From assembly GCF_002995495.1 (NCBI RefSeq), contig NZ_PVZV01000004.1:434001-498000 (forward strand): DNA of 64,000 nt, given 5' to 3'. The stretch's first letter is position 1; every line of letters starts with the position of its first letter. The DNA comes from Actinocorallia populi (GTDB lineage: Bacteria; Actinomycetota; Actinomycetes; Streptosporangiales; Streptosporangiaceae). Of the stretch, positions 1 to 64,000 are shown piece by piece. The notes below the pieces were generated by a model, which was given only the letters and a program-made list of their open reading frames with translations, had not been told where the DNA came from and made no database searches. A program made the position numbers and the translations under genes.

Positions 1-41
1 GGACGGCCGTCGGCGGACGAGCCGGCGAAAGGAGTACAGGC

Positions 42-683
42 ATGTTGTTCATCGAGGTCTTCGCCCCGCGAGGCGTCCTGGGCGCCGAAGGCAGGGAGCT
101 GCTGGCCACGAGGCTGGTGGAGCTGGACGACGGAGTGGACCGAGGCGAGTACCACCCGGAGTCCGTCGAGGAGAACTCGCGCGCCTACACGCAGGTGGTC
201 GTGCACGAGCCGCTGACCTGGCTCGCCGGTGACCGCGCGGTCGGCGTCGACTGGCCCCGGCGCTACGTCGTGCGGGCGCGGATCCCGGCTCCCTGGGTCA
301 AGCAGGTCGCGGGGGAGCTCATCGAGCGCTACGACCGCATCGTCGCCGGCACCGTCCGGGAGGTGCTGGGCCTCGACGCCGAGCCGCAGGTGTGGGTCGA
401 GGTGCACGGCGTGCGTGAAGGGGCCCTGGGGCTGGACGGCAGGGCGATGGGCGCCGAGGCGATCGGGCGGTTGTTCACGGGCTCGTGGCGCGAGTCCGTG
501 CGCGGCGAGGGCCCGGTTCCGGGCCCGGAGCCGGACACGGTGCACTGCCCGGTGTGCAGCATGGTCGTCAAGCTCGACGACTCCGCGATCACCCTGGTGC
601 ACGAGGGAGACGTCTACGGCTACTGCACCAAGCACTGCCGCAGGGCGCACGCGGCGGAACTGGGAGTCCCGCTCCCGGCGTGA
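42..683 (+). CDS. Tautomerase-like protein with C-terminal YHS-like metal-binding domain
   Basis: Seen: 213 aa; an AAAGGAG ribosome site sits 8 nt before the ATG. Residues 1-150 look like a tautomerase/MIF-type fold (hydrophobic beta start, an amphipathic VKQVAGELIERYDRIVAGTVREVLG helix stretch, then a WVEVHGVREG strand). Residues 165-205 carry CPVCSM and YCTKHC, a pair of Cys/His knuckles of the YHS/TRASH type that usually bind a metal ion. The residue after Met1 is Leu, not the catalytic Pro of true 4-oxalocrotonate tautomerases, so classical tautomerase chemistry is doubtful. Inference: a metal-responsive or metal-carrying protein of unknown substrate. It stands alone, convergent with the kelch lipoprotein. 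Confidence 0.6.
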   Translation: MLFIEVFAPRGVLGAEGRELLATRLVELDDGVDRGEYHPESVEENSRAYTQVVVHEPLTWLAGDRAVGVDWPRRYVVRARIPAPWVKQVAGELIERYDRIVAGTVREVLGLDAEPQVWVEVHGVREGALGLDGRAMGAEAIGRLFTGSWRESVRGEGPVPGPEPDTVHCPVCSMVVKLDDSAITLVHEGDVYGYCTKHCRRAHAAELGVPLPA

Positions 684-774
684 CCGCAACGCCCGGCCCC
701 GCCGGTCCAGGCCGGGAACCACGGGCGTGCGCGGCATCCACCCGGCCGCGCTTCCCGGCTCCGGCGGCGTTCCG

Positions 775-1923
775 TCAGGTCAGGGCGGGGTTCAGGGCGA
801 CGCCGCCCTCCACGGGAGGTGGGGCGAAGCAGTCGGCGAGGGGCGGGCAGGAGCCGCCGCCCCAGGCGATGATCTCGGTGCCCGTCCAGACGAGGGAGGG
901 GAACTCGCGCCAGGGGGTTTGCGGGAGGGGGATCGTCCGCCAGCGGGACTCGTCGAGGCGGTAGGCGGCCGCCGGACCCGTCCCTCCCCACTGGACGATC
1001 TCCCGGCCTGTCGGCAGGGGTTCACCGTGGCCGGGGGTCCCGGGCGGTGCGAGAGGGATCCGCTCCCAGCTGTCGGTCTTCGGCAGGTAGGCACCTCCCG
1101 GGTCCAAGGGCGGCGAGGGGCTCGTGCGGTCTCCGCCCAGCCGCTCCGGTGAAGGTGAGAAGAAGACGGCGCGGTCGCCCGCCCAGACCAGGCCGGAGGC
1201 GGCTCCTGCGGCGACCGGGCCGGGCGGGAGCTTCCGCCAGTCATCGTGCGCGGGGTCGTAGGCGGCTCCCAGTACCCCATGGGAGGCGGACGTCTGGATG
1301 AAGAACAGGAGCTCTTCACCGGTCCAGACGCTCGTAGACCAGTTGTAGGAGCGAAAAGGAGGATCGGGAAGGGCGCGCCAGGTACCTGTGGCGGGGTTGT
1401 AGCCGACTCCGCCCTTAGGTGAGCTCCCTGAGCCTCCGATGAAGAGGGCTTCGGTGCCCGTCCAGGCCGTCTGTGCTCCGGAACGGGCGTCTGGGGCGTC
1501 GGGCAGTGCCGTCCAGGTGTTCTTGGCGGGGTCGTAGGCGGCTCCGTCTTTGAGTTTCTTGCGGTGGGCGTCGCCGCCCCAGATGAGCAGGACGCTTCCC
1601 GTCCACACGGCGTTCTGTCCGGTCCGGCCGCTCAGGGGGCTCTTCGCCATCACGCGCCAGGTGTCGGAGTCGGGATCGTAGGCGGCGCCGTCCGTCAGGA
1701 GCGTCGCGTAGGAGTCGCGGGGGTCGTCCGGTGCGCCCTGGCCGCCCCAGACGAGCATCTCCTCGCCCGTCCAGACGGCGGTGTGCGAGGAACGGGCGGG
1801 GATCGGGGCCCGTTCGATCGTGCGGACGGGTTCGGCGGGGGTCTTCGTGGTCCGGTCCGGAGGCGGAGCGGAACAGGCCGCGAGGAGGAGCGGCAGCAGC
1901 ATGAAGGGTCTCGCCCGTCGCAT
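775..1923 (-). CDS. Kelch-type beta-propeller lipoprotein
   Basis: Seen: from the ATG at 1923 the product is 382 aa, with a basic start (MRRARPF), a hydrophobic stretch and a lipobox LLAAC, so the mature protein should begin at a lipidated Cys about residue 17. An AAAGGA site precedes this ATG; the frame is open a further 44 codons upstream but without signal-peptide character. The body has repeated blades of the type AVWTGEEMLVWGG...YDPDSDTWR, the motif of kelch/galactose-oxidase propellers, about six to seven copies. Known: such propellers bind ligands or carbohydrates and rarely act as enzymes alone. Inference: cell-surface anchored binding protein. It is divergent from the roadblock island. 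Confidence 0.75.
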   Translation of the reverse strand: MRRARPFMLLPLLLAACSAPPPDRTTKTPAEPVRTIERAPIPARSSHTAVWTGEEMLVWGGQGAPDDPRDSYATLLTDGAAYDPDSDTWRVMAKSPLSGRTGQNAVWTGSVLLIWGGDAHRKKLKDGAAYDPAKNTWTALPDAPDARSGAQTAWTGTEALFIGGSGSSPKGGVGYNPATGTWRALPDPPFRSYNWSTSVWTGEELLFFIQTSASHGVLGAAYDPAHDDWRKLPPGPVAAGAASGLVWAGDRAVFFSPSPERLGGDRTSPSPPLDPGGAYLPKTDSWERIPLAPPGTPGHGEPLPTGREIVQWGGTGPAAAYRLDESRWRTIPLPQTPWREFPSLVWTGTEIIAWGGGSCPPLADCFAPPPVEGGVALNPALT

Positions 1924-2147
1924 GGAGGGTTCCTTTCCGTCCCTTCCAGGACGTCCGGCGGGCTCGGGAGCGTTGCACATAATCTGAAATGCGAGCATCG
2001 AGAGATATGTACTTTCCCGGGGGATCTCAGGGAGTACGAGTATGCTTACCTGCACCGATGAGACCGGGTCTTCGCCCCGGACGCCGGGTGACAGCGCGGA
2101 CTTCCCCTCGATCCCGGCCTGCCGTGTTGCTGGAAAGGACGCCGCTC

Positions 2148-2558
2148 ATGCCCGACTCCTCCCTCGACCTCCTGTTCGAGCGGGTACGGCAGATCGAGGG
2201 GCTCGTCATGGGCTGCCTCGTCGACGCCGCCACGGGCATGGTGCTCGGGTCGGTCCAGGACGAGGGCGAGTCGAACGTCCAGGTCGCCGCGGCCGGAGCG
2301 GTGGACGTCGCGCACGTGGTCTCCCTCATGAGCGGCGAGCTGGCGGCCGAGGGCGGCCTCGAGGACGTCATCATCACCCTCCGGGGCCGCTACCACCTGA
2401 TCCGGCGGTTCAGCCCCGCGCCGAAACTGAACTTCCTGCTGCTGGTCGTGCTGGACCGTGCCGGGACCAACCTCGCCATGGCCCTGCGGCAGCTCCGCGA
2501 CCTCGACGTGAGCTTCGTCCGGGGCGGCGCGCCGGAGCGCCGCCCCAGCACCGTCTGA
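2148..2558 (+). CDS. Roadblock/LC7 domain protein (first copy)
   Basis: Seen: 136 aa starting MPDSSLDLLFERV; a GGAAAGGA site lies just upstream, and the ORF continues upstream without any coding character, so I chose this ATG. The pattern GLVMGCLVDAATGMVLGSVQ ... VLDRAGTNLAMALRQLRDL is the alpha/beta roadblock fold. Known: in actinobacteria roadblock proteins (CvnB class) pair with Ras-like GTPases (CvnD) in conservons. Here the next gene is a PATAN-like protein, 24 nt on, and no GTPase is visible. Likely a scaffold or switch component of the 2.1-5.2 kb island. Confidence 0.8.
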   Translation: MPDSSLDLLFERVRQIEGLVMGCLVDAATGMVLGSVQDEGESNVQVAAAGAVDVAHVVSLMSGELAAEGGLEDVIITLRGRYHLIRRFSPAPKLNFLLLVVLDRAGTNLAMALRQLRDLDVSFVRGGAPERRPSTV

Positions 2559-2582
2559 ACCCGAGCAAGGACAGGAGCCATC

Positions 2583-3224
2583 GTGTACTTCGCCAGGGAA
2601 CCGCTCGTCACCCGGCTGGGCAGGCTCGCCGACTCCGGACAGACCGGGGCGCTGCGGGTTCCGGGGGACTTCGGCGGGACCATCTACCTCGACGAGGGCC
2701 GGATCGTGTACGCCGAGTCGCGGCGGACCCCCGCGCCCGACCGCGGGCTCGTCCGGCCCGGCGCGCCCGGATGGGGGTACGCCGTCCGTGAGGCGACGGT
2801 CGACGCCGCGCTGGAGCTGCTGTCGGGCAGGCCGCGTCCCGCGCTGCGCCAGCCGTTCCGGGAGACGGAGAAACCCGATGTGGGGGAGGTGAGCGGTATG
2901 TCGTACGGAGACCTGCTCACCGAGGTGGAGCGCCGGCAGGGAGTCCTGAGCCAGCTGGCGGACCACGTCACGGCCGACACGACGGTGACGCGCAACGCGC
3001 CCCTCGACGTGCCTCGTGTACAGGTGTCGGAGCTGCAGTGGGCGCTGCTCGTGCGAGTGGGGGACAAGGCGACGCCCCGCGAACTCGCCTGGGAGATCGG
3101 GCACAGCGTTTTCAGCACCACCGTCGAGGTCTTCCGGCTGCTCGTCCTGCGGCTTCTCGCATCGGCCTCCGGAACGGTGCCGCAGCGCGACACGCTGTCG
3201 TTCCTGCGGGCGGTGACGGAATGA
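2583..3224 (+). CDS. PATAN/DUF4388-like protein
   Basis: Seen: 213 aa with a GTG start preceded by CAGGAG. The first 50 residues (LVTRLGRLADSGQTGALRV...GTIYLDEGRIVYAES) match the DUF4388/PATAN pattern: a short helix, then a beta hairpin ending in a 'YLDEGRIVYAES' signature. The C-terminal half (residues 140-205: ELQWALLVRVGDKATPRELAWEIG) resembles a winged-helix-like segment. Known: PATAN domains occur in response regulators and in MglA/GTPase-linked systems and mediate protein contacts. The stop overlaps the next start (ATGA), so it is translationally coupled to the second roadblock gene. Confidence 0.7.
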   Translation: MYFAREPLVTRLGRLADSGQTGALRVPGDFGGTIYLDEGRIVYAESRRTPAPDRGLVRPGAPGWGYAVREATVDAALELLSGRPRPALRQPFRETEKPDVGEVSGMSYGDLLTEVERRQGVLSQLADHVTADTTVTRNAPLDVPRVQVSELQWALLVRVGDKATPRELAWEIGHSVFSTTVEVFRLLVLRLLASASGTVPQRDTLSFLRAVTE

Positions 3225-3637
3225 CGCCGAGCCCCGAGCAGCTGATTCACGCGGAGCTGCGCGAACTGCGCGAACAGGTGATGGGCGTGCACGGAAGCAT
3301 GGTCGCCACCAGCGACGGCTTCATGGTGGCCAACGACATCCCCGATCTGGAGCCGACGAGGATCGCCGCACTCGTCGCGACCACGCTCGGACTGGCCCGC
3401 CAGGCCACGCAGGTGACCGGCCGCGGCCGGTTCAGCGAGTCGCTGACGCGCGGCAGCGACGGCTACCTCGCGGTGTTCGCGGCCGGAGACAGGGCCGTCG
3501 TGGCCGTCCTCGGCTCCAACGAACTGAACGTGGGGATGCTGCACTACCAGATCCGCGATCTCACCAAGCGGATCGCCTACCACCTGGAACGATCCGCACA
3601 GAGCAGACGCCTCATCCAGCCGCCCGAAGGCTTTTAG
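3221..3637 (+). CDS. Roadblock/LC7 domain protein (second copy)
   Basis: Seen: 138 aa beginning MTPSPEQLIHAELRELREQV; the ATG overlaps the previous stop by 4 nt. The centre has GSMVATSDGFMVANDI and DRAVVAVLGSNELNVGMLHYQIRDLTKRIAYHL, typical of roadblock proteins related to CvnB/MglB. It ends 3 nt into the convergent PATAN-like gene on the other strand, so the two stop codons interlock. Likely dimerises with or competes with the other roadblock copies of the island; partner unknown. Confidence 0.8.
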   Translation: MTPSPEQLIHAELRELREQVMGVHGSMVATSDGFMVANDIPDLEPTRIAALVATTLGLARQATQVTGRGRFSESLTRGSDGYLAVFAAGDRAVVAVLGSNELNVGMLHYQIRDLTKRIAYHLERSAQSRRLIQPPEGF

Positions 3638-4497
3638 TTCATCTGCTGGAGTTCCTGGATGAGGCGCTTCAGGAGGTCGTTGTCGGGGATCGTGAACATC
3701 GAGTTGCCCTCCAGGGCGGCGTTCGTCAGGCCGGTCTCGACGGGCGTCCTGTCCCAGATGGTGGTGCCCGGTCTGCGCCGGGGGAGGAGTGAGTCCTCAT
3801 CCTCCGCGACGGGCGCCGCGAGTTCCATGACGGGCGCTTCGGGCTCGGGCGTCCCGGACGCGGGCAAGGCGCACAGGCCCGCCCGGACGAGGCCCTGCAC
3901 GTTCTCGAGTGTTTCGTACAACGAGAATCCGTTGCGCCAGGCCAGGTCGCGCAGGGTCGTGACGCCGTCTATCCGGCAGGCGACGGCCCACTGACCGCGT
4001 TCGACGATGCCCCAGGGGCTGTTCAGGTCGATGAGCTTGGGGCGCGCGTCGAGGGGGAACTCGTGGCCTGCGCGGCGGACGACCTCTTGGCGGAGGAAAC
4101 CCATCTCCAGGTCGAGCGCGGAGCTGATCCACGGCCGCTGCAACGGCGCGAACTTCGTCTCGGGGGTCTCTCCGCCCGCCGCCAGCGCCGTGAGGGCGTC
4201 CAGAAAGGCCGAGCGGAGGACGTCCGCCAGCTCTTCCTCGTCGATGACACCGCGTGCCACCAGGAGGGCGCCGAACTCGCCGGGCCGTCCCTCGGTGCGC
4301 AGTGTGTTCCAGCGCTCCGCGGACAGCCGGCGCGCCCCTATCAGCCGGGACGCGAGGTCGGGGACCCCCGTCGACTCGGCGAAGACGAAGCGTCCGCCGT
4401 CCAGGTAGACGGTGCCCTGCTGCCGCCCCTCGACCTTCAGGGCCCCGGACGCCCCGTCACGTGCCAGGGCGTCGAGCTCGTCGATGACCGCGGACAC
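3634..4497 (-). CDS. PATAN/DUF4388-like protein, longer form
   Basis: Seen: 287 aa, GTG start. Residues 1-45 repeat the signature of the plus-strand PATAN gene (ALARDGASGALKVEGRQQGTVYLDGG then FVFAES). Residues 50-110 (LIGARRLSAERWNTLRTEGRPGEFGALLVARGVIDEEEL) resemble the helical region that follows DUF4388 in other proteins; residues 165-220 (RGQWAVACRIDGVTTLRDLAWRNGFSLYETLENVQGL) match the winged-helix-like tail of the smaller PATAN protein. The C terminus is acidic and ends in a Leu-rich amphipathic helix. It converges on the roadblock operon with a 4-nt overlap. Function unknown; probable partner of the roadblock proteins. Confidence 0.65.
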   Translation of the reverse strand: MSAVIDELDALARDGASGALKVEGRQQGTVYLDGGRFVFAESTGVPDLASRLIGARRLSAERWNTLRTEGRPGEFGALLVARGVIDEEELADVLRSAFLDALTALAAGGETPETKFAPLQRPWISSALDLEMGFLRQEVVRRAGHEFPLDARPKLIDLNSPWGIVERGQWAVACRIDGVTTLRDLAWRNGFSLYETLENVQGLVRAGLCALPASGTPEPEAPVMELAAPVAEDEDSLLPRRRPGTTIWDRTPVETGLTNAALEGNSMFTIPDNDLLKRLIQELQQMN

Positions 4498-4565
4498 TTC
4501 CCACCCGCCCTTCGCCTCCGAGGTTCTTTTCCGCTAGGGTCTTAAGTCCCCAGATTCACACTATT

Positions 4566-4577
4566 TGACTATAGTCA
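4566..4577. promoter_or_regulatory. Perfect 12-bp palindrome TGACTATAGTCA in a divergent promoter region
   Basis: Seen: TGACTATAGTCA is its own reverse complement. It lies in the 247-bp gap between the minus-strand PATAN-like gene (start 4497) and the plus-strand roadblock gene (start 4745), and overlaps a TTGACT hexamer. An AT-rich palindrome in a 70% GC gap suggests a repressor or activator site; the regulator is unknown. Confidence 0.4.
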
Positions 4578-4744
4578 CAGCGTATCGCCGTCGTAGTAAC
4601 GCCATCAAAGGCGTGCTGGGCATGTATACGGCAGACCGGGCAAGAGCCGTGCCACGACCCAGCGCGATCGACCGCGTGCCGTACGCTCCATCCAGCGTGC
4701 CATTTTTCCTCGGAAATAGTGCGCTTGTCCCAAGAAAGCGGCAG

Positions 4745-5155
4745 ATGAATCTCACGCACGTCGTCAACACGGCCATGAAGTCGTTCCGCCAGAACGTCCC
4801 CGACTACGTGGGCGCGGGCGTCGTCGACATCTCCACCGGCATGCTGCTGGCCGTCGACACCGTCGACAACCACCCCCGCGAGATCCTCGACATCCTCGCC
4901 GCGGCCACCGCCGACCTCTTCCAGGGCCGCACCGTCCTGCAGATCGAGGAGCTCTGGAAGCAGAACCGCGGCACCAGCGACAACCGCCGCTACTTCAACG
5001 AGATCCTCGTCAACAGCGAGAACCTCGTCCACCTCTTCATGCGCAGCAAGACCAACCCCGACATCGTCGCCACCATCATCTGCACCCGCCACGTCAACGT
5101 CGGCATGCTCTTCGCCCAGGCCCGCGCCGTCATGCGCGAGCTGGAAGGCAGTTGA
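4745..5155 (+). CDS. Roadblock/LC7 domain protein (third copy)
   Basis: Seen: 136 aa from MNLTHVVNTAMKSF. The upstream 60 codons of open frame lack coding character and cross the palindrome at 4566, so this ATG is preferred. The motif YVGAGVVDISTGMLLAVDTVD and the C-terminal HVNVGMLFAQARAVMREL helix are roadblock-like, but the sequence is more hydrophilic and divergent than the other two copies. Its own gap and palindrome suggest separate control. Likely belongs to the same signalling island. Confidence 0.6.
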   Translation: MNLTHVVNTAMKSFRQNVPDYVGAGVVDISTGMLLAVDTVDNHPREILDILAAATADLFQGRTVLQIEELWKQNRGTSDNRRYFNEILVNSENLVHLFMRSKTNPDIVATIICTRHVNVGMLFAQARAVMRELEGS

Positions 5156-5296
5156 CGCCCCTCCGCTCCCGCCGGACCCGGCGGGAGCACCCCGGATCCG
5201 CCGCCGGCCCGCCCGGACAAGCGACCGTTAGGGTGCTCCGCCCGCGCTTACGGGGAAGGGCTCTGTCAACCGGGCGTTCGGCGGACGGAGAGAACG

Positions 5297-6214
5297 ATGA
5301 TGGTCCCATCCGAGGCGTGGCCCCGCCTGCCGGTGGCGGAATGGCGGCCCACCCGCGACACCCTCACCCTGTGGACGCAGATCGTCGGCAAGATCCGCAT
5401 CGCCCGCACCCCGCCGGTCAACCACTGGTGGAACGCGCCCCTCTACCTCACCGCACGCGGCCTGACCACGTCGTTGATGCCCGACTCGTCCGGCCGTGCC
5501 TTCAGCATCGACTTCGACTTCCACGCCGACCGCCTCGACGTCCTCGTCACCGACGGCGCCGTCCGCTCGTTCACCCTGTCGGAGACGGCGGACGTCGCCG
5601 ACTTCCACCGGCGCCTGATGTCCGCCCTGGACGGGCTGGGCCTGGCCACCCCCATCTGGCCGGTCCCGGTCGAACTCCCCGACGCCGTCCCCTTCCCCGA
5701 GGACGACGTCCACCGGGAGTACGACCCCGCCCAGGCCCTGCTGTTCTGGCGCCTCCTCGTCCAGGCACACCGCGTCCTCACCGAGTTCACGTCGCGCTTC
5801 GTCGGCAAGGCCAGCCCCGTCCACCTCTTCTGGGGCGCCCTCGACCTGGCCGCCACCCGCTTCTCCGGCCGCCCGGCCCCGCCCTACACCGCCACCGTCC
5901 CCAACTGCGGCCCCCACGTCATGCTCGAGGCCTACTCCCACGAGGTCAGCAGCTGCGGCTACTGGCCGGGCCCCGACGGCGAAGGCGTCTTCTACTCCTA
6001 CGCCTACCCCGAGCCCCCCGCCTACCGCGAGGCGCCCGTCTCCCCGCCCCAGGCCCGCTACGACGAGTCCCTGGGGGAATTCGTCCTCCCCTACGAGACC
6101 GTCCGCACCTCCCCCGATCCCGACGCCGTTCTCCTGGCCTTTCTCCAGTCCACCTACGAGGCCGCCGCCACCCGGGCCCACTGGGACCGCACCTCCCTGG
6201 AACGCCGCCCCTGA
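5297..6214 (+). CDS. DUF5996 family protein
   Basis: Seen: 305 aa; GGAGAG lies before the ATG. The protein opens with WRPTRDTLTLWTQIVGKIRIA and NHWWNAPLYLTARGL, and has a mid-region HLFWGALDLAATRFSG and a CGYWPG stretch near residue 220. This order is characteristic of DUF5996, a cytosolic actinobacterial and proteobacterial family with no assigned activity, as far as I know. No signal peptide or membrane segment. It stands as a single gene between the roadblock island and the DUF6493 gene. Confidence 0.75.
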   Translation: MMVPSEAWPRLPVAEWRPTRDTLTLWTQIVGKIRIARTPPVNHWWNAPLYLTARGLTTSLMPDSSGRAFSIDFDFHADRLDVLVTDGAVRSFTLSETADVADFHRRLMSALDGLGLATPIWPVPVELPDAVPFPEDDVHREYDPAQALLFWRLLVQAHRVLTEFTSRFVGKASPVHLFWGALDLAATRFSGRPAPPYTATVPNCGPHVMLEAYSHEVSSCGYWPGPDGEGVFYSYAYPEPPAYREAPVSPPQARYDESLGEFVLPYETVRTSPDPDAVLLAFLQSTYEAAATRAHWDRTSLERRP

Positions 6215-6428
6215 CCCGGCCCTTCATGCCACCGAAAGTGCGTGAAATCGCCTCGTGTGGACGCGTCGGCCCGTTTACGGTCGCCGCCCGGAAAACGTCA
6301 CCGGATATCGGCAGGCCGTTCATCTGGTCGGCGAAAGGTATTCGCCCACCGGAAATTTCGGCGGACATCCGCCACTAAGCCGGAAAAGGCGTGCAGGCGC
6401 CTCCGAAAGGAGGCGGGATCGGCGGAGA

Positions 6429-6455
6429 CGGCCGCCTCCGCGAGTGAGGCGGCCG
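6429..6455 (-). terminator. Hairpin downstream of the DUF6493 gene
   Basis: Seen: a 10-bp inverted repeat (arm CGGCCGCCTC at 6429-6438, loop of 7, arm at 6446-6455) 16 nt beyond the minus-strand stop. A second small stem with a GAAA tetraloop lies at 6398-6415. No T-run; typical of GC-rich actinobacterial terminators. Confidence 0.5.
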
Positions 6456-6470
6456 CGAGGCGGGCTCGGG

Positions 6471-9146
6471 TCAGGGAGCGGCGAGGGTCCGCCGGAGGCG
6501 GACGGCTTCCTTGGCGGGACGGGAGGAAGGGGAGGCCGGGGTCCAGTCGGCGAGGGCGGGAAGCGCCTCGCGGACATGGTGGATTTCGGCGGTGGTGGTG
6601 GCCAGCGCGAGGAAGGAGGCGAGGCCGGAGCGGGCGGAGGCGCCGGGCAGGGGGAGGAGGACGGGAACGGCCTCGGCGAAGAAGGGCCAGAGCGGGGCGC
6701 CCGCGCGGACGGCTTCGGTCAGGGGCGGGAGCAGGCGGGTGAGGGGGAAGGAGCCGGCTTCCAGGAGGGACGGGAGGAGCCGGCCGAGCTCGACGGCCGG
6801 AAGGGCGCCCTGGGCGGCGAACGACAGGAGGGCGTCGACGGCTCCGGCGCGGTCGGCGGCGCGTTCGGAACCGAGGCCGTGGAGGAGGACCGCCGCGGTG
6901 GCGGAGCCGGTGGGGCCCGTCGCGTCGGCCAGGGCGGGCAGGACGGCGGCCGGGTCGTAGGAGTCGTAGGGGCGGGTGGCGGTCTGGTGCAGCAGGTGGG
7001 CGGCGACGAGCTCGCGGTGGGAGGGCAGGATCGCCGGCCACCAGGGAGCCCACGGGCCGTGGTGGCCGGGCGGGTACTCCTCCTTCTCCGGGGGCCGGGC
7101 GATCGTGCCGATGAGGCGGCCCGCGTCCAGGGGGGAGTCGCAGGAGACCGCGGCGTGGAAGTGCGAGATGTCCGTCCAGGCGGGGGTCGGGGACCAGGAG
7201 TAATGGCGTCGTTTGACCGTGATGAAGCCGCAGGCGAGGTCGGGAGCGCGGTAACCGCCCTCGGCCAGCCATGCGCGGGCCCGTGCGGCGGCGGGGGAGG
7301 ACAGGCCGTCCAGCGCGGGAACGCGGTCGGTGCCGACGGGGAGGCGCAGGAGGGCCTGCTCGAGGTCGTACTGTCCCGGTTCCAGACCCGTCTCTTCCAG
7401 GGTGCGCAGCCGGGCGGCGAAGACGTCGGGGTCCAGGTGGCCGGTGGAGGAGGTGGGGGTGGCCAGCAGGACCGGCGCGCCGAAACAGGCCGCGGCGTCG
7501 AGGAAACGGAGCCGCAGCAGGCGTGCGGGGGCGGGGAGGCTCAGCTCGCTCTGGGAGAGCACGGAGCTGCGGTAGTCGTCGAGGAAACGGCTCGGCTGGT
7601 GTTGCAACAGGAGGTGGACGAGGAGGAAATGCCCGTGGAAATGGGCGAGGTGGCTCCTGTGCAGCAGGTACGGCATGTTGTTCTGGACGTGCTGCCGGAG
7701 CTCCTCGGCGGCGGCGGGGCCCACGGTGACCAGACCGGCGAGCAGCCGCTCCATCTCGGGCCAGCTCATGCGGCTGTCATGCAGATGAAGCGCGGTCTCC
7801 TCGACGAGCTCGGCGGGTGAGGCGATCGGCCCCGGAAGGTCCGTCGGAACGGGCGCGTACAGCACGGGAGGCGCCTGGGGCTCGGCGGCCTCGACCGCGC
7901 CGAACGCCTCGGCGACCAGCGGCAGGAGCGTGCCGGGCAGCACGCTCGCGGCCTCCCGGACGGTCTCGGCCGTGAGCGGGTCGACCTTCGCCGCGTACTT
8001 CACCGCGAGCTTCACCGCACGTTCCCGAACCTCGGGCCGCTCGTGCCCGAACAACCCCGCGGCGAACCCGACCACGGCGGCCTCACGCCCCCGGGCACGC
8101 GCCGTGCGGTCCAGCCAGACGAGCACCGCCTTGACGAGCTTGGCCTCGGGCCGGAACAACATGGCCTCGGCCGTCTCGGCGAAGAGCCCGCCGTCCAGCG
8201 GCGTCCGCTCGTCGACCGCCTTGACCTGCGCGAACGCCAGGTCCGCCACGGCGGTAGGCGCGGCGGCCAGCAGCCGCACGTAGTCGCGGACCCGGGTGGA
8301 GCTCTCCTCGACGGACGGCGCCAGCGCCTGGTGCAGCCGGACGAACCACGCGAGGTTCCGCGCCCGGCCGCCGCGCAGGAAACGCCGGACGCATCCGTCG
8401 AGCAGCGTCTCCCTGCTCACCGCCGCATCCGCCTGTGCGCCGTCCGCACCGCCTGCCGGGCTCACGATGCCTGCGGAGTCCGCCGCCGCGAGGAGCTTGC
8501 CGATCCAGGAACCGGTGCGGCTCCACGTTCCGTTCTGCTCGGGCCGCTCGTCGGCGAGCCGGGCGCCGACTCCCTCGGCCTCGAAGAGGAAGGGCACGAG
8601 CGCGGGGAAGAACGGGTCCTGCCCGCGCGGGGTCGTGCACCGCCAGACCAGCCAGCCGATGACGAAGGCGTCGTCCGTCGCGGGGGCCTCCCCGGCGGAG
8701 GCGAGCAGCCGCGCCGCGACCTCCCAGCTCAGCCCGCCCTCCTCCTCCCAGGGCACCATGTCGCGGAGACGGAGCCTCCCGGCCATCCGCCGTCCGACGT
8801 CTGCCCGCCACGAGACGGGCCGGAGGGAGGCGGCCTGCAGCACGGCCTCCGCCGCCCGGGGCGCGGTCCGCCAGATCTCGAGGTCCCGGCGGAAGAGCCA
8901 GGTGGTGGCGGCGGCGGGCGGAAGGCACGCGGCTCCGGCAGCCTTCAAAGCCGTGTTCTGCGCGATGTTCAGCTCGACACCCCCCGTACGGCGCCAGAAG
9001 TTCTCGTTGTCACGTGAACGCACGAAGGCGGGCAGCTCGCGTGCGACCTCCTTGCATCCCGCGTCGTCCAACGGCTCCAGCAGCTTCAGCACCGCCGGCA
9101 CGTCTCCGATGGAGATCCGCTCGCGCAGCTCTTCCCAGACGGGCAT
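6471..9146 (-). CDS. DUF6493 family protein
   Basis: Seen: 891 aa from ATG at 9146 (MPVWEELRERISIGDVPAVL); the open frame continues 45 codons upstream into the SWIM gene, which is not credible as start. The body is almost entirely alpha-helical with HEAT-like alternation (many LL, LAE and ARxWLAE stretches, e.g. VREAASVLPGTLLPLVAEAF), consistent with a solenoid. Known: DUF6493 proteins regularly sit next to SWIM zinc-finger proteins in actinobacteria; their role is unknown. Here the SWIM gene's stop lies 1 nt before this start on the same strand, so the two should be co-translated. Confidence 0.75.
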   Translation of the reverse strand: MPVWEELRERISIGDVPAVLKLLEPLDDAGCKEVARELPAFVRSRDNENFWRRTGGVELNIAQNTALKAAGAACLPPAAATTWLFRRDLEIWRTAPRAAEAVLQAASLRPVSWRADVGRRMAGRLRLRDMVPWEEEGGLSWEVAARLLASAGEAPATDDAFVIGWLVWRCTTPRGQDPFFPALVPFLFEAEGVGARLADERPEQNGTWSRTGSWIGKLLAAADSAGIVSPAGGADGAQADAAVSRETLLDGCVRRFLRGGRARNLAWFVRLHQALAPSVEESSTRVRDYVRLLAAAPTAVADLAFAQVKAVDERTPLDGGLFAETAEAMLFRPEAKLVKAVLVWLDRTARARGREAAVVGFAAGLFGHERPEVRERAVKLAVKYAAKVDPLTAETVREAASVLPGTLLPLVAEAFGAVEAAEPQAPPVLYAPVPTDLPGPIASPAELVEETALHLHDSRMSWPEMERLLAGLVTVGPAAAEELRQHVQNNMPYLLHRSHLAHFHGHFLLVHLLLQHQPSRFLDDYRSSVLSQSELSLPAPARLLRLRFLDAAACFGAPVLLATPTSSTGHLDPDVFAARLRTLEETGLEPGQYDLEQALLRLPVGTDRVPALDGLSSPAAARARAWLAEGGYRAPDLACGFITVKRRHYSWSPTPAWTDISHFHAAVSCDSPLDAGRLIGTIARPPEKEEYPPGHHGPWAPWWPAILPSHRELVAAHLLHQTATRPYDSYDPAAVLPALADATGPTGSATAAVLLHGLGSERAADRAGAVDALLSFAAQGALPAVELGRLLPSLLEAGSFPLTRLLPPLTEAVRAGAPLWPFFAEAVPVLLPLPGASARSGLASFLALATTTAEIHHVREALPALADWTPASPSSRPAKEAVRLRRTLAAP

Positions 9147-9147
9147 G

Positions 9148-10473
9148 TCAGTTCTCCTCGCGGGTGTGGATCCGGGTGGCCAGCACGTGCTTGCAGGGGC
9201 CGCGCCCGCCCCGGTGGCCCGTCCACCACGGGCAGGTGCACGACCACGTCTCCAACCGCACCTGGTACACGCCCGTGTCACCGGTCACCTGCGCCACCCC
9301 GGGGGAAGTGATGCGTACGCCGCCCCGTTCGGCCAGCGCGCGGGCGGCACGCAGCCGCGGGTTCATCGCGTTGACGCGCGCCGCGTCGTAGGGCAGCTCC
9401 CGGTGGAAGAACGCCGCCTCCGCCGTGTCGTAACCGACCTTCCCGCCGGTGCCGAGCTGGGTGAGGGCCGCCCGGACCCGGGACGGCTCCAGCCCCGCCC
9501 GGACGGCGAGGTCACCGGGCTCGAGCCGCGGTTTGAACGCCAGCAGCGCCGCGACGAGCTCGGCGTCGGCGGCCGTCTCGTCCCCGGCGAGCGCGTCCAG
9601 CACCGCGCCCTCCCCGGAGAATCCCCGGTTGAGCTCGGGCGAGAGCGTCAGGACGTACCGCATCCCCGGAAGCTCCAGCTCCCACGCGCTCGCCACCGGC
9701 GAAGACCCTGCGGCGACCACGGGCCCGTACACCCGCATCCCCTTGGCGAAGCGCAGCAGCGGCGCGAGTGTCGCAAGCCGCTCCGGCCCCGCGAGGCACA
9801 CCGCACCCGGTGCGGGCCGCGATGCCACCCGCAACCCCCGCCCGGCGGGCTGCGCCCACAGCACCTGCCCCCGCCGAGGCAGCCCCCGCACGAACCGCAC
9901 GGCCTCGGCGGCAGGCAGCTCGGCCCGCAGATCGAACCCCGAGGCGATCGCCTGCACCTCGGCGAAGGACCGCAGCCACCTCTCGGGCAACGGCACCTTC
10001 TTCTCCACGGTCGAACCCTCCACGGTGGTGACGACGAGCTCGTCCTCCCCCACGGCCAGATGCAGAGGCTCCGACCCCCCGACCCGGGCGAGCGCCTCCC
10101 GCAACGGCCCGTTGACGTCCACGTTCGTCGTCCCGAGCGCCGTCACCTCCCCGTCGAGCGCCTCGGACAGCACATCGAGCCGCGCGTACACCCCCGCACA
10201 GGCCGAGAACGACTCCATCCGCAACCTGTCCCCGTTGCAGGTGACCACCGGATCCCGAAACCCGGTCGGCCGCGGCTGGAAGTACCGCGTCTGCGCCACA
10301 TCAGCGAGCCCCAGCAGCCCCGCCGCCCCCACATCCCCCCGAGCGAGCACCCCGCTGAAGAAATGCGGATGCGCCACCACCCCCCGGCTGGTCGTCCCGC
10401 CCGAAGTGGCGAGCCCGAGCCGCCCCCCGACCAGCCCCGAAGGAGCCGCATACGAATACGCCTGCGTCGTCAT
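9148..10473 (-). CDS. SWIM zinc-finger protein
   Basis: Seen: 441 aa from ATG at 10473. The C terminus (about residues 415-435) carries WSCTCPWW...GPCKH, the CxCx(n)CxH pattern of the SWIM domain that binds zinc and DNA or protein. The N-terminal half is all beta/alpha with no recognised motif. A TTG three codons upstream is an alternative start. The gene leads an operon with the DUF6493 protein. Known: such pairs are often near MoxR-AAA/VWA genes; none is seen here. Inference: a two-protein nucleic-acid-linked complex of unknown role. Confidence 0.8.
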   Translation of the reverse strand: MTTQAYSYAAPSGLVGGRLGLATSGGTTSRGVVAHPHFFSGVLARGDVGAAGLLGLADVAQTRYFQPRPTGFRDPVVTCNGDRLRMESFSACAGVYARLDVLSEALDGEVTALGTTNVDVNGPLREALARVGGSEPLHLAVGEDELVVTTVEGSTVEKKVPLPERWLRSFAEVQAIASGFDLRAELPAAEAVRFVRGLPRRGQVLWAQPAGRGLRVASRPAPGAVCLAGPERLATLAPLLRFAKGMRVYGPVVAAGSSPVASAWELELPGMRYVLTLSPELNRGFSGEGAVLDALAGDETAADAELVAALLAFKPRLEPGDLAVRAGLEPSRVRAALTQLGTGGKVGYDTAEAAFFHRELPYDAARVNAMNPRLRAARALAERGGVRITSPGVAQVTGDTGVYQVRLETWSCTCPWWTGHRGGRGPCKHVLATRIHTREEN

Positions 10474-10630
10474 GCCCCGCAAGGTAGATCACCTCACTGA
10501 CAGAACGCTCGATCCCAGCGATCACCTGAATTCATACCGATCCAGGACGACCGGACCCCCGCCTCGAACTAGCGGCAAAGATTTCGAAAAGTAGTCATAC
10601 GAACACTCATGGTGAAGCAAGATTCCGGGC

Positions 10631-11542
10631 ATGCCCAGTCCCATCCACGAAGCACTGCATCACGCGCTCCGGGACGACCCGGAACTGATCGGCAGTGCCC
10701 TGCGCCACGCCGCAGGAGTCCGCCTGAACGTGATCAAGACAGAGGAGATCACCAATGACGCCACCAGCATCCAGGTCACCGAGCGCCGCTGCGACACCGT
10801 CATGCGCCTGGAGGTCGAAGACCACGGCACCGTCATCCTGCTCGTGGAGTCGCAGACCAGAAAAGACCCGGACAAGGAGACTGTCTGGCCGCAGATCGTC
10901 GCCCACTTCCAGAACCGGTACGACTGCCCCGTCATCCTGCTGGTCATCACCCAGCACGAGATCACCGCCGCCTGGGCCCACGGCCCTTTCTCGCGGTCCT
11001 TCGCAGGTCTGCGCGCCAGCCTCGTCCTCTGCCCCACCGTCGTCGGCCCTGTCACCGTCCCGCCGATCACCGACCCGGCCCAGGCTCGTGCCGACATCTC
11101 CGACGTGGTCCTGTCCGCCCTCGTCAACGGCTCTTCCGAGGATGCCCCTGGCATACTGGAAGCGCTGAGAGACGCCCTGAACACCCTCGGCGAGGAAGAG
11201 AGGGTCGCCCGCTACGCCGGACTCGTCCAAGCGAGCCTCCAGAACAATCCGATCGCTCTGACCCTGTGGGAGGACATCATGAGCACCAGCACCCAGCGCT
11301 TCGTCTCCACCGCCGAAGCACGGGGAGAAGCACGAGGGGAAGCCCGGGGAGAGGCACGGGGAGAAGCCCGTGGACGAGTTGCGGGAGAAGTCAAGGCGCT
11401 GCTCCTGACACTCGAGACCCGGGGCATCGCCGTCACCGACGAGGCCCTGGAGCGCATCAGCGGCTGCGACGACCTGCAGCAGATCGAGGCATGGATCGTG
11501 CGTGCGCAGGGAGTCACCGCCGTCGAGGAGCTCTTCGACTGA
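10631..11542 (+). CDS. Rpn/YhgA-type PD-(D/E)XK nuclease family protein
   Basis: Seen: 303 aa. The core has RCDTVMRLEV...GTVILLVESQTRKD, matching the D...ExQ nuclease motif of Rpn (recombination-promoting nuclease, formerly 'transposase_31') proteins. WPQIVAHFQNRYDCPVILLVI follows as the usual core strand/helix. Residues 229-248 are five perfect EARG repeats coded by a 12-bp tandem repeat, leading to a short C-terminal helical domain, a layout common in this family. Known: E. coli RpnA-E are Mg-dependent nucleases stimulating RecA-independent recombination. The actinobacterial members are not characterised. Single gene, convergent with rhamnulokinase. Confidence 0.75.
   Translation: MPSPIHEALHHALRDDPELIGSALRHAAGVRLNVIKTEEITNDATSIQVTERRCDTVMRLEVEDHGTVILLVESQTRKDPDKETVWPQIVAHFQNRYDCPVILLVITQHEITAAWAHGPFSRSFAGLRASLVLCPTVVGPVTVPPITDPAQARADISDVVLSALVNGSSEDAPGILEALRDALNTLGEEERVARYAGLVQASLQNNPIALTLWEDIMSTSTQRFVSTAEARGEARGEARGEARGEARGRVAGEVKALLLTLETRGIAVTDEALERISGCDDLQQIEAWIVRAQGVTAVEELFD
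11315..11374 (+). repeat. 12-bp tandem repeat coding EARG x5
   Basis: Seen: five in-frame 12-bp units with small third-position differences, all coding Glu-Ala-Arg-Gly inside the Rpn-like gene. Units are a whole number of codons, so gain or loss would change only linker length. Confidence 0.85.
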
Positions 11543-11619
11543 CGCAGGGGGCGTCGGCCGACGGGTCGCCTTGGGGGCGGGTCCGTCGGCCATGCGCACG
11601 GGCCTTTCGTCGGGAGGCG

Positions 11620-13038
11620 TCAGGCCGGGAGGCGGGCGGCGGCCTCGTCCCAGGGGGTCAGCGGGCCGGAGGGCTCGTAGCGGCGGACGGGCTGGGTGGC
11701 GGCGACCAGGGCACGGAGGTCGGACAGGGAGTCCACCAGGCCGAGGGCGCGGGCCTGGATGCCGATGTTGCCCAGGGCGGTGGCCTCGGCGGGTCCGGCG
11801 ATGACGGGGAGGCCGGTGGCGTCGGCCGTCAGCCGGCACAGGAGGGCGTTGCGGGAGCCGCCGCCGACGAGGTGGATGACCTCGGCCTTCTTGCCGGAGA
11901 GGTCCATGGCCTGGCGGATGGCGGCGCGGTGGCCCAGGGCGAGGCTGTCCATGATGCAGCGGACGGTCTCAGGGCGGGTCCGCGGGACGGCCTGGCCGGT
12001 GCGCTCGCAGTAGGCGGCGATGCGGGACGGCATGTCGCCGGGGGGCAGGAACGCCGGGTCGTCGGGGTCGACGACGGAGCGCAGCGCGGGCAGGGCGGCG
12101 GCCGCCTCCAGCAGCGCGGGCAGGTCGGCCTGGGCGTCCCAGACGCGCAGGGACTCCTGGAGGAGCCACAGGCCCATGACGTTGCGCAGGTAGCGGACGG
12201 TGCCGTCCACCCCGGCCTCGTTGGTGAAGTTCGCCTCGCGGCTCTCGGGGGTGAGGATCGGTTCGGTCAGCTCGACGCCCGCCAGGGACCAGGTGCCGGA
12301 CGAGATGTAGGCGAAGTTCTCGTTCTCCGCCGGGACGGCGGCGACGGCCGAGGCGGTGTCGTGCGAGCCGACGGCGGTCACCGGAATGCCGGGCAGCCCC
12401 GTCTCGGGCAGCAGCATCCCGGCGGGCGCACCGGGTGCGCGCAGCGAGGGGAAGATCCCGCGCGGCAGCCCCAGCTCGCCGATGAGCTCGTCGGACCACT
12501 CGCCCGACCGGGCGTCGTACAGGCCGGTGGTGGAGGCGTTGGTCCGCTCCGCTCCGAGCTCGCCGGTCAGCCAGTACGAGATCAGGTCGGGGATGAGCAG
12601 CAGCGTCCCGGCCCGGTCCAGGAGGCGTTCGGCGGCGAGCTGGTAGAGGGTGTTGAACGGCAGGAACTGCAGCCCGCTCACCCCGTAGAGCCGCTCGAAC
12701 GGCACCCGGCCGTGCACCAGCTCCACGCCCGCCGCGGTGCGCTCGTCGCGGTAGTGCACGGGGTTGCCGAGCAGCGTCCCCGCACCGTCCAGCAGCCCGT
12801 AGTCGACGGCCCACGTGTCGATGCCCACCGAGTCCAGCCGGGGTCCGGCCGCGCGGAGCCCGTCCAGGATCTCCCGGTACAGCCCCAGCATGTCCCAGTG
12901 CAGGGTCCCGCCGGCCCGGACGGGCCGGTTGGCGAACCGGTGCGCCTCGGTCAGCGTGAGCCGTCCGTCGCCCACCTCCGCGGTGATGACACGGCCGCTG
13001 GACGCGCCCAGGTCGATGGCGGCGAGGGTCGCGGTCAT
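11620..13038 (-). CDS. rhaB: Rhamnulokinase
   Basis: Seen: 472 aa, FGGY kinase fold: LAAIDLGASSGR at residue 5-16 (phosphate-binding), DTWAVDYG and a HYRDERT segment for substrate, GSHDTASAVAAVP and VGGGSRNALLCRL (adenine/phosphate loop) near 365-380. Reaction: ATP-dependent phosphorylation of L-rhamnulose to rhamnulose 1-phosphate, the second intracellular step of rhamnose use. The ATG overlaps the lutC stop (ATGA), so it is the last gene of the five-gene lacI-lutABC-rhaB operon. The LacI at its head and the isomerase and aldolase on the other strand settle sugar specificity better than sequence alone. Confidence 0.88.
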   Translation of the reverse strand: MTATLAAIDLGASSGRVITAEVGDGRLTLTEAHRFANRPVRAGGTLHWDMLGLYREILDGLRAAGPRLDSVGIDTWAVDYGLLDGAGTLLGNPVHYRDERTAAGVELVHGRVPFERLYGVSGLQFLPFNTLYQLAAERLLDRAGTLLLIPDLISYWLTGELGAERTNASTTGLYDARSGEWSDELIGELGLPRGIFPSLRAPGAPAGMLLPETGLPGIPVTAVGSHDTASAVAAVPAENENFAYISSGTWSLAGVELTEPILTPESREANFTNEAGVDGTVRYLRNVMGLWLLQESLRVWDAQADLPALLEAAAALPALRSVVDPDDPAFLPPGDMPSRIAAYCERTGQAVPRTRPETVRCIMDSLALGHRAAIRQAMDLSGKKAEVIHLVGGGSRNALLCRLTADATGLPVIAGPAEATALGNIGIQARALGLVDSLSDLRALVAATQPVRRYEPSGPLTPWDEAAARLPA

Positions 13039-13634
13039 GTGAGGAAGACCTCCAGGGTGCGGGGGCCGTGGACGCCCTCCACGCGGGACAGCTCGATGTC
13101 GCTGGTGGCGGACGGGCCGGAGACGAGGGTGAGGGGGCGGGTCACGTCGAGCCGGGCGAGGGCGCCGGGGACGTCGGCGGCGATGCGGTCGGCGGGGACG
13201 ACGACCAGGTGGTGGTCGGGTACCAGGGTGAGGGCGCGGCGGCCCTGGCCGGGCCCGTGGTCGAGCACGAGCGTGCCGGTCTCGGCGATCGCCACGGCGC
13301 AGTCGGTGATCACCCCGGAGACGGTGGTCAGGTCGGCGTCCTCGGCGGCGCGGCGGTCGGATCCCACCTGGCTCACCCATTCCTCGGGCAGGCCGTCCGG
13401 GATGACGTACTCGCCCTCGCGCAGGGCCTTGGCCAGGACGCGCGGCAGCTCCCCCTCCGGGACGACGTGGACGACGGCCCGGTAGTCGGCGACCCGCTCG
13501 GCGAGCAGTTCGACGAGGTCGGCGTCGGGGTGGTGCTGCTCGAGGTAGTCGCGCCGGATCGCCGCGTACTCGGCGGCCGGGTCGCCGCCGGGTGAGCCGA
13601 GCCGGGCCAGGATGGCCTCACGCGCTGTCGTCAT
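13035..13634 (-). CDS. lutC: LUD-domain protein LutC, L-lactate utilisation
   Basis: Seen: 199 aa from ATG at 13634 (MTTAREAILARLG). Contains the LUD-domain signature VSGVITDCAVAIAETGTLVLDHGPGQGRRAL and the C-terminal GPSATSDIELSRVEGVHGPRTLEV. Known: LutABC together oxidise L-lactate to pyruvate with iron-sulphur clusters. The gene overlaps rhaB by 4 nt and lutB by 17 nt. In this locus the lactate would come from rhamnose-derived lactaldehyde. Confidence 0.88.
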   Translation of the reverse strand: MTTAREAILARLGSPGGDPAAEYAAIRRDYLEQHHPDADLVELLAERVADYRAVVHVVPEGELPRVLAKALREGEYVIPDGLPEEWVSQVGSDRRAAEDADLTTVSGVITDCAVAIAETGTLVLDHGPGQGRRALTLVPDHHLVVVPADRIAADVPGALARLDVTRPLTLVSGPSATSDIELSRVEGVHGPRTLEVFLT

Positions 13635-15018
13635 GGGTGCTCCTCCACCAGGCACGGAAGGACTGGGCGGGCGGGGTGGGCAGGTCCCTGGTGTCGGACC
13701 AGGCCCGAGGGAAACGAACATGCCGGGCGAACCGGCGGCCCGCGGAGGCGGCGCGCTGCGCGGCCTTCAGGCGGGCGGGGGAACGCAGCGTCCAGCCGGC
13801 GGCGCCCATCGCGGCCCGCTCGAGCGGCTTCTTCGCCGCCTTGGCCCGCAGGTGCACCAGCACCTCGGGGATGTCGATCGCGACGGGGCACACCTCGTAG
13901 CACGCCCCGCACAACGACGACGCGAACGGCAGCGAGGCGTCCACCTCCGAGCCGATGCCCCGCAGCTGGGGCGAGAGGATCGCGCCGATCGGCCCCGGGT
14001 AGGGGGAGCCGTAGGCGTGCCCGCCCGCGCGCGCGTACACCGGGCAGACGTTCAGGCAGGCCGAGCAGCGGATGCAGCGCAGCGCCTGCCGCCCGATCTC
14101 GTCGTCGCGGACGCGCGTGCGCCCGTTGTCCAGCAGGATCAGGTGGAAGTTCTGCGGCCCGTCCCCGGCGTGCACGCCCGTCCAGGCGGACGTGTACGGG
14201 TTCATCCGCTCGGCCGTGGACGACCGGGGCAGTACCTGCAGGAAGACCTCGAGGTCCCGCGCGGTCGGCACGAGCTTCTCGATGCCCATCACGGTGATGA
14301 GGGTCTCGGGCAGCGTCAGGCACATCCGCCCGTTGCCCTCGGACTCCACGACCAGGACGGTCCCGGTCTCGGCGACCGCGAAGTTGGCGCCGGAGACGGC
14401 GACCTTGGCCGTCAGGAACTTCGCCCGCAGGTGGCGACGGGCGGCTTCGGCCAGCGCCGCGGGGTCGTCGGTCAGGTCGGCGGGCGCCGAGGGCATCTCC
14501 CGCCGGAAGATCTCCCGGATCTCCGCCCGGTTCTTGTGGATGGCCGGCACCAGGATGTGCGAGGGCCGGTCGTGCCCCAGCTGGACGATCAGCTCGGCGA
14601 GGTCGGTCTCCAGCGCGGTGATCCCCGCTTCCTCCAGCGCCTCGTTGAGCCCGATCTCCTGGGTGGCCATCGACTTGACCTTGACGACCTCGCGTTCGCC
14701 GGTCTCGCGCACCAGCCGCGTCACCAGCGCGTTGGCCTCGGCGGCGTCGCGCGCCCAGTGGACCGTCCCGCCCGCCGCGGTGACCTTCTCCTCCAGCTGC
14801 CGCAGGTAGTGGCCGAGGTGGGCGAGGGCGTGGTCCTTGATCTGCTTGGCGGACTCGCGCAGCTCCGGCCAGTCGGCGAGCTCGTCGACGGCCTTGGCGC
14901 GCCGGTCGCGGATCGTGCCGGTGGCGTGGGCGAGGTTGCTGCGCAGCCGCGTGTCGGCCACGGCCGCGCGGGCGGCCTTGGGGAAGGAGGGCATGCCCAG
15001 GTACGTCGGCATCGTCAT
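13618..15018 (-). CDS. lutB: Iron-sulphur protein LutB, L-lactate utilisation
   Basis: Seen: 466 aa from ATG at 15018. N-terminal LUD domain (residues 60-290, with VAVSGANFAVAETGTVLVVESEGNGR) and a ferredoxin-like part with CIRCSACLNVCPV (about 300-312) and CGACYEVCPV (about 350-362), eight cysteines for two [4Fe-4S] clusters. Ends in an Arg-rich tail with WW..., as usual for LutB. Role: electron-transfer and catalytic subunit of the LutABC lactate dehydrogenase. Its start overlaps the lutA stop by 4 nt. Confidence 0.92.
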   Translation of the reverse strand: MTMPTYLGMPSFPKAARAAVADTRLRSNLAHATGTIRDRRAKAVDELADWPELRESAKQIKDHALAHLGHYLRQLEEKVTAAGGTVHWARDAAEANALVTRLVRETGEREVVKVKSMATQEIGLNEALEEAGITALETDLAELIVQLGHDRPSHILVPAIHKNRAEIREIFRREMPSAPADLTDDPAALAEAARRHLRAKFLTAKVAVSGANFAVAETGTVLVVESEGNGRMCLTLPETLITVMGIEKLVPTARDLEVFLQVLPRSSTAERMNPYTSAWTGVHAGDGPQNFHLILLDNGRTRVRDDEIGRQALRCIRCSACLNVCPVYARAGGHAYGSPYPGPIGAILSPQLRGIGSEVDASLPFASSLCGACYEVCPVAIDIPEVLVHLRAKAAKKPLERAAMGAAGWTLRSPARLKAAQRAASAGRRFARHVRFPRAWSDTRDLPTPPAQSFRAWWRSTHDDSA

Positions 15019-15743
15019 GACGTGCTCGCAAGGATCTCGGCCAGGTGCATCACCCGCACGCCCGACCGCTGCCGGGAGAGCGTGCCGCCGATGTGCATCA
15101 GGCAGGAGTTGTCGGCGGCGCACAGCACCTCGGCCTTGGTCGCCTTCACCGAGGCGACCTTGTCCGCGCACATCGCCGCCGAGACGTCGGAGTTCTTCAA
15201 CGCGAACGTCCCGCCGAACCCGCAGCACTCGGCGGCGTCGGGGAGGTCCACGAGGTCGATCCCGCGCACCTCGCGCAGCAGCTGGAGCGGCCGGTCGCCG
15301 ATCTTCAGCATGCGCAGCGAGTGGCACGTCGGGTGGTAGGTCACGCGGTGCGGGAAGACGGCGCCGACGTCGGTGACGCCCAGCACGTCCACCAGCAGCT
15401 CCGACAGCTCGTACACGCGCGGCGCGAGATCAGCGGCCTCGCGGGCGAGCGCGGGGCGTCCGTGGCGGGCGGCGAGCTTGCCGTGCCAGTCGCGGACCAT
15501 GGCCGCGCACGACCCGGACGGCGCGACGACCGCGTCGTAGCCGGCGAACGTGCGGGTGAAGGACTCGACCATCGGCAGCGCCTGCTCGGGGTAGCCGGTG
15601 TTGAGGTGCATCTGCCCGCAGCACGTCTGCGCCTCGGGGAAGACGACCTCGTGGCCGAGTCGTTCCAGCAGCGAGACGACGGCCCTGCCCGTTGCGGGGA
15701 AGAGCGTGTCGTTCACGCAGGTGATGAAAAGTGCGATCTTCAC
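15015..15743 (-). CDS. lutA: Cysteine-rich (CCG-domain) protein LutA, L-lactate utilisation
   Basis: Seen: 242 aa from a GTG at 15743 (VKIALFITCVNDTLFPATGRA); it overlaps the lacI stop as GTGA. Two CCG motifs, TCCGQMHLNTG (about residue 40) and ECCGFGGTFALKN (about 180), each with its partner cysteine (CVND; THPTCHS region), bind an unusual iron-sulphur cluster. Role: LutA subunit of L-lactate oxidation. Upstream frame is open but in a region already coding for LacI. Confidence 0.9.
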   Translation of the reverse strand: MKIALFITCVNDTLFPATGRAVVSLLERLGHEVVFPEAQTCCGQMHLNTGYPEQALPMVESFTRTFAGYDAVVAPSGSCAAMVRDWHGKLAARHGRPALAREAADLAPRVYELSELLVDVLGVTDVGAVFPHRVTYHPTCHSLRMLKIGDRPLQLLREVRGIDLVDLPDAAECCGFGGTFALKNSDVSAAMCADKVASVKATKAEVLCAADNSCLMHIGGTLSRQRSGVRVMHLAEILASTS

Positions 15744-16762
15744 GATGTCGTCGATTCCCGTATGACGAGTTCCGGCTGGAACATGATCTGCTGGTGCGCG
15801 TGCCCGTCGGGGTCCTCGCACTCCTCGAGCAGCAGCTCCGCGGCGATCCTGCCGAGCCGGTAGGTGGGCTGCCGGACGGAGCTGAGCGGGACCGCCGAGG
15901 CGGTGGCGTACTCGATGTCGTCGTAGCCGATGAGCCTCACCCGGTCGGGTACCCGCACTCCCTGCTGGAGCATGGCCCGCAGGACCCCCATCGCCAGCAG
16001 GTCGTTGGCGCAGAAGATGGCGTCGGGCAGCTCGCCGAGCAGCTGCCAGGCGGCCTCCTGGCCCGCACGGGGCGTCATTTCGGGGACGATCACATGTCTC
16101 AGCGTTCCCCTTCCTGCCGCTTCCAGTGCTTTCAGCGCGCCGGCGTGCCGGTCGGCGCACTGCCGGATGCTCATCGGGCCCGACACGTAGGCGATGTCGC
16201 GGGCCCCGGTGTCCAGCAGGTGCGAGACGGCGAGGTGCCCGCCCGAGACGTCGTCGACGGTGACCGAGCACTGGTGCGGGCGGGTCGCGGGGTGGTCGAG
16301 CATGACCGCGTTGACGCCGCGCTCGCGCAGCAGCGCCAGCCGGTCGGGCCCCTGGTCGACGGGGGTGACGAGCACGCCGCGCACCTGCTGCTCGGCGAGC
16401 ATGCGCAGGTTGCGCTCCTCGCGTTCGGCCGAGGTGGCCGAGCTGCACAGGATCACCGCGTAGCCGCGCTCGCTCATCACGTCCTCGACGCCGCGGGCGA
16501 GGTCGGTGAAGAAGGGGTTGCCGAGGTCGAGCACCATCAGCCCGACGGTGCGGCCCTGGCCGGCCCGGAGGCTGGAGGCGGAGCCGTTGCGGACGAAGCC
16601 GAGTTCCCGGATGGCGGCCTCGACCCTGGCGCGCGTGGTGTCGGCGACCCGTTCGGGCCGGTTGAGGACGTTCGACACGGTGCCGGGGGAGACCCCCGCG
16701 TGCGCGGCGACCTCCTTGATGCCCACGGCGCCGCCCCGGGATCCGGTCTGCGGTGTGCTCAT
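15740..16762 (-). CDS. LacI-family regulator of the rhamnose locus
   Basis: Seen: 340 aa from ATG at 16762 with AAGGAC before it. N-terminal HTH IKEVAAHAGVSPGTVSNVLN and hinge; a periplasmic-binding-protein-like effector domain follows. It heads the minus-strand operon and faces the sugar importer, with matching operator-like sequences in the gap. Inference: represses both operons (and itself) until a rhamnose-derived inducer binds. Known: many actinobacterial rhamnose regulons use a LacI protein, whereas enterics use AraC types. Confidence 0.88.
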   Translation of the reverse strand: MSTPQTGSRGGAVGIKEVAAHAGVSPGTVSNVLNRPERVADTTRARVEAAIRELGFVRNGSASSLRAGQGRTVGLMVLDLGNPFFTDLARGVEDVMSERGYAVILCSSATSAEREERNLRMLAEQQVRGVLVTPVDQGPDRLALLRERGVNAVMLDHPATRPHQCSVTVDDVSGGHLAVSHLLDTGARDIAYVSGPMSIRQCADRHAGALKALEAAGRGTLRHVIVPEMTPRAGQEAAWQLLGELPDAIFCANDLLAMGVLRAMLQQGVRVPDRVRLIGYDDIEYATASAVPLSSVRQPTYRLGRIAAELLLEECEDPDGHAHQQIMFQPELVIRESTTS

Positions 16763-16810
16763 GGACGTCCTTGTACTGGATGGGGGCGGTTTCCGGGGGA
16801 AGCTTCGCAT

Positions 16811-16839
16811 ACTCTCGCCCTCGAGTTAAAACGTGTCAA
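16811..16839 (-). promoter_or_regulatory. Probable lacI/lut promoter with embedded LacI operator
   Basis: Seen on the minus strand: TTGACA (16834-16839), 17-nt spacer, GAGAGT (16811-16816). The spacer starts with CGTTTTAA, and the sequence TTGACACGTTTTAA is an imperfect palindrome centred on CG, like LacI-family sites. Inference: autoregulation of lacI. Confidence 0.5.
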
Positions 16840-16867
16840 GTCCTGAAAATTGCCCTCCACCTGGGTC

Positions 16868-16897
16868 TTGACGGGTAAGCCCGCTCACATCTACGGT
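16868..16897 (+). promoter_or_regulatory. Probable promoter of the rhamnose importer operon
   Basis: Seen: TTGACG (16868-16873), 18-nt spacer, TACGGT (16892-16897), followed 20 nt later by the AAAACGTTTT palindrome. Position and match fit a sigma-70-type promoter blocked by a downstream operator. Confidence 0.5.
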
Positions 16898-16914
16898 TCC
16901 AGCGTTCACATAGC

Positions 16915-16930
16915 TTTAAAACGTTTTTTA
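16915..16930. promoter_or_regulatory. LacI-type operator AAAACGTTTT
   Basis: Seen: TTTAAAACGTTTTTTA; its core AAAACGTTTT (16918-16927) is a perfect 10-bp palindrome with the central CG of LacI-family operators. It shares TTAAAACGT with the site inside the lacI promoter. It lies 40 nt before the ATPase start, downstream of the predicted transcription start. Confidence 0.6.
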
Positions 16931-16966
16931 CCGGAAGAACCGGCAGATGAGATCAGGAGGCGGCAG

Positions 16967-18478
16967 GTGAGCGAACCGACACCGGTGCTGGCGCTGGTCG
17001 ACGTGAGCAAGTCCTTCGGCGCGGTCCGCGCGCTGCGGGGCGTGCGCCTCGAGCTGTACGCGGGCGAGGTCCACGCCCTCGCCGGCGAGAACGGCGCGGG
17101 CAAGTCGACGCTCGTCAAGACCTTCGCCGGCGTGCACCGCCCCGACGGCGGCCGGATCCTGCTGGGCGGTGAGCCGGTCGTCTTCAACAGCCCGGCCGAC
17201 GCCCAGGCCGCGGGCGTCGCGGTGATCTACCAGGAGCCCACCCTCTTCCCCGACCTCTCGGTCGCGGAGAACATCTTCATGGGCCGCCAGCCGCGCGGCG
17301 CGTTCGGCCGGATCGACCGGACCGCGATGCACGCCGAGGCCGCCGGGCTGTTCGAGCGGCTGGGCGTCCCCATGGACCCGCGCCGGCCCGCCCGCGGCCT
17401 GTCCATCGCCGACCAGCAGGTCGTCGAGATCGCCAAGGCGATCTCCCGCGACGCCAAGGTCCTCATCATGGACGAGCCGACCGCGGCGCTGACCGGCCAG
17501 GAGACCGCCCGGTTGTTCTCGGTGGTCAAGGCGCTGCGCGAGCAGGGCTGCGCGCTGCTGTTCATCTCGCACCGCCTCGAGGAGATCTTCGAGCTGTGCC
17601 AGCGGGTCACCACCCTGCGGGACGGCCAGTGGATCGCCAGCGAGACGCTCGAGGGGCTCACCCCCGACGACCTCGTCACCCGCATGGTCGGCCGCGAGCT
17701 CGACGAGCTCTACCCCAAGCAGGACGTCGAGCCCGGCGAGGTGGCGCTGAAGGTCTCCCGGCTCACCCGCGAGGCGGCCTTCACCGACGTCTCCTTCGAG
17801 GTGCGGCGCGGCGAGATCGTCGCGCTGGCCGGGCTGGTCGGCGCGGGGCGCAGCGAGGTCGCCCGCGCGATCTTCGGCGTCGACCGCTGGGACGCCGGCT
17901 CGGTCGAGGTGGACGGCAGGCCGCTCAAGGCCGCCAGCCCCACCGACGCGATGGCCGCCGGGCTGGCGCTGGTGCCCGAGGACCGCCGCCAGCAGGGCCT
18001 GGTGATGGAGATGTCCATCGAGCGCAACATGGGCCTGACCCGGCTGCGCGCCCTCAGCCGCGGCCCCCTGATCTCCCGCGCCGCCGAGCGCGCCAACGCC
18101 GCGGACTGGGCGGTGCGGCTCCAGCTCAAGTACGCCAAGGCCGGTGACGCCGTGGGCGTGCTGTCCGGCGGCAACCAGCAGAAGGTCGTGCTCGCCAAGT
18201 GGCTGGCCACCGAGCCGTCCGTCCTCATCGTGGACGAGCCCACCCGCGGCATCGACGTCGGCACCAAGGCCGAGGTGCACCGCCTCCTGTCGGAGCTGGC
18301 CGCCGGGGGCCTGGCCGTCCTCATGATCTCCTCCGACCTGCCCGAGGTGATCGGCATGGCCGACCGCGTGCTGGTCATGCACGAGGGGCGGATCACCGCC
18401 GAGATCCCCCGGGAGCAGGCCACCGAGGAGTCGGTGATGAGCGCCGCCACCGGCCGGTACGGAAAGGAAGCGGCATGA
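16967..18478 (+). CDS. rhaT: Sugar ABC transporter ATPase (rhamnose importer)
   Basis: Seen: 503 aa from GTG at 16967 with AGGAGG 6 nt upstream; the longer open frame crosses the operator and is not credible. Two ABC halves: Walker A GENGAGKST (about residue 40), Walker B LIMDEPTAAL; second half has LSGGNQQKVVLAKWL and LIVDEPTRGIDVG. The second Walker A is degenerate (GLVGAGRSE), as is normal for CUT2 fused ATPases. Drives uptake of a monosaccharide; rhamnose by context. Overlaps the next gene by 4 nt. Confidence 0.88.
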   Translation: MSEPTPVLALVDVSKSFGAVRALRGVRLELYAGEVHALAGENGAGKSTLVKTFAGVHRPDGGRILLGGEPVVFNSPADAQAAGVAVIYQEPTLFPDLSVAENIFMGRQPRGAFGRIDRTAMHAEAAGLFERLGVPMDPRRPARGLSIADQQVVEIAKAISRDAKVLIMDEPTAALTGQETARLFSVVKALREQGCALLFISHRLEEIFELCQRVTTLRDGQWIASETLEGLTPDDLVTRMVGRELDELYPKQDVEPGEVALKVSRLTREAAFTDVSFEVRRGEIVALAGLVGAGRSEVARAIFGVDRWDAGSVEVDGRPLKAASPTDAMAAGLALVPEDRRQQGLVMEMSIERNMGLTRLRALSRGPLISRAAERANAADWAVRLQLKYAKAGDAVGVLSGGNQQKVVLAKWLATEPSVLIVDEPTRGIDVGTKAEVHRLLSELAAGGLAVLMISSDLPEVIGMADRVLVMHEGRITAEIPREQATEESVMSAATGRYGKEAA

Positions 18479-19515
18479 CGACCCTCACGTCGGTGCCACC
18501 CGCGCACAAGGCGCCCAAGGCCGAAGGAGGCCTGCTCGACCTGGTGCTGCGCGCCCGGGAGCTGAGCATCCTGGGAGCCCTGATCGTCCTGGTGGCGGTC
18601 ACCGCGATCGTCAACCCGCGCTTCCTGTCGGCGCAGGGCATCGAGGACATCTTCCTCAACGCCTCGATCCTGGTGCTCCTGGCCGTCGGGCAGACGCTCG
18701 TCGTCATCACCCGCAACATCGACCTGTCGGTAGGCTCGGTCGTCGGGCTCGTCGCCTTCGTCACCGGCAAGTACGTCTCCGGCGACGACCGCAGCGTGGT
18801 CATGGCGATCCTCATCGGCCTGGCGATCGGCGCGCTGTGCGGCCTGGTCAACGGCCTGCTGGTCAGCTTCTGCGGGGTGCCGGCGCTGGTCGTCACCCTC
18901 GGCACCCTGTACGTGATCCAGGGGATCGGCTACTACATCGCGCAGGGCGACCAGATCAACGCCGCGGACGTCCCGCAGTCGCTGCTCGACCTGGGCAGCG
19001 GCGGCGTGCTCGGCGTGCCCTACCTGCCGCTGATCGCGGTACTGGTGATGGCCGCCGTCGGCTACTACCTGCGGGCCTACCCCTCGGGCCGGGAGTTCTA
19101 CGCCATCGGCTCCAGCCCCGAGGCCGCGCGCCTGGCCGGCGTCCCGATCCGCCGCCGCGTCCTGACCGCCTACGTCGTCAGCGGCCTGCTCGCCGGGCTG
19201 GCCGGCGTGCTGTGGCTGGCCCGCTTCGGCACCGTCGTGGCCGACGCCGCGGGCGGCTGGGAGCTGAAAGTCGTCAGCGCGGTCGTCGTCGGCGGCGTCG
19301 CGATCGTCGGCGGCGTCGGCACGGTCTACGGCGCGGCGCTCGGCGCCCTGCTGCTCACCACGATCGGCAGCGTGCTGGTCGTCCTGAAGGTCAACTCGTT
19401 CTGGCAGGACGCCCTGACCGGTCTGCTGCTCCTGCTGGCGATCAGCGTGGACCGGCTGCTGGCCCTGCGGATGAACCGGGTACTGCGCAAGAGGAGCGCC
19501 CACCATGGCTCTTAA
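18475..19515 (+). CDS. rhaP: Sugar ABC transporter permease, first subunit
   Basis: Seen: 346 aa, about ten hydrophobic segments after a hydrophilic 30-residue start. It has the CUT2/BPD_transp_2 motifs NIDLSVGSVVGLVAFV, NGLLVSFCGVPALVVTLGTLYV and the EAA-like loop SSPEAARLAGVPIRRRVLTAYV. Forms the membrane channel with the next gene's product. The ATG overlaps the ATPase stop. Confidence 0.85.
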   Translation: MTTLTSVPPAHKAPKAEGGLLDLVLRARELSILGALIVLVAVTAIVNPRFLSAQGIEDIFLNASILVLLAVGQTLVVITRNIDLSVGSVVGLVAFVTGKYVSGDDRSVVMAILIGLAIGALCGLVNGLLVSFCGVPALVVTLGTLYVIQGIGYYIAQGDQINAADVPQSLLDLGSGGVLGVPYLPLIAVLVMAAVGYYLRAYPSGREFYAIGSSPEAARLAGVPIRRRVLTAYVVSGLLAGLAGVLWLARFGTVVADAAGGWELKVVSAVVVGGVAIVGGVGTVYGAALGALLLTTIGSVLVVLKVNSFWQDALTGLLLLLAISVDRLLALRMNRVLRKRSAHHGS

Positions 19516-20494
19516 GACAGACGGCGTGCTGGGCCGCTTCCTCCGCTGGGACGTGCTGGTCACCGCCCTGCTCATCGCGGTCTTCCTCGGCGGCTCCGGG
19601 ATGAACCCCGGCTTCGCCAACACCGGCAACCTCTCCTTCGCCCTGGGCGACCTGGGCGAGATCGCGCTCATCGCGCTGCCGATGACCCTGCTGGTGGTCT
19701 GCGGCGAGGTGGACCTGTCGGTCGCCTCGGTGCTGGGCCTGGCCAGCGCGCTGACCGGCTCGCTGTGGAACGCCGGCTGGGCGTTCGAGACGATCGTCCC
19801 GGTCGTCCTGGTCGTCGGCCTGGTCTGCGGTCTGATCAACGGACTGCTGGTGACGAGGCTGGGGCTGCCGTCCCTGGCCGTCACGATCGGCACGCTCACC
19901 CTCTACCGGGGGCTGGCCTACGTGGTGCTCGGCACCGAGGCCGTCTCCCAGTTCCCCCAGCAGTACGCCGACCTGGCCGTCTCCAACGTGCCCGGCACGC
20001 CCATCCCGTACCCGGTGGCCCTCTTCGTGGTGCTGGCCGTCGCGACCGCGCTGCTGCTGCACGCCACCGGCCTCGGCCGTTCCCTCTTCGCGATCGGCAA
20101 CTCCGAGGAGGCCGCGTTCTTCGCCGGCGTCCGGGTCAAGCGCATCAAGCTCCTGCTGTTCGTGGCCGCCGGAGTGATCTCCGCGTTCGCCGGCATCGTC
20201 TTCACCCTGCGCTACGGCAGCGCCCGCGCCGACAACGGCATGGGCCTGGAGCTGACCGTCATCGCCTCCGTCCTGCTGGGCGGCGTCGACTTCGACGGCG
20301 GCAAGGGCACCCTCGGCGGCGTGATCGCCGGCGTGCTGCTCATCGGGGTGCTGCGCAACCTGCTCATGCTCGACGACGTCTCGACCGAGATCCAGGCGAT
20401 CGTCACCGGACTCCTGCTCATCGTCTCGGTGCTCACCCCCCGGCTGACCGCGGTCGTCCGGGAGGCCAGAGCCCGAAGGCGGGTGCCCGTCTGA
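19505..20494 (+). CDS. rhaQ: Sugar ABC transporter permease, second subunit
   Basis: Seen: 329 aa, polytopic; EVDLSVASVLGLASAL, NGLLVTRLGLPSLAVTIGTLTLYRG and NSEEAAFFAGVRVKRIKLLLFV are the family landmarks. It overlaps the preceding permease by 11 nt. Two different permeases for one fused ATPase is the arrangement of rhizobial RhaP/RhaQ importers. Confidence 0.85.
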   Translation: MALKTDGVLGRFLRWDVLVTALLIAVFLGGSGMNPGFANTGNLSFALGDLGEIALIALPMTLLVVCGEVDLSVASVLGLASALTGSLWNAGWAFETIVPVVLVVGLVCGLINGLLVTRLGLPSLAVTIGTLTLYRGLAYVVLGTEAVSQFPQQYADLAVSNVPGTPIPYPVALFVVLAVATALLLHATGLGRSLFAIGNSEEAAFFAGVRVKRIKLLLFVAAGVISAFAGIVFTLRYGSARADNGMGLELTVIASVLLGGVDFDGGKGTLGGVIAGVLLIGVLRNLLMLDDVSTEIQAIVTGLLLIVSVLTPRLTAVVREARARRRVPV

Positions 20495-20547
20495 GGGCAC
20501 GCCCTTCTCCCCTCCGACCCCCCTCCCACCCCGGAAGGTCATCGAAC

Positions 20548-21633
20548 ATGTCCGTTCGTCTCCCCAGCGTGAGATCCGCGCTGTCGCTCGCCACCGCGGG
20601 CGTCCTGGCCCTGAGCCTCGCCGCCTGCGGCGGCACCACCAAGGACTCCGCCGAGAACAACAGCGGTTCCAACTCCGGCTCCAAGGCGTCCGCGAACCCG
20701 AACGCCCCGATCAAGGAGGGCCTGAAGCTCGCCTTCCTGCCCAAGCAGATCAACAACCCCTACAGCACGATCGTCAACAGGTCGGGCATCGAGGCGGCCA
20801 AGGAGTTCAAGGGCGAGGCCAAGGAGGTCGGCCCGTCCGACGCCTCCGCCTCCTCCCAGGTCTCCTACATCAACACCCTGGTCCAGCAGGGCCACGACGC
20901 CATCCTCATCGCGGCCAACGACCCCAACGCCGTCTGCGGCCCGCTCAACCAGGCCCGCTCGCGCGACATCAAGATCGTCGCCTACGACTCCGACACCGAC
21001 AAGAGCTGCCGCGACATCTTCATCAACCAGGCCAGCTCCGAGGAGATCGGCCGCAGCCAGGTCAAGCTGCTGTCCGACCAGATCGGCGGCGAGGGCGAGA
21101 TCGCGATCCTGTCGGCGACCGCCAACGCCACGAACCAGAACACCTGGATCGAGTTCATGAAGGACGAGCTGAAGAAGCCGGAGTACTCCGGCATGAAGCT
21201 CGTCAAGGTCGCCTACGGTGACGACGACGACCAGAAGTCCTTCCAGCAGACCCAGGGCCTGCTGCAGGCGTACCCGAACCTCAAGGGCATCATCTCCCCG
21301 ACCACGGTCGGCATCGCCGCCGCGGCACGGTACATCTCCAGCTCCCAGTACAAGGGCAAGGTCGTCGTGACCGGCCTGGGCACCCCGAACCAGATGCGCA
21401 AGTTCGTCAAGGACGGCACCGTCGCGCAGTTCGCGCTGTGGAACCCCGAGGACCTGGGCTACCTGGCCTCCTACGCCGCCGCCGCGCTGTCCTCCGGCCA
21501 GATCACCGGCGCCGAGGGCGAGAAGTTCACCGCCGGCCGCCTCGGCGAGCGGACCATCGGCGCCGACGGCGAGGTCATCCTCGGTCCGCCCTTCACCTTC
21601 GACAAGGGCAACATCGACGACTTCGACTTCTGA
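20548..21633 (+). CDS. rhaS: Sugar-binding lipoprotein (rhamnose importer)
   Basis: Seen: 361 aa from ATG at 20548 with GGAAGG upstream. Signal peptide with lipobox LSLAACGG; Cys at about residue 26 becomes the lipid-anchored N terminus. A Ser/Asn/Lys-rich linker follows, then a periplasmic-binding-protein fold (LAFLPKQINNPYSTIVNRSG, DAILIAANDPNAVCGPLNQA, IISPTTVGIAAAA). It captures the sugar outside the membrane for the permeases. A strong hairpin follows the stop. Confidence 0.88.
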   Translation: MSVRLPSVRSALSLATAGVLALSLAACGGTTKDSAENNSGSNSGSKASANPNAPIKEGLKLAFLPKQINNPYSTIVNRSGIEAAKEFKGEAKEVGPSDASASSQVSYINTLVQQGHDAILIAANDPNAVCGPLNQARSRDIKIVAYDSDTDKSCRDIFINQASSEEIGRSQVKLLSDQIGGEGEIAILSATANATNQNTWIEFMKDELKKPEYSGMKLVKVAYGDDDDQKSFQQTQGLLQAYPNLKGIISPTTVGIAAAARYISSSQYKGKVVVTGLGTPNQMRKFVKDGTVAQFALWNPEDLGYLASYAAAALSSGQITGAEGEKFTAGRLGERTIGADGEVILGPPFTFDKGNIDDFDF

Positions 21634-21639
21634 TCACGT

Positions 21640-21672
21640 CCGGACCCTCCTCGGACGGGGAGGAGGGTCCGG
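21640..21672 (+). terminator. Intercistronic hairpin after the binding-protein gene
   Basis: Seen: perfect 13-bp inverted repeat (arm CCGGACCCTCCTC at 21640-21652, loop 7 nt, arm 21660-21672), 7 nt after the rhaS stop and 29 nt before rhaM. No T-run. Acts either as a partial terminator or as a 3'-end stabiliser that keeps binding-protein mRNA in excess. Confidence 0.65.
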
Positions 21673-21700
21673 CACCCCCACCACCACCGGAGGACCTCCC

Positions 21701-22021
<321 letters not shown>

Positions 22022-22063
22022 ACGACTCCACCTTGACCGACATCCGATTCGGGGATCGTGACC

Positions 22064-23221
22064 ATGACTGACATCACGGCCGGGCTGGACGCCCTGGCCA
22101 TCGAGACGCCCTCCTGGGCCTACGGCAACTCCGGGACCAGGTTCAAGGTGTTCGCCCAGCAAGGGGTGCCCAGGGATCCCTTCGAGAAGCTCGCCGACGC
22201 CGCGCAGGTCCACGCCTTCACCGGGGCGGCCCCGAAGGTCGCGCTGCACATCCCCTGGGACAGGGTGGAGGACTACGCCGGGCTCGCCGCGTACGCCGGA
22301 GAGCGGGGCGTCGCGCTGGGGACGATCAACGCCAACGTCTTCCAGGACGACGACTACATGCTCGGCTCGGTCACCAACCCCGACCCGCGGGTCCGGCGCA
22401 AGGCGACCGACCACCTGCTGGAGTGCGTCGACATCATGGACGCCACCGGCTCGCGCGACCTCAAGCTGTGGTTCTCCGACGGCACGAACTACCCCGGCCA
22501 GGACGACATCCGCGCCCGGCAGGAGCGCCTCGCCGAGGCCCTCCAGGAGGTCTACGCCCGCCTCGGCGACGACCAGCGCATGCAGCTGGAGTACAAGCTC
22601 TTCGAGCCGGCGTTCTACACCACCGACGTGCCGGACTGGGGCACCTCGCTGCTGCACTGCCTCGCCCTCGGTCCCAAGGCCGTGGTCTGCGTCGACACCG
22701 GCCACCACGCGCCGGGCACGAACATCGAGTTCATCGTCGCCCAGCTGCTGCGCGTCGGCCGCCTCGGCGCCTTCGACTTCAACTCCCGGTTCTACGCCGA
22801 CGACGACCTCATGGTCGGCTCGGCCGACCCGTTCCAGCTCTTCCGGATCATGCACGAGGTGGTCCGCGGCGGCGGCCTCGGCGCCGACTCCGAAGTCGCC
22901 TTCATGCTCGACCAGTGCCACAACATCGAGCCGAAGATCCAGGGCCAGATCCGGTCCGTCATGAACGTCCAGGAGGCCACCGCCAAGGCCCTCCTGGTCG
23001 ACACCGCGGCGCTGAAGGCCGCGCAGGACTCCGGCGACGTGCTCGGCGCGAACGCCGTCCTGATGGACGCCTACAACACCGATGTCCGCCCGCTGCTCGC
23101 CGAGTGGCGCGAGGCCAAGGGCCTGGCGGGCGACCCGATCGCCGCGTACAAGGCGTCCGGGTACCTCGAGAAGATCTCCGCCGAGCGTGTCGGCGGCAAC
23201 CAGGCCGGCTGGGGGGCCTGA
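22064..23221 (+). CDS. rhaI: L-rhamnose isomerase (Pseudomonas stutzeri-type)
   Basis: Seen: 385 aa from ATG at 22064 (a GTG two codons earlier is an alternative). TIM-barrel xylose-isomerase-like protein: LEYKLFEPAFY (metal Glu), VVCVDTGHHAP (metal Asp and substrate His), FNSRFYADDDL (second metal site), MLDQCHN. Reaction: L-rhamnose to L-rhamnulose. Odd: where the P. stutzeri enzyme as I remember it has FHFN with a metal-binding His, this protein has FDFN (Asp at residue 238). Its stop lies 5 nt before the next start. Confidence 0.9.
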   Translation: MTDITAGLDALAIETPSWAYGNSGTRFKVFAQQGVPRDPFEKLADAAQVHAFTGAAPKVALHIPWDRVEDYAGLAAYAGERGVALGTINANVFQDDDYMLGSVTNPDPRVRRKATDHLLECVDIMDATGSRDLKLWFSDGTNYPGQDDIRARQERLAEALQEVYARLGDDQRMQLEYKLFEPAFYTTDVPDWGTSLLHCLALGPKAVVCVDTGHHAPGTNIEFIVAQLLRVGRLGAFDFNSRFYADDDLMVGSADPFQLFRIMHEVVRGGGLGADSEVAFMLDQCHNIEPKIQGQIRSVMNVQEATAKALLVDTAALKAAQDSGDVLGANAVLMDAYNTDVRPLLAEWREAKGLAGDPIAAYKASGYLEKISAERVGGNQAGWGA

Positions 23222-23226
23222 TTCTG

Positions 23227-25287
23227 ATGAGCGATGCTGTGAACACCGTTGTGCAGGACCTGCTGAACCGTTGTCACGAGCTGGGCGCCGACCCGCGGAA
23301 CACCAACTACGCGGGAGGGAACGCCTCCGCCAAGGGCGTCGAGACCGACCCGGTCACCGGCGAGCCCGTCGACCTCATGTGGGTCAAGGGCTCCGGCGGC
23401 GACCTGGGCACCCTGAAGGCGTCGGGCCTGGCCGTGCTGCGCCTGGACCGGCTGCGCGCCCTGGTGAACGTGTACCCGGGGGTGGAGCGCGAGGACGAGA
23501 TGGTCGCCGCGTTCGACTTCTGCGCGCACGGCAAGGGCGGCGCCGCGCCGTCGATCGACACGGCCATGCACGGCCTGGTCGAGGCGGCGCACGTGGACCA
23601 CCTCCACCCGGACAGCGGCATCGCGATCGCGACCGCCGAGGACGGGGAGGAGCTCACCCGGAGGATCTTCGGGGACAGGGTGGCGTGGGTGCCGTGGCGG
23701 CGCCCGGGATTCCAGCTCGGGCTGGACATCGCAGCGATCAAGGCGGAGAACCCGCAGGCGATCGGCGTGATCCTGGGCGGCCACGGCATCACCGCGTGGG
23801 GGGAGACCTCCCAGGAGTGCCAGGCCAACTCGCTGGAGATCATCGGCACGGCCGAGGCGTTCCTGGCCGAGCACGGGCGTCCGGAGCCGTTCGGTCCGGT
23901 CATCCCCGGCTACGAGCCGCTGCCGGAGGCCGAGCGCCGCGCCCGCGCCGCCGAGCTGTTCCCGCTGGTCCGCGGGCTCGCCTCGACGGACAAGCCGCAG
24001 GTCGGCCACTTCACCGACGATGACGCCGTGCTGGACTTCGTCTCCCGCGCCGAGCACCCGCGCCTGGCCGCGCTCGGCACGTCCTGCCCGGACCACTTCC
24101 TGCGCACCAAGGTCTCGCCGCTCGTCCTGGACCTGGCGCCCGGCGCCCCGCTGGACGAGGTCAAGGCCCGGCTGAAGGAACTCCACGCCGCCTACCGCGC
24201 GGACTACGCCGCCTACTACGACCGCCACGCCACGCCGGAGTCCCCGGCGATGCGCGGCGCGGACCCGGCGATCGTGCTGGTGCCGGGCGTCGGCATGTTC
24301 TCCTTCGGCGCGAACAAGCAGACCGCGCGCGTCGCGGGCGAGTTCTACGTCAACGCGATCAACGTGATGCGCGGCGCCGAGTCGGTGTCGAGGTACGCGC
24401 CGATCGAGGAGTCGGAGAAGTTCCGCATCGAGTACTGGTCGCTGGAGGAGGCCAAGCTCCAGCGCATGCCCAAGCCCAAGCCGCTCGCCACCCGCGTGGC
24501 GTTCGTGACGGGCGGCGGCTCGGGCATCGGCGCGGCCACCGCCCGCCGCCTGGCCTCCGAAGGCGCGTGCGTCGTCGTGGCCGACCGCGATCTGGCCGCC
24601 GCCGAGAAGGTCGCGGCTGAGCTCGGGGCGGGCGCGCTGCGCGCCTCGGACGTGGCGATCGCGGTGGCCGCCGACGTCACCAGCGAGGACGAGATCAAGG
24701 CGGCGCTGGCCGCGGCGGTCCTGGCCTTCGGCGGCGTCGACCTGGTGGTCAACAACGCCGGCCTGTCGCTGTCCAAGCCGCTGCTGGAGACCACCGTCGC
24801 CGACTGGGACCTGCAGCACGACGTCATGGCGCGCGGCTCGTTCCTGGTCTCCCGCGAGGCCGCCCGCATCATGATCGAGCAGGCGATGGGCGGCGACGTC
24901 GTCTACATCTCCTCCAAGAACTCGATCTTCGCGGGCCCCAACAACATCGCCTACAGCGCGACCAAGGCCGACCAGGCCCACCAGGTCCGCCTGCTGGCGG
25001 CCGAGCTGGGCGAGCACGGCGTCCGCGTCAACGGCATCAACCCCGACGGGGTCGTCCGCGGCTCCGGCATCTTCGCCTCCGGCTGGGGCGCCAACCGCGC
25101 CGCCGTCTACGGCGTCGAGGAGGAGAAGCTCGGCGAGTTCTACGCCCAGCGCACCCTCCTCAAGCGCGAGGTCCTGCCCGAGCACGTCGCCAACGCCGTC
25201 TTCGCCCTCACCGGCGGAGACCTGACCCACACCACCGGCCTCCACATCCCCGTGGACGCCGGCGTCGCCGCGGCCTTCCTGCGCTGA
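23227..25287 (+). CDS. rhaEW: Bifunctional rhamnulose-1-phosphate aldolase / L-lactaldehyde dehydrogenase
   Basis: Seen: 686 aa. Residues 1-400 are a class II aldolase/adducin domain (NYAGGNASAK, WVKGSGGDLGTL, HVDHLHPDS with the zinc histidines, GGHGITAWG). Residues 425-686 are a short-chain dehydrogenase (VTGGGSGIGAATA NAD loop, NNAG, YSATKA catalytic Tyr/Lys). Reactions: cleaves rhamnulose 1-phosphate to DHAP and L-lactaldehyde, then oxidises the aldehyde to L-lactate. This RhaEW fusion is known from Bacillus, Chloroflexus and actinobacteria. The lactate product fits the lutABC genes across the divergent promoter. Confidence 0.92.
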   Translation: MSDAVNTVVQDLLNRCHELGADPRNTNYAGGNASAKGVETDPVTGEPVDLMWVKGSGGDLGTLKASGLAVLRLDRLRALVNVYPGVEREDEMVAAFDFCAHGKGGAAPSIDTAMHGLVEAAHVDHLHPDSGIAIATAEDGEELTRRIFGDRVAWVPWRRPGFQLGLDIAAIKAENPQAIGVILGGHGITAWGETSQECQANSLEIIGTAEAFLAEHGRPEPFGPVIPGYEPLPEAERRARAAELFPLVRGLASTDKPQVGHFTDDDAVLDFVSRAEHPRLAALGTSCPDHFLRTKVSPLVLDLAPGAPLDEVKARLKELHAAYRADYAAYYDRHATPESPAMRGADPAIVLVPGVGMFSFGANKQTARVAGEFYVNAINVMRGAESVSRYAPIEESEKFRIEYWSLEEAKLQRMPKPKPLATRVAFVTGGGSGIGAATARRLASEGACVVVADRDLAAAEKVAAELGAGALRASDVAIAVAADVTSEDEIKAALAAAVLAFGGVDLVVNNAGLSLSKPLLETTVADWDLQHDVMARGSFLVSREAARIMIEQAMGGDVVYISSKNSIFAGPNNIAYSATKADQAHQVRLLAAELGEHGVRVNGINPDGVVRGSGIFASGWGANRAAVYGVEEEKLGEFYAQRTLLKREVLPEHVANAVFALTGGDLTHTTGLHIPVDAGVAAAFLR

Positions 25288-25295
25288 CGCCCACC

Positions 25296-25325
25296 GCCCG
25301 GGCCGCCTCCGGCCGCGGCCCGGGC
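25296..25325 (+). terminator. Terminator hairpin after rhaEW
   Basis: Seen: 11-bp perfect inverted repeat (GCCCGGGCCGC at 25296-25306, 8-nt loop, GCGGCCCGGGC at 25315-25325) starting 9 nt after the stop. No T-run, as is common here. Suggests the glycosidase gene downstream is a separate or attenuated unit. Confidence 0.65.
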
Positions 25326-25437
25326 GCGCTCCACCGGCCGGTCCGCCCCGGCCGTTCCAGGCCGTCCCGGACGGCGGCGTTCTCGGGGGACGCCGCCGCT
25401 CCTTTCTCACCCTGCCTTCGTGAAACCGAGGTTCGGC

Positions 25438-28413
25438 ATGCCCGAAAACAGCCCCGTCTTCTCCCGACGTCGCTTCCTTCAGACCGCCGCCGTGGCCGGC
25501 ACCGCCGTCGCCGTCGCGGGTGGTCCCGGCGGTACGCCCGCCGCGCTGGCCGACGCCGGTTCCACCGATTTCCCCGCACTCCCCGCCTCGGTACGGCCCT
25601 GGTTCCGCTGGTGGTGGCCGGACGGCCTCGTCGACCCGGCCGAGATCGCCCGCGAGATCGACCAGATCGCCGACGCCGGGTTCGGCGGTGCGGAGATCGC
25701 CGCGGTCCACCACAGCATCAAGGACAAGTCGGTGCTCGACCCGGCCGGACACGGCTGGGGGAGCGCCCCCTGGATCGCCGGTGTGGAAGCCGCGTTGGAG
25801 CGTGCCAACAGGCGCGGCATCGGCATCGACCTGACGCTCGGCCCGGCCTGGCCTTCCGCCACCCCGACGATCACGCCCGACAGCGCGGCGGCCTGCAAGG
25901 AGCTGGCGTACGGCGCGGTCAAGGTCGCCGCCGGGACCGAGTACACCGGCCCCGTGCCGCCGCCCCTCGTCGCCGCCCACGGCGACGTCGAGGAGAAGCT
26001 CCGGTACGTGCACGCGATGCGCGTCAACGCCGCGAACAACACGCGCAAGGAGGTCGGACTCGAGCCCGCCTCCCACGTCGCCCTGTTCGATGCCGTCGCC
26101 GACGGGCAGATCTCCTGGACCGCGCCCGCCGACGGCGACTGGTACCTGTTCGCCTACTGGGAGCGCGGTTCGGGCCAGCAACCGGAGTCCGGCCCGCACA
26201 CCGCCCCCGAGTCCTACGTCGTCGACCACTTCAGCGCCGAGGGCACCCGCGCCGTCATCGACTTCTGGGAGGAGTCGGTCCTGACCAGGGAGCTGCGCAG
26301 GCTGCTCAAGCGCAACGGCGGCGCGCTGTTCGAGGACTCCTTCGAGCTGGAGACCGACGCCCTGCAGTGGACGCCGAAGATCGACGAGGAGTTCGAGAAG
26401 CGGCGCGGCTACGCGCTGTGGCCCGTCCTGCCGGCGATCCTGCTGAACAACGAGAACACCGTCTTCGCCTTCGACGCCGTGCTCAGCCGCGAGGTCCGGC
26501 ACGACTACTGGGAGACCGTGGCGAACCTGTTCGACGAGCGGCACTTCCGGCCGCTGCGCGACTGGGCGCACCGGCTCGGCATGAAGCTGCGCGCCCAGCC
26601 TTACGGGCTGAACACCGACGCCATCGCCTCGTCCGCGATCCTGGACGTCACCGAGGGCGAGTCGCTGGGCTTCAAGAACCTCGACGACTACCGGGCGCTG
26701 GCCGGCGGGCGCGACATGGGCGGCCACCTCGTCATGTCGTCCGAGACCGGCGCCTACCAGGGCGGCGCCTACGCCACCACCTGGAAGAAGATCATCCGGA
26801 CGATGTCCGGCGCGTACGCGGCGGGCCTGAACCAGACGGTGTTCCACGGCTTCTCCTACGCCACCGCGCCCGGCGTGCAGTGGCCCGGCTTCGCGGCGTT
26901 CACGCCCTACGACGGCAAGGTCGGCTTCTCCGAGTCGTGGGGGCCGCGCCAGCCCAGCTGGACCCACATCAACGATATCTCCGACTACTTCGCGCGGATC
27001 CACGCCGTCACCCAGGCCGGCTCCATGCGCGCCGACATCGCCGTCTTCCGGCAGACCGGCTACTCCAAGACCGGTATCGGCGTCGGCTGGCTGACCTCGA
27101 ACGGCGTCCCGCTCGGCTGGACCCACCAGATGATCAGCGCGCCCCTGCTCGACCTGCCGTCCGCGCGGGTCCGCGGCGGGCGGCTGGCTCCCGACGGCCC
27201 GGCCTACAAGGCGGTCGTCATCGAGGGCGACCGGTTCTACGGACGCGCCGCCACCCTTCCGCTGGACGTGGCGCGGAAGTTCCTCTCCTACGCCAAGGCG
27301 GGCCTGCCGATCGTCTTCGTCGGCGAGTGGTCCGCCGCGACCATCCCCGGCAAGGCCGTCGGGAACGAGAACGAGCGGCTCAGGGCGGTTCTCACCGAGC
27401 TGTTCGCGCACCCGAAGGCACGCGTCGTCACGACCGAGGCGGAACTGCCCGCCGCGCTGGCCGACCTCGGCGTCACACCCGACGCCCGGTACGCCGCGGC
27501 CTCGACGCTGCTCAACGCCCACCGCGTCGACAAGGGCATGGACCTGTACTACCTGTCCAACGGCAAGCACGCCGAGAGCAGCAAGGGCGTCGTCGCCATC
27601 GACCACGAGGTGACGTTCACCCGCAGCGGCCGCGACCGCGTCCCGTACCTCCTGAACCTGTGGAGCGGCGAGGTCGAGCGCATCGCCCGCTACACCGAGA
27701 ACGGCGACGACGTGACCGTCCGGGTGGCCTTGCAGGTCAACCAGACCTGCGCGGTCATCCTGGCGCGCAGGGCCTGGCTGCGGGAGGCGAGCACCGGCCT
27801 GCACGCGGTGTCCACCACGGCCGACTCCGTCCACTACCGGGGGAGCCGCCGCCTGCAGATCCGCGCCAAGGCCCCCGGCACCTACACCACGGCCCTCTCG
27901 GACGGGCGGACCGTGGCCACGGAGGTCGAGGCGGTGCCCGCGGTCATCACCCCCGCGGCCTGGACCGTGACGGCCGATTCCTGGCTGCCCGGCGCGACCC
28001 CCGTGGAGACGGTGAAGGAGAAGGTGACCGCGGAGCTGACCACCCTGGCCCCCTGGTCGACCATCCCGGCCCTCCAGGACGTCTCGGGCGTCGGCCGCTA
28101 CACCACCACCTTCGCCCTCGACGCCTCCTGGACCGACGACAACGGCGCCTACCTGGAGCTCGGCGAGGTCTTCGACACCGTACGGGTCACCCTCAACGGC
28201 AAGGCGCTGCCGCCGGCCGACCTCATCAACCCGGTCCTCGACCTGGACGGTCACCTCAAGAAGGGCGTCAACACCCTGGTCGTCGAGGTCACCACGACCC
28301 TGAACAACCGCCTCCGCCTGTCCGATCCGGGCGTCTACGGCGCCAACCCCCGCCAGGCCTACGGCCTGACCGGTCCCGTTCGTATCGTCCCCTACACGAA
28401 GAAGAATCTCTGA
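25438..28413 (+). CDS. Tat-exported GH106-type alpha-L-rhamnosidase
   Basis: Seen: 991 aa from ATG at 25438. N-terminal twin-arginine signal SRRRFLQTAAVAGTAVAVAGG with cleavage near an ALADA site. The mature start PWFRWWWPDGLVDPAEIAREIDQIADAGFGGAEI is typical of GH106/related glycosyl hydrolases, followed by HGFSYATAPGVQWPGFAAFTPYDG and a C-terminal jelly-roll (residues 870-980, YTTTFALDASW...GAYLELGEVFDTVRVTLNGK). Role inferred: releases L-rhamnose from polysaccharide or glycoside outside the cell to feed the importer. Position at the end of the rhamnose operon supports the substrate. Confidence 0.82.
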   Translation: MPENSPVFSRRRFLQTAAVAGTAVAVAGGPGGTPAALADAGSTDFPALPASVRPWFRWWWPDGLVDPAEIAREIDQIADAGFGGAEIAAVHHSIKDKSVLDPAGHGWGSAPWIAGVEAALERANRRGIGIDLTLGPAWPSATPTITPDSAAACKELAYGAVKVAAGTEYTGPVPPPLVAAHGDVEEKLRYVHAMRVNAANNTRKEVGLEPASHVALFDAVADGQISWTAPADGDWYLFAYWERGSGQQPESGPHTAPESYVVDHFSAEGTRAVIDFWEESVLTRELRRLLKRNGGALFEDSFELETDALQWTPKIDEEFEKRRGYALWPVLPAILLNNENTVFAFDAVLSREVRHDYWETVANLFDERHFRPLRDWAHRLGMKLRAQPYGLNTDAIASSAILDVTEGESLGFKNLDDYRALAGGRDMGGHLVMSSETGAYQGGAYATTWKKIIRTMSGAYAAGLNQTVFHGFSYATAPGVQWPGFAAFTPYDGKVGFSESWGPRQPSWTHINDISDYFARIHAVTQAGSMRADIAVFRQTGYSKTGIGVGWLTSNGVPLGWTHQMISAPLLDLPSARVRGGRLAPDGPAYKAVVIEGDRFYGRAATLPLDVARKFLSYAKAGLPIVFVGEWSAATIPGKAVGNENERLRAVLTELFAHPKARVVTTEAELPAALADLGVTPDARYAAASTLLNAHRVDKGMDLYYLSNGKHAESSKGVVAIDHEVTFTRSGRDRVPYLLNLWSGEVERIARYTENGDDVTVRVALQVNQTCAVILARRAWLREASTGLHAVSTTADSVHYRGSRRLQIRAKAPGTYTTALSDGRTVATEVEAVPAVITPAAWTVTADSWLPGATPVETVKEKVTAELTTLAPWSTIPALQDVSGVGRYTTTFALDASWTDDNGAYLELGEVFDTVRVTLNGKALPPADLINPVLDLDGHLKKGVNTLVVEVTTTLNNRLRLSDPGVYGANPRQAYGLTGPVRIVPYTKKNL

Positions 28414-28439
28414 CGCTCTGCCAGCGGACTTCTGAGCCG

Positions 28440-28476
28440 GAAGAAGCGGGACGGAGGGGTGCCGTTCCGCTTCTTC
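28440..28476 (+). terminator. Terminator hairpin after the glycosidase gene
   Basis: Seen: GAAGAAGCGG (28440-28449) pairs with CCGCTTCTTC (28467-28476); inside it ACGG pairs with CCGT. Starts 27 nt after the stop, followed by TTCGGGTCGG. A good intrinsic terminator closing the rhamnose locus. Confidence 0.75.
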
Positions 28477-28498
28477 TTCGGGTCGGGGGCCGAAGAGC

Positions 28499-28529
28499 TT
28501 GACTTAAAGTTAAGTTAAAGTTTTAGCAT
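28499..28529 (+). promoter_or_regulatory. AT-rich repeated operator/promoter before the dehydrogenase gene
   Basis: Seen: TTGACT (28499-28504) and TAGCAT (28524-28529) flank TTAAAGTTAAGTTAAAGTT, in which TTAAAGTT occurs twice and the whole is an imperfect palindrome. The 19-nt spacer is long, typical of promoters that need an activator (MerR-like). No regulator gene is adjacent. Confidence 0.4.
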
Positions 28530-28587
28530 CTCCTGTGATCGACGAGCGGCCGTGGACGCGGCCGCCGCCGCTGAACGGGAGAACGAG

Positions 28588-29466
28588 ATGACTGTTGAGA
28601 ACACGCGGGACGTGGCGGTCCTGGGCCTCGGCGAGATGGGTGCCGCGATCGCGGGCGCGCTCCTGGCGGCAGGGCACCGGACCACGGTGTGGAACCGCAC
28701 TCCGGAGAAGGCCGAGGAGGCGGTGGCCGGGGGCGCGAGGCGGGCGGCGACGGTACCCGACGCCGTCGCCGCGGGTGAGGTGGTGTTCATCAGCGTCAAA
28801 GGCGCTGCCGCCGTCCGGAAGATCCTGGAGGAGGCGGGTGGCGCCCTCGCCGGTCGCACGGTGGTGAACCTGACGGACGGCACGTCCGCCGAGGCGAGGG
28901 AGACGGCCCGCCTCGCCGCCGGATCGGGCGCGGAGTACCTGCACGGCCAGATCATGACGATCGTCCCGGGCATCGGCCACCCGGAGGCCGTGGTGTTCTT
29001 CGGCGGAGAACAGGCCGTGTACGACCGCCACCGTCCGCTGCTCGACCTCCTGGGCGGAAAGGGGACCCTGGTGGCGGCCGACCCCGGAGTGCCGGTCCTT
29101 TACGGCATGTCCGTGCACGGCATCATGTGGGGTCTTCTGAACGGCTTCCTGCACGCCGCCGCCCTGCTGACGGACGAGGGCGTCGAGTTGAAGCGCTTCC
29201 TCGACCAAGCCGCCCCGTCCCTGGCGGCGCTCATGTCGTTCCTGCCGTCGATCGCCGACGAGGTCGAGCACTCCCGGCACGCCGCGGAGTACGGCGCCCT
29301 GCGCCACCACCACCCGTCCGTCGACGACCTCCTCCGCGAAAGCCGCGACCGGGGCGTCGACGACCGGCTCCCCGCCCACACCCTGTCCCTGGTCGCCCGG
29401 GCCCTCGCCGACGGCCACGCCGACGACAGCTACTCCCGCCTGGTCGACGCCTTCCGCACCCCCTGA
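28588..29466 (+). CDS. Imine-reductase-like NAD(P)-dependent dehydrogenase
   Basis: Seen: 292 aa from ATG at 28588 (GGGAG upstream). Rossmann loop VLGLGEMGAAIAGALLAAGHRTTVWNRTPEKA shows NADP preference (NRTPEK). C-terminal helical domain (SVHGIMWGLLNGFLHAAALL). This is the beta-hydroxyacid dehydrogenase/6PGDH superfamily; the DGTSAEARETARLA and QIMTIVPGIGHPEAVVFFGG segments are those of imine reductases. Substrate unknown. Single gene under the AT-rich operator. Confidence 0.75.
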   Translation: MTVENTRDVAVLGLGEMGAAIAGALLAAGHRTTVWNRTPEKAEEAVAGGARRAATVPDAVAAGEVVFISVKGAAAVRKILEEAGGALAGRTVVNLTDGTSAEARETARLAAGSGAEYLHGQIMTIVPGIGHPEAVVFFGGEQAVYDRHRPLLDLLGGKGTLVAADPGVPVLYGMSVHGIMWGLLNGFLHAAALLTDEGVELKRFLDQAAPSLAALMSFLPSIADEVEHSRHAAEYGALRHHHPSVDDLLRESRDRGVDDRLPAHTLSLVARALADGHADDSYSRLVDAFRTP

Positions 29467-29605
29467 CGCCTGGGCCGCCCGGCGCCTTTGGGCGGGCGTC
29501 CCGATCGGTCCGGCCGCGCCTCTCGTACGGCCGGATCCACGAGCCGTCGGGAGGGCCATCCGGGACGATCGCCGAAGGCGGCACGGGGCGCGTGGGAGCG
29601 GATCG

Positions 29606-30145
29606 TCAGTCGTCGGGGAAGGAGTAATACAGGTGGTCGGCGTAGAAGGAGGCGAAAGGCGTCGACCAATCCTTGCGGAGCTCCTCCAGCCAGGCCGTCT
29701 CCCGGCCGTCGAGGGCGGCCCGGGCCCGGGTGACGGCGATGTCGATCTCGACGTCGATCAGGCTCTGGGCGGCCGTCGCCAGATCCTCTTCGTTGATGCT
29801 GAAGATCTCGCCCGGCTCCAGCAGGAAGTGGCGGGACCGCTGCTTCTCCAGATGCAGGGCGGTGCGGGCGGCCAGGTCGTCGAAGCCCTCCCGGTCGTCG
29901 ACCTCCCCCTCGCCCACCAGGCGGAGCAGGGCGGTGAGAAGGTCGGCGCCCGCGGCGTAGTCGGCGGCCACGCAGATCCGGTGATTCCAGATCATCGACG
30001 GCACGACGGCCGGTTCGTGCCCGGCCAGGAGCAGATGGGCCAGCGGGATGCTCCAGTTGTGCTCGGAGACGCATCTGACCGGCCGGGGGACGCCCTGCTC
30101 CGTCGGCAGGGAGTCGGCCGCGTAAAGATAGGAACGATTCGCCAC
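29606..30145 (-). CDS. Conserved hypothetical protein (MANRSYLY family)
   Basis: Seen: 179 aa from GTG at 30145 (VANRSYLYAADSLP); another GTG two codons upstream is possible and neither has a clear ribosome site. The start is like a family of cytosolic proteins opening with MANRSYLY; middle residues LAHLLLAGHEPAVVPSMIW and an acidic C terminus ending YADHLYYSFPDD. No motif for catalysis. Next to a TetR gene on the same strand, 81 nt away. Function unknown. Confidence 0.6.
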   Translation of the reverse strand: MANRSYLYAADSLPTEQGVPRPVRCVSEHNWSIPLAHLLLAGHEPAVVPSMIWNHRICVAADYAAGADLLTALLRLVGEGEVDDREGFDDLAARTALHLEKQRSRHFLLEPGEIFSINEEDLATAAQSLIDVEIDIAVTRARAALDGRETAWLEELRKDWSTPFASFYADHLYYSFPDD

Positions 30146-30225
30146 GGACACGACTTTAGCCGGAAGATCACCCAAGCCGGTTGATCTTGTCGCGACCGTC
30201 CGGCGGGCGTCCGCACCGGGCGGCG

Positions 30226-30846
30226 TCAGGGCCGGGGCGGCGCCAGCATTCCCTCGACGACGCGGCGGACCTTGCCGACCGCGTCGTCGTCTCCCATGCG
30301 CAGGGCGGTGTTCGCCGCGCACAGCAGGGCGTCGATCTGGAAGGCGGCGAGCGGGGCGTCCAGGTCGGCGATCTCGCCCGCCGCCACGGCCTGGCGCAGC
30401 TCGCCCGCGAGGGTCTCGGTCCACTCCTGCTGGTCGCGGAACAGCGCGTCCCGGACCGGGCCGGGCCTGCTGTCGAAGCCCGCCAGGTTCGCGGCGCGGA
30501 AGCAGCCGCCGGCGAACAGCGGAGCCGTGGCGTACTCGACCCAGCGGTCGAGCAGCGCGCGCAGGCGGGCCGCACCGGGAGGCGCCGACCGGGCCGGGCG
30601 GATGACGGCGTCGATGAACATGCGCCGCGCGTGCTCGACGGCGGCCACCTGCAGCGCCTCCTTGGACTTGAAGAGGGTCTGGACACCGGCTTTGCTGACC
30701 CCGGCCTCGGCCGCGAGCCGTCCGAAGCTGATGTTCTCGAGCCCTTCGAGCGAGGCGAGGTCGACCGCGTGCCGCAGCACCAGCTCCCGTGTGCGGGCCC
30801 CGCGCAGAAGGCGCTTGTCGGTGGTACGGCCCACGGCACTCTCCAT
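30226..30846 (-). CDS. TetR-family regulator
   Basis: Seen: 206 aa from ATG at 30846. N-terminal HTH: TRELVLRHAVDLASLEGLENISFGRLAAEAGVSKAGVQTLFKSKEALQVAAVEHA, the TetR pattern. The C-terminal ligand domain (LRALLDRWVEYATAPLFAGGCFRAANLAGFDSRPGPVRD) resembles the TetR_C_16-type subgroup. Target unknown; could control itself, the downstream hypothetical gene, or the lasso cluster 200 bp away. Confidence 0.85.
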   Translation of the reverse strand: MESAVGRTTDKRLLRGARTRELVLRHAVDLASLEGLENISFGRLAAEAGVSKAGVQTLFKSKEALQVAAVEHARRMFIDAVIRPARSAPPGAARLRALLDRWVEYATAPLFAGGCFRAANLAGFDSRPGPVRDALFRDQQEWTETLAGELRQAVAAGEIADLDAPLAAFQIDALLCAANTALRMGDDDAVGKVRRVVEGMLAPPRP

Positions 30847-31047
30847 ACGGTCGACCGTATCCCGACCCGGAGACCTCGTCCGCCGCCCCATGCCGCACCG
30901 GCGCCGCCGTCACGGACCCGCGGGGACGGAGGCGACCCCCGGCCGGTACCCGTGGGCATCGGCCGGGGGCCGCTCGCCTGCGGTCTTCGCATCCGCGGAT
31001 TCGCCTGCACCACTTTCCCGTCCCGTACGGCGGCGGATCCGTGCCCT

Positions 31048-32859
31048 TCAATCGGGGAGAGCCAGGGATGCGGTGCTCTCGGAACCGGAGCCGGTCCATT
31101 CGGCGGCGAGCCCGCGGTAGTAGGAACTGGAGGCCATCAGGTCGTGGTGGGTGCCGGACGCGGTGACGGCGCCCTGGTCGAGCACGATGATCCGGGTGGC
31201 GGTGCGGATGGTGGTGAAGCGGTGCGCGATGACGATGAGGGAGCACTCGGCGGCGGCCTGATCGATCGTGCGGCGTAGCGCGGCCTCGTTCTCGGCGTCC
31301 AGGTGGGCGGTCGGTTCGTCGAGGAGCAGCAGGCGGGGGCGGGCCAGGAGGGCGCGGGCGATCGCGACCCGCTGACGCTCACCGCCGGACAGCGCCGCCC
31401 CGCGTTCGCCCACCGGAGTGTCCAGACCCAGCGGCAGCCGGGTGACCAGTCCGCTGAGATTGGCCAGCCCGATCACGCGTTCGAGATCGGCTCCGGCCGC
31501 CTCGGGGCGGGCGTAGAGGAGGTTGTCGCGGAGCGTGCCGTGCAGGATCGGGCAGTCCTGGTCGACCAGGCCGATCCCGGCCCGGTGGGCGGCGCGGTCC
31601 AGCCGGCGCAGGTCGGCGCCGTCCGCCAGGATCCGGCCGCGGCCGGGGTCGTAGAAGCGCTCGATCAGCGCGAAGACCGTCGACTTCCCGGCTCCGGACG
31701 GGCCGATCAGCGCGAGGTGCCCGCGGTCGGGAACCTGGAAGGACACCCCGCGCAGTACCGGCCGCTCCGGCTCGTAGCCGAACCACACGTCGCGGAACTC
31801 CAGTACCGGGGTGTTCTCGCACGCTGTCGGCGGCACCGCTGAGCCGCTCCCCTCGCGGGGCCAGGCGAGCACCTCGTTGATCCGGTGCACCGCGCCGGTC
31901 GCCTGCTGCAGGACGCTGGCCGCCTCGAAGACCGAGCCGAGCGGCCCGGCCAGGTACACCATGTACAGCAGGAAGGCGACGAGATCGGCGATCGACCCCG
32001 CACCGGACGCGACACGCATCCCGCCGATGAGCAGGACCAGCAGGAACGAGCCGTTGATCGCCAGATCACCGGCGGGCGCGACGGCCGCGTCGTACCGGGC
32101 CATCCGTACATTCGCGGTGTAGGCGTCGTGGGCCCGCCGCGCGATGCGCCCCGCCTCTCTGTCCTCGGCACGGCAGGCCCGTACGGTGCGGATCGCGCCC
32201 AGCGCCCGTTCGAGGTCGGCGGCCAGCTCACCGGTCGCGGTCTGGCCCGCCAGAGATGCCGCCCGGACCCTGCGCAGGGCGAGCCAGAGCACCGAGCAGG
32301 CGACGGCGACCGGTGCCGCGACCAACAGGAACAGGACCGGGTCCAGCCAGACCATCAGCGCCACGGCCCCGGCCAGCCCGAAACAGCCTGTCACCGCGTC
32401 GGTGAACCCGGTGGCGACCACCTGGCGCAGCGCGGTGGTGTCGGTGCCGGCCCGGGAGATCAGGTCACCGAGCCGGCGCCGGTCGTACACCGGCATCCGC
32501 AACCGCAGCAGCCGGTCGATCAGCCTGAGCCGGACGCCGAGCACCACCGCCTCACCGGCGCGCGCCAGGGCATACCGAACACCCCCCTCGGTCAGCGCCT
32601 GCGTGAGGCACAGCACGACCAGCGCCACCACGGCGCCCCACGCCACCGGGCCGGAGCCGGCACTCTCGATCACCCTCTTGACCAGCAGCGGCTGCACCAA
32701 CCCCAGTCCCGAGGCGGCCAGCGCCAGCGCCAGCGCGCCCCCGGCCGCCCCGCGCTGCCCGGCCAGCAGCCCCAGCATCTCGCGCAGTCCCACCCGACGG
32801 CCCTCGACCCTCCCGTCTTCGGCCCGATCGCCTCCGATGCCGCGCGGGTCACCGCTCAT
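31048..32859 (-). CDS. Lasso peptide ABC exporter (D protein)
   Basis: Seen: 603 aa from ATG at 32859, overlapping the B2 stop. Six membrane segments (residues 30-320) then an ABC domain: GPSGAGKST, LSGGERQRVAIARAL, LLLLDEPTAHLD, VIAHRFTTI. Half-transporter, acts as a homodimer. Last gene of the A-C-B1-B2-D cluster, so its job is export of and self-protection against the lasso peptide. Confidence 0.88.
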   Translation of the reverse strand: MSGDPRGIGGDRAEDGRVEGRRVGLREMLGLLAGQRGAAGGALALALAASGLGLVQPLLVKRVIESAGSGPVAWGAVVALVVLCLTQALTEGGVRYALARAGEAVVLGVRLRLIDRLLRLRMPVYDRRRLGDLISRAGTDTTALRQVVATGFTDAVTGCFGLAGAVALMVWLDPVLFLLVAAPVAVACSVLWLALRRVRAASLAGQTATGELAADLERALGAIRTVRACRAEDREAGRIARRAHDAYTANVRMARYDAAVAPAGDLAINGSFLLVLLIGGMRVASGAGSIADLVAFLLYMVYLAGPLGSVFEAASVLQQATGAVHRINEVLAWPREGSGSAVPPTACENTPVLEFRDVWFGYEPERPVLRGVSFQVPDRGHLALIGPSGAGKSTVFALIERFYDPGRGRILADGADLRRLDRAAHRAGIGLVDQDCPILHGTLRDNLLYARPEAAGADLERVIGLANLSGLVTRLPLGLDTPVGERGAALSGGERQRVAIARALLARPRLLLLDEPTAHLDAENEAALRRTIDQAAAECSLIVIAHRFTTIRTATRIIVLDQGAVTASGTHHDLMASSSYYRGLAAEWTGSGSESTASLALPD

Positions 32860-33277
32860 GGCGAGGGGGCACGGACAGCAGGGGGCTGAGGTAGCCGTCG
32901 GGCGTCCCTTCGCCGACCATCCGGCCGTCCGCCTCGACCCAGGCGTGCGCGCCGAACGGGGGCATCGTCCGGACGCCGACGCACCAGGTCGGCCAGGTGC
33001 CCGACATCCGGCACAGCAGGACGGTCGCCAACGACCGGGGAAGGCAGCCCTGCGGGCCGAGGCAGACGAGGCTGACCGCGAGCACGGCGTCACGCGCGGC
33101 CTTCGCCTGGTCGTGGGCGGCGGGCACGGCGCCCCGGCTCAGCAGTGCCAGGATCCACCGGATGCGGCGGGGCGGCAGCAGGGCCAGCAGGCGGGCCGAC
33201 ACCACGGCGCCGCGGGCGGCGATCCGGCGGCCCGCGGGGATGCCGGTGGGGCGGTGGAGCGCGCTGGGCGTCGTCAT
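32849..33277 (-). CDS. Lasso peptide leader peptidase (B2 protein)
   Basis: Seen: 142 aa. Transglutaminase-like triad: Cys in LGPQGCLPRSLAT, His and Asp in FGAHAWVEADG. Known: B2 proteases cut the precursor after the conserved Thr(-2)-X(-1), with the precursor delivered by B1. ATG overlaps the B1 stop (ATGA); the end overlaps the exporter start by 11 nt. Confidence 0.9.
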   Translation of the reverse strand: MTTPSALHRPTGIPAGRRIAARGAVVSARLLALLPPRRIRWILALLSRGAVPAAHDQAKAARDAVLAVSLVCLGPQGCLPRSLATVLLCRMSGTWPTWCVGVRTMPPFGAHAWVEADGRMVGEGTPDGYLSPLLSVPPRHER

Positions 33278-33531
33278 GAGATCACCAACCGGGCGGATCG
33301 GAGCTCCTCCAGCAGCGCGGTCACGTCCCGAAGCGCCCGCGGTTCTTCGACCTCGAACTCCTCGGCCAGCGCCGCGGCGGTCCGCTCCGGGCCGGCGCCG
33401 GCCAGCATCAGCCGGACGATGAGCGCTCCCGTGGGGTTGAGCTGCCAGTACTCTCCGCTGCGCTCGTCGAGCAGCACGGTGCCGTACGAGGTGTCCGCGG
33501 TGGACACCCCGGGACGCAGTCGCAGTCCCAA
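33274..33531 (-). CDS. Lasso peptide recognition element (B1, PqqD-like)
   Basis: Seen: 85 aa, a RiPP recognition element: LLDERSGEYWQLNPTGALIVRLML and a C-terminal helix. TTG start at 33531, supported by AAAGGAG 8 nt before it; no better in-frame start exists. It binds the leader's YxxPxLxxxGxF segment and hands the precursor to B2. It lies 12 nt after the C gene and is translationally coupled to B2. Confidence 0.9.
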   Translation of the reverse strand: MGLRLRPGVSTADTSYGTVLLDERSGEYWQLNPTGALIVRLMLAGAGPERTAAALAEEFEVEEPRALRDVTALLEELRSARLVIS

Positions 33532-33543
33532 CGGGTTCTCCTT

Positions 33544-35394
33544 TCAGGGACGGGACACCGGATGCCGGGAGCCGCGCGCGGTGAGCGTGCGCAGCCAGAC
33601 CTCGCAGCCGATGGTGGAGTACAAGATCGCCTCTCGTAGGGCAGGGGTGGCCGGGCGGTCCGCCAGCTCCTTCAGCCGCCGCACGTCGACCAGTCCCAGC
33701 TCGGCCAGGCGGGACTCCGACCACAGCGCCGACAGGTCCTCACGGTGCGCGCGCAGGCCGGCGGAGGCGTCCAGCGCGGCCGTGGCCTTGCTGCTGCGCC
33801 GCAGGCACTCGTCGGGCACGATGCCGTGCATCGCCGCGACCAGGAGCGGCTTGTAGCGCCACGGCGTCACCCGGTCCTGCGGCCGGACGGCCAGGCACGC
33901 CTCGATCACCCGGTCGTCGAGGTAGGGGGAGGCCATGGGCAGGCCCGCCCGGGTGCTCATCTGCTCCCACTGCCGGATGATCCGGGTGCACTCGTGGATC
34001 GCGTAGAGGTCGACGTGCAGCCCCCGGTCGGAGGACAGCGGCGTGGCCGTGGCGGCCGCCTCCCGCACCGCCTCGCCCGCCTCCCGCACCGCCTCGGGGG
34101 TGACCCAGTCGAACATCCGGGGAGCCGTTCCCCAGCCGAGCGCGTTCGCCGCGGACGAAGGAGGAGGGCGGCGCAGGTCCGCGGCCGAGTCCGCCAGCCA
34201 CCGGCGGTAGGAGCGGTTGTCGGCCAGCGCCCGCGCGGTGTCCCCGGCCGGCCGGTTGAACAGGGAGCCGAAGCCGCGGAGCCGGTTCAGCGCGAGCAGG
34301 GGCCGTCTGCGCAGCAGCCGGTGATAGTAGGCCTCCGAGCACCAGGCGACGTGGTCGCCGCCGATGCCGGTCAGGTGCAGGCGGCTGCCCTTGGCGACCA
34401 GCCGGGGCACGTGGCCGAGCATCCGGGCGCGGTCCATCACCCCGATGGTCGGCTCGTCCAGCGGATCGTCGATCTCCAGCAGGTCCGCGTAGACCAGCGG
34501 GGACTCCTCGACGGGCCAGACGGCATGCTCCACCTCGGGCAGGTGGGCGGCCGCGCGCAGCGCCCACGGAAGGTCGTCGTCGGCGGGATCGAGTCCCGGC
34601 CAGGTGCCGGCGATGACCCGGGCCTCGCCCCGGGCGGCGAGGAAGCACAACGAGGTCGAGTCGAGCCCGCCGGAGAGGTCGCAGCTCACGGTACCGCCGC
34701 CCCGGGTGCGGGCCTCGACCGCCTCGGCCAGCGCGGACCTGACGTCGACGGCGCCTTCGGCCAGGGACCGCACGGGTTCCGGTGGTGCCCACCAGCGGTC
34801 CTGCCGGAAGGTCAGCCCGTCCGGCAGCACGGTGAGGCGGTGGCCGGGGTCGACGCTCTGGACGCCCTGCCACAACGAGGTCCGGAGCATCGGGTGCGGG
34901 ACGGGCCACAACAGGCGCACCGCGATCTGCCGCACGTCCGGTTCGGCGCCGAGGAGGGAGGCCAGGACGTCGGCGCGGTCGGCGGCCACGGTGACGCCGT
35001 TCACCCGGGCGTGGAACACCAGCCGCAGACCGGAGGCGGTGCCCTGGACGCACAGCCGTCCGTCCAGCGCGGCCACCAGGTGGAAGCTGCCCGGCAGGGA
35101 CCGGGCGAGCCGGCCGAGTCCCGCCGGGTCGGTCAGCCGCCCGGCTTCCCGGGTCAGCCGTGCGGTGTCGGCGGGGCAGGAGCCGATGACCGCCAGCCGG
35201 GTGTTCCCGGCTTCGGCCACGGTGATCTGGTCGTCCGGCCAGCGGCCGACCAGCCAGGGCCGGCCCGAGGGATGGGGGAGGACGCGGGAGCCGGGGGAGC
35301 GGAAGGCCGGGGCCACGGCGAGCGCGGCCTCGCGGTCCGGAAGGACCACGAAGTGCGACTCGCCGTGACCCGGCATGCCGAAGCGTTCTGGCAT
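33544..35394 (-). CDS. Lasso cyclase (asparagine synthetase-like C protein)
   Basis: Seen: 616 aa. ATP-binding PP-loop LSGGLDSTSLCF (about residue 240), HLTGIGGDHVAW, a helical C-terminal synthetase domain with ASPYLDDRVIEACL and RSSKATAALDASAGLR. The N-terminal glutaminase-like domain lacks the catalytic Cys2. Role: adenylates the Asp8 side chain and forms the macrolactam with the new N terminus. ATG at 35394 or the ATG six codons later may start the gene. It follows the precursor by 24 nt. Confidence 0.9.
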   Translation of the reverse strand: MPERFGMPGHGESHFVVLPDREAALAVAPAFRSPGSRVLPHPSGRPWLVGRWPDDQITVAEAGNTRLAVIGSCPADTARLTREAGRLTDPAGLGRLARSLPGSFHLVAALDGRLCVQGTASGLRLVFHARVNGVTVAADRADVLASLLGAEPDVRQIAVRLLWPVPHPMLRTSLWQGVQSVDPGHRLTVLPDGLTFRQDRWWAPPEPVRSLAEGAVDVRSALAEAVEARTRGGGTVSCDLSGGLDSTSLCFLAARGEARVIAGTWPGLDPADDDLPWALRAAAHLPEVEHAVWPVEESPLVYADLLEIDDPLDEPTIGVMDRARMLGHVPRLVAKGSRLHLTGIGGDHVAWCSEAYYHRLLRRRPLLALNRLRGFGSLFNRPAGDTARALADNRSYRRWLADSAADLRRPPPSSAANALGWGTAPRMFDWVTPEAVREAGEAVREAAATATPLSSDRGLHVDLYAIHECTRIIRQWEQMSTRAGLPMASPYLDDRVIEACLAVRPQDRVTPWRYKPLLVAAMHGIVPDECLRRSSKATAALDASAGLRAHREDLSALWSESRLAELGLVDVRRLKELADRPATPALREAILYSTIGCEVWLRTLTARGSRHPVSRP

Positions 35395-35418
35395 GGGTCG
35401 GACCGGTATCCGTTCCGC

Positions 35419-35526
35419 TCAGTTCTTGCTGAGGATCAGACGGTCGTTGCCGTTCTTGCCGAGGAGGCCGGTCACCTTGCGGAAAGTTCCGGATGCCACC
35501 AGGGCGGGGGGTTCGTAGCGCTGCAT
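35419..35526 (-). CDS. Lasso peptide precursor, citrulassin family
   Basis: Seen: 35 aa from ATG at 35526 with AAGGGAG upstream; the frame stays open further 5' without coding character. Leader shows the YxxPxLxxxGxFxxxT rule (Tyr4, Pro7, Leu9, Gly13, Phe15, Thr19). Thr at -2 and Gly at -1 give the core LLGKNGNDRLILSKN: Leu1, Asp8 for an 8-residue macrolactam ring, then a 7-residue tail. Known from memory: citrulassins have LLGxxGNDRLxLSKN, with Arg9 often converted to citrulline by an unlinked deiminase. No deiminase gene is seen in this window. If the core began at Gly20, Asp would be position 9. Confidence 0.9.
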   Translation of the reverse strand: MQRYEPPALVASGTFRKVTGLLGKNGNDRLILSKN

Positions 35527-36073
35527 GATCTCCCTTTCTGAGGGGACGAGAGAAGGATTAAGCCTTCCTCGAACCTTCATCCAACGGTCTCTGACCAGCG
35601 GATTTCGGTAGAGGAGTGCAAAGGGAGTTTCGCAGCTCCGGCAGGGCTCGTCCAATGTCGCTATTCTCCCGATTTCTCTTTTGGTCAAAGATCGACTCAA
35701 GCATGAAATGGTGATAAAGGCGCATTTGGTTACTGGGTTTCGGTGGTGGGGAGAGTCGCCATGGTCGACTAAACAACCGTGGTGGTGACATTTTTTTGGC
35801 GCTCCTGCGGGCCGCGTCTATCGCGCGGTACCGGATTCCCGCGAAGCGGAGAGGGCGGCGAGACCCGGTCGCGCTTGCATGGCGGGAGGAGGCGTGTGCT
35901 TCTGTTTCCCGTTCCGTCGTGTCAAGGGGAGCGGGATCATGCGGCAGTGGTTTCGGACGGGAGGCGGACGGCACCGTGCGGACGGGCTTGAAGAGGATGG
36001 AAGGCCTCACGCCGGGATCGTTGTGATCGCGGCTCTACGACCGGTTCGCCTGATCCGGCCGCCGCTTCGGTGC
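35527..36073. other. Gene-free stretch upstream of the lasso cluster
   Basis: 547 bp, lower G+C than its surroundings around 35570-35800. On the minus strand TTGACC (35683-35688) is the best -35-like hexamer but no convincing -10 follows at normal spacing. Presumably holds the lasso operon promoter and leader. The open frames here have no coding character that I can defend. Confidence 0.5.
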
Positions 36074-37249
36074 CTAGTCGAAGTCGACTTCGGGCTCTTC
36101 GGTGCGGCGGGAGGAGGCCAGGTCCCAGACGGGGACCATGGCGAGGACCAGCAGTGCCGCGAACGCCAGCAGGATCGGGGACAGCAGCGGGTGGGCGAAG
36201 GCCAGCGCGGCGAGCAGGGCCAGGGCCGTCAGCCTCGGGCGGGACCAGTGGCCGAAGACGGTGCGGGTGAACAGCAGGTGCCCGGTGAGGAACAGGCCCG
36301 CGCCGCCCAGGACGGCCGCGGCGGTGCCCGCCGTGGTGTGGCCGGTGGGGTGGGCGATGACGAGTTCGTCGGCGACCGCGGCGACGATGATGCCGGCGAC
36401 GATCGGGAGGTGCCCGTAGGTGTAGGCGTTGCGGCCGACCCGGCCGGGGTCGGGGCAGGTGGCGATCGCCTCGGCGGAGGCCTCGGCCGTCCGGTCGAAG
36501 TAGATCCACCAGAAGGCCACCGAGGAGAGGAACGCCAGGGCGAACGCGGCGGTCGCCGCCGCGCCGTAGGGGTGCTTCGCGTAGGTGACGCCGGTGAGCA
36601 GCACCGACTCGCCGAGCGCGATGATGACGAAGAGCTGGCAGCGTTCGGCCATGTGGGCGCCGTCGATCGACGACCAGTCGGAGGTCGCGGAACGGCCGAG
36701 GCCGGGGACGAAGTAGCCGCTGGACGGCCCGGCGAGGTCGATGAGGGCGGCGGCGACCCACAGCGCCACGAGGGCGGTGCCGCCGAGGGTGCCGCCGGCG
36801 ATCCACAGCGCGCAGGACGGCACGAACCAGCAGAGGATCCGCTGGAAGGTCGGTCCGAGCGGGGTGCCGCGGGTGACCAGGACCCCGTAGAGGGTGCGGC
36901 CGACCTGGACGGCGGTGTAACCGAGCGCGAACCACAGGGCGCGTTCCTCGAACGCCTCGGGGATGGCGGTCGCCATGAGCAGGCCCGCCAGCATCACCCC
37001 CGTCAGCACCATGCGGAAGACCGGATGGTCGGGGTCGAACCAGTTCGTGGCCCAGGTGGTGTACATCCAGCACCACCAGACCGCCAGCAGCAGCAGCCCG
37101 GTCTGCAGGGCGTTCCCCGGCGTCAGCTCCCCGAGGAGCCGGTGGGACAGCTGGGTGACGGCGAACACGAAGACGAGGTCGAAGAAAAGCTCGAAAAAGG
37201 AGACTTTCGTCGAGGTCGCGGCCGTGCGATCGCGCAAGGGGGATGGCAT
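36074..37249 (-). CDS. LtrA-like low temperature requirement membrane protein
   Basis: Seen: 391 aa, about ten to eleven membrane segments. Opening TKVSFFELFFDLVFVFAVTQLSH is the LtrA family hallmark, as is WWCWMYTTWATNWFDPDHP and HMAERCQLFVIIALGES. Known: ltrA mutants of Listeria grow poorly in the cold; biochemical role unknown. Not visibly in an operon; a terminator of the MFS gene separates them. Confidence 0.85.
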   Translation of the reverse strand: MPSPLRDRTAATSTKVSFFELFFDLVFVFAVTQLSHRLLGELTPGNALQTGLLLLAVWWCWMYTTWATNWFDPDHPVFRMVLTGVMLAGLLMATAIPEAFEERALWFALGYTAVQVGRTLYGVLVTRGTPLGPTFQRILCWFVPSCALWIAGGTLGGTALVALWVAAALIDLAGPSSGYFVPGLGRSATSDWSSIDGAHMAERCQLFVIIALGESVLLTGVTYAKHPYGAAATAAFALAFLSSVAFWWIYFDRTAEASAEAIATCPDPGRVGRNAYTYGHLPIVAGIIVAAVADELVIAHPTGHTTAGTAAAVLGGAGLFLTGHLLFTRTVFGHWSRPRLTALALLAALAFAHPLLSPILLAFAALLVLAMVPVWDLASSRRTEEPEVDFD

Positions 37250-37309
37250 TCCCTCAATTTAACGGGTGAGGACCCGGGTCTCGCGGCGTCGTGGTTCGCC
37301 TGGAAAGAA

Positions 37310-37346
37310 CACGGGTCCCGCCCTTCGGAGAAGGACGGGACCCGTG
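37310..37346 (-). terminator. Terminator hairpin after the MFS gene
   Basis: Seen: CACGGGTCCCG (37310-37320) pairs with CGGGACCCGTG (37336-37346); inside, CCTT pairs with AAGG around CGGAG. Sixteen bases beyond the MFS stop on the minus strand. Confidence 0.75.
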
Positions 37347-37361
37347 GGAGAGGGCCGGGGG

Positions 37362-38879
37362 TCAGCCCATGTGGACGGCGGTGCCGTTCTCGGACTGCTC
37401 CTGGCGGGGGGCGTTGACGGCGGCGGCGACGATGACGAGCGCCGCGACGAACAGGGTGGAGGCCACCAGGAAGGCGGCGGTGTAGCCGTGGGTCAGCGCC
37501 TCCGAGGCCTGCTTCAGCAGGGGGAGGTCGCCGAGGGCCAGGGCCTGGAAGAACCTCTCCGAGGCGTGGGGGAGATCGCCGTTCGCCACGCCGGCGGAGA
37601 TGGTGCTGAGCGCGGCGAGGCCGAGGGCGCCGCCGATCTGCTGGGTGGTGTTGAGCAGCGCGGAGGCGATGCCGGCGTCCTGGTCGCGGACCTTGCTGAC
37701 GGCGCCGAGGGTCATCGGGACGAAGCTGACGCCGAGCCCGACGGCGGTGATGAACATCGCCGGGAGGATGTGGGTGAGATACGGCGAGCCGGGCTCCAGG
37801 GCGGAGAACCAGAACATGCCGAGCGCGGCGACCACCAGGCCGGGCCCGGCGATCAGCCGGGGGGCCAGGCGGGTGACGAGCTGGGTGCCGACCCCCGCGG
37901 CGACGCCCATGCCGAGGCTGAAGGGCAGGTAGGCCAGGCCGGTCCGGACGGGGCTGTAGCCGTGGACCTGCTGGAGGTAGAGGGTGAGGAAGTAGAAGGT
38001 GGCGAACATGCCCGCGCCGATGAACATCACGGTGGCGTACGCGCCCGCGCGGTTGCGGTCGGCGAACAGGCGCAGCGGCATCATCGGGTGGGCGGAACGC
38101 GTCTGGATCACCAGGAAGACGGCGAGCAGGACGAGCGCGGCGGCGCCGGAGGCCAGCGTGAGGGAGTCCGTCCAGCCGTCCTCACCGCCCCGGGTGATGC
38201 CGTAGACGAGGGCGAGGAGGCCGCCGGTGCCGGTGACGGCGCCGGGGACGTCCAGGCCGCCGGTGTTGCGTTCGCCTTCGGCCAGGACCTTCGTCCCGGC
38301 GAGCACGACGAGGCCGATGGGGACGTTGACGAACATGACCCAGCGCCAGTCCAGGTAGTCCGTCAGCACGCCGCCCAGCAGCAGGCCGACGGTGGAGCCG
38401 ATGCCCGCCATCGCGGCGTAGACGCCCATCGCCTTGTTGCGCGGCCTGCCCTCGGGGAAGTTCACCGTGATCAGCGACAGCGCGGTCGGCGCGGCGATCG
38501 CGGCTCCCACCCCCTGCAGGATCCGGGCGGCGATCAGCTGCACGTCGTTCTGCGCCAGGCCGCCCAGGAGCGAGGCGACGGTGAAGACGGCCAGTCCCAC
38601 GCGGAACATGCGGCGGCGGCCGAAGAGATCGCCGGACCTGCCGCCCAGCAGCAGCAGCCCGCCGAAGGCGAGCGCGTAGGAGTTGATCACCCAGGCGAGC
38701 CCGGAGGACGACATGCCGAGATCGGTCTGGATGCTCGGCAGTGCGATGTTGGTGATGGTGCCGTCCAGCACGACCATCAGCTGCGCCGCCGCGATCACCA
38801 CCAGGGCGAGACCCGCATGCGGTGACGCTGGAGTATCTCCTTCCGGCTCAGGACGGGCTTTCTGCAAGGTTTCTGACAA
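37362..38879 (-). CDS. DHA2-family MFS drug exporter (EmrB/QacA type)
   Basis: Seen: 505 aa from a TTG at 38879, with AGGAG 7 nt upstream; an in-frame ATG 20 codons earlier has no ribosome site and the intervening codons cross the likely promoter. Fourteen membrane segments; MVVLDGTITNIALPSIQTDLG, GGRSGDLFGRRRMF (motif A) and LQGVGAAIAAPTALSLI are family landmarks. Proton-driven efflux of drugs; substrate unknown. It is divergent from gnd; TTG start suggests low expression. Confidence 0.85.
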   Translation of the reverse strand: MSETLQKARPEPEGDTPASPHAGLALVVIAAAQLMVVLDGTITNIALPSIQTDLGMSSSGLAWVINSYALAFGGLLLLGGRSGDLFGRRRMFRVGLAVFTVASLLGGLAQNDVQLIAARILQGVGAAIAAPTALSLITVNFPEGRPRNKAMGVYAAMAGIGSTVGLLLGGVLTDYLDWRWVMFVNVPIGLVVLAGTKVLAEGERNTGGLDVPGAVTGTGGLLALVYGITRGGEDGWTDSLTLASGAAALVLLAVFLVIQTRSAHPMMPLRLFADRNRAGAYATVMFIGAGMFATFYFLTLYLQQVHGYSPVRTGLAYLPFSLGMGVAAGVGTQLVTRLAPRLIAGPGLVVAALGMFWFSALEPGSPYLTHILPAMFITAVGLGVSFVPMTLGAVSKVRDQDAGIASALLNTTQQIGGALGLAALSTISAGVANGDLPHASERFFQALALGDLPLLKQASEALTHGYTAAFLVASTLFVAALVIVAAAVNAPRQEQSENGTAVHMG

Positions 38880-39239
38880 GGGGGAACTCCTGCTAATCGG
38901 AACTCTGTTCGATGTGACACTACAAGGGGCCTCTGACATTTCCGGAACGGTTTTCCGTCCGGGAGCCGAACGCGGAAGGCGGTGCCGGAGACCGGGTGGA
39001 CGTACCGGCCGAGGCCGGTCGGTCGGGGAGCGCCTGCTCGGCCGGGAGGTCCGCGGGACCCGGACGGCCCGCGCGGGCGTCGGCGGGGGAGAAGACGGCG
39101 ACGCGGGGACAGCCGGGGACCGTGACACGGAGTGGCCGGGTGTTTTCCCGGCCCGGGTGCGGACAGACCTTCCAAGGGCTCCCGTGCGAAGGGGAGCGGC
39201 CGGAGGACCGGCGCAGGGCGAGGCGAAGGAGCGAGAACA
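38880..39239. other. Divergent gap between MFS exporter and gnd
   Basis: 360 bp. Includes the MFS leader; a short inverted element GGAACGGTTTTCC near 38943. I see no gene, and no promoter pair good enough to call. High G+C past 38960 with open frames in several phases, which are shadows. Confidence 0.4.
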
Positions 39240-40679
39240 GTGACCGCAACGAGCCGTATCGGAGTGACGGGGCTGGCGGTGATGGGGGCGAACCTCGCCC
39301 GCAACATCGCGCGTCGCGGGGTGCCGGTGGCCGTCCACAACCGCACGGCGGAGCGGACGCGCAAGTTCATGAAGGACCACGGGGACGAGGGCGCCTTCAC
39401 GGCGGCCGAGACGGTGGAGGACTTCGTCGGGGCGTTGGAGCGGCCGCGGCGGATCATCATCATGGTCAAGGCGGGCGGGCCGGTCGACACGGTGATCGAC
39501 GAACTCGTGCCGCTGCTGGAGGAGGGGGACATCCTCATCGACGGCGGCAACTCGCACTTCACCGACACCCGCCGCCGCGTCGAGCGGTGCGCGCGGGACG
39601 GGCTGCGGTTCATCGGGGCGGGGGTGTCCGGCGGCGAGGAGGGCGCGCTGCTGGGGCCGAGCATCATGCCCGGCGGCGACCGCGCCGCCTACGCCGAGGT
39701 CGAGGAGATCCTCACCGGCATCGCGGCGCAGGTCGACGGGACGCCGTGCTGCACGTACGTGGGGCCGGACGGCGCCGGGCACTACGTGAAGATGGTGCAC
39801 AACGGCATCGAGTACGCCGACATCCAGCTCATCGCCGAGGCCTACGACCTGCTGCGCAACGTCGCGGGCCTGGACGTGCCGGTGATCGCCCGGACCTTCG
39901 AGGAGTGGAACTCCGGCGACCTGGAGTCGTTCCTCGTCGAGATCACCGCGAAGGTGCTGGCCAAGACCGACGAGCGGACCGGCGGGCCGCTCGTCGACGT
40001 CATCGTCGACGAGGCCGAGCAGAAGGGCACCGGCCGCTGGACCGCGCAGGACGCCCTGGAGCTCGGCGTCCCGCTGACCGGCATCACCGAGGCGGTGTAC
40101 GCGCGCACCCTTTCGTCGCTGCGCGAGGAGCGGGGCAGGGCGTCGGCCGTGCTGCGGGGGCCCGTGCCGGAGGACGGGTCCGTCCGCGAGGAGCTCGTCG
40201 ACGACATCCGGCAGGCGCTGTACGCGAGCAAGGTCGTCGCGTACGCGCAGGGCTTCGCCCAGATGCACGCGGCCTCCCGCGCCTACGGCTGGGACCTCGA
40301 CCTGGGCGCGATGGCGACGATCTGGCGCGGCGGCTGCATCATCCGCGCCCGTTTCCTCGACCGGATCCGCGACGCCTACGCCGAGCACCCCGACCTGGAG
40401 AACCTCCTGACCGTCCCGTACTTCACCGAGGCCGTCGCGAACGCGCAGGACGCGTGGCGGCGCGTGGTGACGACGGCGACCGAACGCGGCGTGCCGATCC
40501 CCGCGTTCTCCTCCTCGCTGTCCTACTACGACGGCTACCGCCGCGAACGCGGCCCGGCCTCCCTCATCCAGGGCCTGCGCGACTTCTTCGGCGCGCACAC
40601 CTACCGCCGCGTCGACGCCGAGGGCGCCTTCCACACCCGCTGGGCCCAGGACGGCACGGAGGTCCGCACCGACACCTGG
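39240..40679 (+). CDS. gnd: 6-phosphogluconate dehydrogenase, no stop codon at the expected end
   Basis: Seen: GTG at 39240 with GAAGGAG 8 nt upstream; 480 conserved codons: VTGLAVMGANLARNIA (NADP loop), HNRTAERTRKF, IDGGNSHF, GAGVSGGEEGA, GHYVKMVHNGIEYADIQLIAE (catalytic Lys/Asn), up to HTYRRVDAEGAFHTRWAQDGTEV. Oxidises 6-phosphogluconate to ribulose 5-phosphate and CO2. Odd: the family normally ends here, but the frame has no stop; it runs on to 42533, antisense through two other genes. Codon 480 is TGG, one base from a stop. No stop exists in any frame before the hairpin at 40741. The end given is the end of similarity, not a stop. Confidence 0.8.
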
Positions 40680-40740
40680 CCGGTCGGGGTCCGTGCCTTC
40701 CGGAGGGTTCGCGCGGCTTCAGGGCCGCCGGAGAACGGGA

Positions 40741-40769
40741 AGGGGCGCCGGGAGGATCCCGGCGCCCCT
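40741..40769. terminator. Bidirectional-type terminator hairpin between gnd and a small gene
   Basis: Seen: 13-bp perfect inverted repeat AGGGGCGCCGGGA / TCCCGGCGCCCCT with a 3-nt loop. It sits where the gnd message should end, and also just after the small minus-strand gene. A gnd transcript stopping here would have no stop codon. Confidence 0.75.
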
Positions 40770-40786
40770 GCTTCTCGCGGGCGGCG

Positions 40787-40936
40787 TCAGTGGCGGCGGC
40801 CGCGGAAACGCTGGAGGAGTCCCCGGGCCTTGGCCTGGTGGCGAGGGTCGCGGGCGAGCTGCTCGGCCCTCATCCGGGCCTGGCGGCCCTGCGGGCTGTT
40901 CAGGAATCGTCGGATACGGGTGATCACGGAAGCCAT
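40787..40936 (-). CDS. Small basic protein, 49 aa
   Basis: Seen: ATG at 40936 with AAGGGGA before it; sequence opens MASVITRIRRFLNSPQGRQ and ends FRGRRH, rich in Arg, Gln and Ala, probably one amphipathic helix with basic tail. Resembles short 'RRFLxSPQGR' proteins frequent in actinobacteria, role unknown. A terminator follows the stop by 18 nt. The start site and terminator are why I accept it though shorter than the usual ORF cutoff. Confidence 0.6.
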   Translation of the reverse strand: MASVITRIRRFLNSPQGRQARMRAEQLARDPRHQAKARGLLQRFRGRRH

Positions 40937-41060
40937 GCCGTCCCCTTCGGTCACTGCCGGATGGAAACCGGCCGTCCATCCTGTTCAACGGGGATTCCCC
41001 CAAGGGCGTTCCCGCACGCGGCAACGGGGGTCCGCCCGCGCCGCGTCGGGGCCGCGCCGG

Positions 41061-42455
41061 TCAGACCAGGGAGGCCGGGCGGATGTTCTGGTTGATGTGG
41101 AAGACGTTGTCGGGGTCATAGCGGGCTTTGATCTCGGACAGGCGGTCGTAGTTGCCGCGGTAGGAGGCGCGGATGCGGTCCTGGCCTTCGTTGTTCATGA
41201 GGAAGTTGACGTAGGCGCCGCCCGCCGAGGTCGCGTGGAGGTCGCTCCAGTAGTCGCGGGCCCACTGGGTGATGCGGGGCGCGTTGGCGGGGTCGGGGTC
41301 GATGCCGACGATGACGCCCGCCCAGCCGCCGTCGCGGTAGGCGAAGGGGGTGGCGTCGGACGGGACGCGGGCGACGGCGCCGTCGATCGGGTAGAGGTGC
41401 ATGGTGGACAGGCCGGTGGGCAGGAGCTCGCCGTACCTGCAGTGGACGTCGATCGCGGCGTCGGAGATCTCCTCGAAGAAGTCCGCCTTCCAGTACCACT
41501 GGAGCCCGGGGGGCAGGAGGGCGTCGAAGGAGCTCTGCAGCACGTCGAACGGCATCGGGTGCAGGCCGGTCAGCAGCGGCGAGCCGTAGGACCTGACGGG
41601 TTCGAGGACCTCGTCGGCCCGGTCGTGCGGGCCGGTGTAGCACCACATGACCATGCACACCTTGCGGCCCCACAGCTCCTCGGGGAAGGGCGGGGCGGGC
41701 GCGACGGCGGCCAGGCCGAACCAGCCGCTCAGGGTCTCCGGCAGCGTGGGGATCAGGTCGCGGTACCAGCGCATGACGTCGGCGGTGTCGACGAGGTCGT
41801 ACATGACGGGGCCGCCGATGATCGTGCCGTGCTCGCCGATGTCGTGGCAGCGGAACGTGAACGAGGTGACGACGCCGAAGTTCCCGCCGCCTCCCCGCAG
41901 CGCCCAGAAGAGGTCGTCGTGGGAGTTGTCGTTCGCCGTCACGAAGGAGCCGTCGGCGAGCACCACGTCGGCGGAGAGCAGGTTGTCGACGGTGAGGCCG
42001 AACCTGCGGGAGAGGTGGCCGATGCCGCCGCCGAGCGTCAGCCCGCCGACCCCGGTGGAGGCGACGAAGCCCGACGGGGTGGCCATGCCGAACTCGACCG
42101 TGGCGTGGTCGACGTCGCCCCACACGCAGCCGCCGTCCACCCGCACCCGGTGCTGCTCGGGGCTGACGGTGGTGCTGCGCATCGCCGACAGGTCGACGGC
42201 CAGCGCGTCGTCCCACACGCCCAGGCCGCCGGCGTTGTGGCCGCCGCCGCGGACGGAGAGCTCGACGTCGTGTTCGCGGGCGAACCGTACGCACGCGATG
42301 ACGTCGGCGACGTCACGGCACCGCGCGATCGCGGCGGGACGCCGGTCGATCATCGCGTTGTAGACGGCGCGCGCCTGGTCGTATCCCGGGTCCTCCGGCC
42401 GTACCAGCTCTCCCCGCAGGGTGCCGGCCAGCCGTTCGTACGCGGCGGTGGTCAT
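41061..42455 (-). CDS. FAD-linked oxidase, berberine-bridge type
   Basis: Seen: 464 aa. PCMH-type FAD domain: ELSVRGGGHNAGGLGVWDDALAVDLSAM with the His that is usually covalently linked to FAD (RGGGHN, about residue 72), TGVGGLTLGGGIGHLSRRFGLTVDNLLSADVVLADG, GGGGNFGVVTSF. C-terminal BBE segment WARDYWSDLHATSAGGAYVNFLMNNEG...YDPDNVFHINQNI. Oxidises an unknown alcohol, sugar or alkaloid-like substrate with O2. Alone between the gnd hairpin and cydC. Confidence 0.85.
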   Translation of the reverse strand: MTTAAYERLAGTLRGELVRPEDPGYDQARAVYNAMIDRRPAAIARCRDVADVIACVRFAREHDVELSVRGGGHNAGGLGVWDDALAVDLSAMRSTTVSPEQHRVRVDGGCVWGDVDHATVEFGMATPSGFVASTGVGGLTLGGGIGHLSRRFGLTVDNLLSADVVLADGSFVTANDNSHDDLFWALRGGGGNFGVVTSFTFRCHDIGEHGTIIGGPVMYDLVDTADVMRWYRDLIPTLPETLSGWFGLAAVAPAPPFPEELWGRKVCMVMWCYTGPHDRADEVLEPVRSYGSPLLTGLHPMPFDVLQSSFDALLPPGLQWYWKADFFEEISDAAIDVHCRYGELLPTGLSTMHLYPIDGAVARVPSDATPFAYRDGGWAGVIVGIDPDPANAPRITQWARDYWSDLHATSAGGAYVNFLMNNEGQDRIRASYRGNYDRLSEIKARYDPDNVFHINQNIRPASLV

Positions 42456-42544
42456 GGTCTCCCCTTCCCGCAGCCATCCCTTCGGGAATCCCCGGCGACC
42501 GGCCTCCTACGCCCTGCAAATATGCACATATAGGTCTATTTCAG

Positions 42545-44227
42545 TTAAATACGGGCCATTTCCCCTCCGGTGGTGAGGGATTCGATCTCCAGGAGGTCCC
42601 GGTACGGTCCGGGCACGGCGGCCAGCGCCGTGTGCGTGCCGCGCTGCGCCACCCGCCCCCCGTCCATGACGACGATCTCGTCGGCGTGCCGGAGGGCGGC
42701 GAGGCGGTGGGCGACCAGGACGACGGTGCCGCCTCCGGGGGAGGTGAACAGCTCGCGGACGAGTTCGTCGGCGGTGGCGGCGTCGAGGCCCTCGGTCGGC
42801 TCGTCGAGCAGCAGGACGCCCGGGTCGGCCAGGAGCGCGCGGGCCAGCAGCAGCCGCCGCCGCTGCCCGCCGGACAGGGACTGCGGGGTGACGGGGGTGT
42901 CACGGCCGAGCGGCAGCGCCTCGACGTCGTCGAGGAGCCGGGCCCGGCGGAGCACGCCGGTCAGGTCGGCGTCGGTCGCGCCGGGGCGGGCCAGCAGCAG
43001 GTTCGCCCGGACCGTGGTGGCGAAGACGTGCGCGTCCTGCGCGAGCCCGCACACGGCGCGGCGGACGTCGTCGGGCGCGTACGACGCCAGGGGGAGGCCC
43101 GCCAGCAGGGCGGTGCCCCGGTCCAGCGGCACGGCACCGGACAACGCCGCCAGCAGGGTGCTCTTGCCCGCGCCGCTCGCACCGACGACGGCGATCCGGC
43201 GGCCGCGCTCCACCCGCAGGTCGACCTGCTCCAACGCCGTACGGGCGCCGTAGCGGACGGAGGCGCCGAGCAGCTCCACGCGCAGCGGGCCGGGGGGCAC
43301 CGGCCGGGGATCCGCGGGGCCGCCGGCCTCCGGAGCCCGCAGCAGGGCCGCGATCCGCCGCGCCGCGGGCCAGGCCGTCACGCCCTGCCGCGCGGCCTCG
43401 CCCAGCGGCAGGACCAGCTCGACGGCGACCAGCGCGGTGAGGACGAGCGTCGCCGTCGTCACCGTCCCGGCCTCCCGGACGGCCAGGAGCACGGCCAGCG
43501 CGGTGGCCGTCTGGACGACGAGCCCCAGGGCCGCCACCGTGTCCGCGACCAGCGAGTCCCGGCGCTCCAGCACCGCGAGCCGCGCGGCCGCCCGCCCGGC
43601 GTCCGCGCGCGCACCCGCCGCGGCGCCGTGGACGGTCAGCTCGTCCGCCCCTTCGACGAGGTCGAGCCCGGCCGCCGCGAGCGCGTCCCGCTGCGCCGAC
43701 ACCGCCTCGCCCGTCCGGCACGACGCCAGGGCCGCCGCGAGCGGGAGCAGGACGCCCGCCGCCAGCAGCCCGGCCGCCAGCACCGCACCCGAACGCGGAT
43801 GCACGACGGTCACGAGGGCGAGCCCGGCTCCCCCGCCGAGCAGCGCCCCGGAGGCGGGCAGCAGGCAGCGCAGCAGCAGGTCCTGAACGCAGTCGACGTC
43901 CGAGAGCATCCCGTTCAAGGCGGCGGCGTCCCCGCCCCGCCACCGCCCGCGCCCCAGCGCGGTGAACAACCGGACCCGCACCCCCGCCAGCGACTCCAGC
44001 GCCGCGTCGTGCCCGGCCAGCCGCTCGGCGTACCGGAACACCCCCTTGAAGACCGCGCAGCCCCGCACCGCCACGATCACCAGGCCGAGCGCCACCAGCG
44101 GCGGCCGCTCCGCCGCCCGCGCGATCATCCACGCCGACGCCGCGGCCAGCCCCAGCCCGCACCACTGCGCCAGCGCCCCGGCCCCCACGGCCCCCGCCAA
44201 CCGCCACCACGACACCTCGCGCCTCAC
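42545..44227 (-). CDS. cydC: Cytochrome bd assembly ABC transporter CydC
   Basis: Seen: 560 aa from GTG at 44227, overlapping the cydD stop (GTGA). Six membrane segments (QWCGLGLAAASAWMIARAAERPP..., FKGVFRYAERLAGHDAALESLAGVRVRLF is typical CydC), then ABC domain GASGAGKST, LSGGQRRRLLLARAL, VLLLDEPTEGLD. With CydD exports thiols (cysteine/glutathione in E. coli) needed for haem d insertion. Last gene of cydABDC. Confidence 0.88.
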   Translation of the reverse strand: MRREVSWWRLAGAVGAGALAQWCGLGLAAASAWMIARAAERPPLVALGLVIVAVRGCAVFKGVFRYAERLAGHDAALESLAGVRVRLFTALGRGRWRGGDAAALNGMLSDVDCVQDLLLRCLLPASGALLGGGAGLALVTVVHPRSGAVLAAGLLAAGVLLPLAAALASCRTGEAVSAQRDALAAAGLDLVEGADELTVHGAAAGARADAGRAAARLAVLERRDSLVADTVAALGLVVQTATALAVLLAVREAGTVTTATLVLTALVAVELVLPLGEAARQGVTAWPAARRIAALLRAPEAGGPADPRPVPPGPLRVELLGASVRYGARTALEQVDLRVERGRRIAVVGASGAGKSTLLAALSGAVPLDRGTALLAGLPLASYAPDDVRRAVCGLAQDAHVFATTVRANLLLARPGATDADLTGVLRRARLLDDVEALPLGRDTPVTPQSLSGGQRRRLLLARALLADPGVLLLDEPTEGLDAATADELVRELFTSPGGGTVVLVAHRLAALRHADEIVVMDGGRVAQRGTHTALAAVPGPYRDLLEIESLTTGGEMARI

Positions 44228-46152
44228 GCGCCCTCCTCCACGACCCCATGAGCGGCCATCACAGCCGGTACCCCGCCCGGCCTCCCGCCCCGCACGCCCC
44301 CGGCCTCGCCGAACGGAGCTCCCGGGTCCGCCTGTGACGGCGGTGTTCCGGTCGGACTTCCGGCCCGTGTGTCCGCAGCCGCACCGAACGGCGTTTCCGG
44401 AACCTTCTGCGATGTCGGTCTCCCGGCTCGTACGCCCGCAGTCCCGCCGAACGGCGTTTCCGGGTCCGCCTGCGGCCCTGGGGCCTTGGCCGGTCTCCCG
44501 GCTCGTGCACCTGCAGTCCCGCCGAACGGTGTTTCCGGGTCCGCCTGTGGTGCCGGGGTTCCGGCGGGAGCGGGGACCCGGATGATGCGGTCCGCGCGGG
44601 CCAGGAGGGAGGGGCGGTGGGCGACCAGCAGCACCGTGCGGTCCTCGAACAGGGCGTCGGCCGCCAGCAGCGCGGCCTCGGTGGCCGGATCGAGGTGGGC
44701 GGTCGGCTCGTCGAGGAGCAAGAACGGCGCGCCGCGGAGCCGCGCCCGGGTCAGCGCCAGCCGCTGCCGCTGCCCGGCCGACAACACCGTGCCCCGCTCG
44801 TCGAGCACGGTGTCGTAGCCGCGGGGGAGCGCGGTGATGAACGTGTCGGCGCCCATGGCGGCGGCCGCCGAGCGCAGCGCCTCCCCGGAGACGTCCGGCA
44901 GTCCCAGCGCGAGGTTCTCGGCGACCGAGGCGGCGAACAGCCGGGGGTGCTGCGGGACCCAGGACAGGGACGCGTGCCAGGCGGCGAGGTCCAGTTCCCG
45001 CAGGTCCACGCCGTCGGCGAGGACACGTCCCTCGGTGGGCTCGAGCAGCCCCAGGACCAGGCGCAGGAGCGTCGATTTCCCCGCCCCGCTCGGCCCGGCC
45101 AGCGCGACCTTCTCCCCGGGGCGGACCTCCAGGCTCAGCCCCGTGAACACCGGCCGCGACGCCCCCGGGTACGCGAACCCGACGTTCTCCAGCACCAGGT
45201 GCGGCGCCCTCCCCGTCGGACGCCGCCCGCCGTTCCGCCGGACGGCCGGAGCGGCGGCGGGGGCGTCCAGCGCGGTGAAGGCCTGCTCCGCGGCGGCGAT
45301 GCCCTCGCTGCTGGCGTGGAAGCGCATGCCCAGAGCCCGCAGCGGGAGGAAGGCCTCGGGGGTCAGCAGCAGCACGAGCAGCCCCGTGGACAGGGCCAGG
45401 GAGCCGTCCAGCAGCCGCAACCCAACGGGGACGGCCACCAGCGCCACCGACACCGAGGCCACCAGTTCCAGCACGAGCGACGACAGGAACGCCACCCGCA
45501 GCACGGACACCGTCGACCGGCGGTGCGCGTCCGCCAGCTCCGCGATCACCTCGCTCTGGTGGTGGATCCGCGCGTGTGCCCGCAGTGTCGACAACCCCGC
45601 CAGCACGTCGCGGAAGTGCCCCCCGAGGCGTTCCAGCGCCGACCACTGGTGCCGGGTGAGGTCCGCCGTGCGCATCCCGACGAGAGCGCCGAAGACGGGG
45701 ATCAGCGGCAGCGTCACCAGCACGAGCAGCGCCGACGACCAGTCCGCGGCCACCAGCCGCGCGAGGACGAGCACGGGCACGACCGCGGCGAGGAACAGCT
45801 GCGGCAGGTACCCGGTGAAGAACGGGTCGAGCGCGTCCAGCCCGCGCGTCACGAGCGCGACCCGCTCCCCGGCCGAGGAGGCGGGAGCCTCCAGCAGCCG
45901 CCCGCGCAGCGAGGTCTTCACCGAAGCGGCGGTCCCCGCCGCCATCCGCTGGCCCGCCCATCCCAGCGAGGCCCGCGCCGCGACCGCCAGGGCCAGCCAC
46001 GGCAGCGGCCCCGCGGACGGTCCGGCGATCGCCCGGGCCAGCAGTTCGGCCTGGACGAGCAGCAGCGCGCCCTGACCGGCCGCCAGCGTTCCGAGGACGC
46101 CGAGCCGCCTTCGGGGGACCAGCCCGAGCAGCCTGCGTTCGACCGGCTTCAC
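44224..46152 (-). CDS. cydD: Cytochrome bd assembly ABC transporter CydD, with repetitive tail
   Basis: Seen: 642 aa from GTG at 46152, overlapping cydB (GTGA). Membrane half with LGWAGQRMAAGTAASVKTSLRGRLL and LDALDPFFTGYLPQLFLAAVVPV (CydD landmarks), ABC half GPSGAGKST, LSAGQRQRLALTRARL (a slightly unusual signature), FLLLDEPTAHLD. Odd: residues about 550-635 are an extra low-complexity tail of four imperfect PETPFG...RAGRP repeats, absent from usual CydD. Heterodimer with CydC. Confidence 0.88.
   Translation of the reverse strand: MKPVERRLLGLVPRRRLGVLGTLAAGQGALLLVQAELLARAIAGPSAGPLPWLALAVAARASLGWAGQRMAAGTAASVKTSLRGRLLEAPASSAGERVALVTRGLDALDPFFTGYLPQLFLAAVVPVLVLARLVAADWSSALLVLVTLPLIPVFGALVGMRTADLTRHQWSALERLGGHFRDVLAGLSTLRAHARIHHQSEVIAELADAHRRSTVSVLRVAFLSSLVLELVASVSVALVAVPVGLRLLDGSLALSTGLLVLLLTPEAFLPLRALGMRFHASSEGIAAAEQAFTALDAPAAAPAVRRNGGRRPTGRAPHLVLENVGFAYPGASRPVFTGLSLEVRPGEKVALAGPSGAGKSTLLRLVLGLLEPTEGRVLADGVDLRELDLAAWHASLSWVPQHPRLFAASVAENLALGLPDVSGEALRSAAAAMGADTFITALPRGYDTVLDERGTVLSAGQRQRLALTRARLRGAPFLLLDEPTAHLDPATEAALLAADALFEDRTVLLVAHRPSLLARADRIIRVPAPAGTPAPQADPETPFGGTAGARAGRPAKAPGPQADPETPFGGTAGVRAGRPTSQKVPETPFGAAADTRAGSPTGTPPSQADPGAPFGEAGGVRGGRPGGVPAVMAAHGVVEEGA
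44300..44560 (-). repeat. Imperfect 63-76-bp repeats coding the CydD tail
   Basis: Seen: GAACGG(C/A/T)G plus TTTCCGG-like blocks recur near 44311, 44385, 44448 and 44524. Each codes a version of PETPFGGTAGxRAGRP. Spacings are 74, 63 and 76 bp; the last two-thirds of each copy are best conserved. Confidence 0.7.
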
Positions 46153-46868
46153 AGGTATCCCGGCCCCGTCACCCGCTGCCGGAAGGCCCACCGCGTGAGC
46201 AGCTGCCCGCCGACGAGCAGGGGCAGCAGGACGGCGACGAACACCGTCACCACCCGCAGGGTGGCGGGTTCGGCGAGCATCTCCCGCAGGTCGAGCCGCA
46301 GTCCGGCGGCCACCGTGACCGCCCCGAGCACCAGGGTGCTCACCGCGTAGTTCCCCGGCCGGGCGCGTTCCAGCGGCTCGCCCGTCAGCCGCGTCCTGCA
46401 GAACCCGGCGCCGTGGAAGGCGAGCAGCAGGGCGAACAGGGGCGCGAGCAGCACGCTGCCCAGCACCGAGCCGAGGACCGCGCCCAGCGCCAGGGCGGCC
46501 GTCCAGCTCCCGGCGACGATCATCGTGTCGCACGCGGCGGCCCAGGCGCGCGCCTCGACCCGGCCGCGCCACCACAACCCGGCGTCCCGGACGATCCAGC
46601 CGGCGAGCAGCACGACGAACGCCGTCCGCTGCCCGAGGAGCAGTTCGTGCTCCAGCCCGGGGAAGGCGCCGATCATGATTCCGGCCAGCGCCACCAGCCA
46701 CACCTCGTCGGCGAGGAAGAAGGGCCCGACCGCGGCGAGGACCGTGCGCCGCTCGGCCGGCGTCCGGCCGAGCCGCGGCAGCAGCATGCCGGCGCCGAGG
46801 TCGCCGCCCGCCAGCACGAGGGTGCCGAAGGTGAAGAAGGCGAGCAGCAGGAGGGCGAGGGTTTCCAT
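46149..46868 (-). CDS. cydB: Cytochrome bd oxidase subunit II (short form)
   Basis: Seen: 239 aa from ATG at 46868 (GAGG 8 nt upstream; a GTG three codons earlier is possible). About seven to eight membrane segments; VLAGGDLGAGMLLPRLGRTPAERRTVLAAVGPFFLADEVWLVALAGIM matches the CydB start, with aspartate in GGDLGAGM. Usual CydB is about 330-380 aa, so a third is missing at the C-terminal side. Pairs with the short CydA. The stop overlaps cydD. Confidence 0.8.
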   Translation of the reverse strand: METLALLLLAFFTFGTLVLAGGDLGAGMLLPRLGRTPAERRTVLAAVGPFFLADEVWLVALAGIMIGAFPGLEHELLLGQRTAFVVLLAGWIVRDAGLWWRGRVEARAWAAACDTMIVAGSWTAALALGAVLGSVLGSVLLAPLFALLLAFHGAGFCRTRLTGEPLERARPGNYAVSTLVLGAVTVAAGLRLDLREMLAEPATLRVVTVFVAVLLPLLVGGQLLTRWAFRQRVTGPGYL

Positions 46869-46878
46869 GTCGGTCACC

Positions 46879-48051
46879 TCAGAACGTCGGGACGGGAAGG
46901 GTGGCGGGTTCGGCGCGCGGGGCGTCGGCGCGCTGGGGGCCGCGCCGCGCGTGGCGGAACAGCAGCCAGAAGTTGACGGTGGCCAGCACGGCGAACAGCG
47001 AGACGAAAGCGCCGAAGGACGACCACGCCTCGCCCCTGCTGAGAGGCGCGACGGCGTCCTCGACGCGCAGCAGCCCGGTGACGGCCCAGGGCTGGCGGCC
47101 GATCTCCCGGTAGATCCAGCCGGAGATCATCGCCAGGTAGGGCAGGGGGAGCGCGGCCATCGTGGTGAAGAGGAAGACGCGGCCGAAGCGCCGGGGGCGG
47201 TAGAGGAACTTCACCAGGAAGACCAGTGCCATGACGGCCATGCCCTGCCAGGCGAGCAGCATGAGCACCTCGCCGGTCAGGGCCAGGGGCGAGACCAGCT
47301 CCGGCCGCTTGGTGTCCTGCAGGTAGCCGAACTGCATGCCGCCGAACACCGCGACCGGCATGACCGAGAGCATCGTCGCCAGCATCCCGGTGCGCAGGCC
47401 GCGCCGGAAGAACTCCGTCTCCGCGGTCTTCCGCCACAGGTGGTACGCGCTGACGGCGGCCATGAACAGCCCCGCTGTCAGGAACGCGGCGAAGACCACG
47501 TGTCCGAAGGCCAGCAGTGCCGTCGGGTTGGTCAGGATCGCCCCGAGGTCGCTGAGCCTGGCGTGGCCGTTCTCCATGACGTAGCCGACGGGGCGCTGCA
47601 TCCAGCCGTTGGCGACCAGGATGAAGAACGCCGACGCGTACGCGGTCAGCGCGACCACCCAGATCATCGCCAGGTGGGCCCAGCGGGAGAAGCGGTCCCA
47701 GCCGAAGATCCACAGTCCGAGGAAGGTGGACTCGATGAAGAACGCGCCGATGGTCTCCAGCGCCAGGGGGACGCCGAAGACCCCGCCCGTCAACTCCAGC
47801 AGGCCCGTCCAGTTCATCCCGAACTGGAACTCCATCACCAGCCCGGTGATGATGCCCATCGCGTAGTTGATCACGTAGAGCCCGCCCCAGAAGCGCACCA
47901 TCCGGGCATGGAGTTCGCTGCGGGTGAGGGCGGCGCGGGTCTGGAGCAGCGCGACCAGGGTCACGAGGCCCAGGGTGAGCGCCACGAAGAGGAAATGGGA
48001 GCCGGCTGTCAGCGCGAACTGGAGCCGGGCGAGGAGCACGGTGCCGTCCAT
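46879..48051 (-). CDS. cydA: Cytochrome bd oxidase subunit I (short form)
   Basis: Seen: 390 aa from ATG at 48051. LLARLQFALTAGSHFLFVALTLG (His ligand of haem b595/d region), MEFQFGMNWTGLLELTGGVFGVPLALETIGAFFIEST (conserved Glu), FILVANGWMQRPVGY, FGHVVFAAFLTAG (haem b558 His) and IYREIGRQPWAVTGLLR are all present. The Q-loop is nearly absent: GMQFGYLQDTKRPELVSPLAL runs straight into the next helix. Family members are mostly 440-520 aa. Quinol-oxidising, oxygen-reducing membrane enzyme; leads cydABDC. Confidence 0.85.
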   Translation of the reverse strand: MDGTVLLARLQFALTAGSHFLFVALTLGLVTLVALLQTRAALTRSELHARMVRFWGGLYVINYAMGIITGLVMEFQFGMNWTGLLELTGGVFGVPLALETIGAFFIESTFLGLWIFGWDRFSRWAHLAMIWVVALTAYASAFFILVANGWMQRPVGYVMENGHARLSDLGAILTNPTALLAFGHVVFAAFLTAGLFMAAVSAYHLWRKTAETEFFRRGLRTGMLATMLSVMPVAVFGGMQFGYLQDTKRPELVSPLALTGEVLMLLAWQGMAVMALVFLVKFLYRPRRFGRVFLFTTMAALPLPYLAMISGWIYREIGRQPWAVTGLLRVEDAVAPLSRGEAWSSFGAFVSLFAVLATVNFWLLFRHARRGPQRADAPRAEPATLPVPTF

Positions 48052-48353
48052 GCCGCACACACTCCCGCGCGCGGGGGTCCCGGCACATCCGGCCAGGGCT
48101 GTCATCCCCACCGACACTCCGGGGGGAGGCTTCCACTCCCGGAGGTGTACGGACTACATCCCCGGTTGTATGCCGCCCTTCCACCCCGGCAGGATCGGGC
48201 CGCTCTCGTAGGCCAGGACGACCGGGACGGGCGCGGGTGAGGAGAGCTTCACCCTGGAGGCGAACTCCGCGATGGGCCGACGGGTGACACCCGGCGCGAG
48301 CAGCGCGTCGCCACCCGCACGGCGTGCACCGGCTCGGCGGCCACACACGGGTG
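48052..48353. other. 302-bp gap between cydA and the phosphatase gene
   Basis: No supported gene. The minus-strand frame stays open through here (ending near 48154) but lacks a start with a ribosome site. I looked for the TGTGAAC-N-TTCACA type Rex site expected before many actinobacterial cyd operons and did not find it. Presumably contains the cyd promoter. Confidence 0.4.
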
Positions 48354-49004
48354 TCAACGGTAGGTGAGGAGTGCCCGGCGCTCTCCGGTGAAGTGGGCGT
48401 GGTCGTTGAAGGCCAGGAGGCCGATGCCCGAACGGCCCGCCGTGATGGTGGTGATGGCGGCGTTGACGACGACCTTGTGCAGCGCGACCGTTCCCGCGGG
48501 AGATGCGGAGAGCAGCGACCCGCACACCGCCGACAGGACCCCGCCCGAGGTGACGACCACGGCGTCCCTGCCCGGACCGAGTTCCGCGATCAGCTCCTCC
48601 AGGGCGGTGCGGGCGCCCGTGCGGAAGCCCTCCCATCCTCCGTGGTCGACGTCGGAGATCCAGGCGGTCAGCGCGTGGTCCAGGAGCTGCTGGAAACCCT
48701 GCCTGTCCGCAGAGGACTCGTCCGGTTCCCGGCCGTACCGGCGCAGCAGCTCGATGTGGTCGTACTCGTTCCACCGGGCGTCGATCCGGGGTCTTCCGTC
48801 CAGTCCCGCGCCTTTCATCAGGAGCTCGGCGGTGTCGCGCTGCCTGCTGAGCGTCCCGCACACGACCAGCGGCTCCCGGAGCCCCCGCCGCGCCAGCTCC
48901 GCTCCGGCGATCTCGGCCTGCCTGCGCCCGAGATCCGACAGGACGTCATAGTCCTCCGCCTCGAACGACGCCTGTCCGTGGCGCACCAGATGAACGACCG
49001 GCAC
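48354..49004 (-). CDS. Histidine phosphatase superfamily protein
   Basis: Seen: 216 aa from GTG at 49004 with GGAGGGG upstream. VVHLVRHGQASFEAEDYDVLSDLGRRQAEIAGAEL holds the RHG motif with the phospho-accepting His; RYDARWNEYDH-like segment (ARWNEYDHIEL) and VVVTSGGVLSAVCG give the second half of the active site (SGG where many have HGG). Hydrolyses phosphate esters (phosphoglycerate mutase fold); substrate unknown. Cytosolic, single gene. Confidence 0.85.
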   Translation of the reverse strand: MPVVHLVRHGQASFEAEDYDVLSDLGRRQAEIAGAELARRGLREPLVVCGTLSRQRDTAELLMKGAGLDGRPRIDARWNEYDHIELLRRYGREPDESSADRQGFQQLLDHALTAWISDVDHGGWEGFRTGARTALEELIAELGPGRDAVVVTSGGVLSAVCGSLLSASPAGTVALHKVVVNAAITTITAGRSGIGLLAFNDHAHFTGERRALLTYR

Positions 49005-49104
49005 TCCGTCCCCCTCCACCGCTTCCGCACGACCCGTCGGCACCGTAGCGGGTGCCGGGAGGCGTCCGGTTCCGAGGGTCCACGGAGGAGCCGAGGAGGG
49101 AAGG

Positions 49105-49144
49105 CCGTGGCCCCGGCGGGAGAACGAACCCGCCGGGGCCACGG
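49105..49144 (-). terminator. Strong terminator hairpin after secreted protein gene 1
   Basis: Seen: 16-bp perfect inverted repeat CCGTGGCCCCGGCGGG (49105-49120) and its complement (49129-49144), 8-nt loop. It starts 43 nt beyond the minus-strand stop at 49187 and separates that gene from the phosphatase. Confidence 0.8.
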
Positions 49145-49186
49145 TGTGAGAGGTTCAGCCGCTGGTGAGGCGGCCTGGCCGCAGGG

Positions 49187-49693
49187 TCACACGCCCGGGC
49201 CGCTGAAGGCGAACTGGGCGCTGACCTGAGCGGATCCGGGGCAGAGGAAGCCGCTGACCTTGTTGACGGTCTGGTTGGTGAAGGTGGCGGTCGGGGAGGT
49301 GTCGTTGGTGCCGGCGATGTTGCCGCCGTAGACGCAGGTGAGCCCCATCCACTTGGCGCTCACCCGGAAACCGGTGAGGGAGGAGGCGCCGGAGGGGTCG
49401 GTGAGGTTGCCGCCCCAGGGCAGGTTCTGGGCGGTGGCCACGACGCCGTTGTCACAGTCGGCGATGTTCGCCGAGGAGACGTTGAGTGCGCCGCCGGCGG
49501 TGATGCTGCCGGTCAGATCGGCGGTGTTGCAGTTGGCGACGGGGCTGCCGCCGATGCTGACGACCAGGGAGGTGCCGGGGGCCAGGCCGGCGGTGACGGA
49601 GCCGCCCGTCCAGGCGCTGGCGGGGACGGCGGACACGGCGACGGCGGCGGCGGACGCCGCGGCGATCACGGCGAACTTGGCGATACGGGACAT
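49187..49693 (-). CDS. Small secreted four-cysteine protein, paralogue 1
   Basis: Seen: 168 aa from ATG at 49693 with AGGAG upstream. Sec signal peptide MSRIAKFAVIAAASAAAVAVSAVPASA ends at AxA before WTGGSV. The mature 140 residues are Gly/Ser/Thr/Ala-rich and beta-like, with four cysteines (near ANCN, ADCD, LTCV, FLCP), NLPWGGNLTD and VYGGNIAG. No known family recognised. It shares this layout with the gene at 51329. Likely an abundant wall-associated or released structural protein. Long leader with two hairpins. Confidence 0.8.
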   Translation of the reverse strand: MSRIAKFAVIAAASAAAVAVSAVPASAWTGGSVTAGLAPGTSLVVSIGGSPVANCNTADLTGSITAGGALNVSSANIADCDNGVVATAQNLPWGGNLTDPSGASSLTGFRVSAKWMGLTCVYGGNIAGTNDTSPTATFTNQTVNKVSGFLCPGSAQVSAQFAFSGPGV

Positions 49694-49793
49694 GGGGTCT
49701 CCTCTTTCTGGTCGGGCGTCCGGGGACGCCCAGGGGTGGGACGGCCGGGGGGCGGCCGCCACCGCCGGTCCGTCGGACCGGCGGGACCCGTGT

Positions 49794-49814
49794 CCGCTCA
49801 TGTCGGGTGAGCGG
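49794..49814 (-). promoter_or_regulatory. Leader hairpin with CCCGACA loop (H1)
   Basis: Seen: arms CCGCTCA (49794-49800) and TGAGCGG (49808-49814), loop TGTCGGG on the plus strand, CCCGACA in the mRNA. Lies about 101 nt upstream of the start of secreted protein 1. One of four with the same loop. Confidence 0.6.
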
Positions 49815-49829
49815 TGACGGGGCCGCGTA

Positions 49830-49862
49830 CCGGACCGGCTGATGTCGGGTCAGCCGGTCCGG
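49830..49862 (-). promoter_or_regulatory. Leader hairpin with CCCGACA loop (H2)
   Basis: Seen: 13-bp perfect stem CCGGACCGGCTGA / TCAGCCGGTCCGG around the loop TGTCGGG (CCCGACA in mRNA). Near the 5' end of the predicted transcript of secreted protein 1. Confidence 0.65.
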
Positions 49863-49911
49863 CCGCGGAGCTCTTGTCTACCTTCCTGCGATGAATTTCA
49901 TTCTAAAAATG

Positions 49912-49939
49912 AAAGTAGCAGCGCGTGAGAAACGGTCAA
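49912..49939 (-). promoter_or_regulatory. Promoter of secreted protein gene 1
   Basis: Seen on the minus strand: TTGACC (49934-49939), 16-nt spacer, TACTTT (49912-49917). Predicted leader about 210 nt. The region is AT-rich compared with flanks. Same element set precedes the paralogue. The rest of the 49694-50196 gap holds the two leader hairpins and the operator of the next gene; I see no other gene. Confidence 0.6.
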
Positions 49940-50164
49940 TACCCTAGCGTTTGCTTGGTGTGGCCGGATCAGGCCTCGGGGCGCATCGCACGCTGAAACC
50001 CGTGGTGAGCCGACGATTCTCGCTCGTAGTGACTTGATCGTCGCAGAATTTGCGGTTTGGCGATCATGGTGGCCAGTTCTGTCCCCCTTCACGGAGGGTG
50101 TTCGGGTTACCGTCCCGGCGATCTCCACAGCCGTGAAATTCATTCCACCGGCTGTCGATTTTTG

Positions 50165-50195
50165 ACTAGAGAATGGCTCTAGTGTTTCACTAGAG
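50165..50195. promoter_or_regulatory. Tandem overlapping CTAGAG operators
   Basis: Seen: ACTAGAG (50165-50171) pairs with CTCTAGT (50177-50183), and CTCTAGTG (50177-50184) pairs with CACTAGAG (50188-50195). The middle half-site is shared, making three alternating half-sites right up to the ATG at 50197. TTGACT at 50162 could be a -35. Likely a TetR-type repressor site; regulator not in the window next to it. Confidence 0.6.
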
Positions 50196-50196
50196 C

Positions 50197-51201
50197 ATGA
50201 CTTCAGTGATCTCCGGGCGCGTCCTCGTCGCCGGCGGCTACGGCGCGGTCGGCTCCGCGGTGAGTGCGGCCCTCGGCGAGTGGCTCCCCGGCCGTGTCGT
50301 GCCCGGCGGACGGAACGCGGAACGGGCGCGCGAGCACGGCGGCGTACGCGTCGACGTGACGGATCCAGGAGGCTTTCGCCGTGTCCTCGAAGAGCTGGGC
50401 GACGTGGCGGCCGTGGTGTTGTGCGTCGAACCACCCGACGTCGGCATCGCACGCGCGTGCCTGGAGAACGGCGTCCACCTGGTGGATGTCGGCGCCACCC
50501 CGAAGCTCGTGCGGGCCGTCTCCGGCCTGCACGGGAAGGCCTCCGCCGCCGGAGCCACGGGCGTGCTCAGCGTCGGGGTCGCCCCCGGCCTGACGAACCT
50601 GCTCGCCCGCCGCGCCCACGAGGCGGTGGGCGGTGCGGAACGGCTCGACCTGACGGTGCTGCTCGGTTCCGGCGAACGTCACGGCGGGGACGCGGTGCGC
50701 TGGACCGTGGAAGGTCTCGCGGAGCCCGCCACGGCACGTGCGCGCCGCGCCTTCCTGCCCGGCCACGGCACCCGGACGGCCCACCCGTTCCCGTTCTCCG
50801 ACCAGCACACCCTCCCGCACACGCTGGGCGTCCCGGACGTGACGACGCGATTGTGCCTGGACTCAAGGCCGCTGACGGCCGCACTCTTCGCCCTGCGCCG
50901 CGCCGCCCGTACGCCGAGCGCGCGCCGCCTGCTGACGGCCGCCTTCCAACGCGTCCACCTGGGCGGAGACAGTTTCGCGATACGCGCTGACGCCCGTAAC
51001 GCCGACCGCACGTCCTCTCACGCCCTCACCGGCAACGGCCAGAGCCGCGTCACAGGCCTGGTCGCCGCGCACGTCACCCGCGCGCTGATGGCCGGCACGC
51101 TCCCCCCGGGCGTTCACCACATCGAGGAACTCCCGTCTTTGGCCGGTCTCCTCGAAACGCTGGCGGCCGAAGAAGCCGTCGCCCTCCACCCGGGAAGCTG
51201 A
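50197..51201 (+). CDS. Saccharopine dehydrogenase-like NAD(P)-binding protein
   Basis: Seen: 334 aa. N-terminal Rossmann loop VLVAGGYGAVGSAVSAAL, GGRNAERAREHG and VVLCVEPPDVGIARACLENGVHLVDVGATP are the saccharopine-dehydrogenase-like pattern; VAPGLTNLLARRAHEA follows. C-terminal dimer domain unassigned. Substrate unknown. Start has no Shine-Dalgarno and lies just after the operator, so it may be leaderless. A solitary plus-strand gene between two secreted-protein genes. Confidence 0.8.
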   Translation: MTSVISGRVLVAGGYGAVGSAVSAALGEWLPGRVVPGGRNAERAREHGGVRVDVTDPGGFRRVLEELGDVAAVVLCVEPPDVGIARACLENGVHLVDVGATPKLVRAVSGLHGKASAAGATGVLSVGVAPGLTNLLARRAHEAVGGAERLDLTVLLGSGERHGGDAVRWTVEGLAEPATARARRAFLPGHGTRTAHPFPFSDQHTLPHTLGVPDVTTRLCLDSRPLTAALFALRRAARTPSARRLLTAAFQRVHLGGDSFAIRADARNADRTSSHALTGNGQSRVTGLVAAHVTRALMAGTLPPGVHHIEELPSLAGLLETLAAEEAVALHPGS

Positions 51202-51247
51202 CCCGGGTGGAGGGCGGGATCCGGCGGGCGGTGCCGGACATGCGGAT

Positions 51248-51282
51248 CGCGGAACGGCTGGTGTCGGGTCAACCGTTCCGCG
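51248..51282. promoter_or_regulatory. Hairpin with TGTCGGG loop (H3)
   Basis: Seen: CGCGGAACGG (51248-51257) pairs with CCGTTCCGCG (51273-51282); inner TGG/TCA extends it around TGTCGGG. Lies between convergent genes, after the terminator of secreted protein gene 2. Could serve as terminator for the plus-strand dehydrogenase. Confidence 0.6.
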
Positions 51283-51286
51283 GCGG

Positions 51287-51323
51287 GGCCCGGACCCGGC
51301 CGCGGAACGGCCGGGTCCGGGCC
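51287..51323 (-). terminator. Strong terminator hairpin after secreted protein gene 2
   Basis: Seen: 16-bp perfect inverted repeat GGCCCGGACCCGGCCG (51287-51302) and complement (51308-51323) with loop CGGAA, 6 nt beyond the stop at 51329. Confidence 0.8.
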
Positions 51324-51328
51324 GAGGA

Positions 51329-51844
51329 TCACAGGCCGGGGCCGGTGAAGGTGTACTGGCCGCTGACCTCGGCGGTGTCCGGGCAGATGCCGCCGCCGGA
51401 GATCTTGTCGACGGGGGCGTCGGTGAAGGTGACCGTCGCCGCCCCGGCGGTCACGCCGGTGTTGACGCCGGCGATGTCGCCGCCGTAGAGGCAGTCGACG
51501 AACAGCTGCCGGGCGCGCAACTGGAAGCCGCTGAAGGTGGCGGGGCCGCCGCCGTCGGTGAGGCTGCCGCTCCAGGGCAGGTTCTGGGGGGTGACCGTGA
51601 CGCCGAGGCCGAGGGCCGTGCAGCCGCTGACGGTGGCGCTGGTGATGGTGAGGCCGCCGCCCGAGGCCAGGTTGCCGGACAGGTTGGAGGTGGTGCAGGT
51701 CGCTCCGGCCAGGGAGACCGTCAGGGGCTGGCTCAGGGAGGCCGAGACGGAGCCGCCGGTCCAGGCGTGGGCGGCGGTCGCCGTCATGGCGACCGCCGCG
51801 ACGGAGGCGGCGGAGGCGAGAGCGAATCTGGTGGCACGGGACAT
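51329..51844 (-). CDS. Small secreted four-cysteine protein, paralogue 2
   Basis: Seen: 171 aa from ATG at 51844. Signal peptide MSRATRFALASAASVAAVAM... ends ATAAHA before WTGGSV, the same mature start as paralogue 1. Four cysteines at matching places (GATCTT, SGCTA, VDCLY, GICPD), NLPWSGSLTD, LYGGDIAG, and an FTGPGL end. Family unknown; beta-rich, exported. Same promoter layout and leader hairpin as paralogue 1, so a segmental duplication of gene plus leader is likely. Confidence 0.8.
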   Translation of the reverse strand: MSRATRFALASAASVAAVAMTATAAHAWTGGSVSASLSQPLTVSLAGATCTTSNLSGNLASGGGLTITSATVSGCTALGLGVTVTPQNLPWSGSLTDGGGPATFSGFQLRARQLFVDCLYGGDIAGVNTGVTAGAATVTFTDAPVDKISGGGICPDTAEVSGQYTFTGPGL

Positions 51845-51918
51845 GGAGGTCTCCTCTTCAGGAGGGGGCGCGAGAGCGCCGGGGGTGGGGTGGCCTGACA
51901 CGGCCGGGGGAGCCCGTT

Positions 51919-51939
51919 CCGCCCCTGTCGGGTGGGCGG
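51919..51939 (-). promoter_or_regulatory. Leader hairpin with CCCGACA loop (H4)
   Basis: Seen: CCGCCC (51919-51924) pairs with GGGCGG (51934-51939) around C-TGTCGGG-T; the mRNA loop contains CCCGACA. About 75 nt upstream of the start of secreted protein 2. Confidence 0.55.
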
Positions 51940-52038
51940 CGCCGGATCCGGGGCTTCGGAGGGGCACCGCTGCCGAGGGTGCCGCTCCGGGGCGGGAATC
52001 TTTTCTGACCGCCCTCTTCGGTAACTGATTCATATAAA

Positions 52039-52066
52039 ACATTAACGAAGCCCGTGACCCGGTCAA
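52039..52066 (-). promoter_or_regulatory. Promoter of secreted protein gene 2
   Basis: Seen on the minus strand: TTGACC (52061-52066), 16-nt spacer, TAATGT (52039-52044); same -35 and spacer as paralogue 1. Leader about 185 nt. The remaining 51845-52364 gap holds hairpin H4 and, at 52309, a terminator; no other gene is visible. Confidence 0.6.
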
Positions 52067-52308
52067 TGCCGAGGGGCCGCTCGGCCTGGCCGGATGGTGA
52101 CGTTTCCGACACAAGAGGGCATTTATGTGCTAAATGGCGGCAGAGTCGCGTGTCTTCCCGCAGGAGGCGGTTCGGGCCGGTGGGAAGGGCGGTCGTGAAA
52201 ACGATCCTGGCCGAACCGGCGGCAGCGGAGAAGATGGCACCAGTGATTGAGAAGTGCCGGGAGAGAACCACGGTTTTCGATTCCCCACCCTATTCGCCGA
52301 CTGAAACC

Positions 52309-52346
52309 GCCGGCTTTCCGTTCACTTCCGTGAACGGAAAGCCGGC
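52309..52346 (-). terminator. Terminator hairpin of the aldehyde dehydrogenase/DUF779 operon
   Basis: Seen: 16-bp perfect inverted repeat GCCGGCTTTCCGTTCA / TGAACGGAAAGCCGGC, loop CTTCCG. Eighteen nt beyond the DUF779 stop. Confidence 0.8.
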
Positions 52347-52364
52347 GCGCGAAGACCGGTCCGG

Positions 52365-52810
52365 TCAGCCTTCGGGATGCTCGGTCCGCCCGGAGGGAAG
52401 CGGAGGCTCGGTTTCGAGACGCGTCAGCTCCTCGTCGGTGAACAACCGTGAGCGGATGAGGAACCGCACGCCCTCGGGAGCCTCCACCGAGAACCCGCTC
52501 CCGCGCCCGGGGACGACGTCCACCGTCAGGTGCGTGTGCTTCCAGTACCCGTACTGCGAAGCGCTGATCCAGAAGGGCGTGTCCCGCCCCACGAGCCCGA
52601 GCAGCACGTCCCCGGAACCCACCCGGAACTCGCCCCGCGGATAACACATCGGTGAGCTTCCGTCACAGCACCCGCCGGACTGGTGGAACATCAGCGGACC
52701 GTGCATCCCCGCAAGGCGTTCCAGCAGCTCCTCGGCCGCCGGAGACAGGCACACCCGCTGGACGCGGGGACCCGGGCGCACCGCCCGGACCCCCGGCTCG
52801 GAACCGGCCA

Positions 52811-52811
<1 letters not shown>
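52365..52811 (-). CDS. DUF779 family protein
   Basis: Seen: 148 aa. LAGMHGPLMFHQSGGCCDGSSPMCYP with its CC and a third Cys, and FWISASQYGYWKHTHLTVDVVPGRGSGFSVEAPEGVRFLIRSRLF, are the DUF779 signature. Known: DUF779 genes almost always follow an ExaC-type aldehyde dehydrogenase or alcohol dehydrogenase; role unknown, perhaps a metal or cofactor helper. Here the ATG overlaps the aldehyde dehydrogenase stop (TGATG). Confidence 0.9.
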
Positions 52812-54328
<1,517 letters not shown>

Positions 54329-54403
54329 GTGACGACCCCTTTCGCTCGCGGATGTGACGTGGGACACGATGCGGCGTGGAGGTTGGCGAAAGGTTGGTGC
54401 CGG

Positions 54404-55648
54404 TCAGCCTTCGAGGGCCGCCTGGTTGATCCGGGCGAGCACGAGACCGCGCCTGGGATCGCCGCCGAGGAGGACGAGTGCGTGTTCGTGTACCTCCAGG
54501 TCCTCGGGATGCAGCTCGCCGTAGTGCAACGCGTGTTGCGGATCGGCGGAACTCAGCACGGCTTCACGCAACGCGACCTCGATGTGGTCGCGCCACACCA
54601 CGATCCCGGGCGCCTCGGAATCGGGCAGCAACGGCCCGCCGTACGAGCGGAGCGCCTCACCCGTCCGGCCCGCCCGGAGCGCGGCGAGAACGTCGGACGC
54701 GTCGCAGCCCACCGGTTCCGTCAGCTCGTACCGCCGGACGGACAGCGCCCCGCGCAGTGCCCTGCGCAGATGGGAGACCTCCGCCTTCAACGTCGCGGAC
54801 GTCACCCGCCGGTCCCCGTACAGCGCCGTGCGCAGGAACTCCGGAGTCAGCGCGCGCCCCTCGAGGGCGAGCAGCGTGAGGATCTCGATCTGCCGGGGAC
54901 GCAACCGCACCGGCGCGCCGCCCCGGGCCAGGCCGGTCCCGCCCAGGCAGCTCAGGTGCCATCCGCCGTGCCCCTCGACCAGCCCGCTCCCGTCGGGGCC
55001 GCCGCGGTACCGTTCGGCCAGCCGCGTCTCGACGGCGCCGGCGAGCGTGCGCAGGGCGGGCATGGCCAGCGGGTGCGAACGGTCCCAGGTGCTCGACAGG
55101 TCGAGCACCCCGAGCACCGACCCGTCGGGCCCGTGCAGCGGTGTGCAGTAGCAGACCCATCCGTGCAGCGCGTGCACGAGGTGCTCGGCCGAGAACACGG
55201 TCGAGGCGGTGTCGTTGCGCAGCGCCAGCGACAGCGCGTTGGTGCCCATCGCCTCCTCGCCCCACCGCCCGCCCGGCGCGAAGTTGACCGCCCCGGCCCG
55301 GCGCCGCATCTCCCGCTCCCCGCACGTCCACAGGATCGTGCCCGACTCGTCGGTGACCGCCGCCACGAACCCCGCGTCATCGGTGATCGTCCGCAGCTCG
55401 TCCGCCACCGCCAGCACCGGCTCCCGCAACGGCGACTCCCGCCACCGCCGCTCCGCGTCGCCGTCCACGCTGGGCGCGCTGACCTGCCCCGGATCCACCG
55501 TCGCCAGCGACCGCCGCCACGACTCGGCCACGTCGTCCCGCAGCTCCGCCGCGCCCCCGCCCGCCCGCACGGCGCCGCCCTGCACATACCGCGTCCAGAC
55601 CGCCTGCAGCTCCGTACGCCGCCTGCGCAGACTCTCCCGTGAAGGCAT
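54404..55648 (-). CDS. GAF-domain transcription regulator of the aldehyde dehydrogenase
   Basis: Seen: 414 aa. Starts with a helix and ESWRRSL as in AcoR-type activators, then a GAF domain (residues 75-225: AVTDESGTILWTCGE, FAPGGRWGEEAMGTNALSLAL, STVFSAEHLVHALHGWVCYCTPLHGPDGSVLGVLDLSSTW). The C terminus (about 250-330) is a winged helix (RLRPRQIEILTLLALEGRALTPEFLRTALYG...TLKAEVSHLRRAL) in place of AAA+/Fis. Known: such GAF regulators sit before aldehyde dehydrogenase genes in actinobacteria and probably sense the aldehyde or alcohol. Confidence 0.85.
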   Translation of the reverse strand: MPSRESLRRRRTELQAVWTRYVQGGAVRAGGGAAELRDDVAESWRRSLATVDPGQVSAPSVDGDAERRWRESPLREPVLAVADELRTITDDAGFVAAVTDESGTILWTCGEREMRRRAGAVNFAPGGRWGEEAMGTNALSLALRNDTASTVFSAEHLVHALHGWVCYCTPLHGPDGSVLGVLDLSSTWDRSHPLAMPALRTLAGAVETRLAERYRGGPDGSGLVEGHGGWHLSCLGGTGLARGGAPVRLRPRQIEILTLLALEGRALTPEFLRTALYGDRRVTSATLKAEVSHLRRALRGALSVRRYELTEPVGCDASDVLAALRAGRTGEALRSYGGPLLPDSEAPGIVVWRDHIEVALREAVLSSADPQHALHYGELHPEDLEVHEHALVLLGGDPRRGLVLARINQAALEG

Positions 55649-56070
55649 GCCCTCTCCGACTTCGGCCCGTGTCCAGGATCGTACGAAACGTCAGCCCGCT
55701 CCGCCATCCCCTCGGGCCCGCGCCTTCTGCGTTCGCCACGACCGCGCGTGAGGGAGGCGCCCGTCGACCGCGACCCCGGTGGAGCACGGACATGCCGTAC
55801 GCGCCCGCGGCCCGGGTGACCGGATGCGGACATCGATATATCGAGACTCTTCTCGCCGGGCCGGACGGTCGGCTCCGGGGCGGGGCGAACGTCCTGGGTT
55901 CCGCACGCGGTCCGGGCGGATTCCGCGGCGGCGGCCGTCCAGGATAGCCGGGCACCCGACGTTGAATGATCAACCTTCTCGGCTGCGGTCGTCGGGGCGC
56001 GGGGGGCCGGAGGGCGTGATTACAGTGATCTCGATTTCCGAATATCAACCGACTTCGGGGCAGTGTTCAC

Positions 56071-56838
56071 ATGATCGTGGAGTACATCCGTTACCGAATC
56101 GACCAGCGGGACGCGGAGGAGTTCGAGGCCGCCTACGGGCGCGCCGCGGTGCCCCTGTCGGCCGCGTCGCAGTGCGTGGACTACGAGCTCTCCCGCTGCG
56201 TCGAGGAGCCCGAGTGGTACGTCCTGCGCATCACCTGGACCTCGGCCGAGGACCACCTGCGGGGTTTTCGCGGCGGCGAGGACTTCAAAGCGTTCTTCAC
56301 CGAGATCAGGCCGTACGTCCAGCAGATCGAGGAGATGCGCCACTACGAGCGCACCGCCGTGCGCGGCACCGGAGGCTCGGTCCCCAGCCTCTACGAGTGG
56401 GCCGGCGGCACCGAGGCGTTCGAGCGCCTCACCGAGACGTTCTACGCCCAGGTCCTCAAGGACGAGCTGATCGGTCCTCTCTTCGCCCACATGGATCCCG
56501 GGCACCCCAGGTACGTCGCGATATGGCTGTCCGAGGTCTTCGGCGGCCCGTCCCGCTACACCGACGAACGCGGCGGCTACCACCACATGCTCGTCCAGCA
56601 CCTCGGCAAGGCCATCACCGAACCCCAGCGCCGACGCTGGGTGTCCCTCCTCATGGACGCCGCGGACGAAGTCGGCCTCCCCGCCGACCCGGAGTTCCGC
56701 GCGGCCTTCTTCGGCTACATCGAATGGGGCACCCGCCTGGCCTTCGCCAACTCCCAGCCCGGCGCGCGACCCCCGCAGCAGGCCCCCGTCCCCCGCTGGG
56801 GCTGGGGTGTGGCCCCGCCCTACATCCCCGCTCCGTGA
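56071..56838 (+). CDS. Antibiotic-monooxygenase-truncated haemoglobin fusion
   Basis: Seen: 255 aa. Residues 1-95 are an ABM-type ferredoxin-like fold (MIVEYIRYRIDQRDAEEFEAAYGRAAVPL, EWYVLRITWTSAEDHLRGFRGGEDFKAFFTEI). Residues 100-235 are a group II truncated haemoglobin (LYEWAGGTEAFERLTETFYAQVLKDELIGPLFAHMDPGHPRYVAIWLSEVFGG, YHHMLVQHLGKAITEPQRRRWVSLLMDAADEVGLP), with proximal His in the HH-MLVQH segment. Known: an ABM-trHb chimera was described from Streptomyces avermitilis. Binds haem and O2; physiological substrate unclear. Single gene. Confidence 0.9.
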   Translation: MIVEYIRYRIDQRDAEEFEAAYGRAAVPLSAASQCVDYELSRCVEEPEWYVLRITWTSAEDHLRGFRGGEDFKAFFTEIRPYVQQIEEMRHYERTAVRGTGGSVPSLYEWAGGTEAFERLTETFYAQVLKDELIGPLFAHMDPGHPRYVAIWLSEVFGGPSRYTDERGGYHHMLVQHLGKAITEPQRRRWVSLLMDAADEVGLPADPEFRAAFFGYIEWGTRLAFANSQPGARPPQQAPVPRWGWGVAPPYIPAP

Positions 56839-56980
56839 CCTCGCCGCGCCCGCCGGGGACGGTCAGGGCGAGCCGTGCGAAGGCGCTCCGGCCGCGCTGA
56901 AGAAGGGCGCGGCGGTCCCGTCCGAGGCCGGGCCGCCCTCGCCGGCCGCGGCACCCGCACCGGGCGCAGGCCGCAGCCGG

Positions 56981-57004
56981 CCGGCCCCGGGCTCCCGCCC
57001 GGGG
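56981..57004 (-). terminator. Hairpin between the haemoglobin fusion and DUF1330 genes
   Basis: Seen: 10-bp perfect inverted repeat GGCCCCGGGC / GCCCGGGGCC with a 4-nt loop, 14 nt beyond the DUF1330 stop. Can serve both convergent genes. Confidence 0.6.
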
Positions 57005-57017
57005 CCGAGGCGCCGGG

Positions 57018-57320
57018 TCAGGAGGGCATCTCGAAACCGGTGAGGAGGACGGCGTTGCTGGTGGCGGCGGCCTGGCGGAGCGGCTTGGCCTCCGCGTACT
57101 CGGGGGACTCGTACCAGGCGCGGGCCGCTTCGACCGAGGGGAACTCGAGGAGGATCGTGCGGGTGCCGTGCCATTCGCCCTCGAGGAGGCGGGGGGAGTC
57201 GTCGACGGCGAGGATGGCGGCGCCGCCCTGGATGAGGGTCGGCACGGACGCGCGCTCGTAGGCGGCCATGCCCTCCGGGTCTTCGATGGCCTCGGTCAGC
57301 AGGACGTAGCCCTTCGGCAT
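57018..57320 (-). CDS. DUF1330 family protein
   Basis: Seen: 100 aa. EAIEDPEGMAAYERASVPTLIQGGAAILAVDD, WHGTRTILLEFPSVEAARAWYESPEYAEAKPLRQAAA match the DUF1330 (dimeric alpha+beta barrel, Pfam) family. No known reaction. AGGAG lies before the ATG. Separated from the ferredoxin by a terminator, so probably transcribed on its own. Confidence 0.88.
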   Translation of the reverse strand: MPKGYVLLTEAIEDPEGMAAYERASVPTLIQGGAAILAVDDSPRLLEGEWHGTRTILLEFPSVEAARAWYESPEYAEAKPLRQAAATSNAVLLTGFEMPS

Positions 57321-57349
57321 GGGAACTCCTCAAAAGGGGGGAAGGGGGA

Positions 57350-57382
57350 CCGCCGCGCCCGAGGGTGGGGCGGGCGCGGCGG
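57350..57382 (-). terminator. Terminator hairpin after the P450-ferredoxin operon
   Basis: Seen: 12-bp perfect inverted repeat CCGCCGCGCCCG / CGGGCGCGGCGG, 9-nt loop, 8 nt beyond the ferredoxin stop. Confidence 0.75.
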
Positions 57383-57389
57383 AGAGGGG

Positions 57390-57578
57390 TCAGCTCACCG
57401 TGATGGCGCGCTCGGGGCAGTTGGCCGCGGCCTTGCGGACGGAGTCCTCGAGGCCGGCGGGGATCACGTCCAGCAGGACCTCGGCGTAACCGTCGTCGTT
57501 GATGTCGAAGACATCGGGGCAGACGGTGCAGCAGACGCCGTGTCCGCGGCAGTTGTCGTCGTCGATCGTGACCCGCAT
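57390..57578 (-). CDS. [3Fe-4S]-type ferredoxin, P450 partner
   Basis: Seen: 62 aa. CRGHGVC then CTVCPDVF and a distant CP near residue 53 (NCPERA): in place of the second Cys of a [4Fe-4S] motif is His (CxxHGxC), typical of single-cluster ferredoxins that feed P450s. The ATG at 57578 overlaps the P450 stop (TGATG), so it is coupled to the P450. Transfers electrons to it. Confidence 0.9.
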   Translation of the reverse strand: MRVTIDDDNCRGHGVCCTVCPDVFDINDDGYAEVLLDVIPAGLEDSVRKAAANCPERAITVS

Positions 57579-58864
57579 CAGGCTCCGCCCTCCGCGAGGG
57601 TGAACTCCACGTGCAGGTTCATCAGGCCGCGGAGGATGAAGGTCGGCAGGTACTGGAAGTCGCGGGCGCCCGCGGGGCCGTGCGCCTTCTCCGACACCCG
57701 GATGTCGGTCGTGCGGGCGAGGAGCCGCTCGAGGCAGACCTTCGCCTCGGCACGGGCCAGGGGAGCGCCGGGGCAGGTGTGGATGCCGCGCCCGAACGCG
57801 ATGTGGTGGCGGGCGTTCTTGCGATCGAGGTCGAAGGTGTCGGGGTCCTCGAAGTGCTTGGGGTCGCGGTTGGCGGCGCCGTTCATCAGCATCACCGTGG
57901 TGCCCGCGGGCAGGTCGACCCCGCCCACGGTGACCGGCACCTTCGACAGCCGGAAGTCGCCCTTGATCGGGCTCTCCGTGCGCAGCGTCTCCTCGATGAA
58001 GTTGCCGATGAGCTCGGGCTGCTCGCGGAGCCGCTTCTGGATGCCGGGGTTGTCGGCGAGGATCTGGATCGCCGAGCTGATGAGGCGGACGGTGGTCTCC
58101 TGGCCCGCCGAGTACAGGTTGGCCGCCACGCGCACGACGTCCATGACCTCGGGGAGGGAGCCGTCGGGGAACGTCGCCTGCGCCATGGCGGTGAGCACGT
58201 CCTCGCGCGGGTTCCGGCGGCGGTCCTCGATGTACCCGACGAAGCTCTTGTACAGGAACTCCATCGGAGAGTGCGACAGCTGGCCCTCGGTGCTGCCCAG
58301 GGTGTTCTCCGAGACGTCCTTGCCCTGCAGCACCGCGGCGAACCTGTCGCGGTCCTCCTCCGGCACGCCGAGCAGGTCGGCGATGACGTAGAGGGAGAAC
58401 GGGACGGCCAGCTCGCCGATCGCCTCGCCCTCGCCGTCGGCGAGGAAGCCGTCCAGGACGCCGTCGGCGAACTCGACCAGGCGGTCGCCGTTCTCCTTGA
58501 GGCGCTTGGGGGTGATCAGCTTCATGAGCAGCGCGCGGTGCTTGGCGTGCACGGGCGGGTCGAACGTGGGGAGCTGGTCGTTCATCGGGAGCTTGTCCCG
58601 GTGCTCCTCGATCAGGGCGGTGATGTCGTCGCCCTCCAGCGGGACGGGGAAGGCCGCGAAGGGGCCGATCACCGAGGTGCAGGAGGACCACTTCTCGGCG
58701 TCCTGCGCGACCTCGGCGACCTCGTCGTATCCGCTCAGCATCACCACGCCGTGGTGGGGCTCGTGCGAGACGGGGCACTTGTCGCGCAGGGCCTTGTAGT
58801 ACGGATACGGGTCGGCTACCAGCTCCGGGTCCTGGAAAAAGTTCATCTCTTCGAACCGGTTCAA
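57578..58864 (-). CDS. Cytochrome P450
   Basis: Seen: 428 aa. TTG start at 58864 with AGGA/GGGAG upstream; an in-frame ATG six codons on is the alternative. Oxygen-binding I-helix AGQET (253-257), K-helix ETLR (292-295), haem loop HHIAFGRGIHTCPGAPLAR with Cys364. FDPPVHAKHRALL is the usual B'-C landmark. Class I soluble monooxygenase; CYP family not assignable by eye. Operon with its ferredoxin; divergent from the F420-type oxidoreductase. Confidence 0.9.
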   Translation of the reverse strand: MNRFEEMNFFQDPELVADPYPYYKALRDKCPVSHEPHHGVVMLSGYDEVAEVAQDAEKWSSCTSVIGPFAAFPVPLEGDDITALIEEHRDKLPMNDQLPTFDPPVHAKHRALLMKLITPKRLKENGDRLVEFADGVLDGFLADGEGEAIGELAVPFSLYVIADLLGVPEEDRDRFAAVLQGKDVSENTLGSTEGQLSHSPMEFLYKSFVGYIEDRRRNPREDVLTAMAQATFPDGSLPEVMDVVRVAANLYSAGQETTVRLISSAIQILADNPGIQKRLREQPELIGNFIEETLRTESPIKGDFRLSKVPVTVGGVDLPAGTTVMLMNGAANRDPKHFEDPDTFDLDRKNARHHIAFGRGIHTCPGAPLARAEAKVCLERLLARTTDIRVSEKAHGPAGARDFQYLPTFILRGLMNLHVEFTLAEGGA

Positions 58865-58984
58865 CGTTCCTGCTCCCTATCGACACCGCAAGCGCGCGAG
58901 TGTCCTCGCCGGTCATGAGGTGAGGGGGGAGGCGCCCCCGCGGTGGACGGATGCGGCTTCCCCAGTCACGAGAGTATCATTCTC

Positions 58985-59001
58985 ACAGAAGAGCATTCTG
59001 T
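58985..59001. promoter_or_regulatory. Inverted repeat ACAGAA-N5-TTCTGT in the P450 promoter region
   Basis: Seen: perfect 6-bp arms with a 5-nt spacer (ACAGAAGAGCATTCTGT) in an AT-rich patch 121 nt upstream of the P450 start. Possible second operator in the divergent gap. Confidence 0.35.
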
Positions 59002-59049
59002 TTTCATAGAGGGCGGCCCATGGTCGTTCGCGAGCGATCGGGAACCGAC

Positions 59050-59065
59050 CTAGAACCTGTTCTAG
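59050..59065. promoter_or_regulatory. KstR-type operator CTAGAACCTGTTCTAG
   Basis: Seen: 7-bp perfect arms CTAGAAC/GTTCTAG around CT. The inner TAGAACCTGTTCTA fits TnnAACnnGTTnnA, the consensus known for the steroid-catabolism repressor KstR. It lies 10 nt before the ATG of the LLM oxidoreductase and in the shared gap with the P450. Confidence 0.7.
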
Positions 59066-59075
59066 TATCGGGCGC

Positions 59076-59921
59076 ATGCGCCATGGCATCGTGCTCTTCA
59101 CCAGCGACCGGGGCATCACGCCCGCCGCCGCGGCCAAGGCCGCCGAGGAGAGCGGCTTCGCCACGTTCTACGTGCCGGAGCACACGCACATCCCCGTCAG
59201 GCGCGAGGCCGCGCACCCCGGGACGGGCGGCGCCGACCTGCCCGACGACCGCTACGCGCGCACGCTCGACCCGTGGGTGTCACTGGCCACGGCGGCCGAG
59301 GCCACCTCGCGGATCCGGCTGGCGACGGCCGTGGCGCTGCCGGTCGAGTCCGACCCCATCACCCTGGCCAAGGCCGTCGCCACGCTCGACCACCTCTCCG
59401 GCGGCCGCGTCACCCTGGGCGCCGGCTTCGGCTGGAACACCGACGAACTCGCCGACCACGGCGTGCCCGCCGGCGAACGCCGTACGGTGCTGCGCGAGTA
59501 CGTCGAGGCGATGCGCGCCCTGTGGACCGAGGAACAGGCGTCCTACTCCGGGAGGTTTGTCTCCTTCGGCCCGTCCTGGGCCTGGCCGAAGCCCGTCCAG
59601 CCCCGCATCCCCCTGCTGATCGGCGCGGGCGGCGGCCCGAAGACCTTCGCCTGGATCGCCGCCCACGCCGACGGCTGGATCACCACCCCCGTCGAACAGG
59701 ACATCCTCCCCAAGGCCGCGGCCCTGCGGAAGGCGTGGGCGGCCGCGTCCCGTCCCGGGGATCCCGAGATCCGCGTCCTGGCCGCCGCCCGTCCCACGCC
59801 CGAGACCATGGCCTCCTGGCAGGAGGCCGGCGTCACCGAGATCATCTGGGGCCTGCCCGACAAGCCCGCCGACGACGTCCGCGCCTTCCTCACCCGCCAC
59901 GCCCGGCGCCTGGGCCTCTGA
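59076..59921 (+). CDS. LLM-class F420-dependent oxidoreductase
   Basis: Seen: 281 aa TIM-barrel luciferase-like protein: KAAEESGFATFYVPEHTHIPV, LDPWVSLATAAEATSRIRLATAV, LDHLSGGRVTLGAGFGWNTDELADHG, PLLIGAGGGPKTFAWIAAHADGWITTP. Known: TIGR03619-type F420 subfamily. Reduces or oxidises an unknown substrate with F420. The KstR-type box before it, and the P450 opposite, hint at steroid or terpenoid metabolism. No ribosome site stands out. Confidence 0.85.
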   Translation: MRHGIVLFTSDRGITPAAAAKAAEESGFATFYVPEHTHIPVRREAAHPGTGGADLPDDRYARTLDPWVSLATAAEATSRIRLATAVALPVESDPITLAKAVATLDHLSGGRVTLGAGFGWNTDELADHGVPAGERRTVLREYVEAMRALWTEEQASYSGRFVSFGPSWAWPKPVQPRIPLLIGAGGGPKTFAWIAAHADGWITTPVEQDILPKAAALRKAWAAASRPGDPEIRVLAAARPTPETMASWQEAGVTEIIWGLPDKPADDVRAFLTRHARRLGL

Positions 59922-59927
59922 CCCGCC

Positions 59928-59944
59928 CCCGCGGGCTCCGCGGG
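59928..59944 (+). terminator. Small hairpin after the LLM oxidoreductase
   Basis: Seen: CCCGCGG / CCGCGGG with a 3-nt loop, 7 nt after the stop. Short; may be part of a terminator. Confidence 0.4.
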
Positions 59945-59959
59945 CGCACCCGTCTCCGG

Positions 59960-60026
59960 GACACTCGGCCTCGGGGTCACTCGGTCTTCGGCGTCATTCG
60001 GCCTTCGGCGTCACTCGGCCTTCGGC
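59960..60026 (-). repeat. 17-bp tandem repeat at the 3' end of the membrane-protein gene
   Basis: Seen: three near-identical 17-bp units, e.g. GTCACTCGGCCTTCGGC at 60010-60026, with copies at 59976 and 59993 and one degenerate copy at 59960. The stop codon of the minus-strand gene lies in the most upstream unit (60011-60013); 17 is not a multiple of three, so copy changes shift the frame. Confidence 0.8.
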
Positions 60027-61378
60027 CGGGTGTTCCGGGGACGGCGGGTGGTCCTGCTCGGCGCCTGGGCCGCGGTCCCGTCGGCCGGGGCGGCCTCGCC
60101 GTCCTCGCGCTTCGCGCGGGTGGAGGAGGTCCTCGTCGCGGTGGCGGCGGTGCGGCGGCCGCGGCGCGGGGGGAAGGGCCACAGCGCGTCGGGGTCGTCC
60201 AGAGGCGCGGCGTCCTCGGGCTGGACGGGGGCAGCCTGCCGCTTCTGTGCGGCGGCCGCCATGGAGTCGGCCTCGGCGGTCGCCGCCCGGGCGGCCTCCG
60301 CCGCCGCCCTCGCGGCCTTCGCCGCGGTCTCGGTCGCGGTCTCGGCCGGCTCGGGAGCCTCGGCCGGAGCCGGAGCCGGAGCCTGGACCGGAGCAGGGAC
60401 AGGAGCAGGTGCCGGGGGCGCGGGCTCCGCGACGGGCGGCGCCGGAGGCGTGACGGGGGCGGCGAGCCGCTCCGCCTTCGGGGGCGGCGCCTGCCGCGGC
60501 ACCGTCGCCGGAGCCGTCTCCGCCCTGGCGGGCGCGGGGGGCGCCCAGGGGGCGGGAGGCCGGAGGTCCAGCAGGGACTCGGTGTTGTAGAGCACCGCCA
60601 GGCGGCCGACGAGGATCTCCTCGGGGGCCTGGGGGCGGCCGGCGTCGGTGCCCAGGCCGGTCAGCTCCGCGGCCCGGTCCATCGCCTTGTCCAGCTTGCG
60701 CAGCGCCTTCGTGTAGGCCCTGCGGTCGCCGCTGTCGCGGGCGATGCGCGCCTTCTTGGCGGCCAGGGCCAGGCGCATCAGCCGGTGCTGCGAGCCGGCC
60801 TCCGAGGCCGTGCGGTCGGTCGGGTCGGCCAGGCCGAGCCGGGTCAGGATCCGTTCGGGGGTGAGCGTCCAGTTCAGCCCGCTCACGCCGGTGCGGCGGC
60901 GCCGCTCCAGCTTCATCTCCCGCTCCCACGCCCACGCCGCGGCCAGCGGCACCGACAGGCGGAACAGGGTCTCGCCCAGGCCGTGGGCGTGGGTGGCGGC
61001 CAGGACCGCCGACAGGATCGTGAACGTCCACATCGCGATCCCGTCGATGCCGGCGCTGTACTTCTCCTGCATCGAGGCCTTCGCCCGCAGCGCCGAGCCC
61101 AGCACCATGATCTCCAGGAACGCGAAGAACACGATCCGCAGCACGGGCGGCACTTCCACCGAGTCCCGGAAGAAGACGTACATGCCCTGGGCCGAGAGCC
61201 CGGTGGCGATCGCCGCGCCCAGCAGCGTCACCACCCGCTGCCCCTCGACCTTCCCGCGCCGCAGCGCACGCAGCATCCTGGCCGTGAGGGCCATGACCAG
61301 GAGCATCGCCACCACACCGCACCCGGCGACGACGGCGGCCTCGACCGGGTGGCGGTCAAACGCGTCCAGCAGTTGCAT
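60011..61378 (-). CDS. Four-TM membrane protein with Pro/Ala-rich cytoplasmic tail
   Basis: Seen: 455 aa. Residues 12-160 hold four hydrophobic segments (VAAMLLVMALTARMLRAL; VVTLLGAAIATGLSAQGMYVFF; VLRIVFFAFLEIMVLGSALRA; MWTFTILSAVLAATHAHG). A helical basic region follows (residues 165-255, LAAKKARIARDSGDRRAYTKALRKLDKAMDRA). Residues 270-455 are Pro/Ala/Glu-rich, ending RTTRRPRNTRPKAE. Resembles the DUF2637-type proteins of actinobacterial elements in the TM part, low certainty. Divergent from the MEDS-STAS gene. Confidence 0.65.
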   Translation of the reverse strand: MQLLDAFDRHPVEAAVVAGCGVVAMLLVMALTARMLRALRRGKVEGQRVVTLLGAAIATGLSAQGMYVFFRDSVEVPPVLRIVFFAFLEIMVLGSALRAKASMQEKYSAGIDGIAMWTFTILSAVLAATHAHGLGETLFRLSVPLAAAWAWEREMKLERRRRTGVSGLNWTLTPERILTRLGLADPTDRTASEAGSQHRLMRLALAAKKARIARDSGDRRAYTKALRKLDKAMDRAAELTGLGTDAGRPQAPEEILVGRLAVLYNTESLLDLRPPAPWAPPAPARAETAPATVPRQAPPPKAERLAAPVTPPAPPVAEPAPPAPAPVPAPVQAPAPAPAEAPEPAETATETAAKAARAAAEAARAATAEADSMAAAAQKRQAAPVQPEDAAPLDDPDALWPFPPRRGRRTAATATRTSSTRAKREDGEAAPADGTAAQAPSRTTRRPRNTRPKAE

Positions 61379-61569
61379 GATCGTGTTCTCCTTCCCCAGA
61401 GCACCGTAGCCACGCGTGAGGAAAGAGAGCCGTCAGTGACCGGCTTGGCAACCTTAAAACGACGGGAAGTCCTCGGCCGGACGCCTTGGTGCATTGTGTG
61501 AAGCTCCAGACGAACGCCACTCCGTGTTGTTAATGTCCGGCTACCAGGAGTCGACCCCTCGGAGCCCCC

Positions 61570-62478
61570 ATGACCTCTCCACACGCCCGAAAGGCCGGAA
61601 GCCGGGCCGTCGGCGGCATGAAGTTCGGCGACCACCTCTGCCTCCCCTACGACAACGACATCGAGCGCAGGTCCGTCCTCGCCTCCTTCGTGGCGGACGG
61701 CCTGCTCGCCGGGGAGAAGGTCCTCTACGTCTCGGACGGCCAGGACCCCGGCGCGGTGCTCGACTGGCTCCGCGGGGAGCCGGACGCCGGGCCCGCCGAC
61801 CTCGACGGCGCCGTCGAGAGCGGCCATCTGGTGATCATCCCCGCGGCGTCGGCCTACCTGACGACCGGGCGGTTCGACCCCGACGAGGTCGTCGCGCTGT
61901 TCGGCACCCATCTGGAGATGGCGGTGCTCCAGCAGCACACCGGCCTGCGCCTCACCTGCGAGAAGACCTTCTCCCTGCGGGGCTGGCCCGGCTCGGAGCG
62001 GTTCGCCGAGTTCGAGGAGAAGATCGAGGCGATCTTCCAGAGCGCCCCGGTGAACGCGATGGCGTTGTGCCAGTACGACACCCGCTGGTTCGGCCGCCGC
62101 TCCCTGGAGTACCTCCTGGGCGTGCACGGGAGCGGCAACGTGCGGGCCGACGACGTCTACGACGACGGCGTCCTGCGCATCTCCCCGCTCTTCCTGCCGC
62201 CGGGCCTGTCCCTGCACGGCGCGGTCGAGGAGTCGACGTTCGCGGCGCTGGCCGCGGCGATGAAGCGGCTCGGCGAGCACACCGACCTGCTCTGCCTCGA
62301 TCTGGCGGAGGTCGACTTCTGCGACATGGCGGGGCTGCGCGTGATGCTCGACGCCCGCACGTCCGAGGAGGGCGGGCAACGCCAGTTGATGCTCCGGGAG
62401 GTACCCGAGCCGGTCGCGGAACTGATCCATGCGGCAGGGTGGGGGGAGATGCCGGGAATCCACGTGGAGGAGGCCTAG
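61570..62478 (+). CDS. MEDS-STAS domain regulator
   Basis: Seen: 302 aa. Residues 15-175 form a MEDS (methanogen/methylotroph DcmR sensory) domain: FGDHLCLPYDNDIERRSVLASFVADGLLAGEKVLYVSDGQDP. Residues 200-295 are STAS-like: LLCLDLAEVDFCDMAGLRVMLDARTSEEGG, the anti-sigma-antagonist pattern with the conserved Asp/Met-Ala-Gly. Known: MEDS domains bind haem or other ligands; STAS acts in anti-sigma partner switching. Three nt before the partner gene. Confidence 0.85.
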   Translation: MTSPHARKAGSRAVGGMKFGDHLCLPYDNDIERRSVLASFVADGLLAGEKVLYVSDGQDPGAVLDWLRGEPDAGPADLDGAVESGHLVIIPAASAYLTTGRFDPDEVVALFGTHLEMAVLQQHTGLRLTCEKTFSLRGWPGSERFAEFEEKIEAIFQSAPVNAMALCQYDTRWFGRRSLEYLLGVHGSGNVRADDVYDDGVLRISPLFLPPGLSLHGAVEESTFAALAAAMKRLGEHTDLLCLDLAEVDFCDMAGLRVMLDARTSEEGGQRQLMLREVPEPVAELIHAAGWGEMPGIHVEEA

Positions 62479-62481
62479 CCG

Positions 62482-63384
62482 GTGCCCGCTGTCCGGAACG
62501 ACCAGAGGTCTCTGGTCCACCGTCATTTCTCCTACCGGGAGGAGGCGGAGTTCCTGACGGCGGGCGGCGCGTTCTTCGGGTCGGCCGGGCACGGCACCCG
62601 TCTCGTCGCGGTGGCCTCGCCGCGCAGGCTCGACGCGTTGCGCGAGGTCGTCACCGGGGAGCTGGAATGCCACCGCGCGGACGACTGGTTCGGCACTCCG
62701 CCGCGCGCGCTGGCCGCGCTGATGACCGAGGGCCGGGAGCGCTGGTGGCGCGACGGCACCGCCAGCATCCTGGTGGAGCAGCGGTGGGTGGGTCGCTCCC
62801 GGCGGGAACTGCGCGAATGGAAGAGGTACGAGGCACTGCTCAACGTGGTGCTGGCCGGCACCCCCACCCGGATGCTCTGCGCCTTCGACGCCGAGCGCGT
62901 CCCTGCCGACGTCCTGCGCGCGGCGCCCCGCACCCATCAGGGCGAGGACTACACCGATCCCGCCGCGTTCGTCGCCGAGTGCGACGCCTCCCCCCTGCCC
63001 GTCCCCCGCGACCCGGTCGCCGTGCGGCACTTCCGCCGCGGCGACCTGACGTCCCTGCGCGCGTTCGCCGACCAGCACGCCCGCGCCCTGGGCCTGCGCC
63101 GCACGATGCCGATGCTCCTGTCGGTCAACGAGGTGGCCACCAACATCCTCAAGCACGGCGGCGGCGAGGGCGTCCTGTGCGTCTGGTCCGACGGCGCCTC
63201 GGTGGTCTGCGACCTGATCGACCCGGCCTTCGTCCTGGCCGACCCGTTCCTCGGCTTCATCCCCCCGCGTGCGGACCGCACGGGCGAGGCGGGCATGTGG
63301 GCGGTCCGCCAGCTGTGCGACCTGGTCGAGATCCGCTCGGGCCGCGACGGCACCGTCTTCCGCCTCCACGTGCACCTCGCCTGA
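62482..63384 (+). CDS. MEDS-HATPase anti-sigma regulatory factor
   Basis: Seen: 300 aa from GTG at 62482. Residues 10-165 form a MEDS domain (HFSYREEAEFLTAGGAFFGSAG...). Residues 185-300 are a GHKL ATPase: MLLSVNEVATNILKHGG (N-box), a G-rich GLRRT segment and DLIDPAFVLADPFLGFIPPR, like RsbW/SpoIIAB-family anti-sigma factors. With the STAS protein of the upstream gene it probably forms a ligand-driven partner switch. No sigma gene is in view. Confidence 0.85.
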   Translation: MPAVRNDQRSLVHRHFSYREEAEFLTAGGAFFGSAGHGTRLVAVASPRRLDALREVVTGELECHRADDWFGTPPRALAALMTEGRERWWRDGTASILVEQRWVGRSRRELREWKRYEALLNVVLAGTPTRMLCAFDAERVPADVLRAAPRTHQGEDYTDPAAFVAECDASPLPVPRDPVAVRHFRRGDLTSLRAFADQHARALGLRRTMPMLLSVNEVATNILKHGGGEGVLCVWSDGASVVCDLIDPAFVLADPFLGFIPPRADRTGEAGMWAVRQLCDLVEIRSGRDGTVFRLHVHLA

Positions 63385-63540
63385 CCGGCCGCCGCGGTGT
63401 TAAGGAGTGTCACTGAAAGGGTAGGTCTGTTGCCGATAGCGGCATGGTGGGAGATAAGACCCATTCATGGTCTGTTTGGCGGGTAGTGGTGTTGTCAGCC
63501 GGCCGGGCCGTCGGCGGCCGGGTGACGAAGGGGGCTCCGC

Positions 63541-64000
63541 GTGCTCGACACCGATCCGCCGTTCCGGCCGGTCCGCCGGTGGGAGGGGTACCCGCCGCTG
63601 GAGGACCTCGGCCTCATCGGGGACGGCACGACGGCGGCGCTGGTCGGCCTGGACGGGTCGATCCCGTGGTTGTGCCTGCCCCGGTTCGACGGGGAGCCGC
63701 TGCTGTGCGGCCTGCTGGACCACGAACGGGGCGGGCATTTCACGCTGACGGCGGAGGACCTGCGCGAGGCGCGGCAGTACTACGAGCCGGACACAGCGGT
63801 GCTGGTGACCGAGCTGCGCAGCTCGACCGGGCTGGTGCGGATCACCGACGCGCTGGTCCTGCACGCCGGCGCCGACCTCAGCGACGACGCGGGCGCGAGC
63901 CGGGGCGAGCTCGTCCGCTCCGCGCGGGTCCTGGACGGGACCGTCCGCCTGCGGGCGGAGCTGGCGCCCCGCGGCGGCGCCCGGGTCCGGGATCTGGGCA
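63541..64000 (+). CDS. GH15-type (trehalase/glucoamylase-like) enzyme, N-terminal part
   Basis: Seen: GTG at 63541 with AAGGGGG upstream; 153 codons before the window ends. WEGYPPLEDLGLIGDGTTAALVGLDGSIPWLCLPRFDGEPLLCGLLD is the N-terminal trehalase-like (DUF5911) domain found before the GH15 catalytic domain of glucoamylases and actinobacterial trehalases. Hydrolysis of alpha-glucosides expected; catalytic residues lie outside the window. Confidence 0.85.
   Translation, partial: MLDTDPPFRPVRRWEGYPPLEDLGLIGDGTTAALVGLDGSIPWLCLPRFDGEPLLCGLLDHERGGHFTLTAEDLREARQYYEPDTAVLVTELRSSTGLVRITDALVLHAGADLSDDAGASRGELVRSARVLDGTVRLRAELAPRGGARVRDLG

Follow-up and report, generated by a model that had tools for sequence, protein, structure and literature searches.

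What does the lasso peptide cluster of Actinocorallia populi make, and where would the arginine beside the ring of its product be converted to citrulline? The cluster runs from position 35526 to position 31048, on the minus strand, of the window, by which we mean the whole stretch of 64,000 nucleotides that was analysed (C4:434001-498000). According to two reviews (PMC9266682 and PMC8498205, each in its available text), Arg9 of citrulassins is deiminated by a peptidylarginine deiminase (PAD) that is not linked to the cluster, the evidence being expression of the enzyme in a strain that makes des-citrulassin. Both reviews give the timing of deimination as not known in that text, and PMC8498205 says the same of whether the precursor or the folded lasso is the substrate. 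With the timing unsettled there, the place of PAD action could matter more than the addition of a new core. We consider it reasonably likely that A. populi would make a citrulassin-type lasso whose Arg9 is deiminated by an unlinked PAD, most probably outside the cytoplasm on the exported lasso.

The original prediction was of a complete A-C-B1-B2-D set of the citrulassin family, and translation together with Pfam and NCBIfam matches bears this out, with every part on the minus strand:

35419..35526, minus strand: A, precursor peptide of 35 aa with an ATG start, translated as a leader of 20 residues and the core LLGKNGNDRLILSKN
33544..35394, minus strand: C, lasso cyclase, asparagine-synthase-like, 616 aa (Asn_synthase, 3.3e-46)
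33274..33531, minus strand: B1, leader-binding PqqD-like protein of 85 aa with a TTG start (Pfam PqqD)
32849..33277, minus strand: B2, leader peptidase of 142 aa (NCBIfam lasso_biosyn_B2, 4.6e-34, above cut-off; Transglut_core3)
31048..32859, minus strand: D, ABC exporter of about 603 aa (ABC_membrane and ABC_tran), starting probably at 32859

The precursor (35526-35419) reads MQRYEPPALVASGTFRKVTG and then LLGKNGNDRLILSKN, as leader and core, and matches Pfam DUF5972 (3.1e-11) and the NCBIfam model lasso_leader_L3, in both cases above cut-off. Its translated leader has the predicted Tyr4, Pro7, Leu9, Gly13, Phe15 and Thr19, followed by Gly20, which puts Thr at the second-last position, as expected of a lasso leader; it is accompanied by C, B1 and B2, the genes by which a lasso cluster is recognised. 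The cyclase scores 267.5 bits against the albusnodin/ikarugamycin-type cyclase model of NCBIfam, under that model's cut-off of 300. B1 matches NCBIfam lasso_PqqD_Strm above cut-off (1.1e-31), and its TTG start is preceded by a purine-rich stretch that resembles a ribosome-binding site. C, B1, B2 and D follow one another with ends that overlap or lie close together, the frame of D ending at 31048 with 32859 as its likely start. All five frames are open and each matches its family. A search of the whole window returned no tRNA and no Rfam match above gathering score. Judged by its gene set and the core pattern LLxxxGNDRLxLSKN, this is a citrulassin lasso cluster of ordinary make-up.

The same arrangement is found elsewhere. 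When the window's proteins were compared by tblastn with 15 named genomes that carry a citrulassin core (L061-L075), the order A, C, B1, B2, D was kept in eight (L061, L066, L067, L068, L070, L072, L073 and L075), and a ninth, L074, has it too, with D running off the contig end. Because the gene order recurs in named relatives, the cluster is not a chance arrangement. Four of the fifteen (L062, L064, L069 and L071) are without a D homologue downstream of B2, a distant D match in L062 sitting on the opposite strand; the PAD-bearing A. geliboluensis is one of these four, and this counts against our main reading. In L063 the contig ends within C. In L065 (Actinomadura latina, 8001-11160) B1 goes unmatched and the match to B2 is short; this cluster is possibly a shortened one. 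The nearest precursors among the named genomes are those of Actinomadura, Spirillospora, Planomonospora, Planobispora and Bailinhaonella species, and G238 of the family sample carries its precursor and its PAD at positions identical to those in the named A. geliboluensis genome. From these relatives we infer that the host belongs to the Actinomadura family, outside Streptomyces.

The core LLGKNGNDRLILSKN fits the citrulassin pattern LLxxxGNDRLxLSKN, with Asp8 and Arg9 in place. Citrulassin A of S. albulus (LLGLAGNDRLVLSKN) has the same pattern and, in the available account of it, a Leu1-Asp8 ring, with Arg9 just outside the ring and a PAD encoded elsewhere in the genome. The window core differs from it at residues 4, 5 and 11, and its host lies in the Actinomadura family; among the 81 genomes searched, the citrulassin A core itself had no exact match and its relatives occurred in seven. 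Citrulassin N (Streptomyces sp. NAX00255; core LLQSSGNDRLILSKN), for which the available part of PMC12971885 lists a PAD, has the tail of the window core but reads QSS rather than GKN at residues 3, 4 and 5. The core had been put forward as a new variant marked by Lys4-Asn5 and Ile11, and comparison with other citrulassin precursors upholds the novelty of the exact combination. No core among the 34 that a 2026 survey gives in its Table 1 (PMC12971885) is identical to it, it is absent from the 67 other parsed precursors of our family and Streptomyces samples, and the exact string was not found in the literature searched. The parsed set derives from 69 precursor loci in 67 genomes, 68 of which were parsed, the window's own included (L207 did not fit the search expression). 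The novelty of the individual residues was rejected, since each occurs in published cores: the available text of PMC12971885 already has Lys4-Asn5 in the core of Longimycelium, and Ile11 is present in 59 of the 68 parsed cores. Two published cores share 14 of 15 residues with that of the window, namely LLGKHGNDRLILSKN from Streptomyces sp. NA07992, which differs by His5 and was also parsed from G488 and G499, and LLQKNGNDRLILSKN from Longimycelium tulufanense, which differs by Gln3; neither strain has a PAD in the available PMC12971885 listing. We therefore regard the window core as one more citrulassin core, a modest novelty that appears to lie in the combination, and as an addition to the family from a host outside Streptomyces. 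A short DNA pattern hit 17 places in the host's own genome, including the known precursor, and nothing further was learned from them.

Whether the product carries citrulline or is the des form had been left open, and the PAD had been described as normally unlinked and as missing from the window. The entire host genome (8.25 Mb in 25 contigs) was searched for PF03068, as had been proposed, and its sole match, at C4:26649-27911 (E 2.9e-65), lies outside the window, as claimed. The gene spans C4 26034 to 27929, on the same contig as the precursor and about 441 kb away from it. Its product is a protein of 631 aa with a single Pfam domain, and its sequence matches in PDB are protein-arginine deiminases of types 1-4 and 6. 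At four alignment columns, which we take to be the catalytic Asp350, His471, Asp473 and Cys645 of PAD4, the A. populi protein has the expected residue. Of the 83 PAD frames of the tree described below, 82 have the first Asp, all 83 have the His and the second Asp, and 81 have the Cys; two of the three departures are gaps. The two gene neighbours that were scanned encode a regulator of the AraC type and an MFS transporter. Because the genome has a PAD gene with catalytic-type residues in place, the citrulline form (calculated [M+H]+ 1637.93) is a better prediction than the des form (1636.95); the question that had been left open now leans towards citrulline, as a prediction of the product. The argument that the host has no PAD, and would thus make the des form, was rejected with the finding of the gene in the same genome. 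The fungal-type two-domain actinobacterial PAD (PMC8826395, PMC9174705) shares the PF03068 catalytic domain and the conserved catalytic residues, and the terms 'signal peptide' and 'lasso' have zero occurrences in the main text of those two papers.

The N-terminus of the A. populi PAD, MKDHKRIVGIGVSAVVLAQLTAC followed by G, has a hydrophobic stretch and then LTAC before the G, which is lipobox-like by a heuristic of our own rather than by a trained predictor, and the protein is probably exported. The heuristic looks for a net positive start, a hydrophobic stretch and either a lipobox or a small-residue cleavage site, and scans the possible starts within 110 codons upstream of a conserved LPN motif that serves as its anchor. 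In its first form the motif was too narrow, which left 34 of the 83 frames without an anchor and 49 to be scored, 45 of them positive; after that run the anchor was widened, the hydrophobicity limit was raised and the lipobox rule was changed. The revised test was passed by 73 of the 78 testable PAD frames, five of the 83 being without an anchor. The controls were 19 lasso cyclases, of which 1 passed, and 481 other six-frame ORFs, of which 69 did. Two of the five failing frames are cut by contig ends (L179 and L035), and the other three (L175, L033 and L039) are signal-like by eye. Among the PAD frames of citrulassin genomes 19 of 20 testable ones pass, the sole failure being cut by a contig end, and three further frames have no anchor. 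The PADs of G279 and G238 have an LAGC motif followed by G that was classed as a lipobox by the first form of the test and as ordinary by the revised form. No statement on export of the citrulassin PAD, or on deimination after export, was found in the literature searched, which did not extend to Harris 2020.

These observations suggest a pathway in which the steps of the cluster would be those of its protein families. B1 would bind the leader, B2 would cut the precursor after Gly20, C would join Leu1 to the side chain of Asp8 around the threaded tail, and D would export the lasso product. The PAD encoded about 441 kb away would then convert Arg9, the first residue beyond the ring, to citrulline, and it would do so outside the cytoplasm, on the folded, exported lasso. 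We place this step there because the A. populi PAD has a lipoprotein-like signal and its relatives in actinobacteria mostly begin with export-type N-termini, a feature of most of the PADs examined that makes deimination after export a simple prediction. PADs need calcium, the regulation of which may differ in actinobacterial PADs (PMC8826395, in its available part), and this need would better suit the outside of the cell because calcium is more plentiful there. On the fuller proposition, that deimination is an extracellular step in which a PAD that is exported and surface-anchored in this clade, and not dedicated to the pathway, acts on the finished lasso, our confidence is evenly balanced. 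An exported PAD, if that is what it is, would help to explain how an unlinked gene serves the citrulassin pathway. Since its gene is unlinked and occurs in many genomes that have no such cluster, an exported enzyme of this kind could also act on the peptides of neighbouring cells.

The distribution of PAD genes bears on whether the enzyme and the lasso belong together. Our samples were 341 genomes of the host's family, 392 of the genus of S. cellostaticus (the Streptomyces sample) and 3 of the host's genus, and a PF03068 match with E below 1e-40 was called strong. Of the 341 family genomes, 21 encode the precursor and 25 have a PF03068 match, strong in 13 of these; a strong PAD accompanies the precursor in 4 of the 21, versus 9 of the 320 others (Fisher one-sided p 0.005, phylogeny ignored), and any match in 5 of 21 versus 20 of 320. 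The precursor profile matched 66 genomes of the Streptomyces sample at E 0.001, and the 46 with E below 1e-11 were kept as citrulassin-type; in the 20 that were dropped the match stops somewhere between positions 20 and 31 of the 35-position model. A PAD match of any strength occurs in 66 of the 392 genomes: 17 of these belong to the 46 citrulassin genomes and 49 to the remaining 346 (p 0.0004, phylogeny ignored). PAD is thus commoner in citrulassin genomes in both samples, by tests that ignore phylogeny. It is missing from the majority of citrulassin genomes and not confined to them, and PAD as a strict citrulassin marker was rejected, since most PAD genomes have no precursor; for the same reason PADs may have other substrates. 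In the available part of Table 1 of PMC12971885 a PAD is listed for 15 of the 34 strains. Two cores were found only in the Actinomadura-family sample: LLGRHGNDRVVLSKN, in the PAD-bearing genomes G238 and G279, and LLGFHGNDRVILSKN, in G246, which has no PAD, and that table agrees, listing the former with a PAD and the latter without.

A tree was built from 83 open PAD frames, of which 68 came from the Streptomyces sample, 13 were the strong PADs of the family and 2 came from named genomes. Family matches that were weak, the copy in G487 that has an internal stop, and small fragments did not enter it. The method was a quick one, the branches are long and the deep joins unsure, and the tested enzyme WP_064069847.1 is not among the rows. 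The A. populi PAD belongs to a group of nine, all from its own family, that has full support, with G629, G515 and G396 of the Streptomyces sample as sister. The majority of the Streptomyces-sample PADs form a separate large group, and the position of the A. populi enzyme outside it counts against our main reading. This position and the lipoprotein-like signal are differences from the citrulassin A system. The nearest PADs by tree path are those of G279 and G238, which have a citrulassin core, followed by those of G270, G254 and G262, which have none.

The readings weighed here are not exclusive of one another. The cluster might yield des-citrulassin only; the PAD would then have other exported proteins or peptides as its substrates and be present by coincidence. 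The many PADs in genomes without a precursor (49 of 346 in the Streptomyces sample, and 9 of 320 strong ones in the family) are consistent with this, as are the citrulassin genomes without the enzyme (29 of 46 with no match in the Streptomyces sample, and 17 of 21 with no strong PAD in the family, G235 among them having a weak match), the 17 switches of the citrulassin label across the PAD tree, and the variation between PAD groups in the residues beside the active-site Asp. The enrichment of PAD in citrulassin genomes of both samples and the occurrence of the two nearest PADs, those of G279 and G238, in such genomes argue the other way, and we think the des-only reading unlikely. The cluster could also be silent or non-functional in culture and give no product, as might be supposed from the citrulassin-type Lp1, which went undetected in the strain or after S. 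coelicolor expression (PMC6856326, in its available part). With all five frames open and matched to their families, such an outcome seems quite improbable. Several other lasso tailoring enzymes act intracellularly, and the start codons of the PADs are inferred, so that a shorter, signal-less product could be made, but intracellular deimination, whether of the precursor or of the pre-export lasso, by a PAD that is unexported or acts before its own export, is very doubtful in view of the export-type N-termini (73 of 78 testable frames, and 19 of 20 in citrulassin genomes) and the calcium need noted above.

Some further loci came to light in these searches. Nine family genomes (L044-L047 and L049-L053; G230, G175, G138, G187, G253, G276, G170, G150 and G235) have open frames of about 790-1040 aa in which the PF03068 match is broken into pieces; these may form a divergent PAD-like group. 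Three PAD copies are apparently broken (L183 in G355, G487:C2 and G648:C1), one being split over two frames and two having an internal stop. PAD matches lie on very large plasmid records in 4 of 72,556 records (NZ_CP109493.1, NZ_CP108735.1, NZ_CP108785.1 and NZ_CP139046.1); the last is from strain KN37, for which a paper lists a citrulassin E cluster. Two different citrulassin precursors are encoded in each of G365 (L105, L194) and G609 (L098, L203). Actinomadura atramentaria (L076, 8001-8120) has a related leader start with a different C-terminal part, LGKGTWGWDNANQCLWLHCV, containing two cysteines. In Streptomyces hiroshimensis, roseoverticillatus and huiliensis (L077, L078 and L079, near 8001, or near 5120 in L079) a citrulassin-like leader with AGSFRKVTG precedes a quite different core, GLKDHGPKD(V/I)LGG(R/K)QVL, which is without Arg9. 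Matches to C, B1, B2 and D accompany it at 43-61% identity to those of the window, and two of these three genomes have a PAD match despite the core lacking Arg9.
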